From the NCBI RefSeq assembly GCF_018446385.1, contig NC_055988.1, positions 166,182,837 to 166,246,836 on the forward strand: a stretch of 64,000 nucleotides of DNA, written 5' to 3'. Every line of letters starts with the position of its first letter. The first letter of the stretch is position 1. Made by a program: the position numbers and the translations under genes. This document shows positions 1 through 64,000 of this stretch, piece after piece. The DNA comes from Zingiber officinale. Lineage: Eukaryota > Streptophyta > Magnoliopsida > Zingiberales > Zingiberaceae. The notes under the pieces are model-generated. The model was not told the origin of the DNA, did no database searches, and was given only the letters and a program-made list of their open reading frames with translations.

Positions 1-1166
1 CACTTCTTGTAGTGTGTAGGAGGATATTCAACTCTCAACAGATTTTTCTTTAATACCTGAGATAAGTCACCCTTAATATAGATCATCATGTATTAAGATA
101 TTGTATTTAGCAACTAAATTTGAACTAGATATATTACCATAAACTAAAACATTGATGTAAGGATACACATTTTTTAAAGCAGAATTTTGGTTTGCAATGT
201 AAAAATTATGAGCCAAAAGTTGCCAAGAAACTCTATGAAACATACAAGAATTAAACATATGGCTCCACATGTTCAAGTGAGACAATGGTCGCAATGACTG
301 ACATAAAAATGAGATATGTTTAAAGAGATTAAGGATCTAATAAAACTAACAAAATAAACAATTTAAATGTATTCACATGAAACTACTGTCATAGAAATCA
401 GATTTAATGAATGTATTCACATGAAGAGGATGTAGTTTAAATGAGGCGGAAAGAAAAGAAAGCAATTTCATTCTTTTCCCTACACCCACTTACATCCATC
501 TTGCCTACTTGAATTGAAAGATACAAAATTATTTACTTGCTCATTTAGTGTTTATTAGCACAACAAATTCCTTAATCTCCAACTCCATCCAAATAAAATT
601 TAACAAATTGGATAGAATTATATTTCTTCTTCTCAAAAGTAAATAGAAGAATTTGACAAATATATTCCTTTTTCTGTCATATTTTCCCATCCAACTAAAC
701 AAACCATAAACATTCAGAAGCATATAACTAATAATTGCTAGAGTTGTGTAATATATATACAAGGAGAATGTTGAAGATTTTTAATGGTAATTTGAAATAA
801 AACAAAGGTTAATTCCTAAAATTCTATTATGTAACAGTGTGTTGAAACTGTTAATTTTACAATAACAGCCTAATCCAGGTTTTTTTTTTTTTGATAATCC
901 GGCCTTCCACTGATTCACTTACCAGGTAACCTAATCCATGTTTTATCATAACTGACGTTGAAATTTGACATTCATCTTAGAATGTATAACCCAAATACAA
1001 ACTACAGAAGGAATCAAGATGGATAACGAAGCATGCCCTAATCATGCAATGTCGGCATACAATTATTTGTTCGAAAAATCACAGATTGTTTTGAAACCAG
1101 GCATTCAAAATTAAAAATATCAAAACAAACGAGGTAAATCGGTTGAGAAAATTACCATTACCAGGA
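1..1166. other. AT-rich non-coding flank downstream of INH3
   Basis: No gene is recognisable here. The sequence is AT-rich with short open frames that lack codon-like composition or any family match. The part next to 1167 is the presumed 3' untranslated region of the minus-strand phosphatase inhibitor gene. A T-run lies near 880-892. Confidence 0.5.
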
Positions 1167-1502
1167 TCAGTGCCCTCCATCATGCGAACAACAGTGGTGG
1201 CTAGGTCCGGCCCTGTCATGGACGCCGCCTTCTTCTCCGCGCGGCCCTTCGTCCTCGTCGCTGTCGTCCTCGTCGAAGGGCTTCTGCTTGTGGAAGATGC
1301 AGCACTTCTTGGAGCTCTTCCGGTTGAGGAACTCGTTATCGACTGTGCCCTCCTTCCATGTGACCTTCTTCTTGGGCCGCCGGAGGCGGAGGACGAGCGT
1401 CTCCTGCGGCGGCTGCGACTGCCTCGGAGGCGAAGAAGACGAAGGCAGTTCGTCAAGGGTAATAGTTACGGCTGCGGTGGAAGGGGAAGCCAATCTCGCC
1501 AT
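1167..1502 (-). CDS. INH3: Protein phosphatase 1 regulatory inhibitor-3 (PPP1R11/YPI1 family)
   Basis: The product is a single-exon protein of 111 residues if translation starts at the ATG at 1502. An upstream in-frame ATG at 1550 would add 16 residues, but the protein beginning MARLASPS looks more like plant family members. Plant INH3 binds and inhibits type-1 phosphatase catalytic subunits, mainly in the nucleus. The diagnostic core is visible: KVTW (about residues 46-49), a match to the RVxF docking motif, then [17 protein letters not shown], then [10 protein letters not shown] (67-76) and an acidic run DEDDSDEDE. The last 20 residues are rich in His and Cys, as in other members. Family proteins are about 100-130 residues, so this one is full length. 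It is divergently arranged with the coiled-coil gene, whose start is about 870 bp away. Regulation cannot be read from the sequence beyond a weak TATA-like TTTAAATA near 1565-1573 on the minus strand. Confidence 0.9.
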
Positions 1503-2369
1503 CGTCCGCCTCGCTTGCTCTGCCCTAATTGCGGAATGATCCAGAAGCAATTTTTAACTTACTATTTAAAGCCACTAATCTTCCCCAATCTCAAATCAAT
1601 TTACACCTTGTTTTGTAACCCACATGCGTACCTGACTTGTGATTGGACAAACGACTCAAATTTTTTTCAAAAAGCCAATTCTAATCCACTAAGCCATTGA
1701 GAAAATTACGTTTTTTTTCTTATAATTTATATTTTTTACAATTTTAATATGTTATGTGTTAATTTATATTTTCAGCCTTTAACTTATAATATTTTTTAAT
1801 TTCAATTTTTTTCTTTTAAAATTAAAAATTTTCAATGAAAAATGATGAATTATAAATTAAATTTAAGATTTTAATTTGGTATGATCCATGTATTTTTTAT
1901 ATTTCAATCATAAATTAAATATTTTTCGTTAGAAAATTTTAATTTTAAAAAAGAAGATTAAAATTAAAAAATATTAAAAGTTATAGAACGTATATTAACT
2001 CAAAACAGGATTAAAATTTTTAAAAAAAATGCGGACTGAAAATGTAATCTTCTCATAAGCCATTTTACCTTTTTTCCTATAAAAAGATAATAAAATGTGA
2101 ATTTACTAAATAACCCCTGCGTGATTGAGGAACTTAAACTATAAGCGAGGACAGAAACGTAATTTAACAACAAACGTGAACAAAACCGTGCTGCGCTCGA
2201 CTGAGAGGGAAGAGCTAATAAAAGCCAGTCCGCACTCCCTCAGCTTCGTGCTTTCTCGCAACGTCTCCGTCTCCGTCTCCGTCTCCGAGGCGAATTAGGG
2301 CTTTCAATTACTCCGGTTGGGCGTCTGTTTCGCGTCGCTGATCTTCTGGGTGCGGAACCGGAAGCGTTC
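1503..2369. promoter_or_regulatory. Divergent intergenic region between INH3 and the coiled-coil gene
   Basis: This 0.87 kb stretch separates two head-to-head genes. The middle (1700-2100) is very AT-rich. A CTATAAAAAG sequence near 2077-2086 and TAATAAAAG near 2216-2224 are candidate TATA elements for the plus-strand gene. A perfect (GTCTCC)4 microsatellite at 2263-2286 lies in the presumed 5' leader; CT-rich leaders are common in plant housekeeping genes. Which TATA is used is not decidable from sequence. Confidence 0.45.
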
Positions 2370-4451
2370 ATGTTGGATTTGGGTGGATTTCCGACGCCTG
2401 TAGCCGGAGGAAGCGTCAAGCGGAGCAGGACGAAGGATTCGGAATGCCCGAGATCCGAGAGGAAGACGGCCAAGCGAGAGAATGTTGATTACGATCCAGA
2501 TCTGGATCTTTCCAGGTCCGATCTTATCTCTCGCCCTTTGGTGTTATTTCTCCCCTGCCTTTTCTGTTTTGTTGCCGATTGTGTTTTTAGGATTTTGTTG
2601 TGGGTTTCAGAGACATCAAGGGGATTATCTCGGCGCTGCACCAGATCAAGGAAAAGGCTGCGAAAGATGGGCAGAAGAAGACTGAAGAGACGATAAAGAG
2701 GTGAGCTCCGATCCCTGTGATTTGATGTCTTCTGCATTCTTTTCCTGTGGATCAATAATTTGTTTCAAGGTTTATTGCATTTTCAATACATTATCTCAAT
2801 AAATTTTGATCAAATTTTGATGTGGATTTCTGCATCGAAACTTGCAGGTCCGTGACTTCTAATTGTTTGAACGAATGCAGCATCATAGCTGCAATATGTT
2901 GCATTTGTATATCTTATTCCCCCATCTAATGCCCCCACATTATGCATCTAATTCAACGCATACTTTATGCCCTTTTAGTCTCACAAATGACAAATTGTAA
3001 TGGTTACTGATTCCACATGATATTTGGAGGGTTAGTTTAAATATGCAGAACCTAATTATATTGGGTCATCTGCATGGATTTTTTTCTTCAAATGAGTTCA
3101 GAAATGATTATTTGTAAGGACTTTTTACTTGCTCTCCATCTAGATCTATTTGAATTTCCAAATGAGGGAATACTTGTTATTGTTAAAATTTTCATCTCTA
3201 CTTCATTCCATATCTTCTAAGCCAATCATCTGTGGTATTTTATTTTGGTTGTTCTTCATTAGCTTTTTGATTCTCAGTGTCAATCAGGAGATTCAATCAA
3301 TGGTGGATGATGCCAAATTAAAGTTTGACAAGGAAAGGCAAGGACCGTCAATCTTGTCTCCTTTTGCTTGTTATAATTTAATTTGTTTCTTATCTTATTA
3401 ATTTAAATACATATAAATGGATTTGAACGTGTTAAAACTTCGAACTGTTCATTGTTAGTAAAACCTGAGTCAAACTCCATAGGGTTCAAATGATTGAAAC
3501 AGCCTTGTGAAATTAGTTCTTCATTAGATGAGATTTGTTTTTCGATGGACAGGCAGGCTTTGATGAAGGCATTGTTGAAGAGCTCCAAGGAGGTTCTACA
3601 AGCTATATTTTGTTGGCTAAAGCTTATTAGTAATAACGTTTCTAGGGCCTTCATTAATCTAATGAACTTGGCCTACTGATATAACCAAATGCAGTGCGAA
3701 GGTTCATTGAAAGCCGAGTACAGCAAGTTTCAAGCAGCATATGAGCAGTTTTCCAAGGATAAACAAGCACATGTACAAAATTTCAAAGGTCAGTGCAAAC
3801 AAACAGTTTCATTTGATTTTTCATATACAAAAGTGTTTAGGGTCTATAAAAAATAAGAAAAATGGGATAACCTAAGAGCCCGAACATGTTAGTACGATTT
3901 TAAATTCTATTTATAAAAAAGGATCAATTAAGCAAGTTAAACATGTGTTGTTCTCCAAATCGATTGATATTTTTTAAATTAGAGAATATTATTTCCCAGT
4001 GGTCGATGACAGCATTTATTTTTCATATTTGCAGACATATATTCCAAATATGAACACGAGAAGGAAAAATTATCTGTTCGATATGAACAAAACAGTAAGC
4101 ACCAGTATTTCCTTTAGATGTCACTGTAAGAGTGTGTGATATATTCTCTTCCATGCCTTACAGGAAAGAAAGAAAAGGCAACTCTATCTGAACTCGAGAA
4201 GGCCTGCGTGAGCAAGCTAGCGAATGCAGAAGAAACATTGAAAAGAAAGAAGCAGGTATGCGATTGCAATTTAAACTCACTTGCCTCACCATTTCTTTTT
4301 CCCCCATTTGCAGCATAATCTACCATAAACTGTTGAGAAATACCACTGTATATTTTGTTCACAGGATGATGTTTCTTTCAACATCCTGCGCAAATCTCTT
4401 GGATCCTTCTTTGATAATGCCTCCGACGAGGACTTCGGCCCAGATGAATAA
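2370..4451 (+). CDS. Coiled-coil protein, eight exons, possibly related to the SYCP3/Cor1 domain
   Basis: Hand-built exons are 2370-2515, 2611-2700, 3278-3337, 3553-3592, 3695-3788, 4035-4094, 4164-4255 and 4365-4451. All phases agree and give 222 residues. The first 45 or so residues are basic and charged (KRSRTKDSECPRSERKTAK), like a nuclear targeting region. From about residue 50 to 200 the protein is almost entirely a predicted coiled coil rich in Lys, Glu, Gln and Ala (for example IKGIISALHQIKEKA and KAEYSKFQAAYEQF). It ends in a conserved-looking tail, SFNILRKSLGSFFDNASDED. A short basic head, a long helix and an acidic end recall SYCP3/Cor1/Xlr meiotic axis proteins, but that is resemblance by eye and not proof. 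Intron 3 appears to use a GC donor (AAAG|GCAAGG at 3338). An alternative GT donor at 3344 would also keep frame and add two residues. No other function is claimed. Confidence 0.75.
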
Positions 4452-4898
4452 TCATTTGTTCCTCTTACCTATCCCTGGTCTTAGTACAATGAAATTGCCT
4501 TCCTTTTAGCATTTCTACAGTTCCAGATGAACCTGAGATTGAAGAATTCTTCTCTTCTTTTACTTTTTAATCAATTGGAGCAATAGTTAAGCTTTCCTAC
4601 CTCGTTATAGCATACAGTGGTAGTTTAAAAAACGGTCATGAATTCATTATGTGTCTAATTTGTTATGAACTAGTTTTTTGAAACCTGGAAAAACTTAGGA
4701 AGATTGCTTTGCTATTCAGAAATTGTTCTCTGTTCAGTTTTCAAATTTCTAAAAGATTTTGAAAGTCAATTTTGATGAAATGTAGAAGATAATTATTGAA
4801 CAAATGCCGTTTGCAATAGAATCCCAATTTTGAGAGGGGATTAGTTTGAACTTGTGCAATTTCTCACAGTTGAATAACTCTCAAGTCTGGAAATCTTT
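4452..4898. other. Convergent spacer between the coiled-coil gene and RPS10
   Basis: The two genes meet tail to tail here, so this 447-bp stretch must hold both 3' untranslated regions and polyadenylation sites. No further gene or repeat is visible. Confidence 0.5.
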
Positions 4899-7800
4899 CT
4901 ACTGAAGAGAAGCAGATCCAACCCCCGAACCAGCTCCGTATCCTCCACCTCCACGTCCGAATCCAGGCCTGCTACCAGAACCCTGCACGATAGTTAAAAT
5001 CACATTGTTTCAGTTCCAGCAATGAATAGACAGGAACTACATCATTAAGAGTTGAAACAGGAATTGATTCTACTGTATGTGTCTGTGAACCAGGCCGCAC
5101 AAAGGATTTAAGTTTTTCAGGTCGAACCGATCAAAAGGCTTCCCAAAGGATAAACCATCAGAGATCTCAAGTTTTATCAGCACATAGCTATCTCAGATGA
5201 CCGTCATGAGAATTATAAAATGAGAATGATCATCATTTGATTTCTTCCTTTGCGAATTGAAAGCCAAAAGAAAATAAGTCCTAGCAAAACATCACACAAT
5301 TCAACTTCTCGGTGCCATATCACCTTACCATCGGTGACAAATAGTCTATTTTCTATCCAGAGTACATGCTCTATTTACAGCTTAAGCATCCCATCTATAT
5401 AATACAAACAATAAATCAAAGTGCAAATAAATTTTGGTTCTCAATTTTCAACGTCGAAAAGAAAAAATATTTAATCAAAGAATCAGAAAAGATTCCCAAA
5501 GGGAACACCATCAGAGATCTTGGTTGTATCAGCACAAAGCTATCTCAGACGACCGTCAGTGAGATTAAAAAAAATGGCTCATCACGTGGTTCTCCTTTGG
5601 GATATATGATTAAAAACAATGCAAGAAAACAAAGACATTATTTTTACGAATGTGCCAACAACTTAAATATAAATATATATTTATATATATAGAATATCTT
5701 AGTCAAGTATGCTGGCAAAAGTAAAATGGCATTTGAATATCGATAACAATATTCAGCTGTGTTGCAGTTTGTTAGGCTAAACTTGACATAAACTCAATTC
5801 AACTGTGTTCTCAATTGTAGACAGATTCCAGTTGTCATGAGCATAGTTTGTAGGATAACAATGGATCCTGCACAAGGTTCAATTTGGGATCAAAAATCAA
5901 ATCAATCAGGATTGAATCATAGAAACCCCTTAAAATTTAATTTAATATTTGATAGAATAATGAAATTGATCAATGAAGACTAGATCAATTTGATATTTGA
6001 TTAACATTTTTTTAGAATAAATTAAATCAAATTAATAATAATATTAATAATAATAATAATAATGGCACTAATAGGTTGATATATATATAATTTTAAAATA
6101 AATTGATATATTTTTAATAAGATAATTCGATTAGGATTTAAGGAAAATCCTATTTAAATTATTTTATTTAAGTTAGGAATTGATTGAATCAATTATTAAT
6201 GTTTCAATTAAAAACCTAAAGTTCTCCTTCACTTACACTACCGCCCCTCACCCACACATCCCCCTCTGCAAGGCACGAGAAACCTATAATTCTCCAATTG
6301 TCCCTGCCACGAGAAACTTCACGTGTCCCCCTCTATAAGCCGCCAAGGCCCCTCGATGTTGCCACCCGTAGAGCCCTCTACTGTCACTACCCGTCGATAA
6401 GGTATCTAAAGTTCTCTTACCGCGAGAAACTTCACGTGTCCACTCTACAAGCCATCGGCACCCCTCCACTAATGCTGACCACCGACGAGGACCCGCCGAC
6501 AAGGATAACTAAAGTTCTCTTACCGTCCCTACTGCTAGAAACTTCTTGTGTTCCCTCTACAAGCCATCGGCACCCCTCCGCTGTTGCTGATACAAAGATC
6601 CCTTCAGTTGTCGCTGCCCACCAACATGCACCCCCTACACTGCCTGACACTGCCAGTCGATGAGGACGTTGTCCGTGTCATTGTTCCAACATTGGGTAGA
6701 ATCATTTACAACATAAGATTGTACGATCTCACCGACCTTGTACGATTCCATCAACCCTGTTCCGATTCCACTACAAAATCCAATCTCAATCGATCCCAAA
6801 TCAATTTACTACTTCCGGATCACGAGTCAAAACAAGATTTCGTTATAATGTACGTTAATAAACCAGTGAGCTGCAAGGATTGCAATTTGGTAAAAAGATC
6901 AAATTGAAGCAAAATTTGATTGTCCTTAAAACGGTTAAACCAATGAGCTAACAAATTGCAATATTTCCAGTTGACCATTAGAAATCTAATGCAACTAGGA
7001 GTTTTCTAATGTTCAATTGGACAGCTTCCTGTTATTGGGCTAATCTGATCTAGTTTTGAAACATTTGAAGCTACACTAAAAGTTCCAACAGGGCAAAAAC
7101 CACCAGAGATCTTAGTTTTGAAACAGCTATCTTAGATGACCGTCATGAGATTATAAAAATGTGAATACTCATTTGATTTCTTCCATTGAAATTTGAAAAC
7201 CATAAGAAAGCTCTAGCAAAAATCATGTGTTCAACAATCCTAATTTTTGTTGTCAATGATTCATCTTGTCATTGTTTCACCTTATCGATGGACAATAATC
7301 TAGGATGCATGGGCTATTGCCAATTCAGGCATTTCCTAATTGCACTTTTTTCAGTCAACTTAACAGATTATTCTTGTTCCCAGCTCAATCTGAACTAGTC
7401 TTAAAATACACTTAAAATGACACTAAAGATTCCCAAAGGAAAAAAAAACATCAGAGATCTCAGTTTTATCAGCAAAGAGCTATCTCAGACGACCGTCATG
7501 AGATTATAAAAAAGAGAATACTCATCATTTGATTTCTTCCTTTGAAATTTGAGAACCATAAGAAAGTCGTAATATCCCCCAAGTTTTTGTGGTCAGTGAC
7601 TCACCTTGTCGTTGTTTCCAACCAGGTGTTTTCCATCAATGCCAGATTAATCTGAACTAGTCTTATACACTTAAAATGACACAAAAGATTCCCAAAAATA
7701 CATCAGAGGTTTCAGTTTTATCAGCCAAGAGCTATCTCACACGACGGTCATGAGATTAAAAAAATGTGAATACTCATTTGATTTCTTCCTTTGAAATTTG

Positions 7801-8974
7801 AAAAACATAAGAAAGTCCTAATTTTTTCCCAATTTTTGTGGTCAGCGACTCACTTTGTCACTGTTTCCCTTACCAATGATAAACACTCAAGGATACCTGA
7901 TCTATTTACTGTTTAAGTATTTCCTAAATAATCCAAAATTAAATCAATGTACAATTTCTGTTTTTAGTTTCCTAAGAAAATCAAATCCTAGATGCTTACA
8001 AAAAACATATGGAACAAGATATTAATTTCCCAAACAAACACAACAATTTAAAAAATACAATTAATAATGGCTATAAATTTGACCGAAACATTCTATACCA
8101 AATTGAAGTTTAGCATGCTGTAAACATAAAATATGAATACCAGCAACAATGCAAGACTAGAATCAATGAGGACACAGAAAAGGAATCTCAACTAAAGCAT
8201 GAAAAAGCATTCTTGAATTGCAAAAGGATGCATACCCTGAATGACGGCTGGAATTCAGGCGGGGCGCCGCCCTTGTCACCAAGCTCTCCTGGAGGACCCC
8301 CTGGGCGTGGACCTCCACGATAACCATCCCGATCACCAAATCTCGGTCTGTCTCCCTCAAACCTTGGCGGCCCCCTATCAAGACCACAAAAATATAGCAA
8401 TGCAAGGCGGTACTTATCAACATTTCAGATCGCTGAAGATTGGATAAGTCAAAAGTCACCTGGGACGGTCACCCGGAGGACCAGAGCCAAATGGGCGAGC
8501 GGGAGGCCTAGCAGATTTCTTCAACGTCGCAGGAACAATCTCAGATGGGAGATTAAGGAAAGTTCTGAGGTACTCAATACCATCATTCGTGAGATACCAG
8601 TAATAATGCTGCCAAGCAAAGGTCTCCCTCACGTACTCCCTCGATTTGAAGCTCTGCATCAACTTGATCACCTGCAGATTGGGCACGTCGATCTCCGGAT
8701 GCTTGGCGAGGTTGTAGTCCTTTTTCGCGTAGAGCACTCCCTCTAAACAAATCCAATATTTTTTTTATTAAAAAAACGATCTTTCGTTAGAGAAGGACGT
8801 TCAAGATCCCGATTTGGGACAGGAACACACCTTGAAAGAGGTACTTGCAGATCTCATGGCGATTCTTCTTCGGAATGATCTAGGAGAGGACAGCAAGCAA
8901 AAAAACATTGAATAATTGTTCACATAGAGGAAAGAAACCACGTACGAGGATGAAACAATGGAATTCCTCACCAT
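4899..8974 (-). CDS. RPS10: 40S ribosomal protein S10 (eS10)
   Basis: Exons on the minus strand are 8972-8974 (only the ATG), 8831-8879, 8460-8742, 8236-8374 and 4899-4982. They join in frame to a 185-residue protein, the usual plant length. Residues 1-95 form the S10/plectin domain: [20 protein letters not shown], then [20 protein letters not shown] and [19 protein letters not shown] are nearly invariant in the family. The tail is the usual Arg/Gly/Pro-rich extension ([20 protein letters not shown]). The protein sits on the head of the 40S subunit near the mRNA entry side. The first intron splits the start codon from the rest of the reading frame. The last intron is 3.25 kb, far longer than the others, and carries five copies of a box C/D snoRNA-like unit on the same strand. 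A hAT element lies only about 120 bp upstream of the TATA box. Confidence 0.95.
5152..5242 (-). ncRNA. U35/snR73-like box C/D snoRNA, copy 1 (RPS10 intron 4)
   Basis: On the RPS10 strand the unit has a C box ATGATGA (5230-5236), a D' box CTGA (5193-5196), a C'-like TGCTGATA and a D box CTGA (5158-5161). The flanks AAATCA and TGGTTT can form a six-pair terminal stem with one G-U pair. The 13 bases at 5199-5211 read as antisense just upstream of D' and pair with 25S rRNA GACCGUCGUGAGA, with one G-U pair. By the D+5 rule the methylated base is the first C of GACC, which I count as yeast 25S C2959 (snR73; human U35). The rRNA sequence is recalled, not searched. Confidence 0.72.
5507..5590 (-). 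ncRNA. U35/snR73-like box C/D snoRNA, copy 2, with a distinct second guide
   Basis: This copy has the best boxes: C box GTGATGA (5579-5585), D' CTGA (5545-5548) and D CTGA (5511-5514), with an ACCA/TGGT closing stem. The D' guide (5551-5564) matches the U35 target but with one bulged base. The second guide, next to box D, reads ACCAAGATCT. It pairs for ten bases with 25S rRNA AGAUCUUGGU and then three more after one mismatch. The other copies have diverged at exactly this place. Confidence 0.7.
6283..6660. repeat. Three diverged tandem repeats of about 105-120 bp in RPS10 intron 4
   Basis: Units begin near 6283, 6406 and 6509. Each carries AGAAACTTC, then CTCTA(C/T)AAGCC and CGGCACCCCTCC or a close variant. 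This GC-richer block stands out from the AT-rich intron around it. It gives a 121-codon open frame on the plus strand that matches no family and is antisense to the intron, so I do not call it a gene. The origin is unknown. Confidence 0.55.
7097..7181 (-). pseudogene. Decayed copy 3 of the U35-like snoRNA unit
   Basis: The rRNA-complementary core (GACCGTCATGAGA on the plus strand) is preserved, but the D box position reads CTGG, the D' position CTAA, and the C box has lost three bases (ATGAGTA in place of ATGATGA). It is therefore probably not made into a stable snoRNA. Confidence 0.6.
7445..7535 (-). ncRNA. U35/snR73-like box C/D snoRNA, copy 4
   Basis: C box ATGATGA (7522-7528), D' CTGA (7485-7488) and D CTGA (7451-7454) are intact. 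The D' guide (7491-7503) gives the same 13-base pairing to 25S rRNA as copy 1. Copy 1 and copy 4 are alike over about 150 bases, including downstream flanks, so duplication involved more than the snoRNA itself. Confidence 0.72.
7697..7775 (-). pseudogene. Decayed copy 5 of the U35-like snoRNA unit
   Basis: Box D (CTGA, 7703-7706) remains, but D' reads GTGA, one base inside the antisense core has changed, and the C box is shortened as in copy 3. Copies 3 and 5 share the same C-box loss, which suggests that one derives from the other. Confidence 0.55.
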
Positions 8975-9077
8975 GTTTACGATAAAAAGAGAGTGAAAAA
9001 TCCGCCGCAGAGGCGTGAAGAATCAGATGGCGAAGAGCCGCTGCGTGAATGAAATGGAAACCCTTGCTTATCCTCCT

Positions 9078-9109
9078 CTTATATAGGGCTGACATGGTGT
9101 GGTTGGGCC
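9078..9109 (-). promoter_or_regulatory. RPS10 core promoter (TATA box and TGGGCC element)
   Basis: CTATATAAG on the minus strand (9086-9078) is a good TATA box about 105 bp before the ATG. A TGGGCC site-II-type motif follows at 9104-9109, written on the plus strand. Site II elements are known in plant ribosomal protein promoters. Transcription would be expected to start near 9045-9055. Confidence 0.6.
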
Positions 9110-9206
9110 GAACACCGGCTTGTGATGGTCCAAATACTCAAGTATCATCATTAATAGGCCTAACCGGTCTGATCCGCCCGACACCTTTGAATGCGGTGAA
9201 GCTGAA

Positions 9207-9912
9207 TAGGGATGGTAAATTTTTTTTTTTATTGTAACGATTCTGACTCATTTGGTGGTTCATTTGATGATCTTTGGATCATCGACCGTAGATCGTCTAT
9301 CGTGCTGTTACTTATTAGGATTTTTCATCCCTGATCAATAGATTTTTTTCCCCCATGATTCGAACTCTAGACCTTCAGACTTAAGTACTAAAGTTTATGA
9401 ATCCTGCTAGTCAAGTGAGAGTTTAGGTTTTGTGGAGAAAATTTGAAATGAAGATGGGACAAATTCGGAACGGGTATGGGACGGGTTCGGAGAGGGTATA
9501 AGAATACTATCCTCATCCTCGAATCCATCCCGAATATTATTATTATTATTATTATTATTAAATAATAATAAGATTTTTTTAAAATATTAATAATAGTGTT
9601 AATATTAATATTACATTTTTTTTAAAAAAAATATTAATATTATTATTATTATTATTATTAATATTATCATTAATAATAATAATAATAATATAAATTAAAT
9701 TTGAAGATAGAGCGGGGATAAAGATTTGATCTTCGTGGATTCGGATTCGGAGATTTTCCGAACCCGAAAAAATGAGGACGGGATGAGGATGAGGATAACA
9801 AATCCGCTCTCGCCCTGCCCCATAGCCATCAATCCCTGAACTCGAAAAAATAAGGACAAGATAAGAATAGAGATGACAAATCCGCCCTCGCTCCGTCCCA
9901 TTATCATCCTTT
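9207..9912. mobile_element. Non-autonomous hAT-type element (MITE-like) upstream of RPS10
   Basis: The ends are TAGGGATG and CATCCTTT, imperfect inverted repeats, and the element is flanked by an exact 8-bp duplication AAGCTGAA (9199-9206 and 9913-9920). Eight-bp duplications are typical of hAT transposons. The interior is AT-rich, with ATT-type microsatellites and GGGA-rich ends shared with the element at 47045-47601, so both belong to one family. There is no transposase. A SINE-like insert lies just inside the left end. Confidence 0.75.
9220..9432 (-). mobile_element. tRNA-derived SINE-like insertion nested in the hAT element
   Basis: Read on the minus strand this roughly 210-bp block starts with a tRNA-like head. 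It has a good B box (AGTTCGAATCA, 9356-9366) and a weak A-box-like TGACTAGCAGG, and ends in TTACAATA followed by an A-run. The sister hAT element at 47 kb lacks it, which supports a later insertion. The family is not recognised. Confidence 0.5.
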
Positions 9913-9920
9913 AAGCTGAA

Positions 9921-10924
9921 TATTAGTACAATAGTCAATTAGGCCTTGATCAATTCTTTTGATTTAATATGTATTTTTTTTGTCATTCAATTATTATTAT
10001 TATTCTTTAAATAATAATAATAATAATAAGCCATTATTATTTATTGGATAGCAACGTTAGGCCATTGCTATTTTTTTTAATATAAATATGATAATTTAGA
10101 TATAAAAGTCTTCCCATCAGTGAACATATATATAAACACGATAATTTTTTCTATCCAAAGTGAGAGAGCAACAAGTTTAAATTTCTAAGAGTGATTTTTG
10201 AATTACGTGAATATCCCATATTTTGTAATGTTAAATAGAAGATAGCATCACTGGAGAATTACAAAATTACACAGTAACTATTTAATATTTTGTTATGTTA
10301 CACAACTAAACGATCACAAAGGAACATTGAAACACACTGGGCGAGAGGATGACTAAACAGAGAACCCGAACTTGGCATTCATCAACAGTTTGGTAGAAAT
10401 ATCAATGTGTGATGCGAATGCCAGATGTTTCAATTTATCCAGTTACAATGGTTCGAGTACACGAGCCTTCCATGAAGATTTATCCTGCGTCGATCTAAAC
10501 AAAAGAACTCGTTATCTAGCGGCTTCGACATTAAATTTTCCAATTATTGCAGAAGTTTTGTATAGAAGTGGAGGAAGAAAGTAATTGAATTTTCATATCT
10601 ACTTGGATGAAAGAGTTTCTCACTTGTGTTTCTATCCAAAAGTGGAGAGAAGAGAAATGGAAGACGAAAACGATTTTAAAAGGTCAAAAGTGTAGGAGAA
10701 TCTCTCTCGCTTCTCAGTTTCTTTTACCTGTCCCTTGCCTCAGAGTACATGTCATTAACACTGGTGTATCAGATAAATTGATAAGAACTTCAGAGCACTC
10801 TTCCTTTCTTTTTTCGCCTGGCTCGCCTCCAGTATACACTCCATTAACATTGGTGTATCAAATAAATTGAAAAGCAAAAGGCAGTGACAACGTAAGATAT
10901 TGAGTATTATCATACCTGTATTCG
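9921..10924. other. Intergenic, AT-rich; 3' flank of the WD40 gene
   Basis: ATT microsatellites occur near 9990-10045. A 70-codon plus-strand frame at 10372-10584 has no match that I recognise. The segment GTGTATCA(A/G)ATAAATTGA occurs twice (near 10763 and 10853), a short direct repeat. No gene is supported. Confidence 0.45.
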
Positions 10925-13900
10925 TTAGTGCTGTTCTACAGCATCAGCCACAAAGATACTACCAGAGTCGCACCATCCTGCAAGAACATCTGCATTTGAA
11001 CACTGAAGAGAAGGAAAAAAAACACAGTTATCAAATAGAGATGTGAGAGAAAATAACAAAGCGGTGAATAGTTATGAACTGGTGATTAGATGACCAACAA
11101 ATGTTGCATATGGCTCCAGAGTTTGACAATTGAAATCAAGATCCATTCAGGTTCTTCAAGATTTTATACAACGAATCGGATTTTTGTTTTTTGAAAAGAG
11201 TAGATTCCCATCCCTGTCAATGAAAGGGCACCTTTTCAGAGCCTTATGCAAATCAGTTGAGAGTTTTTCCCACGGCGTTTAAGAAAGTCAGTTGTGAGGA
11301 GCAACACCTAACAAAGAAGAAGCCTCGCACCTGGATACTCATTCCAGATCAAGCTAGGCCAAGAGTTCTACTTTAACTCTCATTAAGTGCACTGAACTAC
11401 GTCTAGCTCAGGTAGGTCAGAGATCACCCGCAATACAACTCCAATTCAGCAGAGTTACTTCCCAACTTGGGCAGAATTAAAACAAGACCCAAACTAATTC
11501 AATCCAAATTGCTTCCCACCCCAAGGAACCCAACTGAAATCTGATGAAACCCTTCAAGCCAAATTGCATGGAAACCCACAATCCAACCAAGGACTAGACC
11601 CAGAGATAACTTTGAGTGAATCCACAATCACTTCAGGCAAACTGAACATAACATTGTATGATCTTGACTGAACTCGGCAAACTTCTACAATTTATTGTCA
11701 GACCACCATAACAAATCTTAATGCTATTTCAATTCTATTCCATTTTTAATTTTATTATTGGCAGAGATTGTCTAGGCACTAGGTTTAGTTTAACATGCAA
11801 CCATATGACATGTCATTCTATTGTTTTGATCGGGATGTAAGATTTTGATTATAATTTTTTATTGGTTATTGTTTTGTTGTGTCTATCTATTAAAGTGAAA
11901 TCAGGCGCCAAGTCCTCCTGTACTAGAAAAATAATCTGTTGAAACAAATGCAAAATTAAAATTCAATGCATAGAATTGGAATTTTTGAAGTATGTGTTCA
12001 ACACTAAACTTAGAGCATATAATTAAAATAATTTTATCAATATGTGCTAGTTTGAAGCAAACCTATTTCTTAGCCCTTATTTAATACAAGCAGATATGCG
12101 AGAAAGAGTAATACCTTACTAAAGCCCAACCAGTTTGAGTCTCCCCTAAATGAGAAAGTCCTTTTGCTTTCCTTCCATGCTCCACAAGTAACCTGCAATG
12201 GCGACAATTTTTAATGCCCACAGGATACATCTTCAGATCCAGCTTGTTCTCTACAGTATTGTTCAGCTAGTTGAGATCATGTACTTTCAATTTTCGTCTT
12301 TTCTATATTTTGGTTTTAAAGTGAACAACAGACTCATGTCTAGTGAATGCAAAATAATTACCTCATAATCAATACCTTGGACGTAAATATAATCAGAGTT
12401 TATAGTTGAGAAAGCAAGCCCTGTTATCTGCATTTAACAAAAATAAATAAAATACTACATATAAAGTTTATATATATTTTCCTTAAAGCCAAATCTTAAC
12501 TAGATAAAAATTTAATAGAAGTTGCAAAAAGAACAGCCTCCTTAGTTATGCTTAAATCTGAAATGTTTTGGGGATACACCTCGTATTTTGAGCAGTTCAC
12601 CCATCTTGAAACTGCTGACCACCTGAAGGACGGTAAAACAGAAGATTTTATCAGTGTTAAATATGAAATATGAATGCTAGAGAGAGAAAAATATAGCACA
12701 CGACCTGAAAGTCTCAAAACTCCAATGGTAGCATAAGAACATAATTGATTTGTCAAAAAAAGAAAATCCAATAGAACTAGAAAGTTCTTCCAATACAGAT
12801 GAAGAACTTGTCAAACCTGCGAGGATCATATATGGTAACAGCACGATCAGTCCCACCAACAGCAATTGCTCCAGAAGGTGAACTACACAGGGCATACATG
12901 AGGTCTCCAACGGAGCCACAAACACGTTGTACACATCCACCATTTTGGTTGGTCCTCAAGTCCCAGACAGACAACTGGATATACAGTAAAATAAGGACAA
13001 AAATCCTAGAAATACCTAAAGTTACAATTATCATAGACAAGTGAACCTGTGAGCCTTCAGTAACAGCTAGTACAGAGGGGCATCCTTCGTAATATGGATT
13101 ACTGAAGAAGGTCAATGAAGCTGGATACCACAATCTGAAAACCAAGTATTGGATAGACAATTAGGACCACTGTAAAAAGTCAAACCTTGTTCACAAGTTC
13201 ATCAATAACTCATAGATATCTCTAACTACATAAAGGATCATATTTGGCAGTCCTCAATGATAAAAGTTTGAACTTGCAATGCATCAAAGTTCAAAGAAAG
13301 AAAAAACAGTGATTACAAAATTTGGTTTGTGCATTAAAGCATTCAACAGTTTGAATATTGGAAAGGTTGGAGAAGACATGTTAGAGAACTTAACCATATT
13401 ATTCATTTGTTTTGGAATATATTCAATGGAAATGAATATAATGATGGAGATGGAAGGGAAGAAATTACAATAAGCAGACTTCACTGATTAAAGAAGCATT
13501 CAACAGATAATTTGAATCTATGTGGTGAAAACAGAGACAGGAAGGAGAAAATTTAGGTTTGACATAAACACTATACTTACGTGTGTAAACTCCTAATGTG
13601 AATATCTTGATCATAAATATCAATACTTTTGCAAAAGCTGCGGGCAACTGCTACCTAAATAAAAAAGTATTTGACACAATATTAACTGGATTTGGATGGA
13701 TATCAATGCATCCATAAACAGAATCAATTAAGCCAGCAATAGTCTCATTCTTCGTATTCTATAGCAATACGAGACAATCGGTCAGCATTCTACATATACT
13801 TTTATTACTTCCAGCTTATCCTAAAAAACTAATGTTCTTACCAACTGATTGACAAATTAAAACAATTTTTGTAAAGGGAAAATAATCACAAAAGAAAGCA

Positions 13901-16900
13901 TCTATCAGTCTAACAAACCAGTTGTCAAACCATTGGAGAAAAGTAGATACAACAGATATCCATAAATGTACTTTTCTAAAAGTCAACAGCCAAAAAGCTT
14001 GAGAACCAAGAAAGATATCTGAAAATCAGAAGACCTTGGATTTTTAACATTGAATGTCAGATGCTGTTCAGCAGTAGTCAAACAAGATTCATTGTACATT
14101 CTCTTAGTAAGAATAAACAAAATAAAGTAGAAACGACAGGTAATTCAGAAGTGAGACTAATGGGCTAGTGCTTCAAGCCAATTAGTAACAAAAATGTGAA
14201 ACAAGGCCCAGAGAAGTCTGAGAATGTTGTGAAGAAGGCAATCATCATGGTTAAGGTGTGATTACATTGTGTTGCAAGAAAAGCATATGCATTCATATAA
14301 GTTCCCTAATCCTTATTATAAGGGAAAAGAGTCCCTTTATCAGATCACATTTATAACTTTGTCCTAATTAGCAAATGAACTGCATGTGTTTGGGATCTAT
14401 GAGCTACTTAGTGGAGGAATAAAGTATACTACTATGACATAATTGAAAACTTCAATGCATAAATTACTGGTTAATTTGAAACAGATAGCAAATAATGAGC
14501 AACGAAATCATTAAAATGAACTAAAAAATTAATAATATACTGTGGACCACTGCACTGGACTAAAGCAGACACCAGCCCAACTCCCTTCACCAATACCACA
14601 ATCCCGAGGCAACACTGAATAAGAAATCCTGTCAATGTCTGATCAAATACATAACACTATGTTAATATGAGTGCCTCCAAATGCTACTGAAGAATTCTAA
14701 TTAGCTTTGCTCTGTAAAGAGTATGTATCGGCATTATAAAAAAAAGACTTGGAGAATGAATGGTAGCTTTTGTAATGAACTAATATACTTGTTAAATTCC
14801 TGATTCTAATTCCCAGGACATAATTTTACAGATTAACATAAAACTTGAAGGAGTGACTACAGTACCATAGTCCGTATATGCTATTAAATTGTACCTGAAC
14901 CAAGTGCATCCAACCATGATACAATAAGATGACCATAACAATCTACAGAACCCATAATAAGGCAATTATCGTCTGCAATCAGATAGAAATCAGATGTAAG
15001 CTAAAACAATAGAGTGCAATGAGCTCTAATATTTGGATTTAGTCAAGCAGTGGAGGAGAAAAGTTTATAAATTTGCACTCTCTGATAATATATACATACA
15101 CATATCAGGGTGTAGTGAGATGGAATCTGTAACTTGTAACTGCTGATGCACATATTGGTTTTTACTCTTTGTGATGTTGCTTATTCATCTCCTTGTAGAA
15201 GGAAAAGCTTTTCTCTATAGTTAGCTATTTCTTCATGATCTCGGTGACCATAGTTTGAATGACAAAATAAACCACTGTATTTATAAGATCTAACATTATG
15301 TATTGGCCTAGACTAACAGTGCATGCTTCCTTTTCTCTAACTTCCATTGTGCTTTCACATCAGTTGAAAAGTTGAACATATGAACTAACAAATAATTTTA
15401 TGATCTTCATTTGGGTGATATGGACCTAGTTAACGTAACATCTTGCTTGTATGCAGGATAGTCAGCATTCTGTGATGTGGGCACAAATAGAAACTATAGA
15501 CTAAAGTGGCACCCGGTCCTCAATATCTAGTATCGACACATAAATCAGAAGTGTTTATATTTTTGTGCGGCCAAAGCATTGGAAAGAAAATATATAGTGA
15601 TTATTGAAATAGCTAAATAAAAATGTGGTGCTAAATGAAATAGCCAAATGGCAAAGCCTCAGTTATCTTATTCTTTGTCCTTTTTTTCCTACACATGGTT
15701 ATTAGGCTCGTTGAAGAATATGAAAATTGATATTCTTTATGTAATGATCATGAAGTGATGGTTGTGTAGGTGTTGAGCTGAAAGAAACAATCAAATAAAC
15801 GAGAGTAGAATCTAAGGAAACAAAAGGAATACAGGAGCCAAAATGCCAATTGACAAAACCCTAGGACTTCCAAATCAAATTGGGAGAAAAATGTGTGTCA
15901 AATTATGGGATATGCATACTGCATGTGCTGTAGGCCATCATTCAACCAACTAACCTACATAAATTGTTTGGACTGCCTTTCTAAAGTTGGGAAGTATCCA
16001 AAGAGTGATTTAAGTAAATAAAATAATTTGCAAGCTCGGTCAATAAGATATTTATTATATTCAAGAACTGAACACTGAGTCCAAGAGCACTAGAAAATGC
16101 CTACTAATAAATATGATGGAAGAAAATGCTTAGACACAGTTCCAAAGTACTATAAGGAAAATAATATATCGTAAATTATCACTTATCAGCATTAGGTTAG
16201 TCCTATTTGAATTTTGCATCACAAAAAAGACATAAATTAGAGAAAGGTAGATAGGAAAAAACTTCAGTTTAGGACCTAAGCTACTTCTTAAAGACAGAAA
16301 TAGTTCATCTAGTGATTATCTATTTCATTTCTTATATGATATTTAAAACTTCTAGTGCCAATGACAAAACGTATCAAGCAGCGAGAACTTTTTTTTGGGT
16401 GGGGGTCCAAAAGTTTGTTGCAAAAATTTGTAACAACAACCAGGTCTAATTGGACAAAAAAAAAACTGACCTCCTTGCGTAAGCGCTACACTTTGGACCT
16501 CTGAACGATGAGGACAACGGTCAACGATCGATGAATGTTTAACCTTTATTTTAGAGAATTCCAGAATATTAAAAGAGAACCTCCTCCAGGTGCAACATGC
16601 ACCGTAAAAATCTTTGGTATTTCAAACCTATATAGAGATCATACCTCTGCATTAACAGGAATGAGAAGGCTTTCTTTTCCTGTAGTTATAATAGAATCTT
16701 CCATGGATATCTAGAAATATAATCATTAAGAAATTATATTGTATACCGTCAACAGAAAATGCATGCAATGTTTATGTTTTTGTAGTTACAAGTAGTTATC
16801 ATTTCATTGCTTCATTTCCTGTTTTAAAACTTACTCCCTTTGCACTCAATTGTACAAAATGTAGCAGAACTTTCTTATTCATTAGTAATTGGCAACTGAT

Positions 16901-17768
16901 CTGCCTAATCCGAAATTACTTGTACCTGTTATATGAGAATGCTTTTATATGACGAAGATCAACACTTATGTTAGAGGCTTGAACTCAAATTAACTACAGA
17001 GCTTCTCACTTTATGCAATCTAATAGAATTCAAGAAACTTGCTGAGAACCTTCAAGGCAAAGGTATCCTGATCGTAGGATGCACAATATTTAAACATAGT
17101 TATTCTCGATGGATAACAAAAAAAAGTGGGTAACTATTAATTTCTCATCCACCAAATTTAAAATTTCAATAACCTGTTAATTTCGGAGTCTCTGAGTGAC
17201 CTTAACTCGATAGAGGATGAAAATAGTTAGCAAATAAGTGATACAATTCTAGTAATGGGAAACAAGAAAAACTACGGTCAAAGATTTACTCAATGTATCT
17301 GCGGAACAGTCCCCACTAACTGAAGGAAAAAATAATGAAACAAACCAAAAGACGATAATTTCCATAACCAATTCATGTAAAAAACTCTACAGAATACGAA
17401 ACGGGGGAAATAGCCCAAGATACAACTTGTAGAATCCACTCCACGAGAAAACAAAATTCATCAAAGAAACAGCACAAAAGTGCAACAAAACTCAAAGAAA
17501 GCAACACTGCACCTACCTCGATCTTGTAGACGCTGCATCCGGAAGCGATGTATACAGAGCAGGAAGAACCTCCATCGTTAACCTACATATCGAGATGGTG
17601 ACGACGACATTAGGGAAGAGACCGGGGAGAGAGGAACGCCAAGGCTAGGATCAGATCTATCGAACTTACGTGTAGGGCGAGGCGAGTGGCTTGGATGTTG
17701 CCTGGCGACGGATCGCCGAGGAGCGACGGCGGCACGGCCGCCTTCCGCAAGCTCTTCGCTTCTAGCAT
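10925..17768 (-). CDS. Plant WD40-repeat protein (transducin-like), 13 exons
   Basis: Exons on the minus strand are 17670-17768, 17517-17582, 16645-16710, 16471-16498, 14895-14972, 14541-14638, 13581-13654, 13047-13134, 12817-12974, 12580-12622, 12362-12427, 12115-12192 and 10925-11002. All phases agree and give 339 residues ending DAVEQH. WD40-type blades are visible: LSVWDLRTNQ, AVGGTDRAVTIYDPRR, CSVYKIE and DSGSIFVAD. The SVGDLMYALCSS and FRGDSNWLGFSK stretches look strongly conserved in the plant family as I remember it. With about six or seven blades it should fold as one beta-propeller and act as a protein-interaction scaffold. I do not know its specific partner. Exon 4 is only 28 bases, and its acceptor must be the second AG of CAGAG, since the first would shift the frame into a stop. 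The start is the first ATG of a GC-rich first exon that opens MLEAKSLRKAAV. Confidence 0.88.
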
Positions 17769-18359
17769 TCTCTTCCCCCTCAAACCCTCTTTTTTCGAAA
17801 TGAGCGTAATTTATGCAATGACTCAGTCACGTGCAATACACGTGATATGATCCCTGTAATTGAGTATAAAGTAAGATGGTAAATTAACTCAGCATTTGTA
17901 AATAAATTTGATATTCAACTTAGTGAAATTTATTTATGTTTGTTCAATATATATAAGATTAATTAAATAAATTTAAACAGCTCGTTAAGCTAAATAAATA
18001 AATTTAAGCATATATGTATTCAGCTCGTTAATGTTCGCAAGCAACGTTTATGAACAACGTTCATAAAAATAAATAAATTTAAATTATCAGACTCAATAAC
18101 CAATCAAACAATTAAAATTTTCAAATAATCAAACAAATTTAATTGAGAGTTTTATGACATCTAAACAAACCAAATTCAAATCAAGTTCAAGTCAAGCTCG
18201 AATCAAGCTCAAGTCAAACTTGAATTGAGAGCTCGATAACATCTAAACGAACTAAACTCAAGCCAAACTTCAAACAAACTCAATCTTATAAAAAATAAAC
18301 TAAGCTAAGCTTGAACAATCATTTTAAAAATTTGGTTCATTTTAAACTCGACTCGATTA
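17769..18359. other. AT-rich spacer with degenerate repeats upstream of the WD40 gene
   Basis: From 17940 onward the sequence is built from variants of AAATAAATTTAA and CAAGCTCAAGTCAA, typical of decayed transposon interior. A distantly similar tract lies at 24840-25200. No ends could be defined and no gene is seen. Confidence 0.4.
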
Positions 18360-18364
18360 CCTTA

Positions 18365-19038
18365 TGATCCGGCAGTAAGAATGGAGGGCCCACAATGGGA
18401 TCCCGTCCGAGCGGAACCAGAGATTACCCAGCCAAAGGTTTGGGTTTCCGACGCCATAGTATAACCGAAGCCGAGTGGCCGAGCGGAGGTGTCCGCTCGG
18501 CCAAGGACAGAACGGCCGAGCGGGGGTGTCCGCTCGGCCGGAATAGCGGTGAGGGAACAGTGGTTAGCCGAGCGACCTATTCGCTCGGCTCGGGATATGA
18601 TATGTCAGAAAAGGCATGATGATGGGATATGGTATGTCAGCAAAGGCATGGCGATTAGACTGTACGCCAGATAGCACTATTAAAGGCCCCACCATCACGT
18701 CACGGGAAGGTTGATACAGTAACAGTATGGTCTTATGGATGTCCTTCTGACAGACTCATATCTGGGCATGGTCGAAAACAGGTGATTGCTTTGATTGGCG
18801 CGCCCAGGCTCCTTCGAGAGGTCTATATAAGATTTCCATTTCTTCACCGGAGGTACACGAGTCTTCATCTTTGAGCCACTTCATTCATTTATTCCCTCGC
18901 CTGACTTGAGCGTCGGAGGGCCGTCGCCGAGACACCCCTCCCGGCTCGGTTTTGTTGCAGGTTCGCCTGAGCACTCGAGGACCCAGCAGGGAGCACCATG
19001 TCCCCAGCGTTCGTTGACACCTGTTTCGGACAGGATCA
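18365..19038 (+). mobile_element. Solo LTR, Ty3/gypsy type
   Basis: This is a 674-bp fossil LTR with perfect 6-bp inverted ends (TGATCC and GGATCA), flanked by an exact 5-bp duplication CCTTA (18360-18364 and 19039-19043). It carries a TATATAAG promoter motif near 18823 and several CCGAGCGG/CGCTCGGC hairpin arms. Its 3' part resembles the LTR at 48169-49120, so it belongs to the same or a sister family. No internal region remains, consistent with LTR-LTR recombination. Confidence 0.8.
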
Positions 19039-19183
19039 CCTTATCAAATAAATTTGACCCATCCAAAACTTGGATCAACTCAAGTACATAGAGAAGTATA
19101 TGAATAGAAATTAAAATAAATAAAAAATAATAATTTTATCAAATTTTATTTTGTAAAATCATAATATTTATAATAATTCATAA

Positions 19184-19189
<6 letters not shown>

Positions 19190-19241
<52 letters not shown>
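19190..19241. repeat. (TA)n microsatellite
   Basis: About 26 uninterrupted TA dinucleotides. The region around it (19080-19640) is very AT-rich and holds no gene. Confidence 0.95.
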
Positions 19242-19242
<1 letters not shown>

Positions 19243-19243
<1 letters not shown>

Positions 19244-20667
19244 ATGGAAAATTAAATACGAAATTAATTTCAAATATTAAAATTATATGGAGAAAAAATA
19301 GGGATAAATAGTAGGCATATGAAGGCTCTAGAATTTAAATTTAATGTTTTTTTATTGCATTTGTGGATCAAAAATGCATAGTTCTTTATCTGAATAAAAA
19401 AAATGTATATTTGAGATGGTAAAAAAATAATAGTGATAGTTAATGAGAAAATTAAAGTCTCTTTTATCAAATATTCTATTAATATTTTCCTAATGATCAG
19501 TTCTATTAGTTTAATTTCCAATTCACTCAAGCCTTGCACATTTAATGAAAATTGATCAAATACAAAATCTTATTAAACTAAGATATACTATTTTTATCAA
19601 AGTATAAATTATTCTTATCACCAAACTTGTCAAATTTACTTTATTAAACAGCATGAATGTATCGCCCGACTAATTCTAGAGATAGACAGCCTTCCTTTTG
19701 GTTTGCTTACTGGATAAATTTGGAGCACAGGTAATATTCGTTCCATTTGGAAGGGACAAGGGACTATTGCACCATTATAGCCTATGCACTGCACCAAGCT
19801 ATCTTCCACTTCACTTTCTTCCCAGTTGTTCTTGTAAAAAAACACTACTATTTTCCAAACCATCAAATCTGTTAACCTAAAGAAGAGCAAGTCCCTGATT
19901 CTGTCCTCTCTTCAGATCTGTCTTTCCAAGTAAACTCTCTACAAAGGTGCAACTTTGCTCTATAATAACATAGCTTAGCAAACTATTCGCATTGGGTGCT
20001 TACCAGCTGTGCTCTTTGGTCTTTACCTTCCTCCTCCTTTGGTCACAGGACTTTGTTCTTCCTTTTGCTTTATTCTCCCTGCTGTGATGAAAAGCCTAGA
20101 GAGAATTCAAAAGAAGGAATGATTTGTAAGGCAAATTTAAGACAGATGCATGTGTGTCGAACTGGTGATCAGCCAAAGTAAACCCCAACAATCCCTTCCC
20201 AGTTGAGCACCACAATGAAGAAGATGCAAAGTAAAAGGAAAAGTGAGTTTGTGATTTAGAATGACACTGCTCTGACCAACTTTCAAAAAAACACTTCAGG
20301 AAGTAAATGCATGGATGCTAAAGTTAAGACAATTCTTCGGTAAGAACACATTCTTTATGTGGACACAAATCCTAAAGTGAAGTGTGCACCAAGTAAATCT
20401 GATTGCCGGTAACTTGACGTTATGAACCCAAAGTGGCTCGCTTTAAAATTTGTAAGCGCTTTGGTTCCTCTTCACCTGATCAGCCGTAAAAGAGGCCTAC
20501 ACGGTAAAATATTCCGTCAGTTATTACTTTGTGCAAAATGTCTGACCTGTAGGATTTGCAAGAAGGCTTTAGAATGAGACATACATATGCTTCTGAGCTA
20601 CAAGTCGAAGGACACGAGTTGTACGTTGATAACCATGAACTGACAATAGAGTGAATTTTAAATTTGT
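19243..20667. other. Intergenic region downstream of the Tubby-like gene
   Basis: No coding family is recognised. The 3' half (about 20200-20667) is less AT-rich and is probably the 3' untranslated region of the minus-strand Tubby-like gene. Short frames at 19698 and 19996 on the plus strand look random. Confidence 0.4.
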
Positions 20668-23090
20668 TTATTCACAAGCCAACTTGGTGTCGAAGCTACT
20701 CAAACAGATAGCGAAAGCTTGGAATGCTGAGAGGGGGTATCGGTAATCCATCGTGAACATGTCCTTTGCAACCTTGCCAAACTGCAGTATGATCTTATCA
20801 TGCTCTGCGGGGGGTGCTGGCTGTGATGTTGTAGGAGCAGCTGCAGAAGGTTGTGTTGCGGCAATGAGCTGAAAGTTCTTTACGGAAGCAACAGTGACCC
20901 GGCCTCGAAAATTCAGGCACCAGCACTGCAATTGTTCATGCCATCTAGGGGGTTTGTTACAAAGAACTAGCGGTCTTTCCTTGGTCTCGATGTTCTCATC
21001 GCCATCTTGAGTTCCACCGATGATATCAGAAAAGCGAGCACTGCTGAAGTCCATGGAATGGTCCATCATGAACTTGGGGAAAGATATGCTGCGGAAGGAC
21101 TCCTCCAGTGAACGTGAAACAAGGTTGTCCGGTTGGCCCGGAACTGTGCCACCAGGCTCAAGGGCTGAAGCAGGAATAGAGTGCATAACACAATGCATTC
21201 GACGAGGTCCTCGTGTGCCAAGGACATTTAGCTCATATGACACCTGAGCTATGTTGTAGCTGCCAGATGGGACCTTAGGGGAGACTTTCTTTGAGTAAAA
21301 CCTACGGCTTGTTCGTCCAGGTGGGCAAATAGCAGCTCCGTTGTATGGAAGCTGAGTGTCATAGATTATGAACTTCGTGCCAAGAAAATTAGACCTACAA
21401 ATGTGACAGGGAATCATTTGGTTTAACTTCACCAGTGCCATTTCAATGAACAATTAACAAACAAATTTCAATACCTTAACTTCCCGATGTAGGTGTTGGT
21501 TGATCTCGATATGTGTTCGGCATTCATCGAGATGACATATTCAGTACAAGCTGTCCTACGAATCCTTTTTGCTGAGAGAAGGAATTTTCCGTTCTCTACA
21601 ATCACAGCTACACAACCAAATTAAACATAAGTTTGATTAGTAGAGATCCGAAACACATTAGTGCCATATATATATGTAACAATCTTAGACTCTGGAAAAG
21701 GAAAGAAGTAACAGAGAATAAATAAGACTAGCAGAAACTAACTCAGTGGTCACCAATCATTACATCAGAAGAAAAAAAGGGGAAAAGCGACCTAAGATTG
21801 TAAGAATGGAGTGACAAAAAGCTTCATTTCTCAGTAAAGGCTGTTAGAAATAAGTCAGCTAATACAACAATATGCTGACCAACATGAAACTCAAAGTATA
21901 CTAGATGTTAGAACCAATCAACTTATGCACTACCCTTACGAAGTAGGTACAGAGGAGTCTGGGCTCATCTTCGAATCAGTTTTTCCCAGTTCTAGAACCC
22001 CATTCATGTTTGCAGAATATTTATAGTTGAATTAAATTTCTTAGCAAAAATAGTATATTCGTAGTTGCCTTCTCATGTATTATGTTGAATCTTCCATTTA
22101 AGTTAATTAGATCATCCTTCTTGAATCTGTTGATATCTTAGATTTAGTTTATTCTTCTATGATAATGAGAAAGATAACCAAATAATGAGATTTAGTTTGA
22201 TCCGTTAATTAGCTCATTTAGATGATGAGTGTGACACATACAAATCTTAGAAGGACTGAGATTGAAGTTCACACTTCTAACTCTCTAGGTTTGATTAGAC
22301 TAGCAAAAACACATAAATGCTACAGAGATATTGATTCCCAGTAAAATGGATAGTGAGCATAAGGTGATACACTACAGTAAATTACTGCTAACAACTTCAA
22401 AGGTGACAAGTAACGATCTTAGCAACGTTATATTATCCAGATGAAAAAGCTTATGGGATAGCAAACTTACCAGGACTAAGACAAAGATAAAGATGGTAAG
22501 TTAATTTGGATTTGTCCCTCTTGATGAAACACTGAACCAGTCCATCTCTGTGGCCAGGCTGCAAAAGTAAAATGCAAATTAGAACTAGAAAATGCAAGTG
22601 AAATCTAAACCTACTAGGCAACATAATGCTCATTTGAAAAAATAAATGTCACATGTAATTACTACATACAGTATGTTCTGGTGTGTTTTATCACTGTCAT
22701 AAAGGTAGAATTTTTTTTTAAAAAAAAAACTACCTGTTTCAATGAGATTGGAAAAGTTATCTTCCCACAAAACTCTGGATTTCTTACTATCTCTTTGCAC
22801 ATCACCCTCCAAGCTTTGCACACAGATGCACAAGCAACAACATGCTTTCGGGATGGCCAGGTGCTTTCACTAGCCTCTAATCTTTTGATCACATCCCGGA
22901 GTAGCTCTGGTGGAAGGCTAGCCCAGCAACTCAACTGAATAACAGGAGGTGGATCATATGGCTCAGCTACGAAGCCTTGAGACTTTCCCTTGAGATGTAC
23001 TGAAAGACTCCCAAGTTTTACTTCAAAACTTCGCCTTGACAGGCTCCCGATACTATCTCTTACATCACGAACTATACTACGGAAGGACAT
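20668..23090 (-). CDS. Tubby-like F-box protein (TLP)
   Basis: Four coding exons, 22734-23090, 22471-22558, 21475-21607 and 20668-21394, join in frame to 434 residues. The protein opens [20 protein letters not shown], a plant TLP signature. An F-box follows at about residues 52-110 ([20 protein letters not shown]), which would bind an SKP1-type adaptor of an SCF ubiquitin ligase. The Tubby domain runs from about 120 to 434: [72 protein letters not shown] and the C-terminal FALCLSSF-type end (here [15 protein letters not shown]). Tubby domains bind phosphoinositides, so plant TLPs are often tethered to the plasma membrane and released under stress. A Ser/Ala/Pro-rich loop (about residues 375-395) interrupts the last part, as is common in the family. 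A CTGCAG just before the ATG looks like the acceptor of a 5'-leader intron. The symbol is left empty because the TLP number cannot be told. Confidence 0.95.
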
Positions 23091-24330
23091 CTTGGGTAAC
23101 TGCAGCCGGAAAGAGAGAGTAAGGATAAAAAAGAACCACGCAGGGGACAAATGTATGGAAGTCCAAATTTTGTGGAGTTGTAGTCTTCAGTATTCAACAC
23201 ATTGAACTACACAACAATGACAAAAATCTAGTGTAGCTGTTAAATCTAAAAGATCATGTAAAAGCAAGCACGCCAACAATAATAGTTACTACAAATTAAA
23301 AGAATAACTTGGCTCATATTTTCATGGACAACACAATCATTAACAATAACTTTTTTCGAAACCAATTCTAAAGAGGTACCAGCCATAAAGCAAGTGTTCA
23401 TGGCAGAAAAAAGCAAAGTAGAAAAAAGTTTATTACCACCCAATGAATATGATGCTGCTAACAGACTATTATATCTAGTGTATGAAAAATATGGCTTGAT
23501 TTCGCTTACACAAATACCTTGATTTCTGTATGTTTCAGTAGCAAAATTAGTAATATTCTAGCAATCTTCTTTAAAGTGTAGCAACCGATAAACAAAAGTA
23601 CTATTCCTTCACAAGATAACAGAAGCTTAGACTTGAAAACCAGAATCTTGTTCTTGGATCAAACAAGGTACCACAGGCTATTGCATTACCGAATAAGACC
23701 AGCAAGATCGCGCAAGGAATTCATTGAACTCCAAAACGAACGAGAAATGCCAAAACATACAAAAAAATCCATAAACAGTTTATTGATATTGGGATTTCCC
23801 CCCAAAGCTTCTCTCTACTTTATTATCCTCCAATAACGCAAATCCAACACATAGTCCTCAGTAATCGATGAGAAAGTGAGAAAACAAAACCCAAAAGAAA
23901 CCCTTTTTTCCAAAAAAAAAAAAGTGATTACTTCAAGGTCGCTTGTTTCGTTTTAAGCTTTGCCAAAATTAACTGCGAGAATCACAAATCACACGTTTGT
24001 GCAACAAAGTCCAAAATTTACACGTAAAAAATCTACTATTCTCGTCGGAAAGGGAACAAAGCCAGTGGATCTACCTCGAACTAGAAAAATCGGGTAAAAA
24101 ATACACCCTTAGAGGAAGCAAGAACACCGCACGGCAATCGACTGCCACAATCGCACTACGGAACCGCCCGGCCGGATTTCCCATCAGCCATATCCACCTC
24201 TCCTCCCGTGCTCCCGCTCGCCTTCGTATCCCACTGGAGGACAAAGGCCGACGCCGCAGACGAAATTGAATGCCCCGTTTAAATCCGACCCAGAGTCGGG
24301 TGGAGACAGGAGAGGCCAGTGTAGTGTTGC
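23091..24330 (-). promoter_or_regulatory. Probable 5' leader intron, leader exon and promoter of the Tubby-like gene
   Basis: The splice-acceptor-like CTGCAG directly before the start codon suggests a leader intron covering roughly 23110-24050. A GC-rich block at 24070-24330 then fits a non-coding first exon. It contains a 97-codon minus-strand open frame with no family match, which I take as untranslated leader. Leader introns are common in plant TLP genes. No clear TATA box was found. Confidence 0.4.
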
Positions 24331-25204
24331 CTTGTTGTCCTTTTATTACCACTGTCTGCCACACGATTTGACGGCGTCGCGCAATTGACGGCGAGATATT
24401 TTCACATTGCCCCTCTTACAGTCAAATATATCATTTTACCCTCTGAACCTTTAAAATATGTTAATATATTCATTTTACCCGTTGTAAAAACATCTCCAAC
24501 GGCAGATTTCTAGGAGCTCTCTGATATTTTCTCGGTTGATGTGTCACATAAGTAAGTTCAACGTTTCAGAGCCGCTCCAGCTCCTTAATACTCTCTTCGT
24601 CTTTTGAAGGGGTCTATAAAATACAAAACTACTCGACTAATTTTAAAAAATATTAATTCATATCTATAAAAATTTCATATCAACTATTAAAATAAATCAA
24701 GAGACGTTCATGTTGGTCGATCCATTTTTTGAGACCCGCAATTCATCATATTCTTAATTAATATCAATAAGTAAAATTATAATTAATTAACAGTGAAAAT
24801 GAAGACTTAATTGGATAAAAAAAATTATGTTTTTTTAGTATATATATATGGTCAAATAAATAAATAAATTTAAATAACTCCAAGATTAATATAAGAGATT
24901 GTGAACTATTTGCCCGTAATATTCAGGAATAATATACGTAAATATAACTCGTGAACTATATTTATTAAAAAATTATTAACAAATTTATAATAAATAAAAA
25001 ACTTAATATAAATATAAAAAAACTTATATTATCAAACTTATTAACCAACTAAACAAATTTAAAAAATTAAATAATCAAATAAATTTGAATTAAATGTTCA
25101 TTAACATTGAAAAAGTCAAATTCAAATGAACTAACCTCAACCTTTTAAAAATATTAAGTCAAACTTAAAAAATTATTTTAGTAGTTTGGTTAATTTTAGA
25201 TTTG

Positions 25205-25241
<37 letters not shown>

Positions 25242-25501
25242 AAGAACATTAATTTAAAAAAAAAATAGTAAAGAGGTTGTTGAGATGTTTTAATTTTTTA
25301 GTTATAATATTGGTAAGAAAGTGGGAAACTCATATGTTGTTGAGAGATTTTTTTTTCCTTAAGATAAGTAAGATTTTTTAGTTTTTTAAAATATATATAT
25401 ATAAATAAAAAAAAGTACATGAAAGTTATTATAATTACCACGTGCTAGTTTTGATTTAATCAATCAAATTAAGTTAGGTCATGTGTCTTTTGATATTTTT
25501 G
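24331..25501. other. AT-rich intergenic tract with a possible decayed MITE
   Basis: AAAACATCTC-like sequences occur near 24487 and, inverted, near 25275-25292, and might be the ends of a roughly 0.8 kb non-autonomous DNA element. No target duplication was found. The interior is AT-rich with an ATT microsatellite at 25209-25240. No gene is seen. Confidence 0.3.
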
Positions 25502-26374
25502 TGTCTAAGTGTACATAAACTTAGGAACATGAGAAGTCGAGCGAAAGACGTGGTGAGCGAGAAGTATGGGACAGAAAATGAGTCGACGAGATGAGAAGTT
25601 GCGGAAGAGTACACGGGTGGACGAGAAGGAACATGCATACCGCATCGGAGGGACGAAAAATCGTAGAGGAAACCTGCTCAAGGAGAAGACCGAAGGTTCG
25701 AGTGAGATCAATTCCGAACGCCTGAAGCATCACCTAGACGAGCGCGGGGAAAAGAATGGTCAATACAGCAATTGACCATTCAGATTAGTAATGCTCAAGG
25801 CACCTCCAATGGCTTTAGAGGCGCCTCGAGCTTCAACAGGGAAACTACCGCATTCGAGATCCGGGGCGCCTCGAACATGCCTACGGCGCCTCGGATGAAC
25901 AGTATCGAGACGCCTTCAATCGCTTTAGAGGCACATCCAACGCAGCAAAGTCGTTGAGTGATCATTGTTGCATGGATAAAAGTTTATCGACTTGGAGGTG
26001 CCTTGGATGCCTTAATTTGGAGATGCCTCCAAACCACGTCAACACAATGATAACTTTTCCCAAGAGGCTATAAAACCCCTTGGATTTATAAATTAATCAT
26101 CAATCATTATATTTATTTTCCTAATTATTTCTAAGCTTTCAAAAATTATAAAAGGCTACTTTGCCTTCGTGAAGTAAATTTTTAGTAGAACTTTTAACAG
26201 TCTTGTATTAACAATCATCTCGATTGTAACTAATTAAATCTTTTTGTTCTCTTACTTATTTTATGTTATTATTTTAATTGTATTTAATTATCCTTGCTAA
26301 GTTGGAAAGCGAGAGACTCTTCTAACACTTTTTAGGGTTATTAAACCCATCTAGCCGGTCTACTTGGTCCTACA
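25502..26374 (+). mobile_element. LTR or LTR fragment, Ty1/copia SIRE-like
   Basis: The block starts TGTCTAAGTG and ends GGTCCTACA. It holds a TATA motif (GCTATAAAACCCC near 26070) and an end segment (CTAGCCGGTCTACTTGGTCC) like those of SIRE-type copia LTRs. It contains several GGCGCCTC motifs. No matching target duplication was found, so it may be truncated. It is a fossil without internal region. Confidence 0.5.
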
Positions 26375-26379
26375 GTTAC

Positions 26380-27560
26380 AAGCATTAGATGTATACAAAA
26401 CGATAGATATGAGTCTGAACTTTGAGAAACATCCTCTCAATACAAGACACCTCACCTTTGAAATGAAATTGGTTCTGAGCTTGCCATACAAGAAAGATCA
26501 CACAAATAGCTATTAAATAGTGATCCTTCGTAAGTCGGCCTTTCCCTTAGAACTTTCTTCAGAAAACTCTAAACAAACTTTCCGTCATATAGATGATTGG
26601 TCGAATTCCCAACCACTCCTGAACTATTTCCCAAAGTTGTCTCGTGATGGACCAATAGGAAAAATATAATCATTTAACTCCACAACTTGCTGGCATAGGG
26701 AGGATTGTTTGTGAGATTCAAACGTCAATATATGTTCACTGTCCGCAATCACCGATGAGCAAGCATCCAACAGCAAAATCGATGCTTGGGCAGCAAGCCG
26801 GCTTTCCATACATTAGGCGCCCAAGAGACAACCGCTACATGTGGCTAGAAAGATCAGTAGGCATTAGTTATGTCATTTTTCTCTGCGGTAAACCATTCTA
26901 AAAGTTTCATGTTGCCCTCCCTATATATAGCCTCCTCACTGTACAATTTGGCCATGAATATAAATCAACTTCTTGATCAAAGGAGAGACTGACGCTTTGC
27001 ATTACCACTATCAAAAATCTGCACCATTGAGGTAATGGTGATGCACCCAACGAACCCAAAGTGAATCCTTCTTAGTTTGGATGTTCCATAATGTTCCCAA
27101 AGTGAATCCTTCTTAGTTTGGATGTGCCATGCATGGAAGACCCGAATGTTATAGTCTCCTTCGTCATAGATAAACAAATAGTCGCCTAAGAGATCAGTGG
27201 ATACTTAGTGGAGAGAATAGATAAAAAATGACAAATTCCATAGAGTTTATCAATCATCTCATTTGGAATGGGAATAATAGATAACTAATAGCATTCAACT
27301 CCTTACAGCACTGACTGTACTAGCTTCAAGCGTTCTACATAAGATAAAATATGTTTCGGCTAAGAAATAATCTTTTTAGTCACTACATCAAGAAGGGGGT
27401 CCGTAATTTGGCATAATATAAATGGGTGACTTAGGCCACTTCACACGTAGGATGGAAGTGAAAATCCTCCTGCTCCGATGCTACATTCAATTGTCATGAG
27501 AATAGCTCAAGACAAAGACTGAATAATAAAAGATAAAGTGAATCATCTTGCCGCAAGCCA
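26380..27560 (-). mobile_element. LINE remnant (3' part of ORF2, zf-RVT region)
   Basis: Minus-strand translation in short frames gives features of the C-terminal end of plant LINE ORF2: VWKAGLLPKHRFCCWMLAHR, then CSSVIADSEHILTFE, EWLGIRP and ICVIFLVWQAQNQFHF, with IERMFLKVQTHIYR at the end. These match the zinc-binding reverse-transcriptase tail (zf-RVT) order by eye. Several frameshifts and stops interrupt it, so it is a dead 5'-truncated copy. Near 27050-27130 a segment of about 38 bp (CCCAAAGTGAATCCTTCTTA) is duplicated. Confidence 0.5.
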
Positions 27561-28470
27561 TGACTTCCGAATAAGTATGATTTGCCCTAAGTAAGCTTGA
27601 ACAATATAAATTTTGATTTGACTTAACCTAGTTACATGTCTATTTTAGGGAGCGTCTTTTGGAATTATTTCCCATCATAAAACATGTCTAATGGTCGAAC
27701 AATATATTTTGGTGGAAGTAAAAAGAGATTTTATTTTTTAAAAAAATTATTTCCCGAGAATTTAATCTCTACTAATCATATGATAATCTATCATCGATTA
27801 TGCCTGAGAGTAGTGCAAAAGTTCTTATGGAACTTTTAGAAAGAGAATTAGTTTTTTTTTACTACGATGTATAACGGACGAGTACCTCCTCTAGATCATT
27901 TCATCTATTTTGCACGTCAAGGAAAGTTTCTTTAGATTTGAAAATAGTAAGGTCGATCTGTAATATTTACATTTTTTAAGATAAATTATAAAAAAATATT
28001 AAATTTCGAGCAAAATAAAATATCCTCTAAATATTTTTTATTATTTTTTAAAAAATAAATAAAGTGAAAAAAAAAGAGGTTTAGCTTTATAGCGCATCGG
28101 TGATGGGTGAAAAAGCGTGTCGAGTCGGCTGAACCGGTGCTAAACCGGCACGACAACTTTCTTCTACGTATAGCCACCAATAGGCTGAGGGGCCCACTGC
28201 CTCCTAGTGCGGCACCCAATCATGACGCGCGTAGGCAACTGGGTGAGGAATCAGAAAAAGGGTAAGATTATTTTAATGCGCCCGGCGAATGGTGATAACA
28301 CCACACCATCTTACTCTACACGTCGACTCGCTCACGAAAAAGACAAAAAGCCGATTTAAAATAAATAAATAATAGTTAGCAGGTGCACGCCCTCGCCATC
28401 AAAGTTAGCAACCGTGAAATGTCTAAAACACCCCTGCTTCGTATCAATTTAGTTAATGCGCTTTTAATTT
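27561..28470. other. Intergenic, no recognised feature
   Basis: AT-rich up to 28070, followed by a GC-richer patch (28090-28330) with no gene family match on either strand. The patch could be an old promoter or exon remnant, but nothing supports a specific call. Confidence 0.35.
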
Positions 28471-28474
28471 CTAA

Positions 28475-28766
28475 AGAATAAATATCAAAAATAATTTTTG
28501 AAAAAATATAAAATATTCAATGGTAAAACCGTATACAAATCTAATTAAGTTATGAAGATGTACATAGAATATAAAAATTACCAAAACACGTAGTGTAATT
28601 GTGTATTTATTAAAGAATGTAGAATAAATATCAAAAATAATTTTTGAAAAAATATAAAATATTCAATGGTAAAACCGTATACAAATCTAATTAAGTTATG
28701 AAGATGTACCTAGAATATAAAAATTACCAAAACACCTAGTGTAATTGTGTATTTATTAAAGAATGT
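28475..28766. repeat. Tandem duplication, two 146-bp copies
   Basis: The copies 28475-28620 and 28621-28766 are nearly identical. I see only two or three differences, so the duplication is recent. The unit is AT-rich and non-coding. Confidence 0.9.
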
Positions 28767-30340
28767 AATAAAATGATGTGAAATTTTTATTTTAACTTTT
28801 TCGCCAATCTCCTCTTTTCAATCATGGTTTTTCATGTATTTGAACCATATTTTGAATAATTTTGATTTAAAAATAATAATGATGGTGATGGAGTGATCAT
28901 TTTTTCCCTTCCCTTGCTCAGTTAGTGCATGTCTCGCCGCTCTTCGTAACTTTCTAATTGCAGCTTTATTTTAGTGGTAAAATCATCATTCCACTCAAAT
29001 CCTAACTGTCTTTGTGTGTCCCTCAGGTAGCATCAAGCATTTTCACCTATAAATTCACATTGATCGCAACTTTGCAGTGAAGGATTTAGGGTTTTTGATA
29101 ATAATCTCTTTCTTAGGTCATTGTAAAAAAAATTTTCGAGCATCGACAATTAAAGGAAGATATTATGTATTCGTTATTTTACATGATTAACACATAGAGA
29201 TGATTAAATAGTCACCCTTTAGTATTTTATTGAACATACAAGATATGAAGCGCATATCCGTGATATATTGGCCAATATATTTCAAAATTGAGATTCAACT
29301 TCTCAAACCTTTAAATTCTCAGGTACAACTTATAATTGTCAATTTTAATCACGAAGTAGTTGTATAGTGAAATAAAATAATTTGAAAAGGTTAATATTTT
29401 AGGCAACTAATGACCCTGATAGTGGAGAATTATGGCAAACAAGGGCCTGATATAATCTCATATCAAGCCCAACGTGGACCTGATACGATCCTAAATTTGT
29501 CCTAAAGTGGGCTTGATATGATATCTGTAAGGTCCCACAAGCCAAGTTAAAACAAAATAATAGGCGTTAATTAAGAAATGAACTTATAACGTTTTTTAGA
29601 ATTTTTTTGGGATTTTAAAAGAATTCGTAAGACATATTTTAAGGGGATAAGTCTAGTAAGACAATAAAATCCTGTTGGAACACCCAATTAGGTTGAGAGT
29701 TTAATTACCCTAAAGCCTTTCGCCGCTCACCCTCTCATCCTAATTTTTTTTCCTCCTCTCCTCTCCGCTGACGCAACCCACCCCCCTCGTGCCCTAAGCC
29801 CCGGCGACCTCGGTGGACGACGCCACAAGGAGCCGACTTCCGTGACTACTCTCTACTACCGGCGTGTCATCCCATGCGATAAGGCTCCTTTCAGCGGTAC
29901 AAGAAGAGGAAAAGGCAAGTGCAATCCATTCTGTAGGTGTAGATGTAAGTAGGTTGATGGGGAGTTGAATGCATAGAGATTCCGAAGGGTCTCTCTGTTT
30001 TCTTTATTGAGGTTCTGAGTTTGGTTTTAAACTCCTTGATTGGAGGTTTATGATGGGTTTTAAATGTAGCTTTGCTTCGTTCTAGCGGTTTGGTTTCATG
30101 GGACAGATTCGAGAAGTTTTGGAACCTGATTTGTCTTCCTTGCATTATGCCTACCGGATGTTTTAGTTTGGAATAGTTTGGATTTATTTTTTTACTGTGA
30201 TTTTGCTCTTGGTAATGATGCTGAGTTTCTAGGACGGACTTAGTAAATTGTAACCTTTCTGTTTGTGATTCTCGTTTCTTTAAGGTTGATATAAATTCCA
30301 AGCAGATTTGTAGCATTTAGGATGACTATTCTTGCTCTCT
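28767..30340. other. Intergenic with a GC-rich exon-like patch
   Basis: Mostly AT-rich. The block 29740-29930 is GC-rich, starts with a CT-rich tract and ends in intron-like sequence, so it resembles the 5' leader exon of a plant gene on the plus strand. No downstream coding exon could be found, and I name no gene. Confidence 0.35.
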
Positions 30341-30713
30341 TGCTGCTTGTAGATGCCTCATGAACCTTCGAAGTGCAACAACACTTGTCTCAAAGAGCTT
30401 CCAAGAACCGGCGGAGAGTAGTCGGAGAAATCGTGTGAAGATCGGGAGAACTATTGCGAATAAGAAAGAGTGCAACGACTTTATACTTGGCGCTTCTAGG
30501 GCTCCCAATCGATTGGGCTTGCTCCCAATCGATTGCCACTCAGATCCCAGCGATCCCAACCGTCCAAAACCTACAACCTACGCAATGGTCATATCTTAAT
30601 CGATCGACTGATCGATTGGGGAGGCTTGAATCGATCGCTAGATCGATTCAGCGTGCTTCTGTGCGCTTGCTTCCTCGCGATAATCCCAACTCCAATCGAT
30701 CGCCCGATCGATT

Positions 30714-33119
30714 TGTTGGTTGCTACTCGGAAAACCTATAGGTTCCACTGTACAAAAATTTTGTACAAAGGTCTGAACCTTTTCCTAGCTACCATGTGTT
30801 CTTTTAAATTAAATTTTGGATCGCCTGCGGAACTTAACACGTTTGATCCAAAACTTAATCTATTAGTTCTTTTAGGTTTTGACTTAGATCTCCTGCGGAA
30901 CTTTACACGTTCGACCCAAGTCTCCTTAAGTTATTAATTCCATTAAATATTAATTTCCATAATTGGTTCCCAGTACTGACGTGGCGAGGCACATGGCCTT
31001 CTTGGATATGGGAGCAACCACCACCGACTAGACAAAACCTTTTATAGAAAGCTAATATTTAATTTCCTAAAATAACTTTAGGTTAACCAAAAAGATCAAT
31101 CAAATCACAAGGAAAAGAAAAAACAAAAGAACACAGCATCGAAAAAACATATTCGAAATTCTAGAACGTAAGCCTCTTATATTTGGTATTATTTCCATAA
31201 ATAACTAGCATGATGCGGAAATAAAAATTACTAGTTATACCTTGTAGAAAAACCTCTTGATCTTCTACCGTATTCCTCTTCTAACCTCGGACGTTGTGTG
31301 GGCAACGATCTACCGAGATGAGAAACCACCAACCACCTTCTTCTCCTCCAAGCAAGGTTCGGCCACAAAGGAAAACTTCACCAAGGAGAAAAACCAAAAT
31401 ACTAACCAAGCTCCAAGAGATGCTAGCTTTCTCTCCTTCTTCTTCTTCTTCTCCAAGTAGTATCCGGCCACCACAAGAGCTCCAAAGGGAAGAGAGAGGT
31501 TCGGCCACCACAAGAGGAAGAGAGGGAGAGGATGGCCGGCCACACCAAGGAATAAAAGAGAGAGAGAAATAATAGATGTTGTGTCTCATGAAGGCACCCT
31601 CACCCTCTTCTTTTATATTCCTTGGCCTAGGCAAATTAGGAAATTTAATTGCAATAAAATTTCCTAAATTTCCTTAACATGATTTAATTGAGAAAAATAA
31701 AATAAAATTTCCCAATTAAATCTACATTGGCCGGCCATATCATTGGAGAACAAATTGGACAAGTTTCAATCAACAATTAAAACTTCCTAATTTGTTTCCG
31801 GAAATTTTAAAATTAAAATTTCTCTTTAAAAATCTCTACATGGTTAATAAAAGAAATTTCTATAATTTTAATTTTACAACATGCCAATAATTTTTAAAGA
31901 GAAAATAAAATATCTCACCAATCTACAAATAAGGAAAGAGATCTAATCTCTTTCTTTAATCTTTTGTAAATTTTACAAGAGAGATAATTTAATTTAAATT
32001 CTCTTTAATAAATTATTTCTTTCACATAATAAAAAATAAAATTAAAATTCTTTTTAATTTATTTTGGCCGGCCCTACTAGCTTGGGTTCAAGCTAGGGCC
32101 GGCCACCCAATCTTATACCTAGGCCGACCCTAGCTTGTTCCCAAGCTAGCTTGGCCGACCCCTATTGGGTGGGTATAGAAGGTGGGTATAGGTGGGTATA
32201 GAACTCTATAAATAAGAGGCTACGATAGGGACCGAGAGGAGGAATTGGTTTTGGTCTCCCGATAAAATTAAGCATCCCGTGTTCGCCCCGAACACACAAT
32301 TTATTTTTATCAATGATAATTCATTCCACTAGAGAACTATCATTGAACTACCGCACCAATCCCAAATTATATTTTTGGGCTCCTTCTTATTATGAGCATG
32401 TTAGTCTCCCTGTGTTTAAGATATCGAATGTCCACTAATTAAGTGAGTTACTGACAACTCATTTAATTAATATCTAAGTCCAAGAGTAGTACCACTCAAC
32501 CTTATCATCATGTCGGACTAAGTCCACCTGCAGGGTTTAACATGACAATCCTTATGAGCTCCTCTTAAGGACATTATCAACCTAGTATCTCTAGGACACA
32601 GTTTCCTTCTATAATCAACAACACACACACTATAAGTGATATCATTTCCTAATTTATCGGGCTTATTGATTTATCGAACTAAATCTCACCCATTGATAAA
32701 TTAAAGAAATAAATATCAAATATATGTGCTTGTTATTATATTAGGATTAAGAGCACACACTTCCATAATAACCGAGGTCTTTGTTTCTTTATAAAGTCAG
32801 TATAAAAGAAACGACCTCAAATTGTCCTACTCAATACACTCTGAGTGTACTAGTGTAATTATACAGTCAAGATAAACTGATACCTAATTACAATACGACC
32901 TTCTAATGGTTTGTTCCTTTCCATTTTGGTCGTGAGTTACTGTTTATAATTTATAAGGTACTGATAATATCATCTTCTGTATGTGACACCACATACTATA
33001 TTATCTACAATATAAATTAATTGAACAACTATAACTAAATGTAGAAAATTTGACCAAATGTGATTCTTTATTCATAATGAATGTTTACAAAGCTTAGGCT
33101 TTCAGTATACACTCCAACA
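30714..33119 (-). repeat. 3' LTR of the copia element
   Basis: 2,406-bp LTR, TGTTGGAG...AACCAACA on the minus strand. It contains a TATA-like CTATAAATAAGAGG (as written on the plus strand near 32207-32220), purine/pyrimidine runs, and GGCCGGCC motifs. Several short open frames inside it are not genes. Confidence 0.9.
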
Positions 33120-33140
33120 ATCTCCCACTTATACTAACGA

Positions 33141-36100
33141 CTAAGCTGCCATATCTTCTACCATACATCTGATTCCCATTCCCTCCACATGCCGATCAAA
33201 AGCTTTCGCCGGAAGGGCCTTAGTGAAAGGATCTGTCAGGTTATCCGCTGATGCAATCTTGGCGATGACAACTTCTCCTCGCTTCACGATATCTCGTATA
33301 AGGTGGTACTTGCGCTCTATATGTTTACTTGTCTTATGAGCTCGTGGTTCCTTCGAGTTTGCAACTGCACCGCTATTATCACAATAAATTGTGATGATTT
33401 TGGGCAATCCAGGAATCACATCTAAGTCCATTAGAAAGTTCCTGAGCCATACTGCTTCTTTAGCTGCCTCAGAGGCTGCTACATACTCAGCTTCCATGGT
33501 TGAGTCCGAACATTTACGCTTAACACTCCTCCATGAAATGGCTCCACCTCCTAAAGTAAACACATAGCCGATGTAGACTTACTATTGTCCCTATCGATTG
33601 GAAATCCGAATCAGTGTAACCCACAGGAAGCAGATCGTCGCTTGGTAAACTAGCATATAATCTCTAGTCCTTCTCGGTACTTTAATATATGCATGATCCA
33701 ATGTCCTTGTCGAGTTACTCGATATCTGCGACCATGCCCAAAGCAGATATCGGTCTCGTATAAGCATTGCATACATTAGGCTTCCCTCAGCCATAAGGAA
33801 CTGCTTTCATGTCCTCTATCTCTTTCGACGTCTTTGGAGACATCTCTTTAGATAGAGCTACTCCATGTCTAAAAGGTAAGAAATCTTTCTTGGAATCCTG
33901 CATGCTAAAACGAGCAAGGATTGTATCTATATATGAAGCTTGGGATAGACACAACATTCTTTTCTTACGATCCCTTATAACTTTGATCCCAAGAATGTGT
34001 GCACAATCTCCTAAGTCCTTCATAACAAATTGTTTGGACAACCATACCCTTACGTCTGATAATACCTTGACATTGTTGTCAATTAACAAAATATCATCTA
34101 CGTATAATACAAGAAATACCACCACGTTTCCGTTACACTTCTTATATACACAACACTCATCCGGACTTTGAATAAATCCATATGACTGGATTACTTCATT
34201 AAACCGGATGTTCCAAGATCTTGAATCTTGCTTCAGTCCATAAATGGACCGATTGAGTTTACACACTAGATGCTCTTTGCCTTTTTCAATGAACCCTTCT
34301 GGTTGCTTCATATGGATGTTTTCTTCAAGACTTCCATTAAGGAAAGCTGTCTTGACATCCATTTGTCAAATCTCATAATCCATATGAGCAGCAATGGATA
34401 AGAGTATCCGGATAGACTTAAGCATGGCTACTGGAAAAAGGTTTTCTCATAATCGATTCCCTCTTTCTGAGTGTACCCCTTCGTAACAAGCCTAGCTTTG
34501 AAGGTTTCCACCTTCTCATCTATCCCTCTTTTCCTTTTGTAGATCCACTTACATGCAACGGATTTTACACCATTTGGTGGTTCTACAAGCTCCCAGACCT
34601 TATTAGAGTACATAGACTCTATTTTAGAATTCATCGCTCTTTGCCAAGATCTTGCATCTATATCCGGGGATCAGGTTCATGTTTACCCGGGATCAAATCC
34701 GAAGACTCTCCCAAAAACATGAATCTCTCAGGTTGCCTCACAACCCTCCCACTACGATGAGGCACTGTCTGTGGTTGTGTATCATGTGTGACACGTGTTG
34801 CAGTCTCTTGTGGTACTTCATCTTGTACTGTTGGTACTAAAGTAGACGTGTCCTCTCTTAGTTCTTCTAAAACAACTTTACTACTGGGCTTGTGATCTAT
34901 TATATAGTCTTCTTCTAAAAACTGGGCATTGGTGCTAACAATGACCTTCTGGTCTATAGGACTATAAAATAAACCACCTTTCGTTCCTTTGGGATATCCT
35001 ACAAACACGCGAACTTCTGTACGGGATTCTAACTTATCAGCATCTGGTTTCAGCACATGTGCTGGACTACCCCAAATCCGAATATGTCTTAGACTGAGTT
35101 TTCGCCCATTCCACAATTCTATGGGAGTAGAAGAAACTGATTTAGAAGGTACTAAGTTCAAAACGTATACTGCTGTTTCCAGAGCATATCCCCAAAACAA
35201 TTTTGGTAATTCTGAATAACTCATCATCGATCTAACCATCTCCATAAGAGTCCTATTCCTTCGTTCTACTACACCATTCTGTTGGGGTGTTCCAGGTGCA
35301 GACAATTGGGATTGAATCCCGGCCTCTGATAAGTAATTCCTAAACTCTCCTAAGAGGTATTCGCCACCACAATCTGACCGTAGTGTCTTGATACTTTTAC
35401 CTAGTCGTTTCTCCACATCAGCCTTGTATTCTTTGAACTTATCAAAGCACTCGGACTTGCGGCGCATTAGGTAAATGTATCCATATCTTGAATAATCATC
35501 TATGAAAGAGACAAAATATTCAAAACCTCCTCTTGCCTGGACAGACATAGGACCACACAAATCAGAGTGAACCAACTCTAACACTTCTTTGGCTCTATAC
35601 CCCTTGGCCTTGAACGGCCTTTTGGTCATTTTACCTTCCAAGCAAGATTCACAAGTTGGAAAATTTTCCAACTCAAATGAACTCAAAAGTCCATCGGCTA
35701 TAAGCCTCTGAATCATACTTAAGTTAATATGACCAAGCCTTAGATGCCAAAGATATGCTTGGTTCACCTCCGAAGGTTCTTTTCTCTTATTAGAGTTAGA
35801 AGATGAGTTATAAATTTCCATGTTTTGCTTTGTGGAAGAAATTAGATTTAAAGTATACAAATTGCCAACTAATGCACCAGAATAAATAATCACTTTATTT
35901 CTTTTAATAACTACATCGTTACTGAAAGAAACTGAATATCCATCTAAAAACAGTTTAGAAACTGAAATTAAATTCTTTCTAAAACTGGGTACATAAAGAT
36001 AATTTCTTAAAATCAAATTTCTATTTCTACTAAAAGATAAGTAGATGTCTCCCACTGCAACAGCTGCCACCTTAGTAGCATTGCCCATGTAGACGGTAAT

Positions 36101-37057
36101 TTCTCCTTCAGATAGTCGTCGGGTTTCCTGGAACCCCTGCAAGGAATTGCAGACATGATCAGTGGCTCCCGTATCTACACACCAGGTGCTGGTAGATAAC
36201 ACCGCTAAACATGTTTCAACAACTAGAGCATGAGATATACCTTTGTTTTGGTTCCTACGAGGACAGTCCGCCTTCCAATGTCCTGCCTGCTTGCAGATGA
36301 AGCACTTGCCCTTCGGCTTCTTCACTCCAGCTTTAAATCCCGTACTCTGAGATTTATTCACTTTCTTTGCTGAACCAGCTTGTTTCTTCTTCTTCTTTCC
36401 TCTCGGTTTAGAAGTAGAACCATTTTCAGCATAGTGAATTTGAGCATTGTGACGAAATAATCCTTCTGTTGCTTGAAGTTCTGTCAGTAGTTCCGCTAAT
36501 GAATAAATCCTCTTATTCATATTATAGTTCAGGCGGAACTGCTCAAAACTTCTAGGTAGCGTTTGGAGGATCATATCGATCTGGGTTTCCCCATCAATTT
36601 CTCCTCCAAGGATCTGTATCTCGTTCAGATAAGCCATCATCTTTAGGATATGATCCCTTACAGGAGTACCCTCTTGCATGGTGGCTGTCATTATCTTTCT
36701 CATGGCTTCTTGCCTAGAAGCCCTATCCTGATGACCAAAGAGTTCTTTGAGATTGTTCATGATATCATAGGCTGTTGGTAAATCTTGATGCTGATATTGC
36801 AATACATTTGACATTGAAGCCAAAATGTAACACCGCGCCATCTCATCTGCTTTTACCCATTTCCTATGATATTCAATCTCCTCTTGGGTAGATTCACCAG
36901 TAGGTGCATCAGGGCACTGCTCAGTTAGTACAAATTTATAGCTTTCAGCAGTAAGAACAATGTCAAGGTTTCTTTTCCAATCTATGTAATTTGGTCCAGT
37001 AAGTTTATTTTGTTGAAGTATGATGGACAGTGGGTTGAAAGACATCCTAAGAATCAC
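33141..37057 (-). pseudogene. Copia gag-pol coding region (fossil)
   Basis: Family parts in order on the minus strand are: gag (UBN2-like, with IDMILQTLPRSFEQF), zinc knuckle CFICKQAGHWKADC, protease with WCVDTGATDHVCN, integrase with its HHCC and DDE region (WHLRLGHI, LVHSDLCGP, GVVERRNRTLMEM), reverse transcriptase with YVDDILL and RNase H with DNSGAVANS. The long first frame covers gag to integrase. The rest is broken into a few pieces, so the element is probably not active by itself. Confidence 0.9.
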
Positions 37058-38166
37058 AAATAACTTTTGGTCAGAACTCTAAATTTAGAATAATATTGAT
37101 TTCTCAAACAATACTATTTTAAATTAACCAACACCTTAAAACATCGTGAATTTTGTATGCCACGTTAGTGTGGACGTATACAAATTAAACATTTGTAAAA
37201 GGAGGGTTTTATCCCATTAATTTTATTATCTTGTCAACCTAACTTTTTGACAAATAAAATTAATAGTTGGTATCTTTTGGTCACACAAATAATAACAGTG
37301 ACTCCGATGGGGAGGATACTATTAGATGTGTCTAAGTGTATATCATTACTTGACACTAAGTCCATTAATAAGATTATGCCCCTTCCGTTGGGGAAGATCA
37401 CCCGCTCTTGATTAACTTCCTATAGTCATCCAAAAATGGAAGTCTGTTATAGTGATCCACAAACAAGCTCATCCGTTATGGAGGAAGGCACTCAGAGCCA
37501 ACGCGCAAGCTTGTTTGCATCACTTACAAACCAGTAATGGAGACTATGGGATTTATTTAAAAATCCCTCTCCCACTTAGTTATTTATAAATGAGGAATTT
37601 TAACTATGCTAGCCTACTAAAACTTGTAAACTACATGCACACACAGCATAATATAAAAGCAATAAATAGAAAATTTAATTTTCAACTATTATGACTTTTA
37701 TCTTTTATTGTCTTCCGTGTGTTGTCATCCCAAGCTGCTGCCATATTTGGCCACCGCCACCGGGTCTAGCTGTCGCATCCATCTTGCTCCTAGTTCTGCT
37801 GCGCCTCTGGTCCTCAGAAGGTTCCACGCTTTGCAAGATTCGATCCGCGACATAAATAGAATTTTACATTTTTGATCCTATATTCCATAAAAGGAATTTA
37901 CATGTATCTAGATCAAAAATAAAATCCTAATAAAACTAAATACAGCTCCTGCTGTATTTTAATACAATCATGCACACACAGATAAATGCCCTTGACATGT
38001 CCAAGGGTCCAATCACACACATAATAACTAAAAGTTATAATAGTTGGATCCTGCATCCACAAAGTTAGCACATCCTACTATTAACCTGCCTAAATTATGT
38101 ATGACATGTGCATAATTAAACTAAATACCAACTACACAGAGACAAAACCCTAGCTCTGATACCAAT

Positions 38167-40569
38167 TGTTGGTTGCTACTCGGAAAACCTATAGGTTCCA
38201 CTGTACAAAAATTTTGTACAAAGGTCTGAACATTTTCCTAGCTACCATGTGTTCTTTTAAATTAAATTTTGGATCGCCTGCGAAACTTAACACGTTTGAT
38301 CCAAAACTTAATCTATTAGTTCTTTTAAGTTTTGACTTAGATCTCCTGCGGAACTTTACACGTTCGACCCAAGTCTCCTTAAGTTATTAATTCCATTAAA
38401 TATTAATTTCCATAATTGGTTCCCAGTACTGACGTGGCGAGGCACATGACCTTCTTGGATATGGGAGCAACCACCACCGACTAGACAAAACCTTTTATAG
38501 AAAGCTAATATTTAATTTCCTAAAATAACTTTAGGTTAACCAAAGAGAACAATCAAATCACAAGGAAAAGAAAAAACAAAAGAACACAGCATCGAAAAAA
38601 CATATTCGAAATTCTAGAACGTAAGCCTCTTATATTTGGTATTATTTCCATAAATAACTAGCATGATGCGGAAATAAAAATTACTAGTTATACCTTGTAG
38701 AAAAACCTCTTGATCTTCTACCGTATTCCTCTTCTAACCTCAGACGTTGTGTGGGCAACGATCTACCGAGATGAGAAACCACCAACCACCTTCTTCTCCT
38801 CCAAGCAAGGTTCGGCCACAAAGGAAAACTTCACCAAGGAGAAAAACCAAAATACTAACCAAGCTCCAAGAGATGCTAGCTTTCTCTTCTTCTTCTTCTT
38901 CTTCTCCAAGTAGTATCCGGCCACCACAAGAGCTCCAAGGGGAAGAGAGAGGTTCGGCCACCACAAGAGGAAGAGAGGGAGAGGATGGCCGGCCACACCA
39001 AGGAACAAAAGAGGGAGAGAAATAATAGATGTTGTGTCTCATGAAGGCACTCTCACCCCTTCTTTTATATTCCTTGGCCTAGGCAAATTAGGAAATTTAA
39101 TTACAATAAAATTTCCTCAATTTCCTTGACATGATTTAATTGAGAAAAATAAAATAAAATTTCCCAATTAAATCTACATTGACCGGTCATATCATTGGAG
39201 AACAAATTGGACAAGTTTCAATCAACAATTAAAACTTCCTAATTTGTTTCCGGAAATTTTAAAATTAAAATTTCTCTTTAAAAATCTCTACATGGTTAAT
39301 AAAAGAAATTTCTATAATTTTAATTTTACAACATGTCAATAATTTTTAAAGAGAAAATAAAATATTTCACCAATCTACAAATAAGGAAAGAGATCTAATC
39401 TCTTTCTTTAATCTTTTGTAAATTTTACAAGAGAGATAATTTAATTTAAATTCTCTTTAATAAATTATTTCTTTCACATAATAAAAATTAAAATTAAAAT
39501 TCTTTTTAATTTATTTTGGCCTGTCCTATTAGCTTGGGTTCAAGCTAGTGCCAGCCACCCAATCTTATACCTAGGCCGGCCCTAGCTTGTTCCCAAGCTA
39601 GCTTGGCCGACCCCTATTGGGTGGGTATAGAAGGTGGGTATAGGTGGGTATAGAACTCTATAAATAAGAGGCTACGATAGGGACCGAGAGGAGGAATTGG
39701 TTTTGGTCTCCCGATAAAATTAAGCATCCCGTGTTCGCCCCGAACACACAATTTATTTTTATCAATGATAATTCATTCCACTAGAGAACTATCATTGAAC
39801 TACCGCACCAATCCCAAATTACATTTTTGGGCTCCTTCTTATTATGAGCATGTTAGTCTCCCTGTGTTTAAGATATCGAATGTCCACTAATTAAGTGAGT
39901 TACTGACAACTCATTTAATTAATATCTAAGTCCAAGAGTAGTACCACTCAACCTTATCATCATGTCGGACTAAGTCCACCTGCAGGGTTTAACATGACAA
40001 TCCTTATGAGCTCCTCTTAAGGACATTATCAACCTAGTATCTCTAGGACACAGTTTCCTTCTATAATCAACAACACACACTATAAGTGATATCATTTTCC
40101 AATTTATCGGGCTTATTGATTTATCGAACTAAATTTCACCCATTGATAAATTAAAGAAATAAATATCAAATATATGTGCTTGTTATTATATTAGGATTAA
40201 GAGCACACACTTCCATAATAACCGAGGTCTTTGTTTCTTTATAAAGTCAGTATAAAAGAAACGACCTCAAATGGTCCTACTCAATACACTCTGAGTGTAC
40301 TAGTGTAATTATACAGTCAAGATAAACTGATACCTAATTACACTACGACCTTCTAATGGTTTGTTCCTTTCCATTTTGGTCGTGAGCTACTGTTTATAAT
40401 TTATAAGGTACTGATAATATCATCTTCTATATGTGACACCACATACTATATTATCTACAATATAAATTAATTGAACAACTACAACTAAATGTAGAAAATT
40501 TGACCAAATGTGATTCTTTATTCATAATGAATGTTTACAAAGCTTAGGTTTTCAGTATACACTCCAACA
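38167..40569 (-). repeat. 5' LTR of the copia element
   Basis: 2,403-bp LTR highly similar to 30714-33119. The solo copy at 57346-59756 belongs to the same family but is more diverged. Confidence 0.9.
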
Positions 40570-40754
40570 CGATTGGGCTGCTCTCTGTGCTCGCGACAAA
40601 GGCTCCCAATTGATCGGCTGATTGATTGGGCTGTCGTTTGACGCAGCACTATGCCCAATCGATCAGCTGATCGATTGAACTTGGTCCAATTTGATCACTT
40701 GATCAAATTGACCAACCCTAGCTCGCCCGAGTCAATTCTAGGGCTCCCAAACCC

Positions 40755-41290
40755 AACATCCGATTAACCTTGACTTGTTGGGATTCTTCGTGCCTAGCAT
40801 CCGATCAACCTTGACATGTTGGAACTTCTTCACCAAGTGTCCGGTCAATCCTTTTACCCACTTGGACTTTTCTCCTCGTGCCAAGTGTCCGGTCAACGTT
40901 GACCCACTTGGACATACCATTTCTTGCCAAGTGTTCGGTCTTCCATGCCCCACTTGGACTTCCTTCCACTAGATGCCCATTCACCCTTGACCCATTTCGA
41001 TTTCCACGTGTCTAGCTTCACTCACTAGAAATTTCCATCTCCCTAACTTCACTCATTAGGACTTTCCATCTGCCTGGATTCACTCACTAGGACTTTCACC
41101 TTACTTCACTCACTAGGATTTTCCATTTGCCTAGTTTCGCTCACCAGGACTTTCCATCTACCTGGTTTTACTCACCAGGTCTTTAACCTGACTTCACTTA
41201 CCAAGATTTCCCACTACCCGGCTTCACTCACCGGGACTTCCAGCTGCTTGTTTGGCTTCACTCGCCAGGAATTTCACAGTCAAGTATCCG
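40755..41290. repeat. Two adjoining minisatellite-like arrays in the LTR-like repeat
   Basis: From about 40755 to 40985 a unit of 55-60 bp repeats around CCGGTCAACNTTGACCCACTTGG. From about 41005 to 41275 a unit of about 34 bp repeats around TTCACTCACCAGGACTTTCC. Similar CCAGGACTTTCC blocks occur at 53235-53370. The units are diverged and non-coding. Confidence 0.65.
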
Positions 41291-41492
41291 ATCAACCTTG
41301 ACATACTTGACTTTTCTTCACATCAAACTGGTTAAACCTTGATCAGAAGGGAATTGTACTAATAATCTCCTCAATCACCAACAATCTCCATATATTGTCA
41401 AACATCAAAACCTAAACATCAAAACTCAAGCTTGAGCCAACTCAAGCATAGTCAACCTGATCAACCTTGACCTAGGGGATATTGCACCAACA

Positions 41493-43464
41493 AAACTAAC
41501 AACACGTTAAATGAGTGTAAGCAAATAAGTTTAGGTCCATAAGTGAGTTTTGGTTAAAATACATTGATGGATATAGGATAATTAGATTTATGTAAACTCT
41601 CAATCACTATGAAGGGTTTAGCGAGGAGAAAATAGATATGATATCAAACTAAAATTTTGATCAAGGAAGAAAGTGAGTCTGATATGATCGCATATCAAGT
41701 CCAACATGTTGATACCTATCATATCAATCTAACATACATTAGCAAGGTCTAGCTAAAATCTAGTATCACATTGGAGCACCTTGCAAATCGATTAAGTATT
41801 GGAGTACATCATATTGCAGGTGTTGTTGAATATTGATTCCCCACACATCCAATGAAACCATAAATACGATTTTTATCATCACCCTTTGCTACCAAATTGT
41901 AAGTTTTTTTTACACGACAACCCTATTTTACAATAGTAAATTTATACACATATCGCTAAATTTTTTAATGTGTTTTTCTATTAATTTCACTCTTGCTAGA
42001 TCGTTATTTATAATATCCCTAAATCCTAAATAATCTTTAATGTGTTTTTTCTCACATTCTTAATCGTTATTGTCCTTTGAACTCTTCTTTTGAAATTCTT
42101 ACGATAATATCCCTAAATCCTAAATAATCTTTAATGTGTTTTTTCTCACATTCTTAATCGTTATTGTCCTTTGAACTCTTCTTTTGAAATTCTTACGATA
42201 ATATCCCTAAATCCTAAATAATCCTTTGTAATCCTGCTAAACAGCATGAGAAGATATGACAAGCGGAAGAACATGATCATTCATATTTATAAGATCATGC
42301 AGAAGGTTGGAAGAGGAAAGAGGGTGAGAAGTTCATGATCATTTCATATTTATAATATTAGACAAAGGAATGAAAAAGGAAAGAGGTTGAGAAGATGTAC
42401 ATCTGAATCATAAAATAATTTTTAATTAAAAATATAACTTAGATGCTTGAAAAATGATGATTGAAAAAAAAAGAAGGTTCGCAGGAGAGGTAAAAGGAAA
42501 ATTTTTATTTTTTTTATTTATGCCCTTTGATATAAACAAAATTACTATACACCTTTTAATAAATACCATATCCAACAAACATCTTTTATAAATTGCTGAG
42601 TAGTGAGAAAGTACAATTGCTTTAAGAGTTTATTTACGTATGCATAAAAAGGATATTGGTTAAAAATAAATAGGATGCTCTATTTTTTTTGGTACGTTTT
42701 CTTTGTTAATCAAAGACCCCATCCTATTAACAATACATTCTATATTATTATCTGTTATCGAATATATGCACCTTCCAAATCACAATAGCTTGAAGCCTCC
42801 ATGGTCATAAACTCCTACACCAAAATGAAAGATGTTTCTATCATTCGATAAAATGGTAGCCAAAAAGTAGTTTGGAACCCATGAACTGACGAGAGTTCAT
42901 TTCAAATAGTCGAATGAGTTATAAATGATGTTAGAGTTTAGGGATTCTTTGCCGCATGAAGAAGTAAATTCTTCATGCTACCAATGCATGTTAGATAAAT
43001 TCTTCACTGGAAGTAAATTCATCTTCCGACATTCAAGCTACCAATGCATTTTGTCAAAACAGATTCTAAAGAAACTAATCGACTTTTCCCTTAACATAGA
43101 GAGGATTTTTGTTCCCATAAGCATCATCTAACGGTCCTAAGTTATTACACATGGTATACTATCAAAACTTCCTTGGACTGTAACACAAATACAAGAGAAT
43201 ATGAATCTCTCTTTTCTGCACACATTCTTTTAAAACAAACCCCAAATTTGATGGTTAAATCAATAAAAAAAAATGAACAAGATCATCATAAATTATAGAT
43301 ATGACCAAGTAAAAATAATTGAAATTAAGCAATGCTTCTTAACAATTCCAAAAAGTTAATTCCTTTCTCAATCCTCTATATCAAAACAAACCATATTGGT
43401 ATCAGATTGATCTGGTTTGGTATCGAGCTCAATCATCAAGTCCCATGGGCACGCCATGTACATA
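41493..43464. other. Intergenic, AT-rich, no gene; downstream of NSA2
   Basis: No coding family is recognised on either strand. The only structure is the 94-bp tandem repeat listed separately. The last few hundred bases before 43465 would be the NSA2 3' flank. Confidence 0.4.
42011..42222. repeat. 94-bp tandem repeat, about 2.3 copies
   Basis: Copies begin at 42011, 42105 and 42199 (partial), starting TAATATCCCTAAATCC. They are practically identical, so the duplication is recent. Non-coding. Confidence 0.9.
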
Positions 43465-46400
43465 TCACACAAGCAGAACTGCATTTATACAACCATCATT
43501 TTCTGGATTGTTGGTCACTTGTGCATATTTCCCTACAGAAATTTCCAGAGGCAAACATAATTAAAATAATGCCAAGGAGTAAGTCACTGATGAATTCACT
43601 AGCTTAGGCTTGTGAAACCCTAAACACCATTTAAAACCCAATATAATCCAAACTCATTTCAAATTATGGGTTGAGGGGTTTAGAGGTTCACAGATTCAGG
43701 TTTGCTAATTGGCAAATAATTTGCTAAATCAACATTAAGTCAAATCATCACTGTGCAAACATATAGTAATCAAACAGGTGCAATATTTAAAAAAATCTGA
43801 AAAATTAAATGATTATGATGGATTTGATTCCCATACAAACTTTACCACAATAGATTATTAAATAACCCTAAAACAAATCAAAATGCAAACTATAAGTCAA
43901 TGAGGTTAGAGTTTTTACCCCACACTACTTTTCCAGCTGGAGTAACCAGACCAAGTTCACTCACATTAACCTGCCAATCCAAAAATAAGGTTTTTCAGCA
44001 TGAAATTGATTTTCTAATGGCAATTAAAGTGCTCCTTTGAATCAACTTGAACAAAGAGAATGGAAGTCGAAAGGTGAAAACTGGAGAAATGGCTACCTCA
44101 ATGATCGTTCCTTTGGTTACAACACCAAGCGAAGTGTACATTGGCCCATTTGGATTCTTCTTTATCCCTATGATTTCGAGATTAAAAGTGCATTTCAGCT
44201 CTGGGTGAGTTACATGAGCTTTAGTAAATCGCAGGCCTGTTGGTCGAATGAAGCGCTCATACTTCGGAGGCTTTCTTGTAAACCCTGGTCCAACGAAGGT
44301 CACTTTTGTGACCATTCTCTTCCACTGTTTAGCTGTTGAAGAAACCATTTCAACTGTTAGAAGCTTACAAAATAGGCAAATCATAGGTTGATCTGGATTA
44401 CTGGGATATGATATATGCATACTGCAAAATATCAAATGTTTTCAAATCCCGATGTCACAAAGCGCTCTTTAAAACAGTGTTAAGTAGGGACAATATGTGT
44501 TTGCTGTCTCCACTGCATCACAGTGAATATTGTTTTAATATCTATTATCTAAATCACTCACCAAAAGACAGCTAGTTTATTTGTCTAACCCAACTTGATA
44601 AAGTTGGGATAAATTTGAAGAGAAGATGTTCAGTAGTTTGTATTTAATTCCAAACATATTGAGAAAGAGTTCTGAAGTATCAACTATGTCTGAAAATTGA
44701 ATACTTATAAGATTATTTTAGACTTAAAAATATTATAAACTTGAATCTTAGTTGTAATTTTTTTCACTCACTGTGATAACTACAAATATTAAGTTCTCAT
44801 GTTCACCTATGATATATTTGTATGAATATAATAATGTAAAATATCTTTTTCTGGAAAAAAAATGCTTACATATACATCTAAAAAGACATTCACGCTGAAG
44901 CAATGTAACAGTAGGGTACCAAACATATTAGAGTAGAACACCAGTCAAAACTCTAAAACAACATACCAAAGTATTGAAATATAAGTGGTAATATGAAAAG
45001 TGCCAAGCACAAACCAACAAATGAAGTGAAACCAACTACCATATCTGGACTTTCATATTGCCATCAAGTGAACCAATTCTTTCGGAAGCATTTACTGACC
45101 AACATGCATAAGTAACATCACTAGAACCTAGAGTCAACTTCAACCATGCTTAAGTTTGGATTCTTTTGCATTGGTTCTATTAATCTATGTTGTTCTTCTA
45201 CTTCCATAGAATCTCTCTTAAGATATATTACTCTTTTATCCTCCAAAATCTTTGTAATCCTCCACAAAAGTTTAAAAAAAAAAAAACACTTTCCAATTAT
45301 GTCTAACACATATTTATGAAAAAAAGGCCTCAGTTTCTTAGGATAAATCAGAAAGTATAAAAGAATGTAGGAGACAACCAACCAAAAAAAGTGGCAATTG
45401 AACAACACAATCAATTCTCCTAGTCCCACTGTAAGATGCATGCATAGTTGTGCGAAGAACTATGAAATTTTTTGTAAGTTGATATGTATATAATACATAT
45501 TATTATTTTATTTGATAGTTATCTAGGTTGACAAAGCTGGAATGACCAAAAAAACATAAATGCTCACATTTTCGCTTCCCAGATCGAATAACTCGAAACA
45601 TTTCTACCTCAGCAACAGGCCTGACCTATAAAGAAGAACAATACATTTACTTAGTTTCTGATTGTTTGATGCCTGATAGAGATTGTTATTGACAGAACAT
45701 GAGACAATAAAAAGATACCTTTGGTAAAGGAACATCCCATTTGCCAGCCTTTTCCTTCCTCTTTTGTTTAATAGTGTTGCTAAGGACCTAAAAGCAAATA
45801 ATCATCAACAGGAAGCTAACATAAATTATATATATATATATATATATAAACTGGCCATTGCAATAACATCAATAGAGTGTGTGCACAAGAAAGATCAGTA
45901 ACCTTTGCTCTTGTTGTGGTATCACGATCCAAAAGATAGGCAGGAATAGCTCCATCATGAACTTTATCATCCACTTTGCGTCTACTTGATGATTCCTCAT
46001 GCATAGCAATCCTGCAAATCACACCGAAGCAGTTTGCTTAGTTTTCCATTCAGCCAACTAACCAAGAATTCTTTTCTTTAACAAACAACAAAAAATCCAT
46101 CATTAATGTTTGAAACTATTTTATTCTCTAATCTATCGAGATGATGACGCCAATGACAGAAACACCAACCACAGTCCAACAGAACTGTTTGCTTACTACT
46201 TCATCTATTTTAATTACATCAAAACTGTAAATTGGCACATTGATAGACGTCTATAAACTACAAACAAATTCAAATTGCAATCTTAACCACACAAAACCCT
46301 CATAAATTTTTAAAAAACAAGCCAGACACTTAGATTACCCAGCGCACCACATGATTATGAACTGATTATAAATTGCAAGGACAATAACAACAACATGGAC

Positions 46401-46819
46401 GCATCAGTAAGAACTCAGAAACTAGAGAGATGCATAGGAAGCTTACGTCTTCTTCATCAAAGCCTTCTCGGCGTAGCGCTTCTTAGCAAACATCTTCCCC
46501 TTAATTCCCAGAACCTGTAAATAAATCGCAAACCTCTAAGACAGTTCCACACGCATGGAAAATCCTTGAGTTAGAAGTAACTACTAGCAGTAAAAAAAAA
46601 ATCACACCCTTTTGGCAAACGCAGACCGCTCATGGACCACCCGAGCTTCCTTCTTCCGCTTCCGCTCGAAATGATCCAGCCGGTAGCCATGGCGCTTCCG
46701 GTGAAGCTCGATGTAGTCCCCTTGCGGCTAATCAGAGAAGTCCCGTAAATCAACCACTCCAATCAAAAACAACTCGAAATGCAAGAGAATCCAACAAGAC
46801 GAGTAGAGCCACTCACCAT
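43465..46819 (-). CDS. NSA2: Ribosome biogenesis protein NSA2 homolog
   Basis: Exons on the minus strand are 46817-46819 (only the ATG), 46608-46727, 46447-46514, 45903-46011, 45719-45787, 45568-45625, 44097-44332, 43919-43970 and 43465-43532. They join in frame to 260 residues, exactly the family length. The protein opens [20 protein letters not shown]. It has the basic N-terminal helix region ([20 protein letters not shown]) and the highly conserved C-terminal eS8-like fold: [29 protein letters not shown] and [20 protein letters not shown]. It ends [15 protein letters not shown], as in yeast and human NSA2. NSA2 is a nucleolar assembly factor of 60S precursors, needed for 27S pre-rRNA processing. 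As in RPS10, the first intron follows directly after the start codon. A telo-box and a TATA box sit upstream. Confidence 0.96.
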
Positions 46820-46842
46820 GTCGACGGCAGCGGAACCAAGAT

Positions 46843-46851
46843 TTAGGGTTT
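46843..46851 (-). promoter_or_regulatory. Telo-box (AAACCCTAA) in the NSA2 leader
   Basis: AAACCCTAA on the minus strand lies 24-32 bp before the start codon. Telo-boxes are over-represented in plant genes for ribosomal proteins and ribosome assembly factors and support coordinated expression in dividing cells. Confidence 0.65.
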
Positions 46852-46880
46852 GGTTCGGTCATCGAACCAGAGGAAGGCAT

Positions 46881-46890
46881 TTTATATAGT
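46881..46890 (-). promoter_or_regulatory. NSA2 TATA box
   Basis: ACTATATAAA on the minus strand is a good match to the plant TATA consensus, about 62 bp upstream of the ATG and about 30 bp upstream of the telo-box. This predicts a short leader of about 30 bases. Confidence 0.65.
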
Positions 46891-47044
46891 ACGGGTATGA
46901 TGTTTCGCGGAACAAGTTAATTCTGAAAGGCGACTTGTGTTAACTAACATCCGATTAACGTGATAATCGAATATCAACTGGGATATTCGTAGGACAAGTA
47001 ATGTCCGATTAAAATTGAACTCATGGAAGATATGACGAGACAAA

Positions 47045-47601
47045 TAGGGATGATAATTTTCCCCGTGGGTTTGGGGTTCCGCGGGGAAAACTTGAAATGA
47101 GGATAGGGATCCTTGATTTTTTGGGGATGGGACGGGTTTGGGACGAGTATGAGAATATTATCTCCATCCCTGAACCCGCCCCGAATATTATTATTATTAA
47201 TATTAATAAATAATAATATGATTTTTTAAAAAAATATTAATAATAGTGTTAACATTAATCTATTGACTTCAAATAGGCAACAAAATCTGTGAGGTCTGTA
47301 TGTACTTCATGATTTACCTGAGCTATTATTCGGAACCATGTCTTCTATATTCCCCTGTTTGCCATTCTTACAGGAAATCGAGCTGAATAAGACTAGCTGG
47401 AATGCACTGTTTCAGCCTTACCTTTTCTTTGAGACACATAAAAATTATCTTCAGGTTGGCATTGTTGCTGCCGATAGATCATGGAGATGGGGCGGGGATA
47501 GGGAATCCCCGAATCTGTGGGTTTGGGTTCAGGGAAAAATGAAAACGGGGCGGAGATGAGAATGACAAACCCATCCCGGCCCTGCCCCATTACCATCCCT
47601 A
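47045..47601. mobile_element. Non-autonomous hAT element carrying a gene fragment (Pack-type)
   Basis: The 557-bp element has inverted ends TAGGGATG and CATCCCTA (8 of 8 bases) and an exact 8-bp target duplication GAGACAAA (47037-47044 and 47602-47609), diagnostic of hAT. The outer parts (GGGACGGG-rich ends and an ATT-rich inner tract with AATAATAGTGTTAA) match the element at 9207-9912. The middle (about 47262-47483) is foreign and derives from a poly(A) polymerase gene. No transposase is present, so movement would need an enzyme from elsewhere. It lies about 160 bp beyond the NSA2 TATA box. Confidence 0.85.
47262..47483 (+). pseudogene. Captured poly(A) polymerase gene fragment (two partial exons and one intron)
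   Basis: Plus-strand reading gives GNKICE, followed by a GT...ACAG intron of about 95 bases (47294-47373 and flanks). It continues with EIELNKTSWNALFQPYLFFE and THKNYLQVGIVAAD. Plant nuclear poly(A) polymerases have QRGNKICEAME...W..LFE.F.FFE.YKNYLQVDIVAAD at the corresponding place, in the central domain, with an intron after the ICE codons. Because the intron is kept, capture was from genomic DNA, not mRNA. The fragment lacks the catalytic region and is not expected to encode an enzyme. One base is missing just before GNKICE relative to the family, and the left edge is approximate. Confidence 0.75.
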
Positions 47602-47609
47602 GAGACAAA

Positions 47610-48168
47610 TGACTTTTTTTTTAGTTATTTAATCATATAATATTCAAACAACAATAATAAACTTACAGAGAGTCAGCTGTATAAATTCTTCTATATTATT
47701 AAATTATTATTTATATTTAAATAAATTTTATTTTATTTTATTATTATTAATTAAGATTTCTTTTACCTATATAATATTGATATAAATATCTGTCGATCAT
47801 TTAATTAAAACATTGATTTATTTTTAAGATATATTTATACCATCTGAAAAATATAGTTTCTTTGAATTGATATAAATATTTGTCATAGTTCAAAACATTG
47901 AATTAAAACATTGATTTATCTTTTAGATCATATTTATACCATTTGAAAAATATAGTTTCTTTCGATATATGTAACCCTTCCGTTCTTATTTTACTCATCT
48001 TCGTAAATTCTACGGATTCACCTTAACATTATTCTTTATCTTTACAACTCTATCTTTTTTTACTAATGTGCTAGATTAGAGATGACAATGGGTCATACTT
48101 GAGTCAGATTCAATATTTTTCATCCTCACATGCATTGGGTATTGGATATCCATCCTCATAACTATATC
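47610..48168. other. AT-rich spacer with a 90-100 bp direct duplication
   Basis: Two diverged copies lie at about 47777-47866 and 47867-47966, both starting TTGATATAAATAT and ending AAAAATATAGTTTCTTT. The rest is AT-rich. No gene is seen. Confidence 0.6.
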
Positions 48169-51100
48169 TGATGTGGTGATAATGAGGGGCCCCCACCGTG
48201 CTATCACGGTGGAGATCAAAGTCAAGACGGTCAACACGTAGATGACATCAGTCGATCGGGCGAGACATGCCCCAACCGAGGGAGAAGGCCCCGATTCACC
48301 GTCGCCTTCGACACATGGAGAAGTCAAACGACCGACGCTCATTGAAGATAATGTGTAGAAGCCGCCCGAGCGGCTTCCCTGCTCGACAAGGCATCAGTAT
48401 TTGACATTGGCAGACAGAACTTCAGTCGAGTAGTTATCCCGTTAAGCTAGACAACCGGGCTTGGCATCGACAGAGTTCAACTTGGGCCGAGCGGTCACCC
48501 CGCTCGACCTAGTAGCAGGTCTTAACAACGGCAGAGTGGAACTTCGGTCGAGCAGACACGCAAAGGAGTATCGAGGTTCTGGCCGACCGAACGGGGCACC
48601 AGAGCAGCGAATCACCGGTCGAGCGGCCAACCTGCTCGGCCAAGCAGTGCACTCCCTTTGATATCCAGCAACATCCTTTTGAGAGTTGGTGTCGTCGACA
48701 CCGAGCATGGACAACCAGAAGATCGTACGACGGAAGTTTCTACTATCACTTCAGAGATATGTTCGGCTCGTTAAGGTACTGTGTTAGGGACACTTTATTG
48801 ATAAATCTTTTCAGATAAAACTTTGAGAAGCATGCCCCCTTTGGAAAAGCATACACGCGCTACCGGAGCTCTATATAAAGGGGGTCCAAGTATCGACGAA
48901 GGTATGTGATATTCACTATTTATACTACAGTCTTCTTGTTGCTCTGTTTTCCACTTCATCGTCGGTAACTAACTTGAGCGTCAGAGGACCAATGCCAGGG
49001 ACTCCTTTCATGGCTCGGCACTGACATAGTTTGTGTTGCAGGTCCGAGCGGAGTCCACAGGAGGTCAGTGTGAGCGCCACATCCCCGGTTTTCTGTCTCT
49101 TTGACCTTCAGACAGGATCATATTTGGCATCGTCTGTGTGAACGTCACCTGCATCTGAGCTGAGAAGATGGAGGACGTCGAACGACTCACCACTGTGACA
49201 CTCACCCAGGAAGAGATCGACATGCTCGTGCAAGCCCGAGCGGCAAAGATGATCGAGCAACAGCAGCAACAAGCATTATATTAGCCGATCGGCTAGCGTC
49301 ATAGCCTGCAATATCGGCGCTCGGTAGACGAGAGGAGCAAGAAGACCGAGCGGAGCAAATCTCCGTATAGGGGCAGAACAGAAGATCGACCGGCACACAA
49401 GGAGAAGCACCGCCCGCGTCGATCCTCTTCCATCGCTCCTTGTTCCAAACCCCTTCAGAAATAGCCCAGGCGAATCAAGAATGGGGATCGTCTTCAAATG
49501 ATGCTCCCGCTCGGGACGCACGAAAGGGCAAGGCGCCCCGAAGCAGCGCATCGTCTGAACAGATCAACCGACAGTTCTCAGAGGGGATCTTATAAGACCC
49601 TCTGCCCAGACACTATACCCCGCTGGCGATCGGGACATACAACGGATCAACCGATCTAAACAATCATCTGGATAGGTTTGATAATGAAGTCACGCTGTGC
49701 CAATATACAAATGGAGTGAAGTGTCGAGTCTTCCTCACTACACTCTCCGAATCGGCGCAGTGTTGGTTCAGAAGATTGTCGGACGGATCCATACATAGTT
49801 TCAAGGAATTCCGAGCTGCCTTCCTACATCACTTCGCCAGCAGCTGATGTTATCAAAAGACGAGCGTCAGCCTCTTCTCCATGAAGCAAGGATCAAAAGA
49901 AATGCTTCAGGCCTACATACAACGTTTCAATCAAGTAGCCATGGGCATCCCCTCGATCTAATCCAACACAATGATGAACGCCTTCACCCAGGGACTCGTC
50001 AAGGGAGATTTCTTCCGATCGCTCATCAGGAAGCCACCTAGGGGCTTCGACCACATGCTCAAGAAGACCAACGAGTACATACATATGGAAGAAGCCTAAG
50101 CGGGCAAAAGAAAAGAGGCGCCGACCGAGCCCCCGACGGTGACCGAGTGCCAACCATCAAGTAGCTATCTGCCACCCAAAGGACCAAGAGCCGAAGGGGT
50201 AGGCCACACCAGGAAACCAGGACACATGCCATGCAACACGTGGCCTTCGGTCAGAGAAAGCGGCGAAAGGTAAGGTGTGGACACTGATGTTCTGTTCTTT
50301 CTATTAGTCGACGACCGACAACATGCGGGATTGCCGCGGTCTGACACCAATCGTCAGCCGACCGACCCTAAGAGGATACCGTTGTCGATCTACTTCTCCC
50401 GATCGGAGACACAGACATCGATCTACTGGGCGGCAGGAGGACGAAAGAAGAGAGCTCGAGCGACACCATCAGCATCAAAGGAGGGATGATACTGATCCCT
50501 CCCGAATCCCAACTGAACGAAATAGACCCTACGCTCGGGAAGAAGAAAATAGAATCAACGCATCCCGAGGAGAAATAAGCATATCACCGAAGGGCCAACC
50601 GACGACGACTCCAACAGAGCCAGGAAGTCGTATGCTCAGCGGATGGAGATCCACGCAGTGGGATGTAACAAGGAGAAGGCCGAAGGGCCCAAGATCAACT
50701 TCAGCCCGAGCGACTTGGAGGGAGTGGAGATCCCTCACGATGACACACTGATCATCCGGGCGGCAATCGCTAACTATACTATTCACTGAACTTTTGTTGA
50801 CACAGGGAGTTCGGTGAACATTATTTTTAATAAGACGTTCGATCAATTGCAAATTGATTGAAATGAGTTGTTGTCCATGATGACCCCACTCTACGGCTTT
50901 ATGGGTAAGGAGGAACTGCCGCTCAGACAGGGCCGACTAACCATCTCACTCGGGGAAGAACCATTGAGGAGAACCAGGACCACTAACTTCATCGTGGTGG
51001 ATGCACCATCGGCCTACAACGTCATCTTAGGCAGACCGGCCCTCAACAAGTTCTGAGCGATAGTATCTACTTACTGCCAAAAAATCAATTTCCCGGTAGA

Positions 51101-51269
51101 CAACTGGGTGGGTGAGGTCAAAGGTGATCAGCTGGTCGCTCGACGATGCTACGTCGAGATAGTCAAGTCCGAGGCGAAGAGCGCTCGAAAGAATCCATGC
51201 TTGGAGGTGAACGCAATCACGGAAAAGCCTCCTACACTAGTATATGAAGAAAAAGAGAAGGTTCAGATC
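48169..51269 (+). mobile_element. Ty3/gypsy element, 5' part only, broken (Tat-like)
   Basis: A 5' LTR (48169-49120, TGATGT...GGATCA, TATA motif CTATATAAAG near 48871) is followed by a TTTGGCATCGTCTGTG primer-site region and a gag start near 49168 (MEDVERLTTVTL). A protease region follows near 50760-51055, recognisable by DTGSSVNI and SAYNVILGRPALN. Reverse transcriptase onward is missing. The frame is broken at many places (about ten), so it is an old dead copy. The lineage is a guess from the protease region. Confidence 0.75.
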
Positions 51270-53388
51270 TGTTGGATCGAAAGCGCTAGAGGGCGGGGGG
51301 GGGGGGGGGGGGGGAATAGCGCTCGTGGCTATTTCGTTCGTTTCAGAATCGTAAAACAATCGAGTAAATAAACGCAGCGGAAAAATAAAAGAGCACACGT
51401 TAACACAAGTTGGTTACTTGGTTCGGAGCCTGTGGCGACTCCTACTCCAAGGCCCACGATCGTTGATCGCTTCCGGTGGGCAACAACTATAAGCTCGAAG
51501 GTTGTTATTACAAACTAAGTACAATGTAAAAGCAATAAACAAACTTTATACCAACAACGAAATATTGAAAGCTGAAGCTCCGGGTCGTCGGGATCTCGTT
51601 GCAGCACTTTAGGATCGTCTCGTAAGCAGCTTGTAGCAGAAAGATTGCTTGGAAGAAGTTGTTTTGAGCTGCTATTCGAAGTCCCCTTATAAACAGTGCT
51701 GGAGGCGCCTCTAAGGCTGTCCGAGGCGCCTCCAACGAGCCAATTCAACCGCTTATATCAGCGCAGACTCCTTCTGCGCTTATCCTCCTCAAGGTGCCTT
51801 AAAGGCCAGTCCAAGACGCCTTGAACCCCAGCTCCAAGGCGCCTTCAAGTCCATATAGGGCGCCTCAAGCGTTTCTGGACAGCTAGCTTCGGCTAGCACC
51901 TGAGGCGCCTCCAAGCCCCATGGAGGCGCCTCGGACACTGTTCATCCGAGGTCTGAGTTGCTCCTTTGTTCCTGTAAATTGTGTTAGTCTCAAACACACC
52001 CCTGCAAAACAAAGTTAGCACATAAATAATATGATAGATAAACTTGACAGTCGTCGGACTGTCCGGGTTTGACTTTGGATTTCCAACCGGAAACCCTAGG
52101 TTGACCCGACGTCTACTGTTCCCTCTACGGGAAACGCGTCCTCACCTACTCCACTCAGGAGATTTACCTGTTGCTAGTGCAATCCTCCAGATAGACTGGA
52201 CTTTTACTCAGCCTTTGAAGCTTCCGGACTTTCTACTGGACTTCCGCTTCCCGGCTGGTCCAGTCTTTCACCTGGTTCGTGGCTATTTCATTCGTTTCGG
52301 AATCGTAAAACAATCGAGTAAATAAACGCAGCGGAAAAATAAAAGAGCACACGTTAACACAAGTTGGTTACTTGGTTCGGAGCCTGTGGCGACTCCTACT
52401 CCAAGGCCCACGATCGTTGATCGCTTCCGGTGGGCAACAACTATAAGCTCGAAGGTTGTTATTACAAACTAAGTACAATGTAAAAGCAATAAACAAACTT
52501 TATACCAACAACGAAATATTGAAAGCTGAAGCTCCGGGTCGTCGGGATCTCGTTGCAGCACTTTAGGATCGTCTCGTAAGCAGCTTGTAGCAGAAAGATT
52601 GCTTGGAAGAAGTTATTTTGAGCTGCTATTCGAAGTCCCCTTATAAACAGTGCTGGAGGCGCCTCCAAGGTTGTCCGAGGCGCCTCCAACGAGCCAATTC
52701 AACCGCTTATATCAGCGCAGACTCCTTCTGCGCTTATCCTCCTCAAGGTGCCTTAAAGGCCAGTCCAAGACGCCTTGAACCCCAGCTCCAAGGCGCCTTC
52801 AAGTCCATATAGGGCGCCTCAAGCGTTTCTGGACAGCTAGCTTCGGCTAGCACCTGAGGCGCCTCCAAGTCCCATGGAGGGGCCTCGGACACTGTTCATC
52901 CGAGGTCTGAGTTGCTTCTTTGTTCCTGTAAATTGTGTTAGTCCCAAACACACCCCTGTAAAACAAAGTTAGCACATAAATAATATGATAGATAAACTTG
53001 ACAGTCGTCGGACTGTCCGGGTTTGATTTTGGATTTCCAACCGGAAACCCTAGGTTGACCCGACGCCTACTGTTCCCTCTATGGGAAACGCGTCCTCACC
53101 TACTCCACTCAGGAGATTTACCTGTTGCTAGTGCAATCCTCCAGATAGACTGGACTTTTGCTCAGCCTTCGAAGCTTCCGGACTTTCTACTGGACTTCCG
53201 CTTCCCGGCTGGTCCAGTCTTTCACCTGGTTCGCGACACCAGGACTTTCCACCTAGGGTTACCCCCCAGGACTTTTTGCCTGAAGCTCTCGACCCGCCAA
53301 GACTTTCTGCATAGGGCTACAACCCCCTAGGGTTTTCCACCTGCCTAATCGCAGCTAAGACTTTCCTGAAACACTCAATTAAGCAGGT
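51270..53388. mobile_element. LTR-like sequence with an internal tandem duplication
   Basis: This block begins TGTTGGATCGAAAGCGCTAG at the broken edge of the gypsy element, runs through a G-tract (about 51295-51314) and ends near 53388 where another gypsy integrase starts. Most of it is two copies of a 954-bp unit. The style (GGCGCCTCC motifs, then CCAGGACTTTCC) is like the LTR-like repeat at 40570-41492. No coding region or target duplication was found. Confidence 0.5.
51323..53230. repeat. Tandem duplication, two 954-bp copies
   Basis: Copies 51323-52276 and 52277-53230 are nearly identical, with roughly ten to fifteen differences by eye. They are joined head to tail with no spacer, which suggests unequal exchange or slippage after insertion, not two transpositions. 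The first copy is preceded by a long G-run. Confidence 0.92.
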
Positions 53389-55059
53389 GATATGAGGGAC
53401 ACCACGTGATCTGATGATCTCCCGGCAAAACAGATCTACCAATCGATCCAGGAAATCAGTCTTCCGGATTGCTAACGAGTGCGCGGATTTGGTTAATCGA
53501 TCAATGATTACCCAAATCGCGTCATGATCTCGTCGTGTCCTCGGCAAACTCACCACAAAGTTCATGGTAATGTGTTCCCATTTCCACTCGGAAATAGGAA
53601 TCCGTTGAAGTAATCCGACAGGTCTCTGGTGTTCAGCCTTCGCCTGTTGACAAATAAGACATCTAGCTACAAAATCCGCAATGTCTTTCTTCATTCCGTT
53701 CCACCAATAGGAACGCCTTAAACCTCGGTACATACGGGTACCGCCGGAGTGGATCGCAAATCAAGAGCGATGAGCCTTCTGAAGTAGCTCCTACAAAATC
53801 GGGTGAGACTGAGGTACGCATAATCTGCCTCGAAAGTATATAATATCATCCTCGTCTCGTGTAAACTCGGTCTGCTGCCCAGAAGCTATCTGACTGCTAA
53901 TGAACTGCAAATGCTGATCACCAGCCTGGGCCTCTCGGATCCACGTCCTGATCGACGACTGAGCAACCATGGTAACAAGAATACCCTGTTCTGTATGCCC
54001 CTACTCCTCAAGGTCTAACTCGAAGACATACTGAACTAAGTCTGTAATTGAAACTCGGTGGCAAGCCAAAGTCCCTCTGGACTTCCTGTTGAGTGCATCG
54101 GCAACCACATTAGCTTTTTCCCGGGTGTTAGCTAATGGTACAATCATAATCTTTCAGAAATTCTATCCATCTCCTCTGTCGGAGATTAAGTTCCTTCTAA
54201 GTAAACAGATATTTGAGACTCTTATGGTTAGTGAGAATCTCAAATATAACGCCATATAAATAATGCCGTCAAATCTTCATGGTAAAAATAATAGCGACTA
54301 GCTCCAGATCATGCATAGGGTAGTTCTTCTCATGCACCTTCAACCGACGAGAAGCATAGGAGACTACTCTATCGTGCTGCATCAGAACAGAGCTCAAACC
54401 CTGAATAGTTGCGTCAGTGTAGAGGACATATCCGTCCTCTCCAGAAGGTAAAACAAAAAATTGGAGCCGACACTAGTCTCCGCTTCAACTCCTAGAAGCT
54501 GGTCTCGCAATCCTCAGTCCAAGTGAACTTCACGCCTTTCCTGGTCAGGCGTGTAAGTAGCATAACAATCCGTGAGAAACCCTCAACGTATTTCCGGAAA
54601 TATCGAGCCAAACAAAGGAAGTTGCGAGCCTCTTCTTTAGACTCCGTCTACTCCCAACAGTAACAACCTCTATCTCCTGTGGAACCACGGTATACACCTA
54701 CTGATGACCATGTGTCTCAATCATCTCACAGAAGACAATCAAAATGCACACTACTGATCTTCACATATAGATGTTCTCGTCGAAACATCTTTAGAACTAT
54801 GCGAAGATGGTGTACGTGATACACCTCAGATCAGAAATAGATCACCACATCGTCAACAAGGATAATGGAAACCAATCCAAACATCCTAGTGATACCAAAA
54901 TCATCAAGTCTCTGAAAACATCTAAGGCTCTGCAAGCCCTAATGGTAAAACCAAAATACATAATGTTCCTACCACAGACATTCCTAAGCATAAGATCTCC
55001 GATAATAAGTCGAAAATCTGATCACCAACAACATAAATCACCAAAGAATAAATCCTCCA

Positions 55060-55275
55060 GTGTGAGAGCAACGCTCCATCACAAGATATACCACATATGT
55101 GGGAGCAACGCTCTACCACAAATAATCCGTAATATGTGGGAGCAACGCTCCACCACAAACAATCTGTAATATGTGGAAGCAACGCTCAACCACAACAATC
55201 CAAAATATGTAAGAGCAACGCTCTACCACAAACCAACAATAATATGTGGGAGCTCCGCTCCACCACAAACGATCC
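55060..55275. repeat. Hairpin-forming minisatellite, unit about 45 bp, five to six copies
   Basis: Each unit carries GTGGGAGCAACGCTCCACCA, whose two arms (GGAGC and GCTCC) can pair around a three-base loop. Units are separated by AATCNNTAATAT-type linkers. The array lies inside the gypsy remnant. A looser repeat with a unit near 75 bp (ACATAGGTATAATCAACNAT) follows at 55550-55930. Confidence 0.75.
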
Positions 55276-57345
55276 ATAAGTGTCCAAGGCACCTAACTAT
55301 CCAACTAGAGGCTGCACGAGATCATTCAACCACATATCACTGTGGCCAGCCAAAGGTATAACAATCCAGCAATCAAATCAAACTCATCATCAAATCTATC
55401 AACATCGTAGTAGTCACCCACTGATAAAAAAATGGGTTGACCGGGTAATCCAACAAATGACATAATGCAGACACTCCACATCCTGCATTCAACATAAGTA
55501 GAATCATCATGCGGCTACCAACAATACACCTGACACACGTGCTCACACAACATATGTATGATCGACATAATCCTCCAATTTGTACACACCACACATACTC
55601 ACAACATAGGTATAATTCATCGTGATACCTCCAACAATGCATACCGAAACCGTGGGCATATATCAACATAGGTATAATCAACAATACACCTCAACAACAC
55701 TTACATGACATATATACACACCTATGCCAAGAGTATAATCAACGTAATACTTCCAACAAATCATAATCGACACGAGTATACACTCAGAACAATCATATAA
55801 TAAACAAGATACATCAAATATTACACCGAACACATCTGCACATATCACAACTCAGATTCAATCGATAAGATACATCCAATAAAACACTCAAACATATGTG
55901 CATATTTCACAACATAGTTTTTAATTGACAAAATACCTCCAATAAACAATCAGACATGTATGCCTAACCACTCGGGTATAATCTACTAGAAACCCACAAT
56001 AATCATATGTATAACTGTGTACGACCCAAAAGAAAAAGTCAGAATTCAAAAACATCAAGACACTCTCATTTTTATCCTCAAAAATATCAGCCCACATAAT
56101 ATCAGATGAATAAGTTTCTACTCCCCATGAGAGCAAGTTAGCATTCAAAACATTAAATCATTATTTATCCACATAGTCCAATATCAGAGGAAACAAATAT
56201 CAATTTTATCATCCTGTTAACTAGCCACAACTAACCAGATTTATTAAAATCTCATAGGCACACTCAACCGTAAACTCTCTAGCACCCGATTTATAATCTG
56301 ATCACCAACTATAATCATCAAACCTGTGAATATCATACATGACACTCACTATATCACCATCAACGACAACCTAAATAATAGATCATCAAAATAGTTATCC
56401 ACTAATAGATCATCAAAACAAATATCTAGTAATAGATCATCAGACAACCACATAATATTTACTCTCATAAATCATTAGAAATCAACACATCACAATATCT
56501 AATCTCACAATATCCCTGAACCTCAAACCATTCTCAACAATGATCAAACATGATAACTCCCCAATGACCAATTTTCATCGTATCGGGTACCCTAATATCC
56601 AAAAGATATGAGTATAAAAACTCTACTGGCTAAGTCAACAGGAATATGTAGGTATCATCCATTACCCAGCTAACAATAGCAGAGGCTGGTACGTGTCTCC
56701 ATCTCCTACTAGTAGTAACTGAAGCAAAAACTACTGTTGGTATGATATGTAAAATCACCAGAGACTATAATCCTTTATCTCTATTAAGGTCAATCATGCT
56801 CAATGGCTAACCCATCACATGTAATATGTGTTACAACAACTAGACAGGTACTAAATAAAGAATGATAATACATGTCATAAACTATAAAATTAAACATCAT
56901 ACCTATATGCCGTCTGGAGATGTTCCATCGATGTCCAGTCCCCAACTTCTGACCTCAAAATTCCGAACATGAAAATCACCGGAAATCCATATAAATCCGA
57001 AACGGAAATCCATAACATATACATAATGGAAAATCCGTGCAATCCAAAATAACTACCCAGTTTGACTCGCAAACTTGGGCTAACCCAAATATCCAGAACA
57101 CCAAAAGCAGGTATCACAACCCTGCTCTGATACCAATAAATTGGTATCAGATAAATCTCGAAAATCCAACACACGGAAATCAAACAAGTATCGCCAAACT
57201 TTGGCGCTCTGATATTATATAAATTGGTATCAGGTTATCACAAATATCCAAAATACAAAAATAAAGATCGTAAAACTGCGCTCTGATACCACTAAATTGT
57301 CATGCCCCAGAGGAGTCCCTATCCGAAGAAATTTCGGCAACATCT

Positions 57346-59756
57346 TGTTGGTTGCTACTCGGAAAACCTATAGGTTCCACTGTACAAAAATTTTGTACAA
57401 AGGTCTGAACCTTTTCCTAGCTACCATGTGTTCTTTTAAATTAAATTTTGGATCGCCTGCGGAACTTAACACGTTTGATCCAAAACTTAATCTATTAGTT
57501 CTTTTAGGTTTTGACTTGGATCTCCTGCGGAACTTAACACGTTCGATCCAAGTCTCCTTAAGTTATTAATTCCATTAAATATTAATTTCCATAATTGGTT
57601 CCCAATACTGACGTGGCGAGGCACATGACCTTCTTGGATATGGGAGCAACCACCACCGACTAGACAAAACCTTTTATAGAAAGCTAATATTTAATTTCCT
57701 AAAATAACTTTAGGTTAACCAAAGAGAACAATCAAATCACAAGGAAAAGAAAAAACAAAAGAACACAATATCAAAAAACATATTCGAAATTCTAGAACGT
57801 AAGCCTCTTGTATTTGGTATTATTTCCATAAATAACTAGCATGATGCGGAAAGAAAAATTACTAGTTATACCTTGTAGAAAAACCTCTTGATCTTCTACC
57901 GTATTCCTCTTCTAACCTCGGACGTTGTGTGGGCAACGATCTTCCGAGATGAGAAACCACCAACCACCTTCTTCTCCTCCTAGCTAGGTTCGGCCACAAA
58001 AGAAAAAGCTTCACCAAGGAGGAAAATCAAAACACTAACCAAGCTCCAAGAGATGCTATCTTTCTCTCCTTCTTCTTCTTCTTCTCCGAGTAGTATCCGG
58101 CCACCACAAGAGCTCCCAGGGAGAGAGAGAGGTTCGGCCACCACAAGAGGAAGAGAGGGAGAGGTTGGCCGGCCACACCAAGGAACAAAAGAGGGAGGGA
58201 AATAATAGATGTTGTGTCTCATGAAGGCACCCTCACCCCTTCTTTTATATTCCTTGGCCTAGGCAAATTAGGAAATTTAATTACAATAAAATTTCCTCAA
58301 TTTCCTTGACATGATTTTATTGAGAAAAATAAAATAAAATTTCCCAAATTAAAACCAATGGCCGGCCACATCAATGAAGGAAAAAAATTAGACAAGTTTT
58401 AATCAACAATTAAAACTTCCTAATTTGTTTCCGGAAATTTTAAAAAATAAAATTTCTCTTTAAAATCTCTTCATGGTTAATAAAAGGAAATTTCTATAAT
58501 TTTAATTTTATTATCATGTGAATAATTTTAAAGCGAAAATAAAATATCTCACCAATCTACAAATAAGGAAAGAGATCTAATCTCTTTCTTTAATCTTTTG
58601 TAGATCTTTTATAAGAGAGATATTTTAATTTAAATTCTCTTTAATAAATTATTTCTTCCACATAATAAAAATTAAAATTAAAACTCCTTTTTAATTTAAT
58701 TTGGCCGGCCCCCACTAGCTTGGATTCAAGCTAGGGCCGGCCACCCAAATTCATACCTAGGCCGGCCCTAGCTTGTTCCCAAGCTAGCTTGGCCGGCCCC
58801 AATTAAGTGGGTATAGAAGGTGGGTATAGGTGGGTATAGAACTCTATAAATAAGAGGCTACGATAGAGACCGAGAGGAGGAATTGGTTTTGGTCTCCCGA
58901 TAGAATTAAGCATCCCGTGTTCGCCCCGAACACACAACTTAATTTTATCAATAATAATTCATTCCACTAGAGAACTATTATTGAACTACCGCACCAATCC
59001 CAAATTACATTTTTTGGGCTCCTTCTTATTATGAGCATGTTAGTCTCCCTGTGTTTAAGATATCGAATGTCCATTAATTAAGTGAGTTACTGACAACTCA
59101 TTTAATTAATATCTAAGTCCAAGAGTAGTACCACTCAACCTTATCATCATGTCGGACTAAGTCCACCTGCAGGGTTTAACATGACAATCCTTATGAGCTC
59201 CTCTTGAGGACATTATCAACCTAGTATCTCTAGGACACAGTTTCCTTCTATAATCAACAACACACACTATAAGTGATATCATTTCCCAACTTATCGGGCT
59301 TATCGATTTATCGAACTAAATCTCACCCATTGATAAATTAAAGAAATAAATATCAAATATATGTGCTTGTTATTATATTAGGATTAAGAGCACATACTTC
59401 CATAATAACCGAGGTCTTTGTTTCTTTATAAAGTCAGTACAAAAGAAACGACCTCAAATGGTCCTACTCAATACACTCTGAGTGTACTAGTGTAATTATA
59501 TAGTCAAGATAAACTAATACCTAATTACACTACGACCTTCTAATGGTTTGTTCCTTTCTATTTTGGTCGTGAGCTACTGTTTATAATTTATAAGGTACTG
59601 ATAATATCATCTTCTGTATGTGACACCACATACTATATTATCTACAATATAAATTAATTGAACAACTACAACTAAATGTAGAAAATTTGACCAAATGTGA
59701 TTCTTTATTCATAATGAATGTTTACAAAGCTTAGGCTTTCAGTATACACTCCAACA
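57346..59756 (-). mobile_element. Solo LTR of the 30.7-40.6 kb copia family, nested in the gypsy LTR
   Basis: This 2,411-bp LTR is flanked by an exact 5-bp duplication CATCT (57341-57345 and 59757-59761) and matches the two LTRs of the copia element along its length, with more changes between about 58320 and 58810. No internal region remains, so LTR-LTR recombination removed it. Confidence 0.92.
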
Positions 59757-60739
59757 CATCTCCCCAGTACGGCGGACAATCTGAAACTTTACTACATCAC
59801 CATATACCTCAGCCACAAGCGGCTGGAATAATAACAATAATAAATAGAAAACAACACAAACAACCACGCAGTTTATATAAATTTCAACCTCTGGCTGACA
59901 CAACCACGCAGTTTAATAATAATCAAACTGAACAGTAATACGATGACTCGAAAACAACCATACTCAACTACATCCATAAAGCTCAAAACATATTCCTACT
60001 CCACTACACTCGTAAAGCTCAAATCCGACGATAAAACCAACTTACCTCTTCTGCCATCTAGGCAGACATGTAGTAAAAGCAAATCCAAAACCAAATCCAT
60101 CGACATCACAAAATCCATACAATGTCCATACCATCAAACAGAACAAGTTTAGCGTAATCTAAATAAGAAAACCAAAAGACCAACAATATCCTCGTGGTCT
60201 GCAGTGGACTAGCGGCTGGAACTCTTTCCTGACAGCATCAACCTGAAATAGCAACGGAGGAGGGTGTGAGTCCAACACTCAGCAGGTACAACTGATATGC
60301 AAAATAAGGAATCTAACAACTAGCACTAATCATGCGTATAGTCTCCTGATACAAGAAAGATAAAATGCAACTGAGGAATGCAGGAGAAAAGCTGTACTAA
60401 CCCGGACCAAGGTATAAGGGTAACAGGGTCGTCAGACCAAGGGTGTCATAATCCTATATGCATGTCAATCATATGCATCCATATAAATGCAGCAAACACA
60501 AGCAATAAATGCATTATGCATATGATGCCAATGACATGGTCACTCCTGACGTCAGTCAGCCATCTTACACACAATGGTGAGTCCGAGTGGGTAGGGCTAT
60601 GACAACCGTGCACTCTGACATCACTGCCCCTGATGAGTGACCGAGTGGACGGGATGCTGTCAGAGTACACACATACTCCTACCCCAAATCATAAATGGGG
60701 GAGTGCAATGCTCTCACCTCTCGGTACACGATGACGGGG

Positions 60740-60920
60740 AGGAATCTCTGCCGACTACCACGCTGCGTTACACTACCCATGAGCTGACCAACGGAGCTAA
60801 ACAAAGTCCAACTGCCAGCCGACTACCACGCTGCTACACTAAACCAACGGAGCCAAACAGAGCGGAACTGTCTGCCGGCTATCACGCTGAGTCACCAGAC
60901 CAACGGAGCCAAATAGCAGA
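60740..60920. repeat. Three diverged repeats of 60-70 bp in the gypsy LTR
   Basis: Each unit holds CTGCC(G/A)(A/G)CTA(C/T)CACGCTG and ACCAACGGAGC(C/T)AAA. Sub-repeats are common in long chromovirus LTRs, and no other role is visible. Confidence 0.6.
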
Positions 60921-62829
60921 ACTGCCACACACCTGTCTGATATACCATTAACCCATGAGTATTGGTGTGTACAGATACATGTAACTGGCGATGTGCTCGA
61001 CAATAATGGAGCAGACAATCGCACAACATGCAATCATGTAAGATGATGCATGACACTAAACATGGCAATATCATGAACAACATAACAATAACCATATAAA
61101 TAAATACAAAGTGTGTACCACAGGATAATGTATCAAATGGAAGGTACACCGATCAGATAGGGTATCAAATAAACCCTAGGTCCTGAACATAATGTATAAT
61201 ATAGTTGTGTCACTACCTCTAAAGCATGTATGATCAGGTAAATAATAACATGCAGTGTATAATAAGTAAACAAGCATCATGTAACAGATCATGTAGTGAC
61301 CAACCGAAATAAATGGAAAACACAATCATTGCTATATGTTAAACACATTATTATGCATATCAAAAGACATAAGTCAAAGTACCCGCCTCCAATAGAAAGG
61401 ATCGTATCCGGTCCAATTCCGACGTCGAGATACCCGTCTCGTGTCAAAGTCCTGTAGTAAATCGTACAGTTTAGCTAAGTTAATTAAACAATTAGCTAAA
61501 CAACTTCCTAATCCACCAAGCATCTAGGGTTAGTTTCATTAACCCCAAAATTACACCCTTAGATTTTTAAATCAACCAAATCTCACCTAATATAAATCTA
61601 TCACCTAACCATATAATCCAATTAAAACCTAATTCAATATATATATCTACATGAACATTTATTGCTAACATAACTTAACACAAAACTTACCAATTCGAAG
61701 ACTTCTCTGTTGACTCACGACATAGGATGGTCGCTGCTGGAAATTGGTGGTAGGAGCAAGGTAAACTGCTACTGCCCTCTATGCGATTATCCCCAATCAG
61801 CACTAGTCCCTCTATTCACAACCTTGTTACTGCTGGTGGAATACGACCCAAGGAGTTCACCGCTGAAACTGGATTATCGGAACCGTGAATCACCCGTAAT
61901 CAGTATTAACCTAAGTTATACTGATCAGACAAGAATAAAATCTGATACGAATCATACATACCCCATTTCTGTGCCAAAAATCCCTTCCTCTCTAAGGATC
62001 GACAGCCAAATCGCTGCCGGCAATGTCACCAATCTGGCCGCCGGCAGAAACCACAGCCTACTATCCTCGACAGATCGAAGATGGCGGCTTGGATCGGGAA
62101 GAGGGCCTCGACTCCTTGCTCCCGTCCGAAACCAAATGCGTGCAGAGGCGGCAGTGGACCGAGGCTAGGGCACGGAAGCAAGAAATCTCCAGCAATGGTC
62201 GGCACTGCTTCGTGCGGCGGCAACCACAAATCGGGATCTAGGGCACGGTCCTTTGCTACTTGAGCACAGCAAGAGCAGCAATGTCACGAGCTCCGGGAGG
62301 AAGAAGCTTGGGTTGCCGAAGGGATAGGATCGGGTGGCAGTCAGAGGAGAAGAAACTCCGGGATACTCGGATGGCCACCGGTTGAACTTCATGAGGCGTT
62401 TCAACCATCGACACTGGAGGAATCGGTGCCGGAGAGGAGAAGAGGAAGAGGGGTGCTAGGGCACAAGAGAAGGAAAGAGAAGAAGGCAGTGGTACCGGCT
62501 CGGGGAGGAAGAAGGAGAGGAGAAATGTCGGCTTCTCTTGGTCTCGGCTTTAGGTACGCGGGAGGAGATGGAACCGTCGCAACCGGCGGTTAGGGCAGCT
62601 CAGTGTCAGGTTCGGCAGTGAGGGAGAGAAAACGCCGATTAGGGAGAAAGAAAAGAAAAGGAAAAGAATAAAAATAAATAAACTTTTCCTCGCTTAGATT
62701 GGGTAACCTAAACAGGCTTTTCCGGACCCCGTTTTTATCCCCATTAACTCGTCCGTAAGAGCTCCGAAAAATTCCCAAAAATTACTGAAAATTCCCCTTT
62801 TTATTTTCTTTATTTCCCGGTATTTTACA

Positions 62830-64000
62830 CTTTTAAATTAGTTGAATATCCGAGAAGGGTTTTTGGTTTAATTTTTGTAGGGTAATTCATCCCTCCCCTC
62901 TTGCCGACCTCCAAAGGGACCTACAAGTGGTATCAGAGTCAGGCGTTTCAGGAGGACTAATTGCCGATTGAAGCAATGAGATGGTTGGACCAAGCATCGT
63001 TCCACCCAAAATTCGAGGGGGACTTCGCAGACTGGAAGCGACGTATGGAGGTATTCCTAAGAACTGATTTCGAAATTCGGTTTATTATGAAATATGGTTT
63101 TGTAGCTCCGATGAATCAAGATGGAGAAGAAAAAGAAGAGAGCCACTTGACAAAGAAGGAGCAGAATGAGTCTGTAGCAAACAACAGTGCGGAATATCAC
63201 CTGCTGAGCGTGTTGCCACCTCAAGAGATCAACCACATCGAAAGCTATTCATCTGCCAAAGAACTCTGGGAGAAGTTCCTGGAACTCCACGAAGGCACGC
63301 CTGAAGCGAAGCTCGCTAAAAGAGACATCCTCCGGAACAAGCTAATGAACATCCGACTGGAAAAAGGTGAGAAGGTAGCCAGTCTACACGCAAAGGTAAA
63401 AGAATTGATTACTGGTCTCGAGAACCTCGGAGAAACGGTAACAAATCGGGAAACAATACGCTACACACTCAACGCGTTTCCCAAAACATCAGATTGGACA
63501 TCAATCGTCGACGCCTACTACATTTCGAAAGACCTGGAGGTAAGTACTTTAGAAGAACTGTTCTCCACTCTTGAATTGCATGAAACCAGATGTGCAGGAA
63601 CAAAGGAATCAAGCCAGATGATTGCGCTAAACACAACCAAAAGGGATGAACCCGAGTCAGACTCAGAGGATGATCAGGAAGCGTACATGGTAAGAAACTT
63701 TAAAAAGTTTTTTAGAGCTAATAAATTTAAAGAAATGCAGAATAAAAAGTATCCAAGAAATAGAAGAAGGATGCGTTACTACCAGTGTCAAAAAGAAAGA
63801 CACCTAAAAGAAGACTGCCCAGAACTAAAGAAGGACAAAGGCAAGATTCCCAAGAAGCACAAGAACCTAAAAGCTACTTGGGACGACACTTCTTCATCTG
63901 AGTTCGAGATTCAAGAATATGTCGGGATAACACTGATGACAAGCTACGAATGACAGAGTACATCAGAACCCATTATCGATGAAGGGGGAGTGACCTCAGA
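62830..64000 (+). mobile_element. Ty1/copia SIRE-like element, 5' part, runs off the window
   Basis: Past the gypsy LTR the sequence resembles the last stretch of a copia LTR ending near CCTACA (62925). A tRNA-Met primer-site match TGGTATCAGAGT follows at 62928-62939, then a gag frame. Only the beginning is in view; the rest lies beyond 64000. The left LTR part is short, so the element may be 5'-truncated. Confidence 0.7.
62961..63953 (+). CDS. Copia gag polyprotein frame (retroelement fossil)
   Basis: An uninterrupted 330-codon frame. The N-terminal half has the DUF4219/UBN2 gag pattern (HPKFEGDFADWKRRMEVFL, SSAKELWEKFLELHEGT). A long acidic linker follows, then a zinc-knuckle-like segment (YYQCQKERHLKEDC). 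It looks whole as a gag frame, but nothing can be said of pol because it lies outside the window. It is not a host gene. Confidence 0.85.
   Translation: MPIEAMRWLDQASFHPKFEGDFADWKRRMEVFLRTDFEIRFIMKYGFVAPMNQDGEEKEESHLTKKEQNESVANNSAEYHLLSVLPPQEINHIESYSSAKELWEKFLELHEGTPEAKLAKRDILRNKLMNIRLEKGEKVASLHAKVKELITGLENLGETVTNRETIRYTLNAFPKTSDWTSIVDAYYISKDLEVSTLEELFSTLELHETRCAGTKESSQMIALNTTKRDEPESDSEDDQEAYMVRNFKKFFRANKFKEMQNKKYPRNRRRMRYYQCQKERHLKEDCPELKKDKGKIPKKHKNLKATWDDTSSSEFEIQEYVGITLMTSYE

Follow-up and report, generated by a model that had tools for sequence, protein, structure and literature searches.

U35 is a known guide snoRNA that places a single methyl group on ribosomal RNA. Copies of human U35 lie in RPL13A and RPS11. 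The human RNA (RF00211), yeast snR73 (RF01207) and Arabidopsis U35 (RF00328) are placed in one clan (CL00056) and in one row of the compilation in PMC3511168, where human U35 and snR73 share the same large-subunit (LSU) rRNA position; both have host genes other than the RPS10 gene of ginger considered here. Plant snoRNAs are usually polycistronic and few are intronic, according to the account in PMC5122169. In rice, 15 intronic snoRNA loci are described in ribosomal-protein genes (PMC3022908), and these resemble the ginger locus in that plant snoRNAs are nested in ribosomal-protein introns. Maize Zm-19, as reported in PMC6172812, consists of one C/D snoRNA in five tandem copies within one intron and has counterparts in sorghum and rice. 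Zm-19 differs from the ginger cluster in its host gene and in its regular 138-nt interval, whereas the ginger units, detected by a repeat search as five copies of an 84-base unit, start 252 to 1587 bases apart with other DNA between them.

The ginger arrangement is of a kind already known in plants and is otherwise expected in a monocot genome. A literature search by title and start of abstract returned no paper on U35 in a plant RPS10 intron, a result that leaves absence from print unproven, and PMC3412847 does not mention U35 or RPS10.

The RPS10 intron and its five units

The host is almost certainly the ribosomal-protein gene eS10 (RPS10), as indicated by its translation, best protein match and tblastn. 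The coding region occupies 8974 to 4899 on the minus strand of the window (the whole 64-kb stretch of Zingiber officinale DNA that was analysed), with the ATG at 8974-8972 and exons at about 8880-8831, 8744-8459, 8377-8236 and 4982-4899; the top match of the joined exons is the 40S protein S10E of 4v7e (E 4.5e-105). In the 500 bases upstream of the start codon a site II motif occurs once, and telo boxes are absent. The last intron (4983-8235, minus strand, 3253 bases, GTATGC...GCAG), predicted from splice sites and reading frame, very probably carries five U35 units, three of them intact-looking and two decayed. Along the transcript the units follow in the order 5, 4, 3, 2, 1, and they make up a homocluster: several units of one family, on the sense strand, in one intron of a ribosomal-protein gene.

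An Rfam search of the whole window places RF00328 (snoZ161_228, the plant U35 family) above its gathering score of 45 bits twice. A permissive search of 4900-8400 matches all five units, each on the minus strand and hence on the strand of RPS10; copies 4, 1, 2, 3 and 5 score 52.2, 49.6, 43.5, 34.2 and 33.2 bits, with the first two above the cut-off, and the E-values of this search are 1e-8, 5e-8, 1.9e-6, 5.6e-4 and 1e-3. A covariance-model search of the U35/snR73 family was one of the checks that a sequence-only reading of this DNA had named, and its outcome bears out the claim of five U35/snR73-like units on the RPS10 strand of the last intron. The unit positions given in that reading also hold in substance, with each start off by one base and the final end, 7775, short by 9 bases. 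A chance repeat is excluded by the Rfam E-values, and two other snoRNA families, SNORD24 (28.1 bits) and snoZ159 (22.6 bits), stay under their own cut-offs.

The intact-looking and decayed units are told apart by their boxes (C as RUGAUGA; D' and D as CUGA), a test that is passed by copies 1, 2 and 4 and failed by copies 3 and 5. Copy 1 (5153-5243, minus strand), the last in the transcript, and copy 4 (7446-7535, minus strand) have intact C, D' and D boxes and a 13-bp guide with one G-U pair. Copy 2 (5506-5592, minus strand) is likewise intact in C, D' and D, has one inserted guide base and scores below the cut-off. Copy 3 (7098-7179, minus strand), also below the cut-off, has lost C, D' (changed to CTAA) and D (changed to CTGG) and retains the 13-nt guide. 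Copy 5 (7698-7784, minus strand), the first in the transcript and the lowest in score, has lost C, D' (changed to GTGA) and the terminal stem and has a guide mismatch. The loss of box C in copies 3 and 5 is due to a 3-base deletion that is common to both. Lost boxes had been read in these two copies from the sequence alone, and this is what is found: C and D' are gone in both, and D also in copy 3.

The terminal stems of copies 1, 2 and 4 form duplexes of -17.9, -20.4 and -16.1 kcal/mol, values reached by none of 300 shuffles in each case, and extended stems at 0/300 are also present in the C4 alleles of these three copies. The complete boxes and closing stems previously attributed to copies 1, 2 and 4 are confirmed by these values and by the box test. 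The corresponding duplexes of copies 3 and 5 are -12.1 (9/300 shuffles as low) and -6.4 kcal/mol (143/300). Genome-wide, however, a long terminal stem does not reliably indicate function or separate working from decayed units, since the stem is weak in some intact units and strong in an altered-guide unit of an RPS10 paralogue. The stand-alone U35 unit has a stem of -13.0 on C3 (11/300 shuffles as low) and -5.5 on C4 (187/300), and the box- and guide-intact unit of the paralogue has -10.8 on C15 (26/300) and -15.1 on C16 (1/300), while the altered-guide unit of the same paralogue, at -21.0 and -21.3 (0/300 each), has the strongest stem among the 16 units measured.

An alignment of ten box-intact units (nine distinct rows) gives a five-pair closing stem in which 86.7% of the cells are paired and 2 pairs are changed on both sides, the two-sided changes coming from the stand-alone units alone. 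The covariation score of this stem is equalled by 9 of 500 shuffles and the other four pair measures by 26 to 122 of 500; all slid versions of the stem are lower in cells paired and in covariation.

The cluster had also been put forward as the explanation for the length of the intron. The length itself (3253 bases) is correct, and the explanation would apply partly at most, since unit-homologous stretches total 1120 of the 3253 bases, a search for unit homology in the middle 1.4 kb (5640-7040) found none, and long introns without units occur elsewhere. At the seven RPS10 places without units the last intron measures about 0.9 to about 5 kb, two unit-free alleles having introns of about 4 and 5 kb. 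The middle 1.4 kb ends in a repeat that is listed at ten places in the genome, including the window and its allele.

The D' guide and its predicted 25S rRNA target

The target was located with a 24-base 25S pattern, which has one mismatch-free occurrence in the genome. The occurrence sits in a 300-base stretch that matches eukaryotic LSU rRNA in Rfam and belongs to a mosaic rRNA fragment (L019:1263-1707; C22:38.32 Mb), in which a reversed piece of the LSU start adjoins a piece of the LSU end. The first part of the LSU-matching stretch also matches the opposite strand of the LSU start, and the target falls within the second part, about ten bases from the junction. The target motif is absent from a 3.7 kb stretch beside a 5.8S match (L055) and from the 5.8S loci L047 and L048; among five other rRNA fragments (L057-L061), one has a related, diverged stretch at this place and four have no match to the motif. 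A non-exhaustive genome search did not meet an intact 25S gene.

In copies 1, 3 and 4 the guide UCUCAUGACGGUC forms 13 pairs with the 25S fragment of the same genome, one of them G-U, in agreement with the 13-base pairing with one G-U that had been proposed for copies 1 and 4. The guide of copy 2, with one base inserted, forms at most 8 contiguous pairs, one of which is G-U, and that of copy 5 forms 9 pairs, with a mismatch adjoining D'. The D-box guide differs among the copies. The D' guide is complementary to 25S GACCGUCGUGAGA, as read from the mosaic fragment, with the D'+5 position on the C that is assigned to U35 in Arabidopsis: the fifth base upstream of D', as counted by eye, stands opposite the first C of GACCGUCG.

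By the 25S sequence, the sites of Arabidopsis, human, yeast and Neurospora are presumably the same residue. Table 1 of PMC8053127 gives C2960 of Arabidopsis 25S rRNA as methylated and assigns it to U35, which upholds the earlier placement of the D'+5 base on the C guided by snR73 and U35. In PMC3511168 the Arabidopsis U35 site is numbered Cm2949. Cm2949 of PMC3511168 and C2960 of PMC8053127 are taken here as one site under two numberings, because PMC8053127 gives C2949 to SnoR69Y and uses a 25S sequence that differs from the older one. A relative in Neurospora uses its D' guide for 26S-Cm2917 (PMC2780460).

The U35/snR73 identity of the units, as first read from the sequence, is supported in that the covariance-model search (RF00328), the pairing with 25S rRNA, the D'+5 position and the published data, as given in PMC3511168 and PMC8053127, all agree. 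The ginger units share with RF00328 the D' guide and the target site, and all five match the family. They differ from it in that three of the five score under the cut-off, in the guide G-U pair that copies 1, 3 and 4 have, and in the spacer and C' region, which depart from the Rfam consensus.

Relatives, alleles and a stand-alone U35 locus

The assembly searched comprises 3.09 Gb in 211 contigs. The cultivated ginger assembly is described in PMC8342452 as haplotype-resolved, with 22 pseudochromosomes in 11 pairs, and C3 and C4 are probably the two haplotypes of one chromosome. At least 20 units occur in the genome. Five lie in the window and five in the same cluster on the other haplotype (C4); an RPS10 paralogue contributes two on C15 and two on C16, a stand-alone locus one on C3 and one on C4, and C14 and C8 hold two apiece. 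The count is a lower bound, as the family search scored 55 of 529,865 candidates; a further 45-base match listed on C22 lies outside it.

A protein search finds RPS10 at 11 places, which may be read as the gene of the window and five others, namely four allele pairs (twice on C15/C16 and twice on C1/C2) and a single place on C16. Among the five other genes, one on C15/C16 has two units, likewise in the last intron. The copy-1-like unit of this paralogue has intact boxes and guide and scores 40.8 (C15) and 42.9 bits (C16), below the cut-off. The copy-2-like unit has an altered guide and UGAUAA as box C, retains D' and D, and has no Rfam match at E up to 0.05; its guides differ between the two alleles (L025:4544-4630 and L026:4492-4580). 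At the seven other RPS10 places (L040-L046, four genes), a search with model R1 at E up to 1 and with filters off gives no unit match; the same model, built from 10 of the 20 units, finds all 20 across 17 sources. About 1.2-1.3 kb past the end of the C15/C16 paralogue there are matches to U2 snRNA on the minus strand (L025:6701-6875, 98.9 bits; L026:6570-6742, 102.5 bits; cut-off 46), and L026 has an additional weaker match under the cut-off.

A midpoint-rooted tree of the 20 units, in which 4 of the 15 inner branches are strongly supported, joins copy 2 with the first unit of the paralogue (85/92) and copies 3, 4 and 5 with the C8 and C14 units (86/87). From these relationships we infer that a pair of ancestral units probably preceded this RPS10 duplication and that the array then grew by local duplication in the gene of the window. 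The box C deletion is common to copies 3 and 5, yet copy 5 groups in the tree with copy 4 (83/85), where the deletion is absent; the discrepancy may reflect repeated loss, gene conversion or limited resolution of the tree.

The stretch adjoining copy 3 (6793-7091, no strand assigned; query 6790-7085) recurs at eight places besides the window and its C4 allele, three on C8, three on C14 and two on C18. A copy-3-type unit accompanies it at four of the eight (two on C8, two on C14), while C8:37.80 Mb, C14:67.15 Mb and the two C18 places have a partial segment without a listed unit; the first of these was read directly and has the stretch without the unit. At the four unit-bearing places (L021-L024; C14:84.80 and 84.81 Mb, C8:32.09 and 32.11 Mb) the shared segment corresponds to 6793-7436 and runs from the 3' flank of copy 4 across copy 3. 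One foreign flank is common to all four places, and two kinds of flank occur on the other side. A snoRNA-bearing gene fragment with the decayed copy 3 has been captured and has moved to C8 and C14, perhaps within a transposable element. The window allele is without about 50 bases beside copy 3 (at about 6900) still present in the C4, C8 and C14 copies.

The stand-alone U35 unit at C3:158427736 (55.9 bits) lies 7.8 Mb from the RPS10 cluster and has an allele at C4:137383888 (51 bits); the C3 score is the highest among the matches listed. The stand-alone guide forms 13 pairs without G-U, compared with one G-U each in copies 1, 3 and 4. The surroundings of the C3 unit, out to about 1.5 kb, show no other RNA family at E up to 0.1, and a weak snoR64 match falls on the unit itself. 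Within 500 bases upstream there are two telo boxes and one site II motif on both haplotypes, a count made without a chance control; the pairing of telo box and site II motif is described upstream of plant snoRNA genes in PMC3022908. On the strength of its guide, score and upstream motifs, the stand-alone locus would provide the cell with at least one other credible source of U35. The RPS10 cluster need not be the working source, since the stand-alone unit scores higher (C3) or about the same (C4). The combination that the sequence-only reading had set against itself was a true U35 locus elsewhere together with no model match here; a stand-alone locus does exist, and the covariance model does match the intron units.

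A comparison of the two haplotypes of the cluster, with gapped sites left out, gives 2 differences in 267 sites for copies 1, 2 and 4, 5 in 169 for copies 3 and 5 and 122 in 2753 for the remaining intron. Copy 2 has no difference in 87 sites. Copies 1, 2 and 4 are set apart from the rest of the intron at p 0.0017. The stretch 5640-7040 has 93 differences in 1341 sites, compared with 29 in 1412 for the other intron outside the units, and with this stretch removed the contrast loses significance (p 0.21). For copies 1, 2 and 4 versus copies 3 and 5 p is 0.11, and for copies 3 and 5 versus the rest of the intron it is 0.44. Taken together, the comparison points weakly to constraint on copies 1, 2 and 4.

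Competing explanations and meaning of the cluster

The favoured reading, which is very probable, is that of U35 snoRNA units in the last intron, three of them intact-looking. The cluster may instead be a snoRNA graveyard, U35-derived, in which the intronic copies go unprocessed and the stand-alone C3/C4 gene makes all U35 RNA. In favour of this, the stand-alone gene has a guide free of G-U, the highest score among the matches listed and upstream telo boxes and site II motif on both haplotypes (again without a chance control); two of the five intronic copies are clearly decayed, copy 2 has its guide insertion, and the selection test is not significant once the fast-changing stretch is left out. 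Against this, copies 1, 2 and 4 on either haplotype retain all three boxes together with long terminal stems, one unit of the paralogous intron is still intact in boxes and guide, and the decayed neighbours show the form that loss takes, so that wholesale abandonment of the intronic copies appears unlikely. A decidedly unlikely alternative concerns copy 2 and its C15/C16 relative, which would still be made while moving towards a different target or a function other than guiding. Copy 2 has an inserted guide base and none of its 87 sites differing between haplotypes, and the paralogue unit with allele-differing guides keeps D', D and a stem of -21.0/-21.3 (0/300). Allele-differing guides, however, look like relaxed constraint, and the paralogue unit has UGAUAA as box C and is missing from the Rfam matches at E up to 0.05.

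The mobility of part of the intron raises the question of whether the repeats belong to a transposable element or tandem repeat and are merely snoRNA-like. An intron stretch including copy 3 does occur twice on C8 and twice on C14, and a partial stretch without a listed unit occurs on C8, C14 and C18, but the RF00328 E-values down to 1e-8, the target pairing and the boxes make this explanation vanishingly improbable. A transposable-element origin of the whole array is ruled out by the position of units 1, 2, 4 and 5 outside the dispersed segment and by the C15/C16 RPS10 intron, which has units but no match to 6793-6997; a transposable element may nevertheless be behind the spread of copy 3.

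For a U35 cluster in RPS10, a more far-reaching proposal can be framed, although it is quite unlikely to hold in full. A lineage-specific second U35 source, set up inside RPS10, would couple one methylation of 25S rRNA to expression of a 40S protein gene; the copy-2 subfamily, freed by redundancy with the stand-alone gene, would keep its processing stem while its guide shifted to other targets or to none, and the fragment that includes copy 3 would have been carried to other chromosomes. The locus lends itself to the study of how a snoRNA array grows, decays and spreads within an intron of a ribosomal-protein gene when a stand-alone gene of that family is also present. Because the copies differ in sequence from the stand-alone RNA, the guide included, RNA sequencing could show which U35 source ginger uses.
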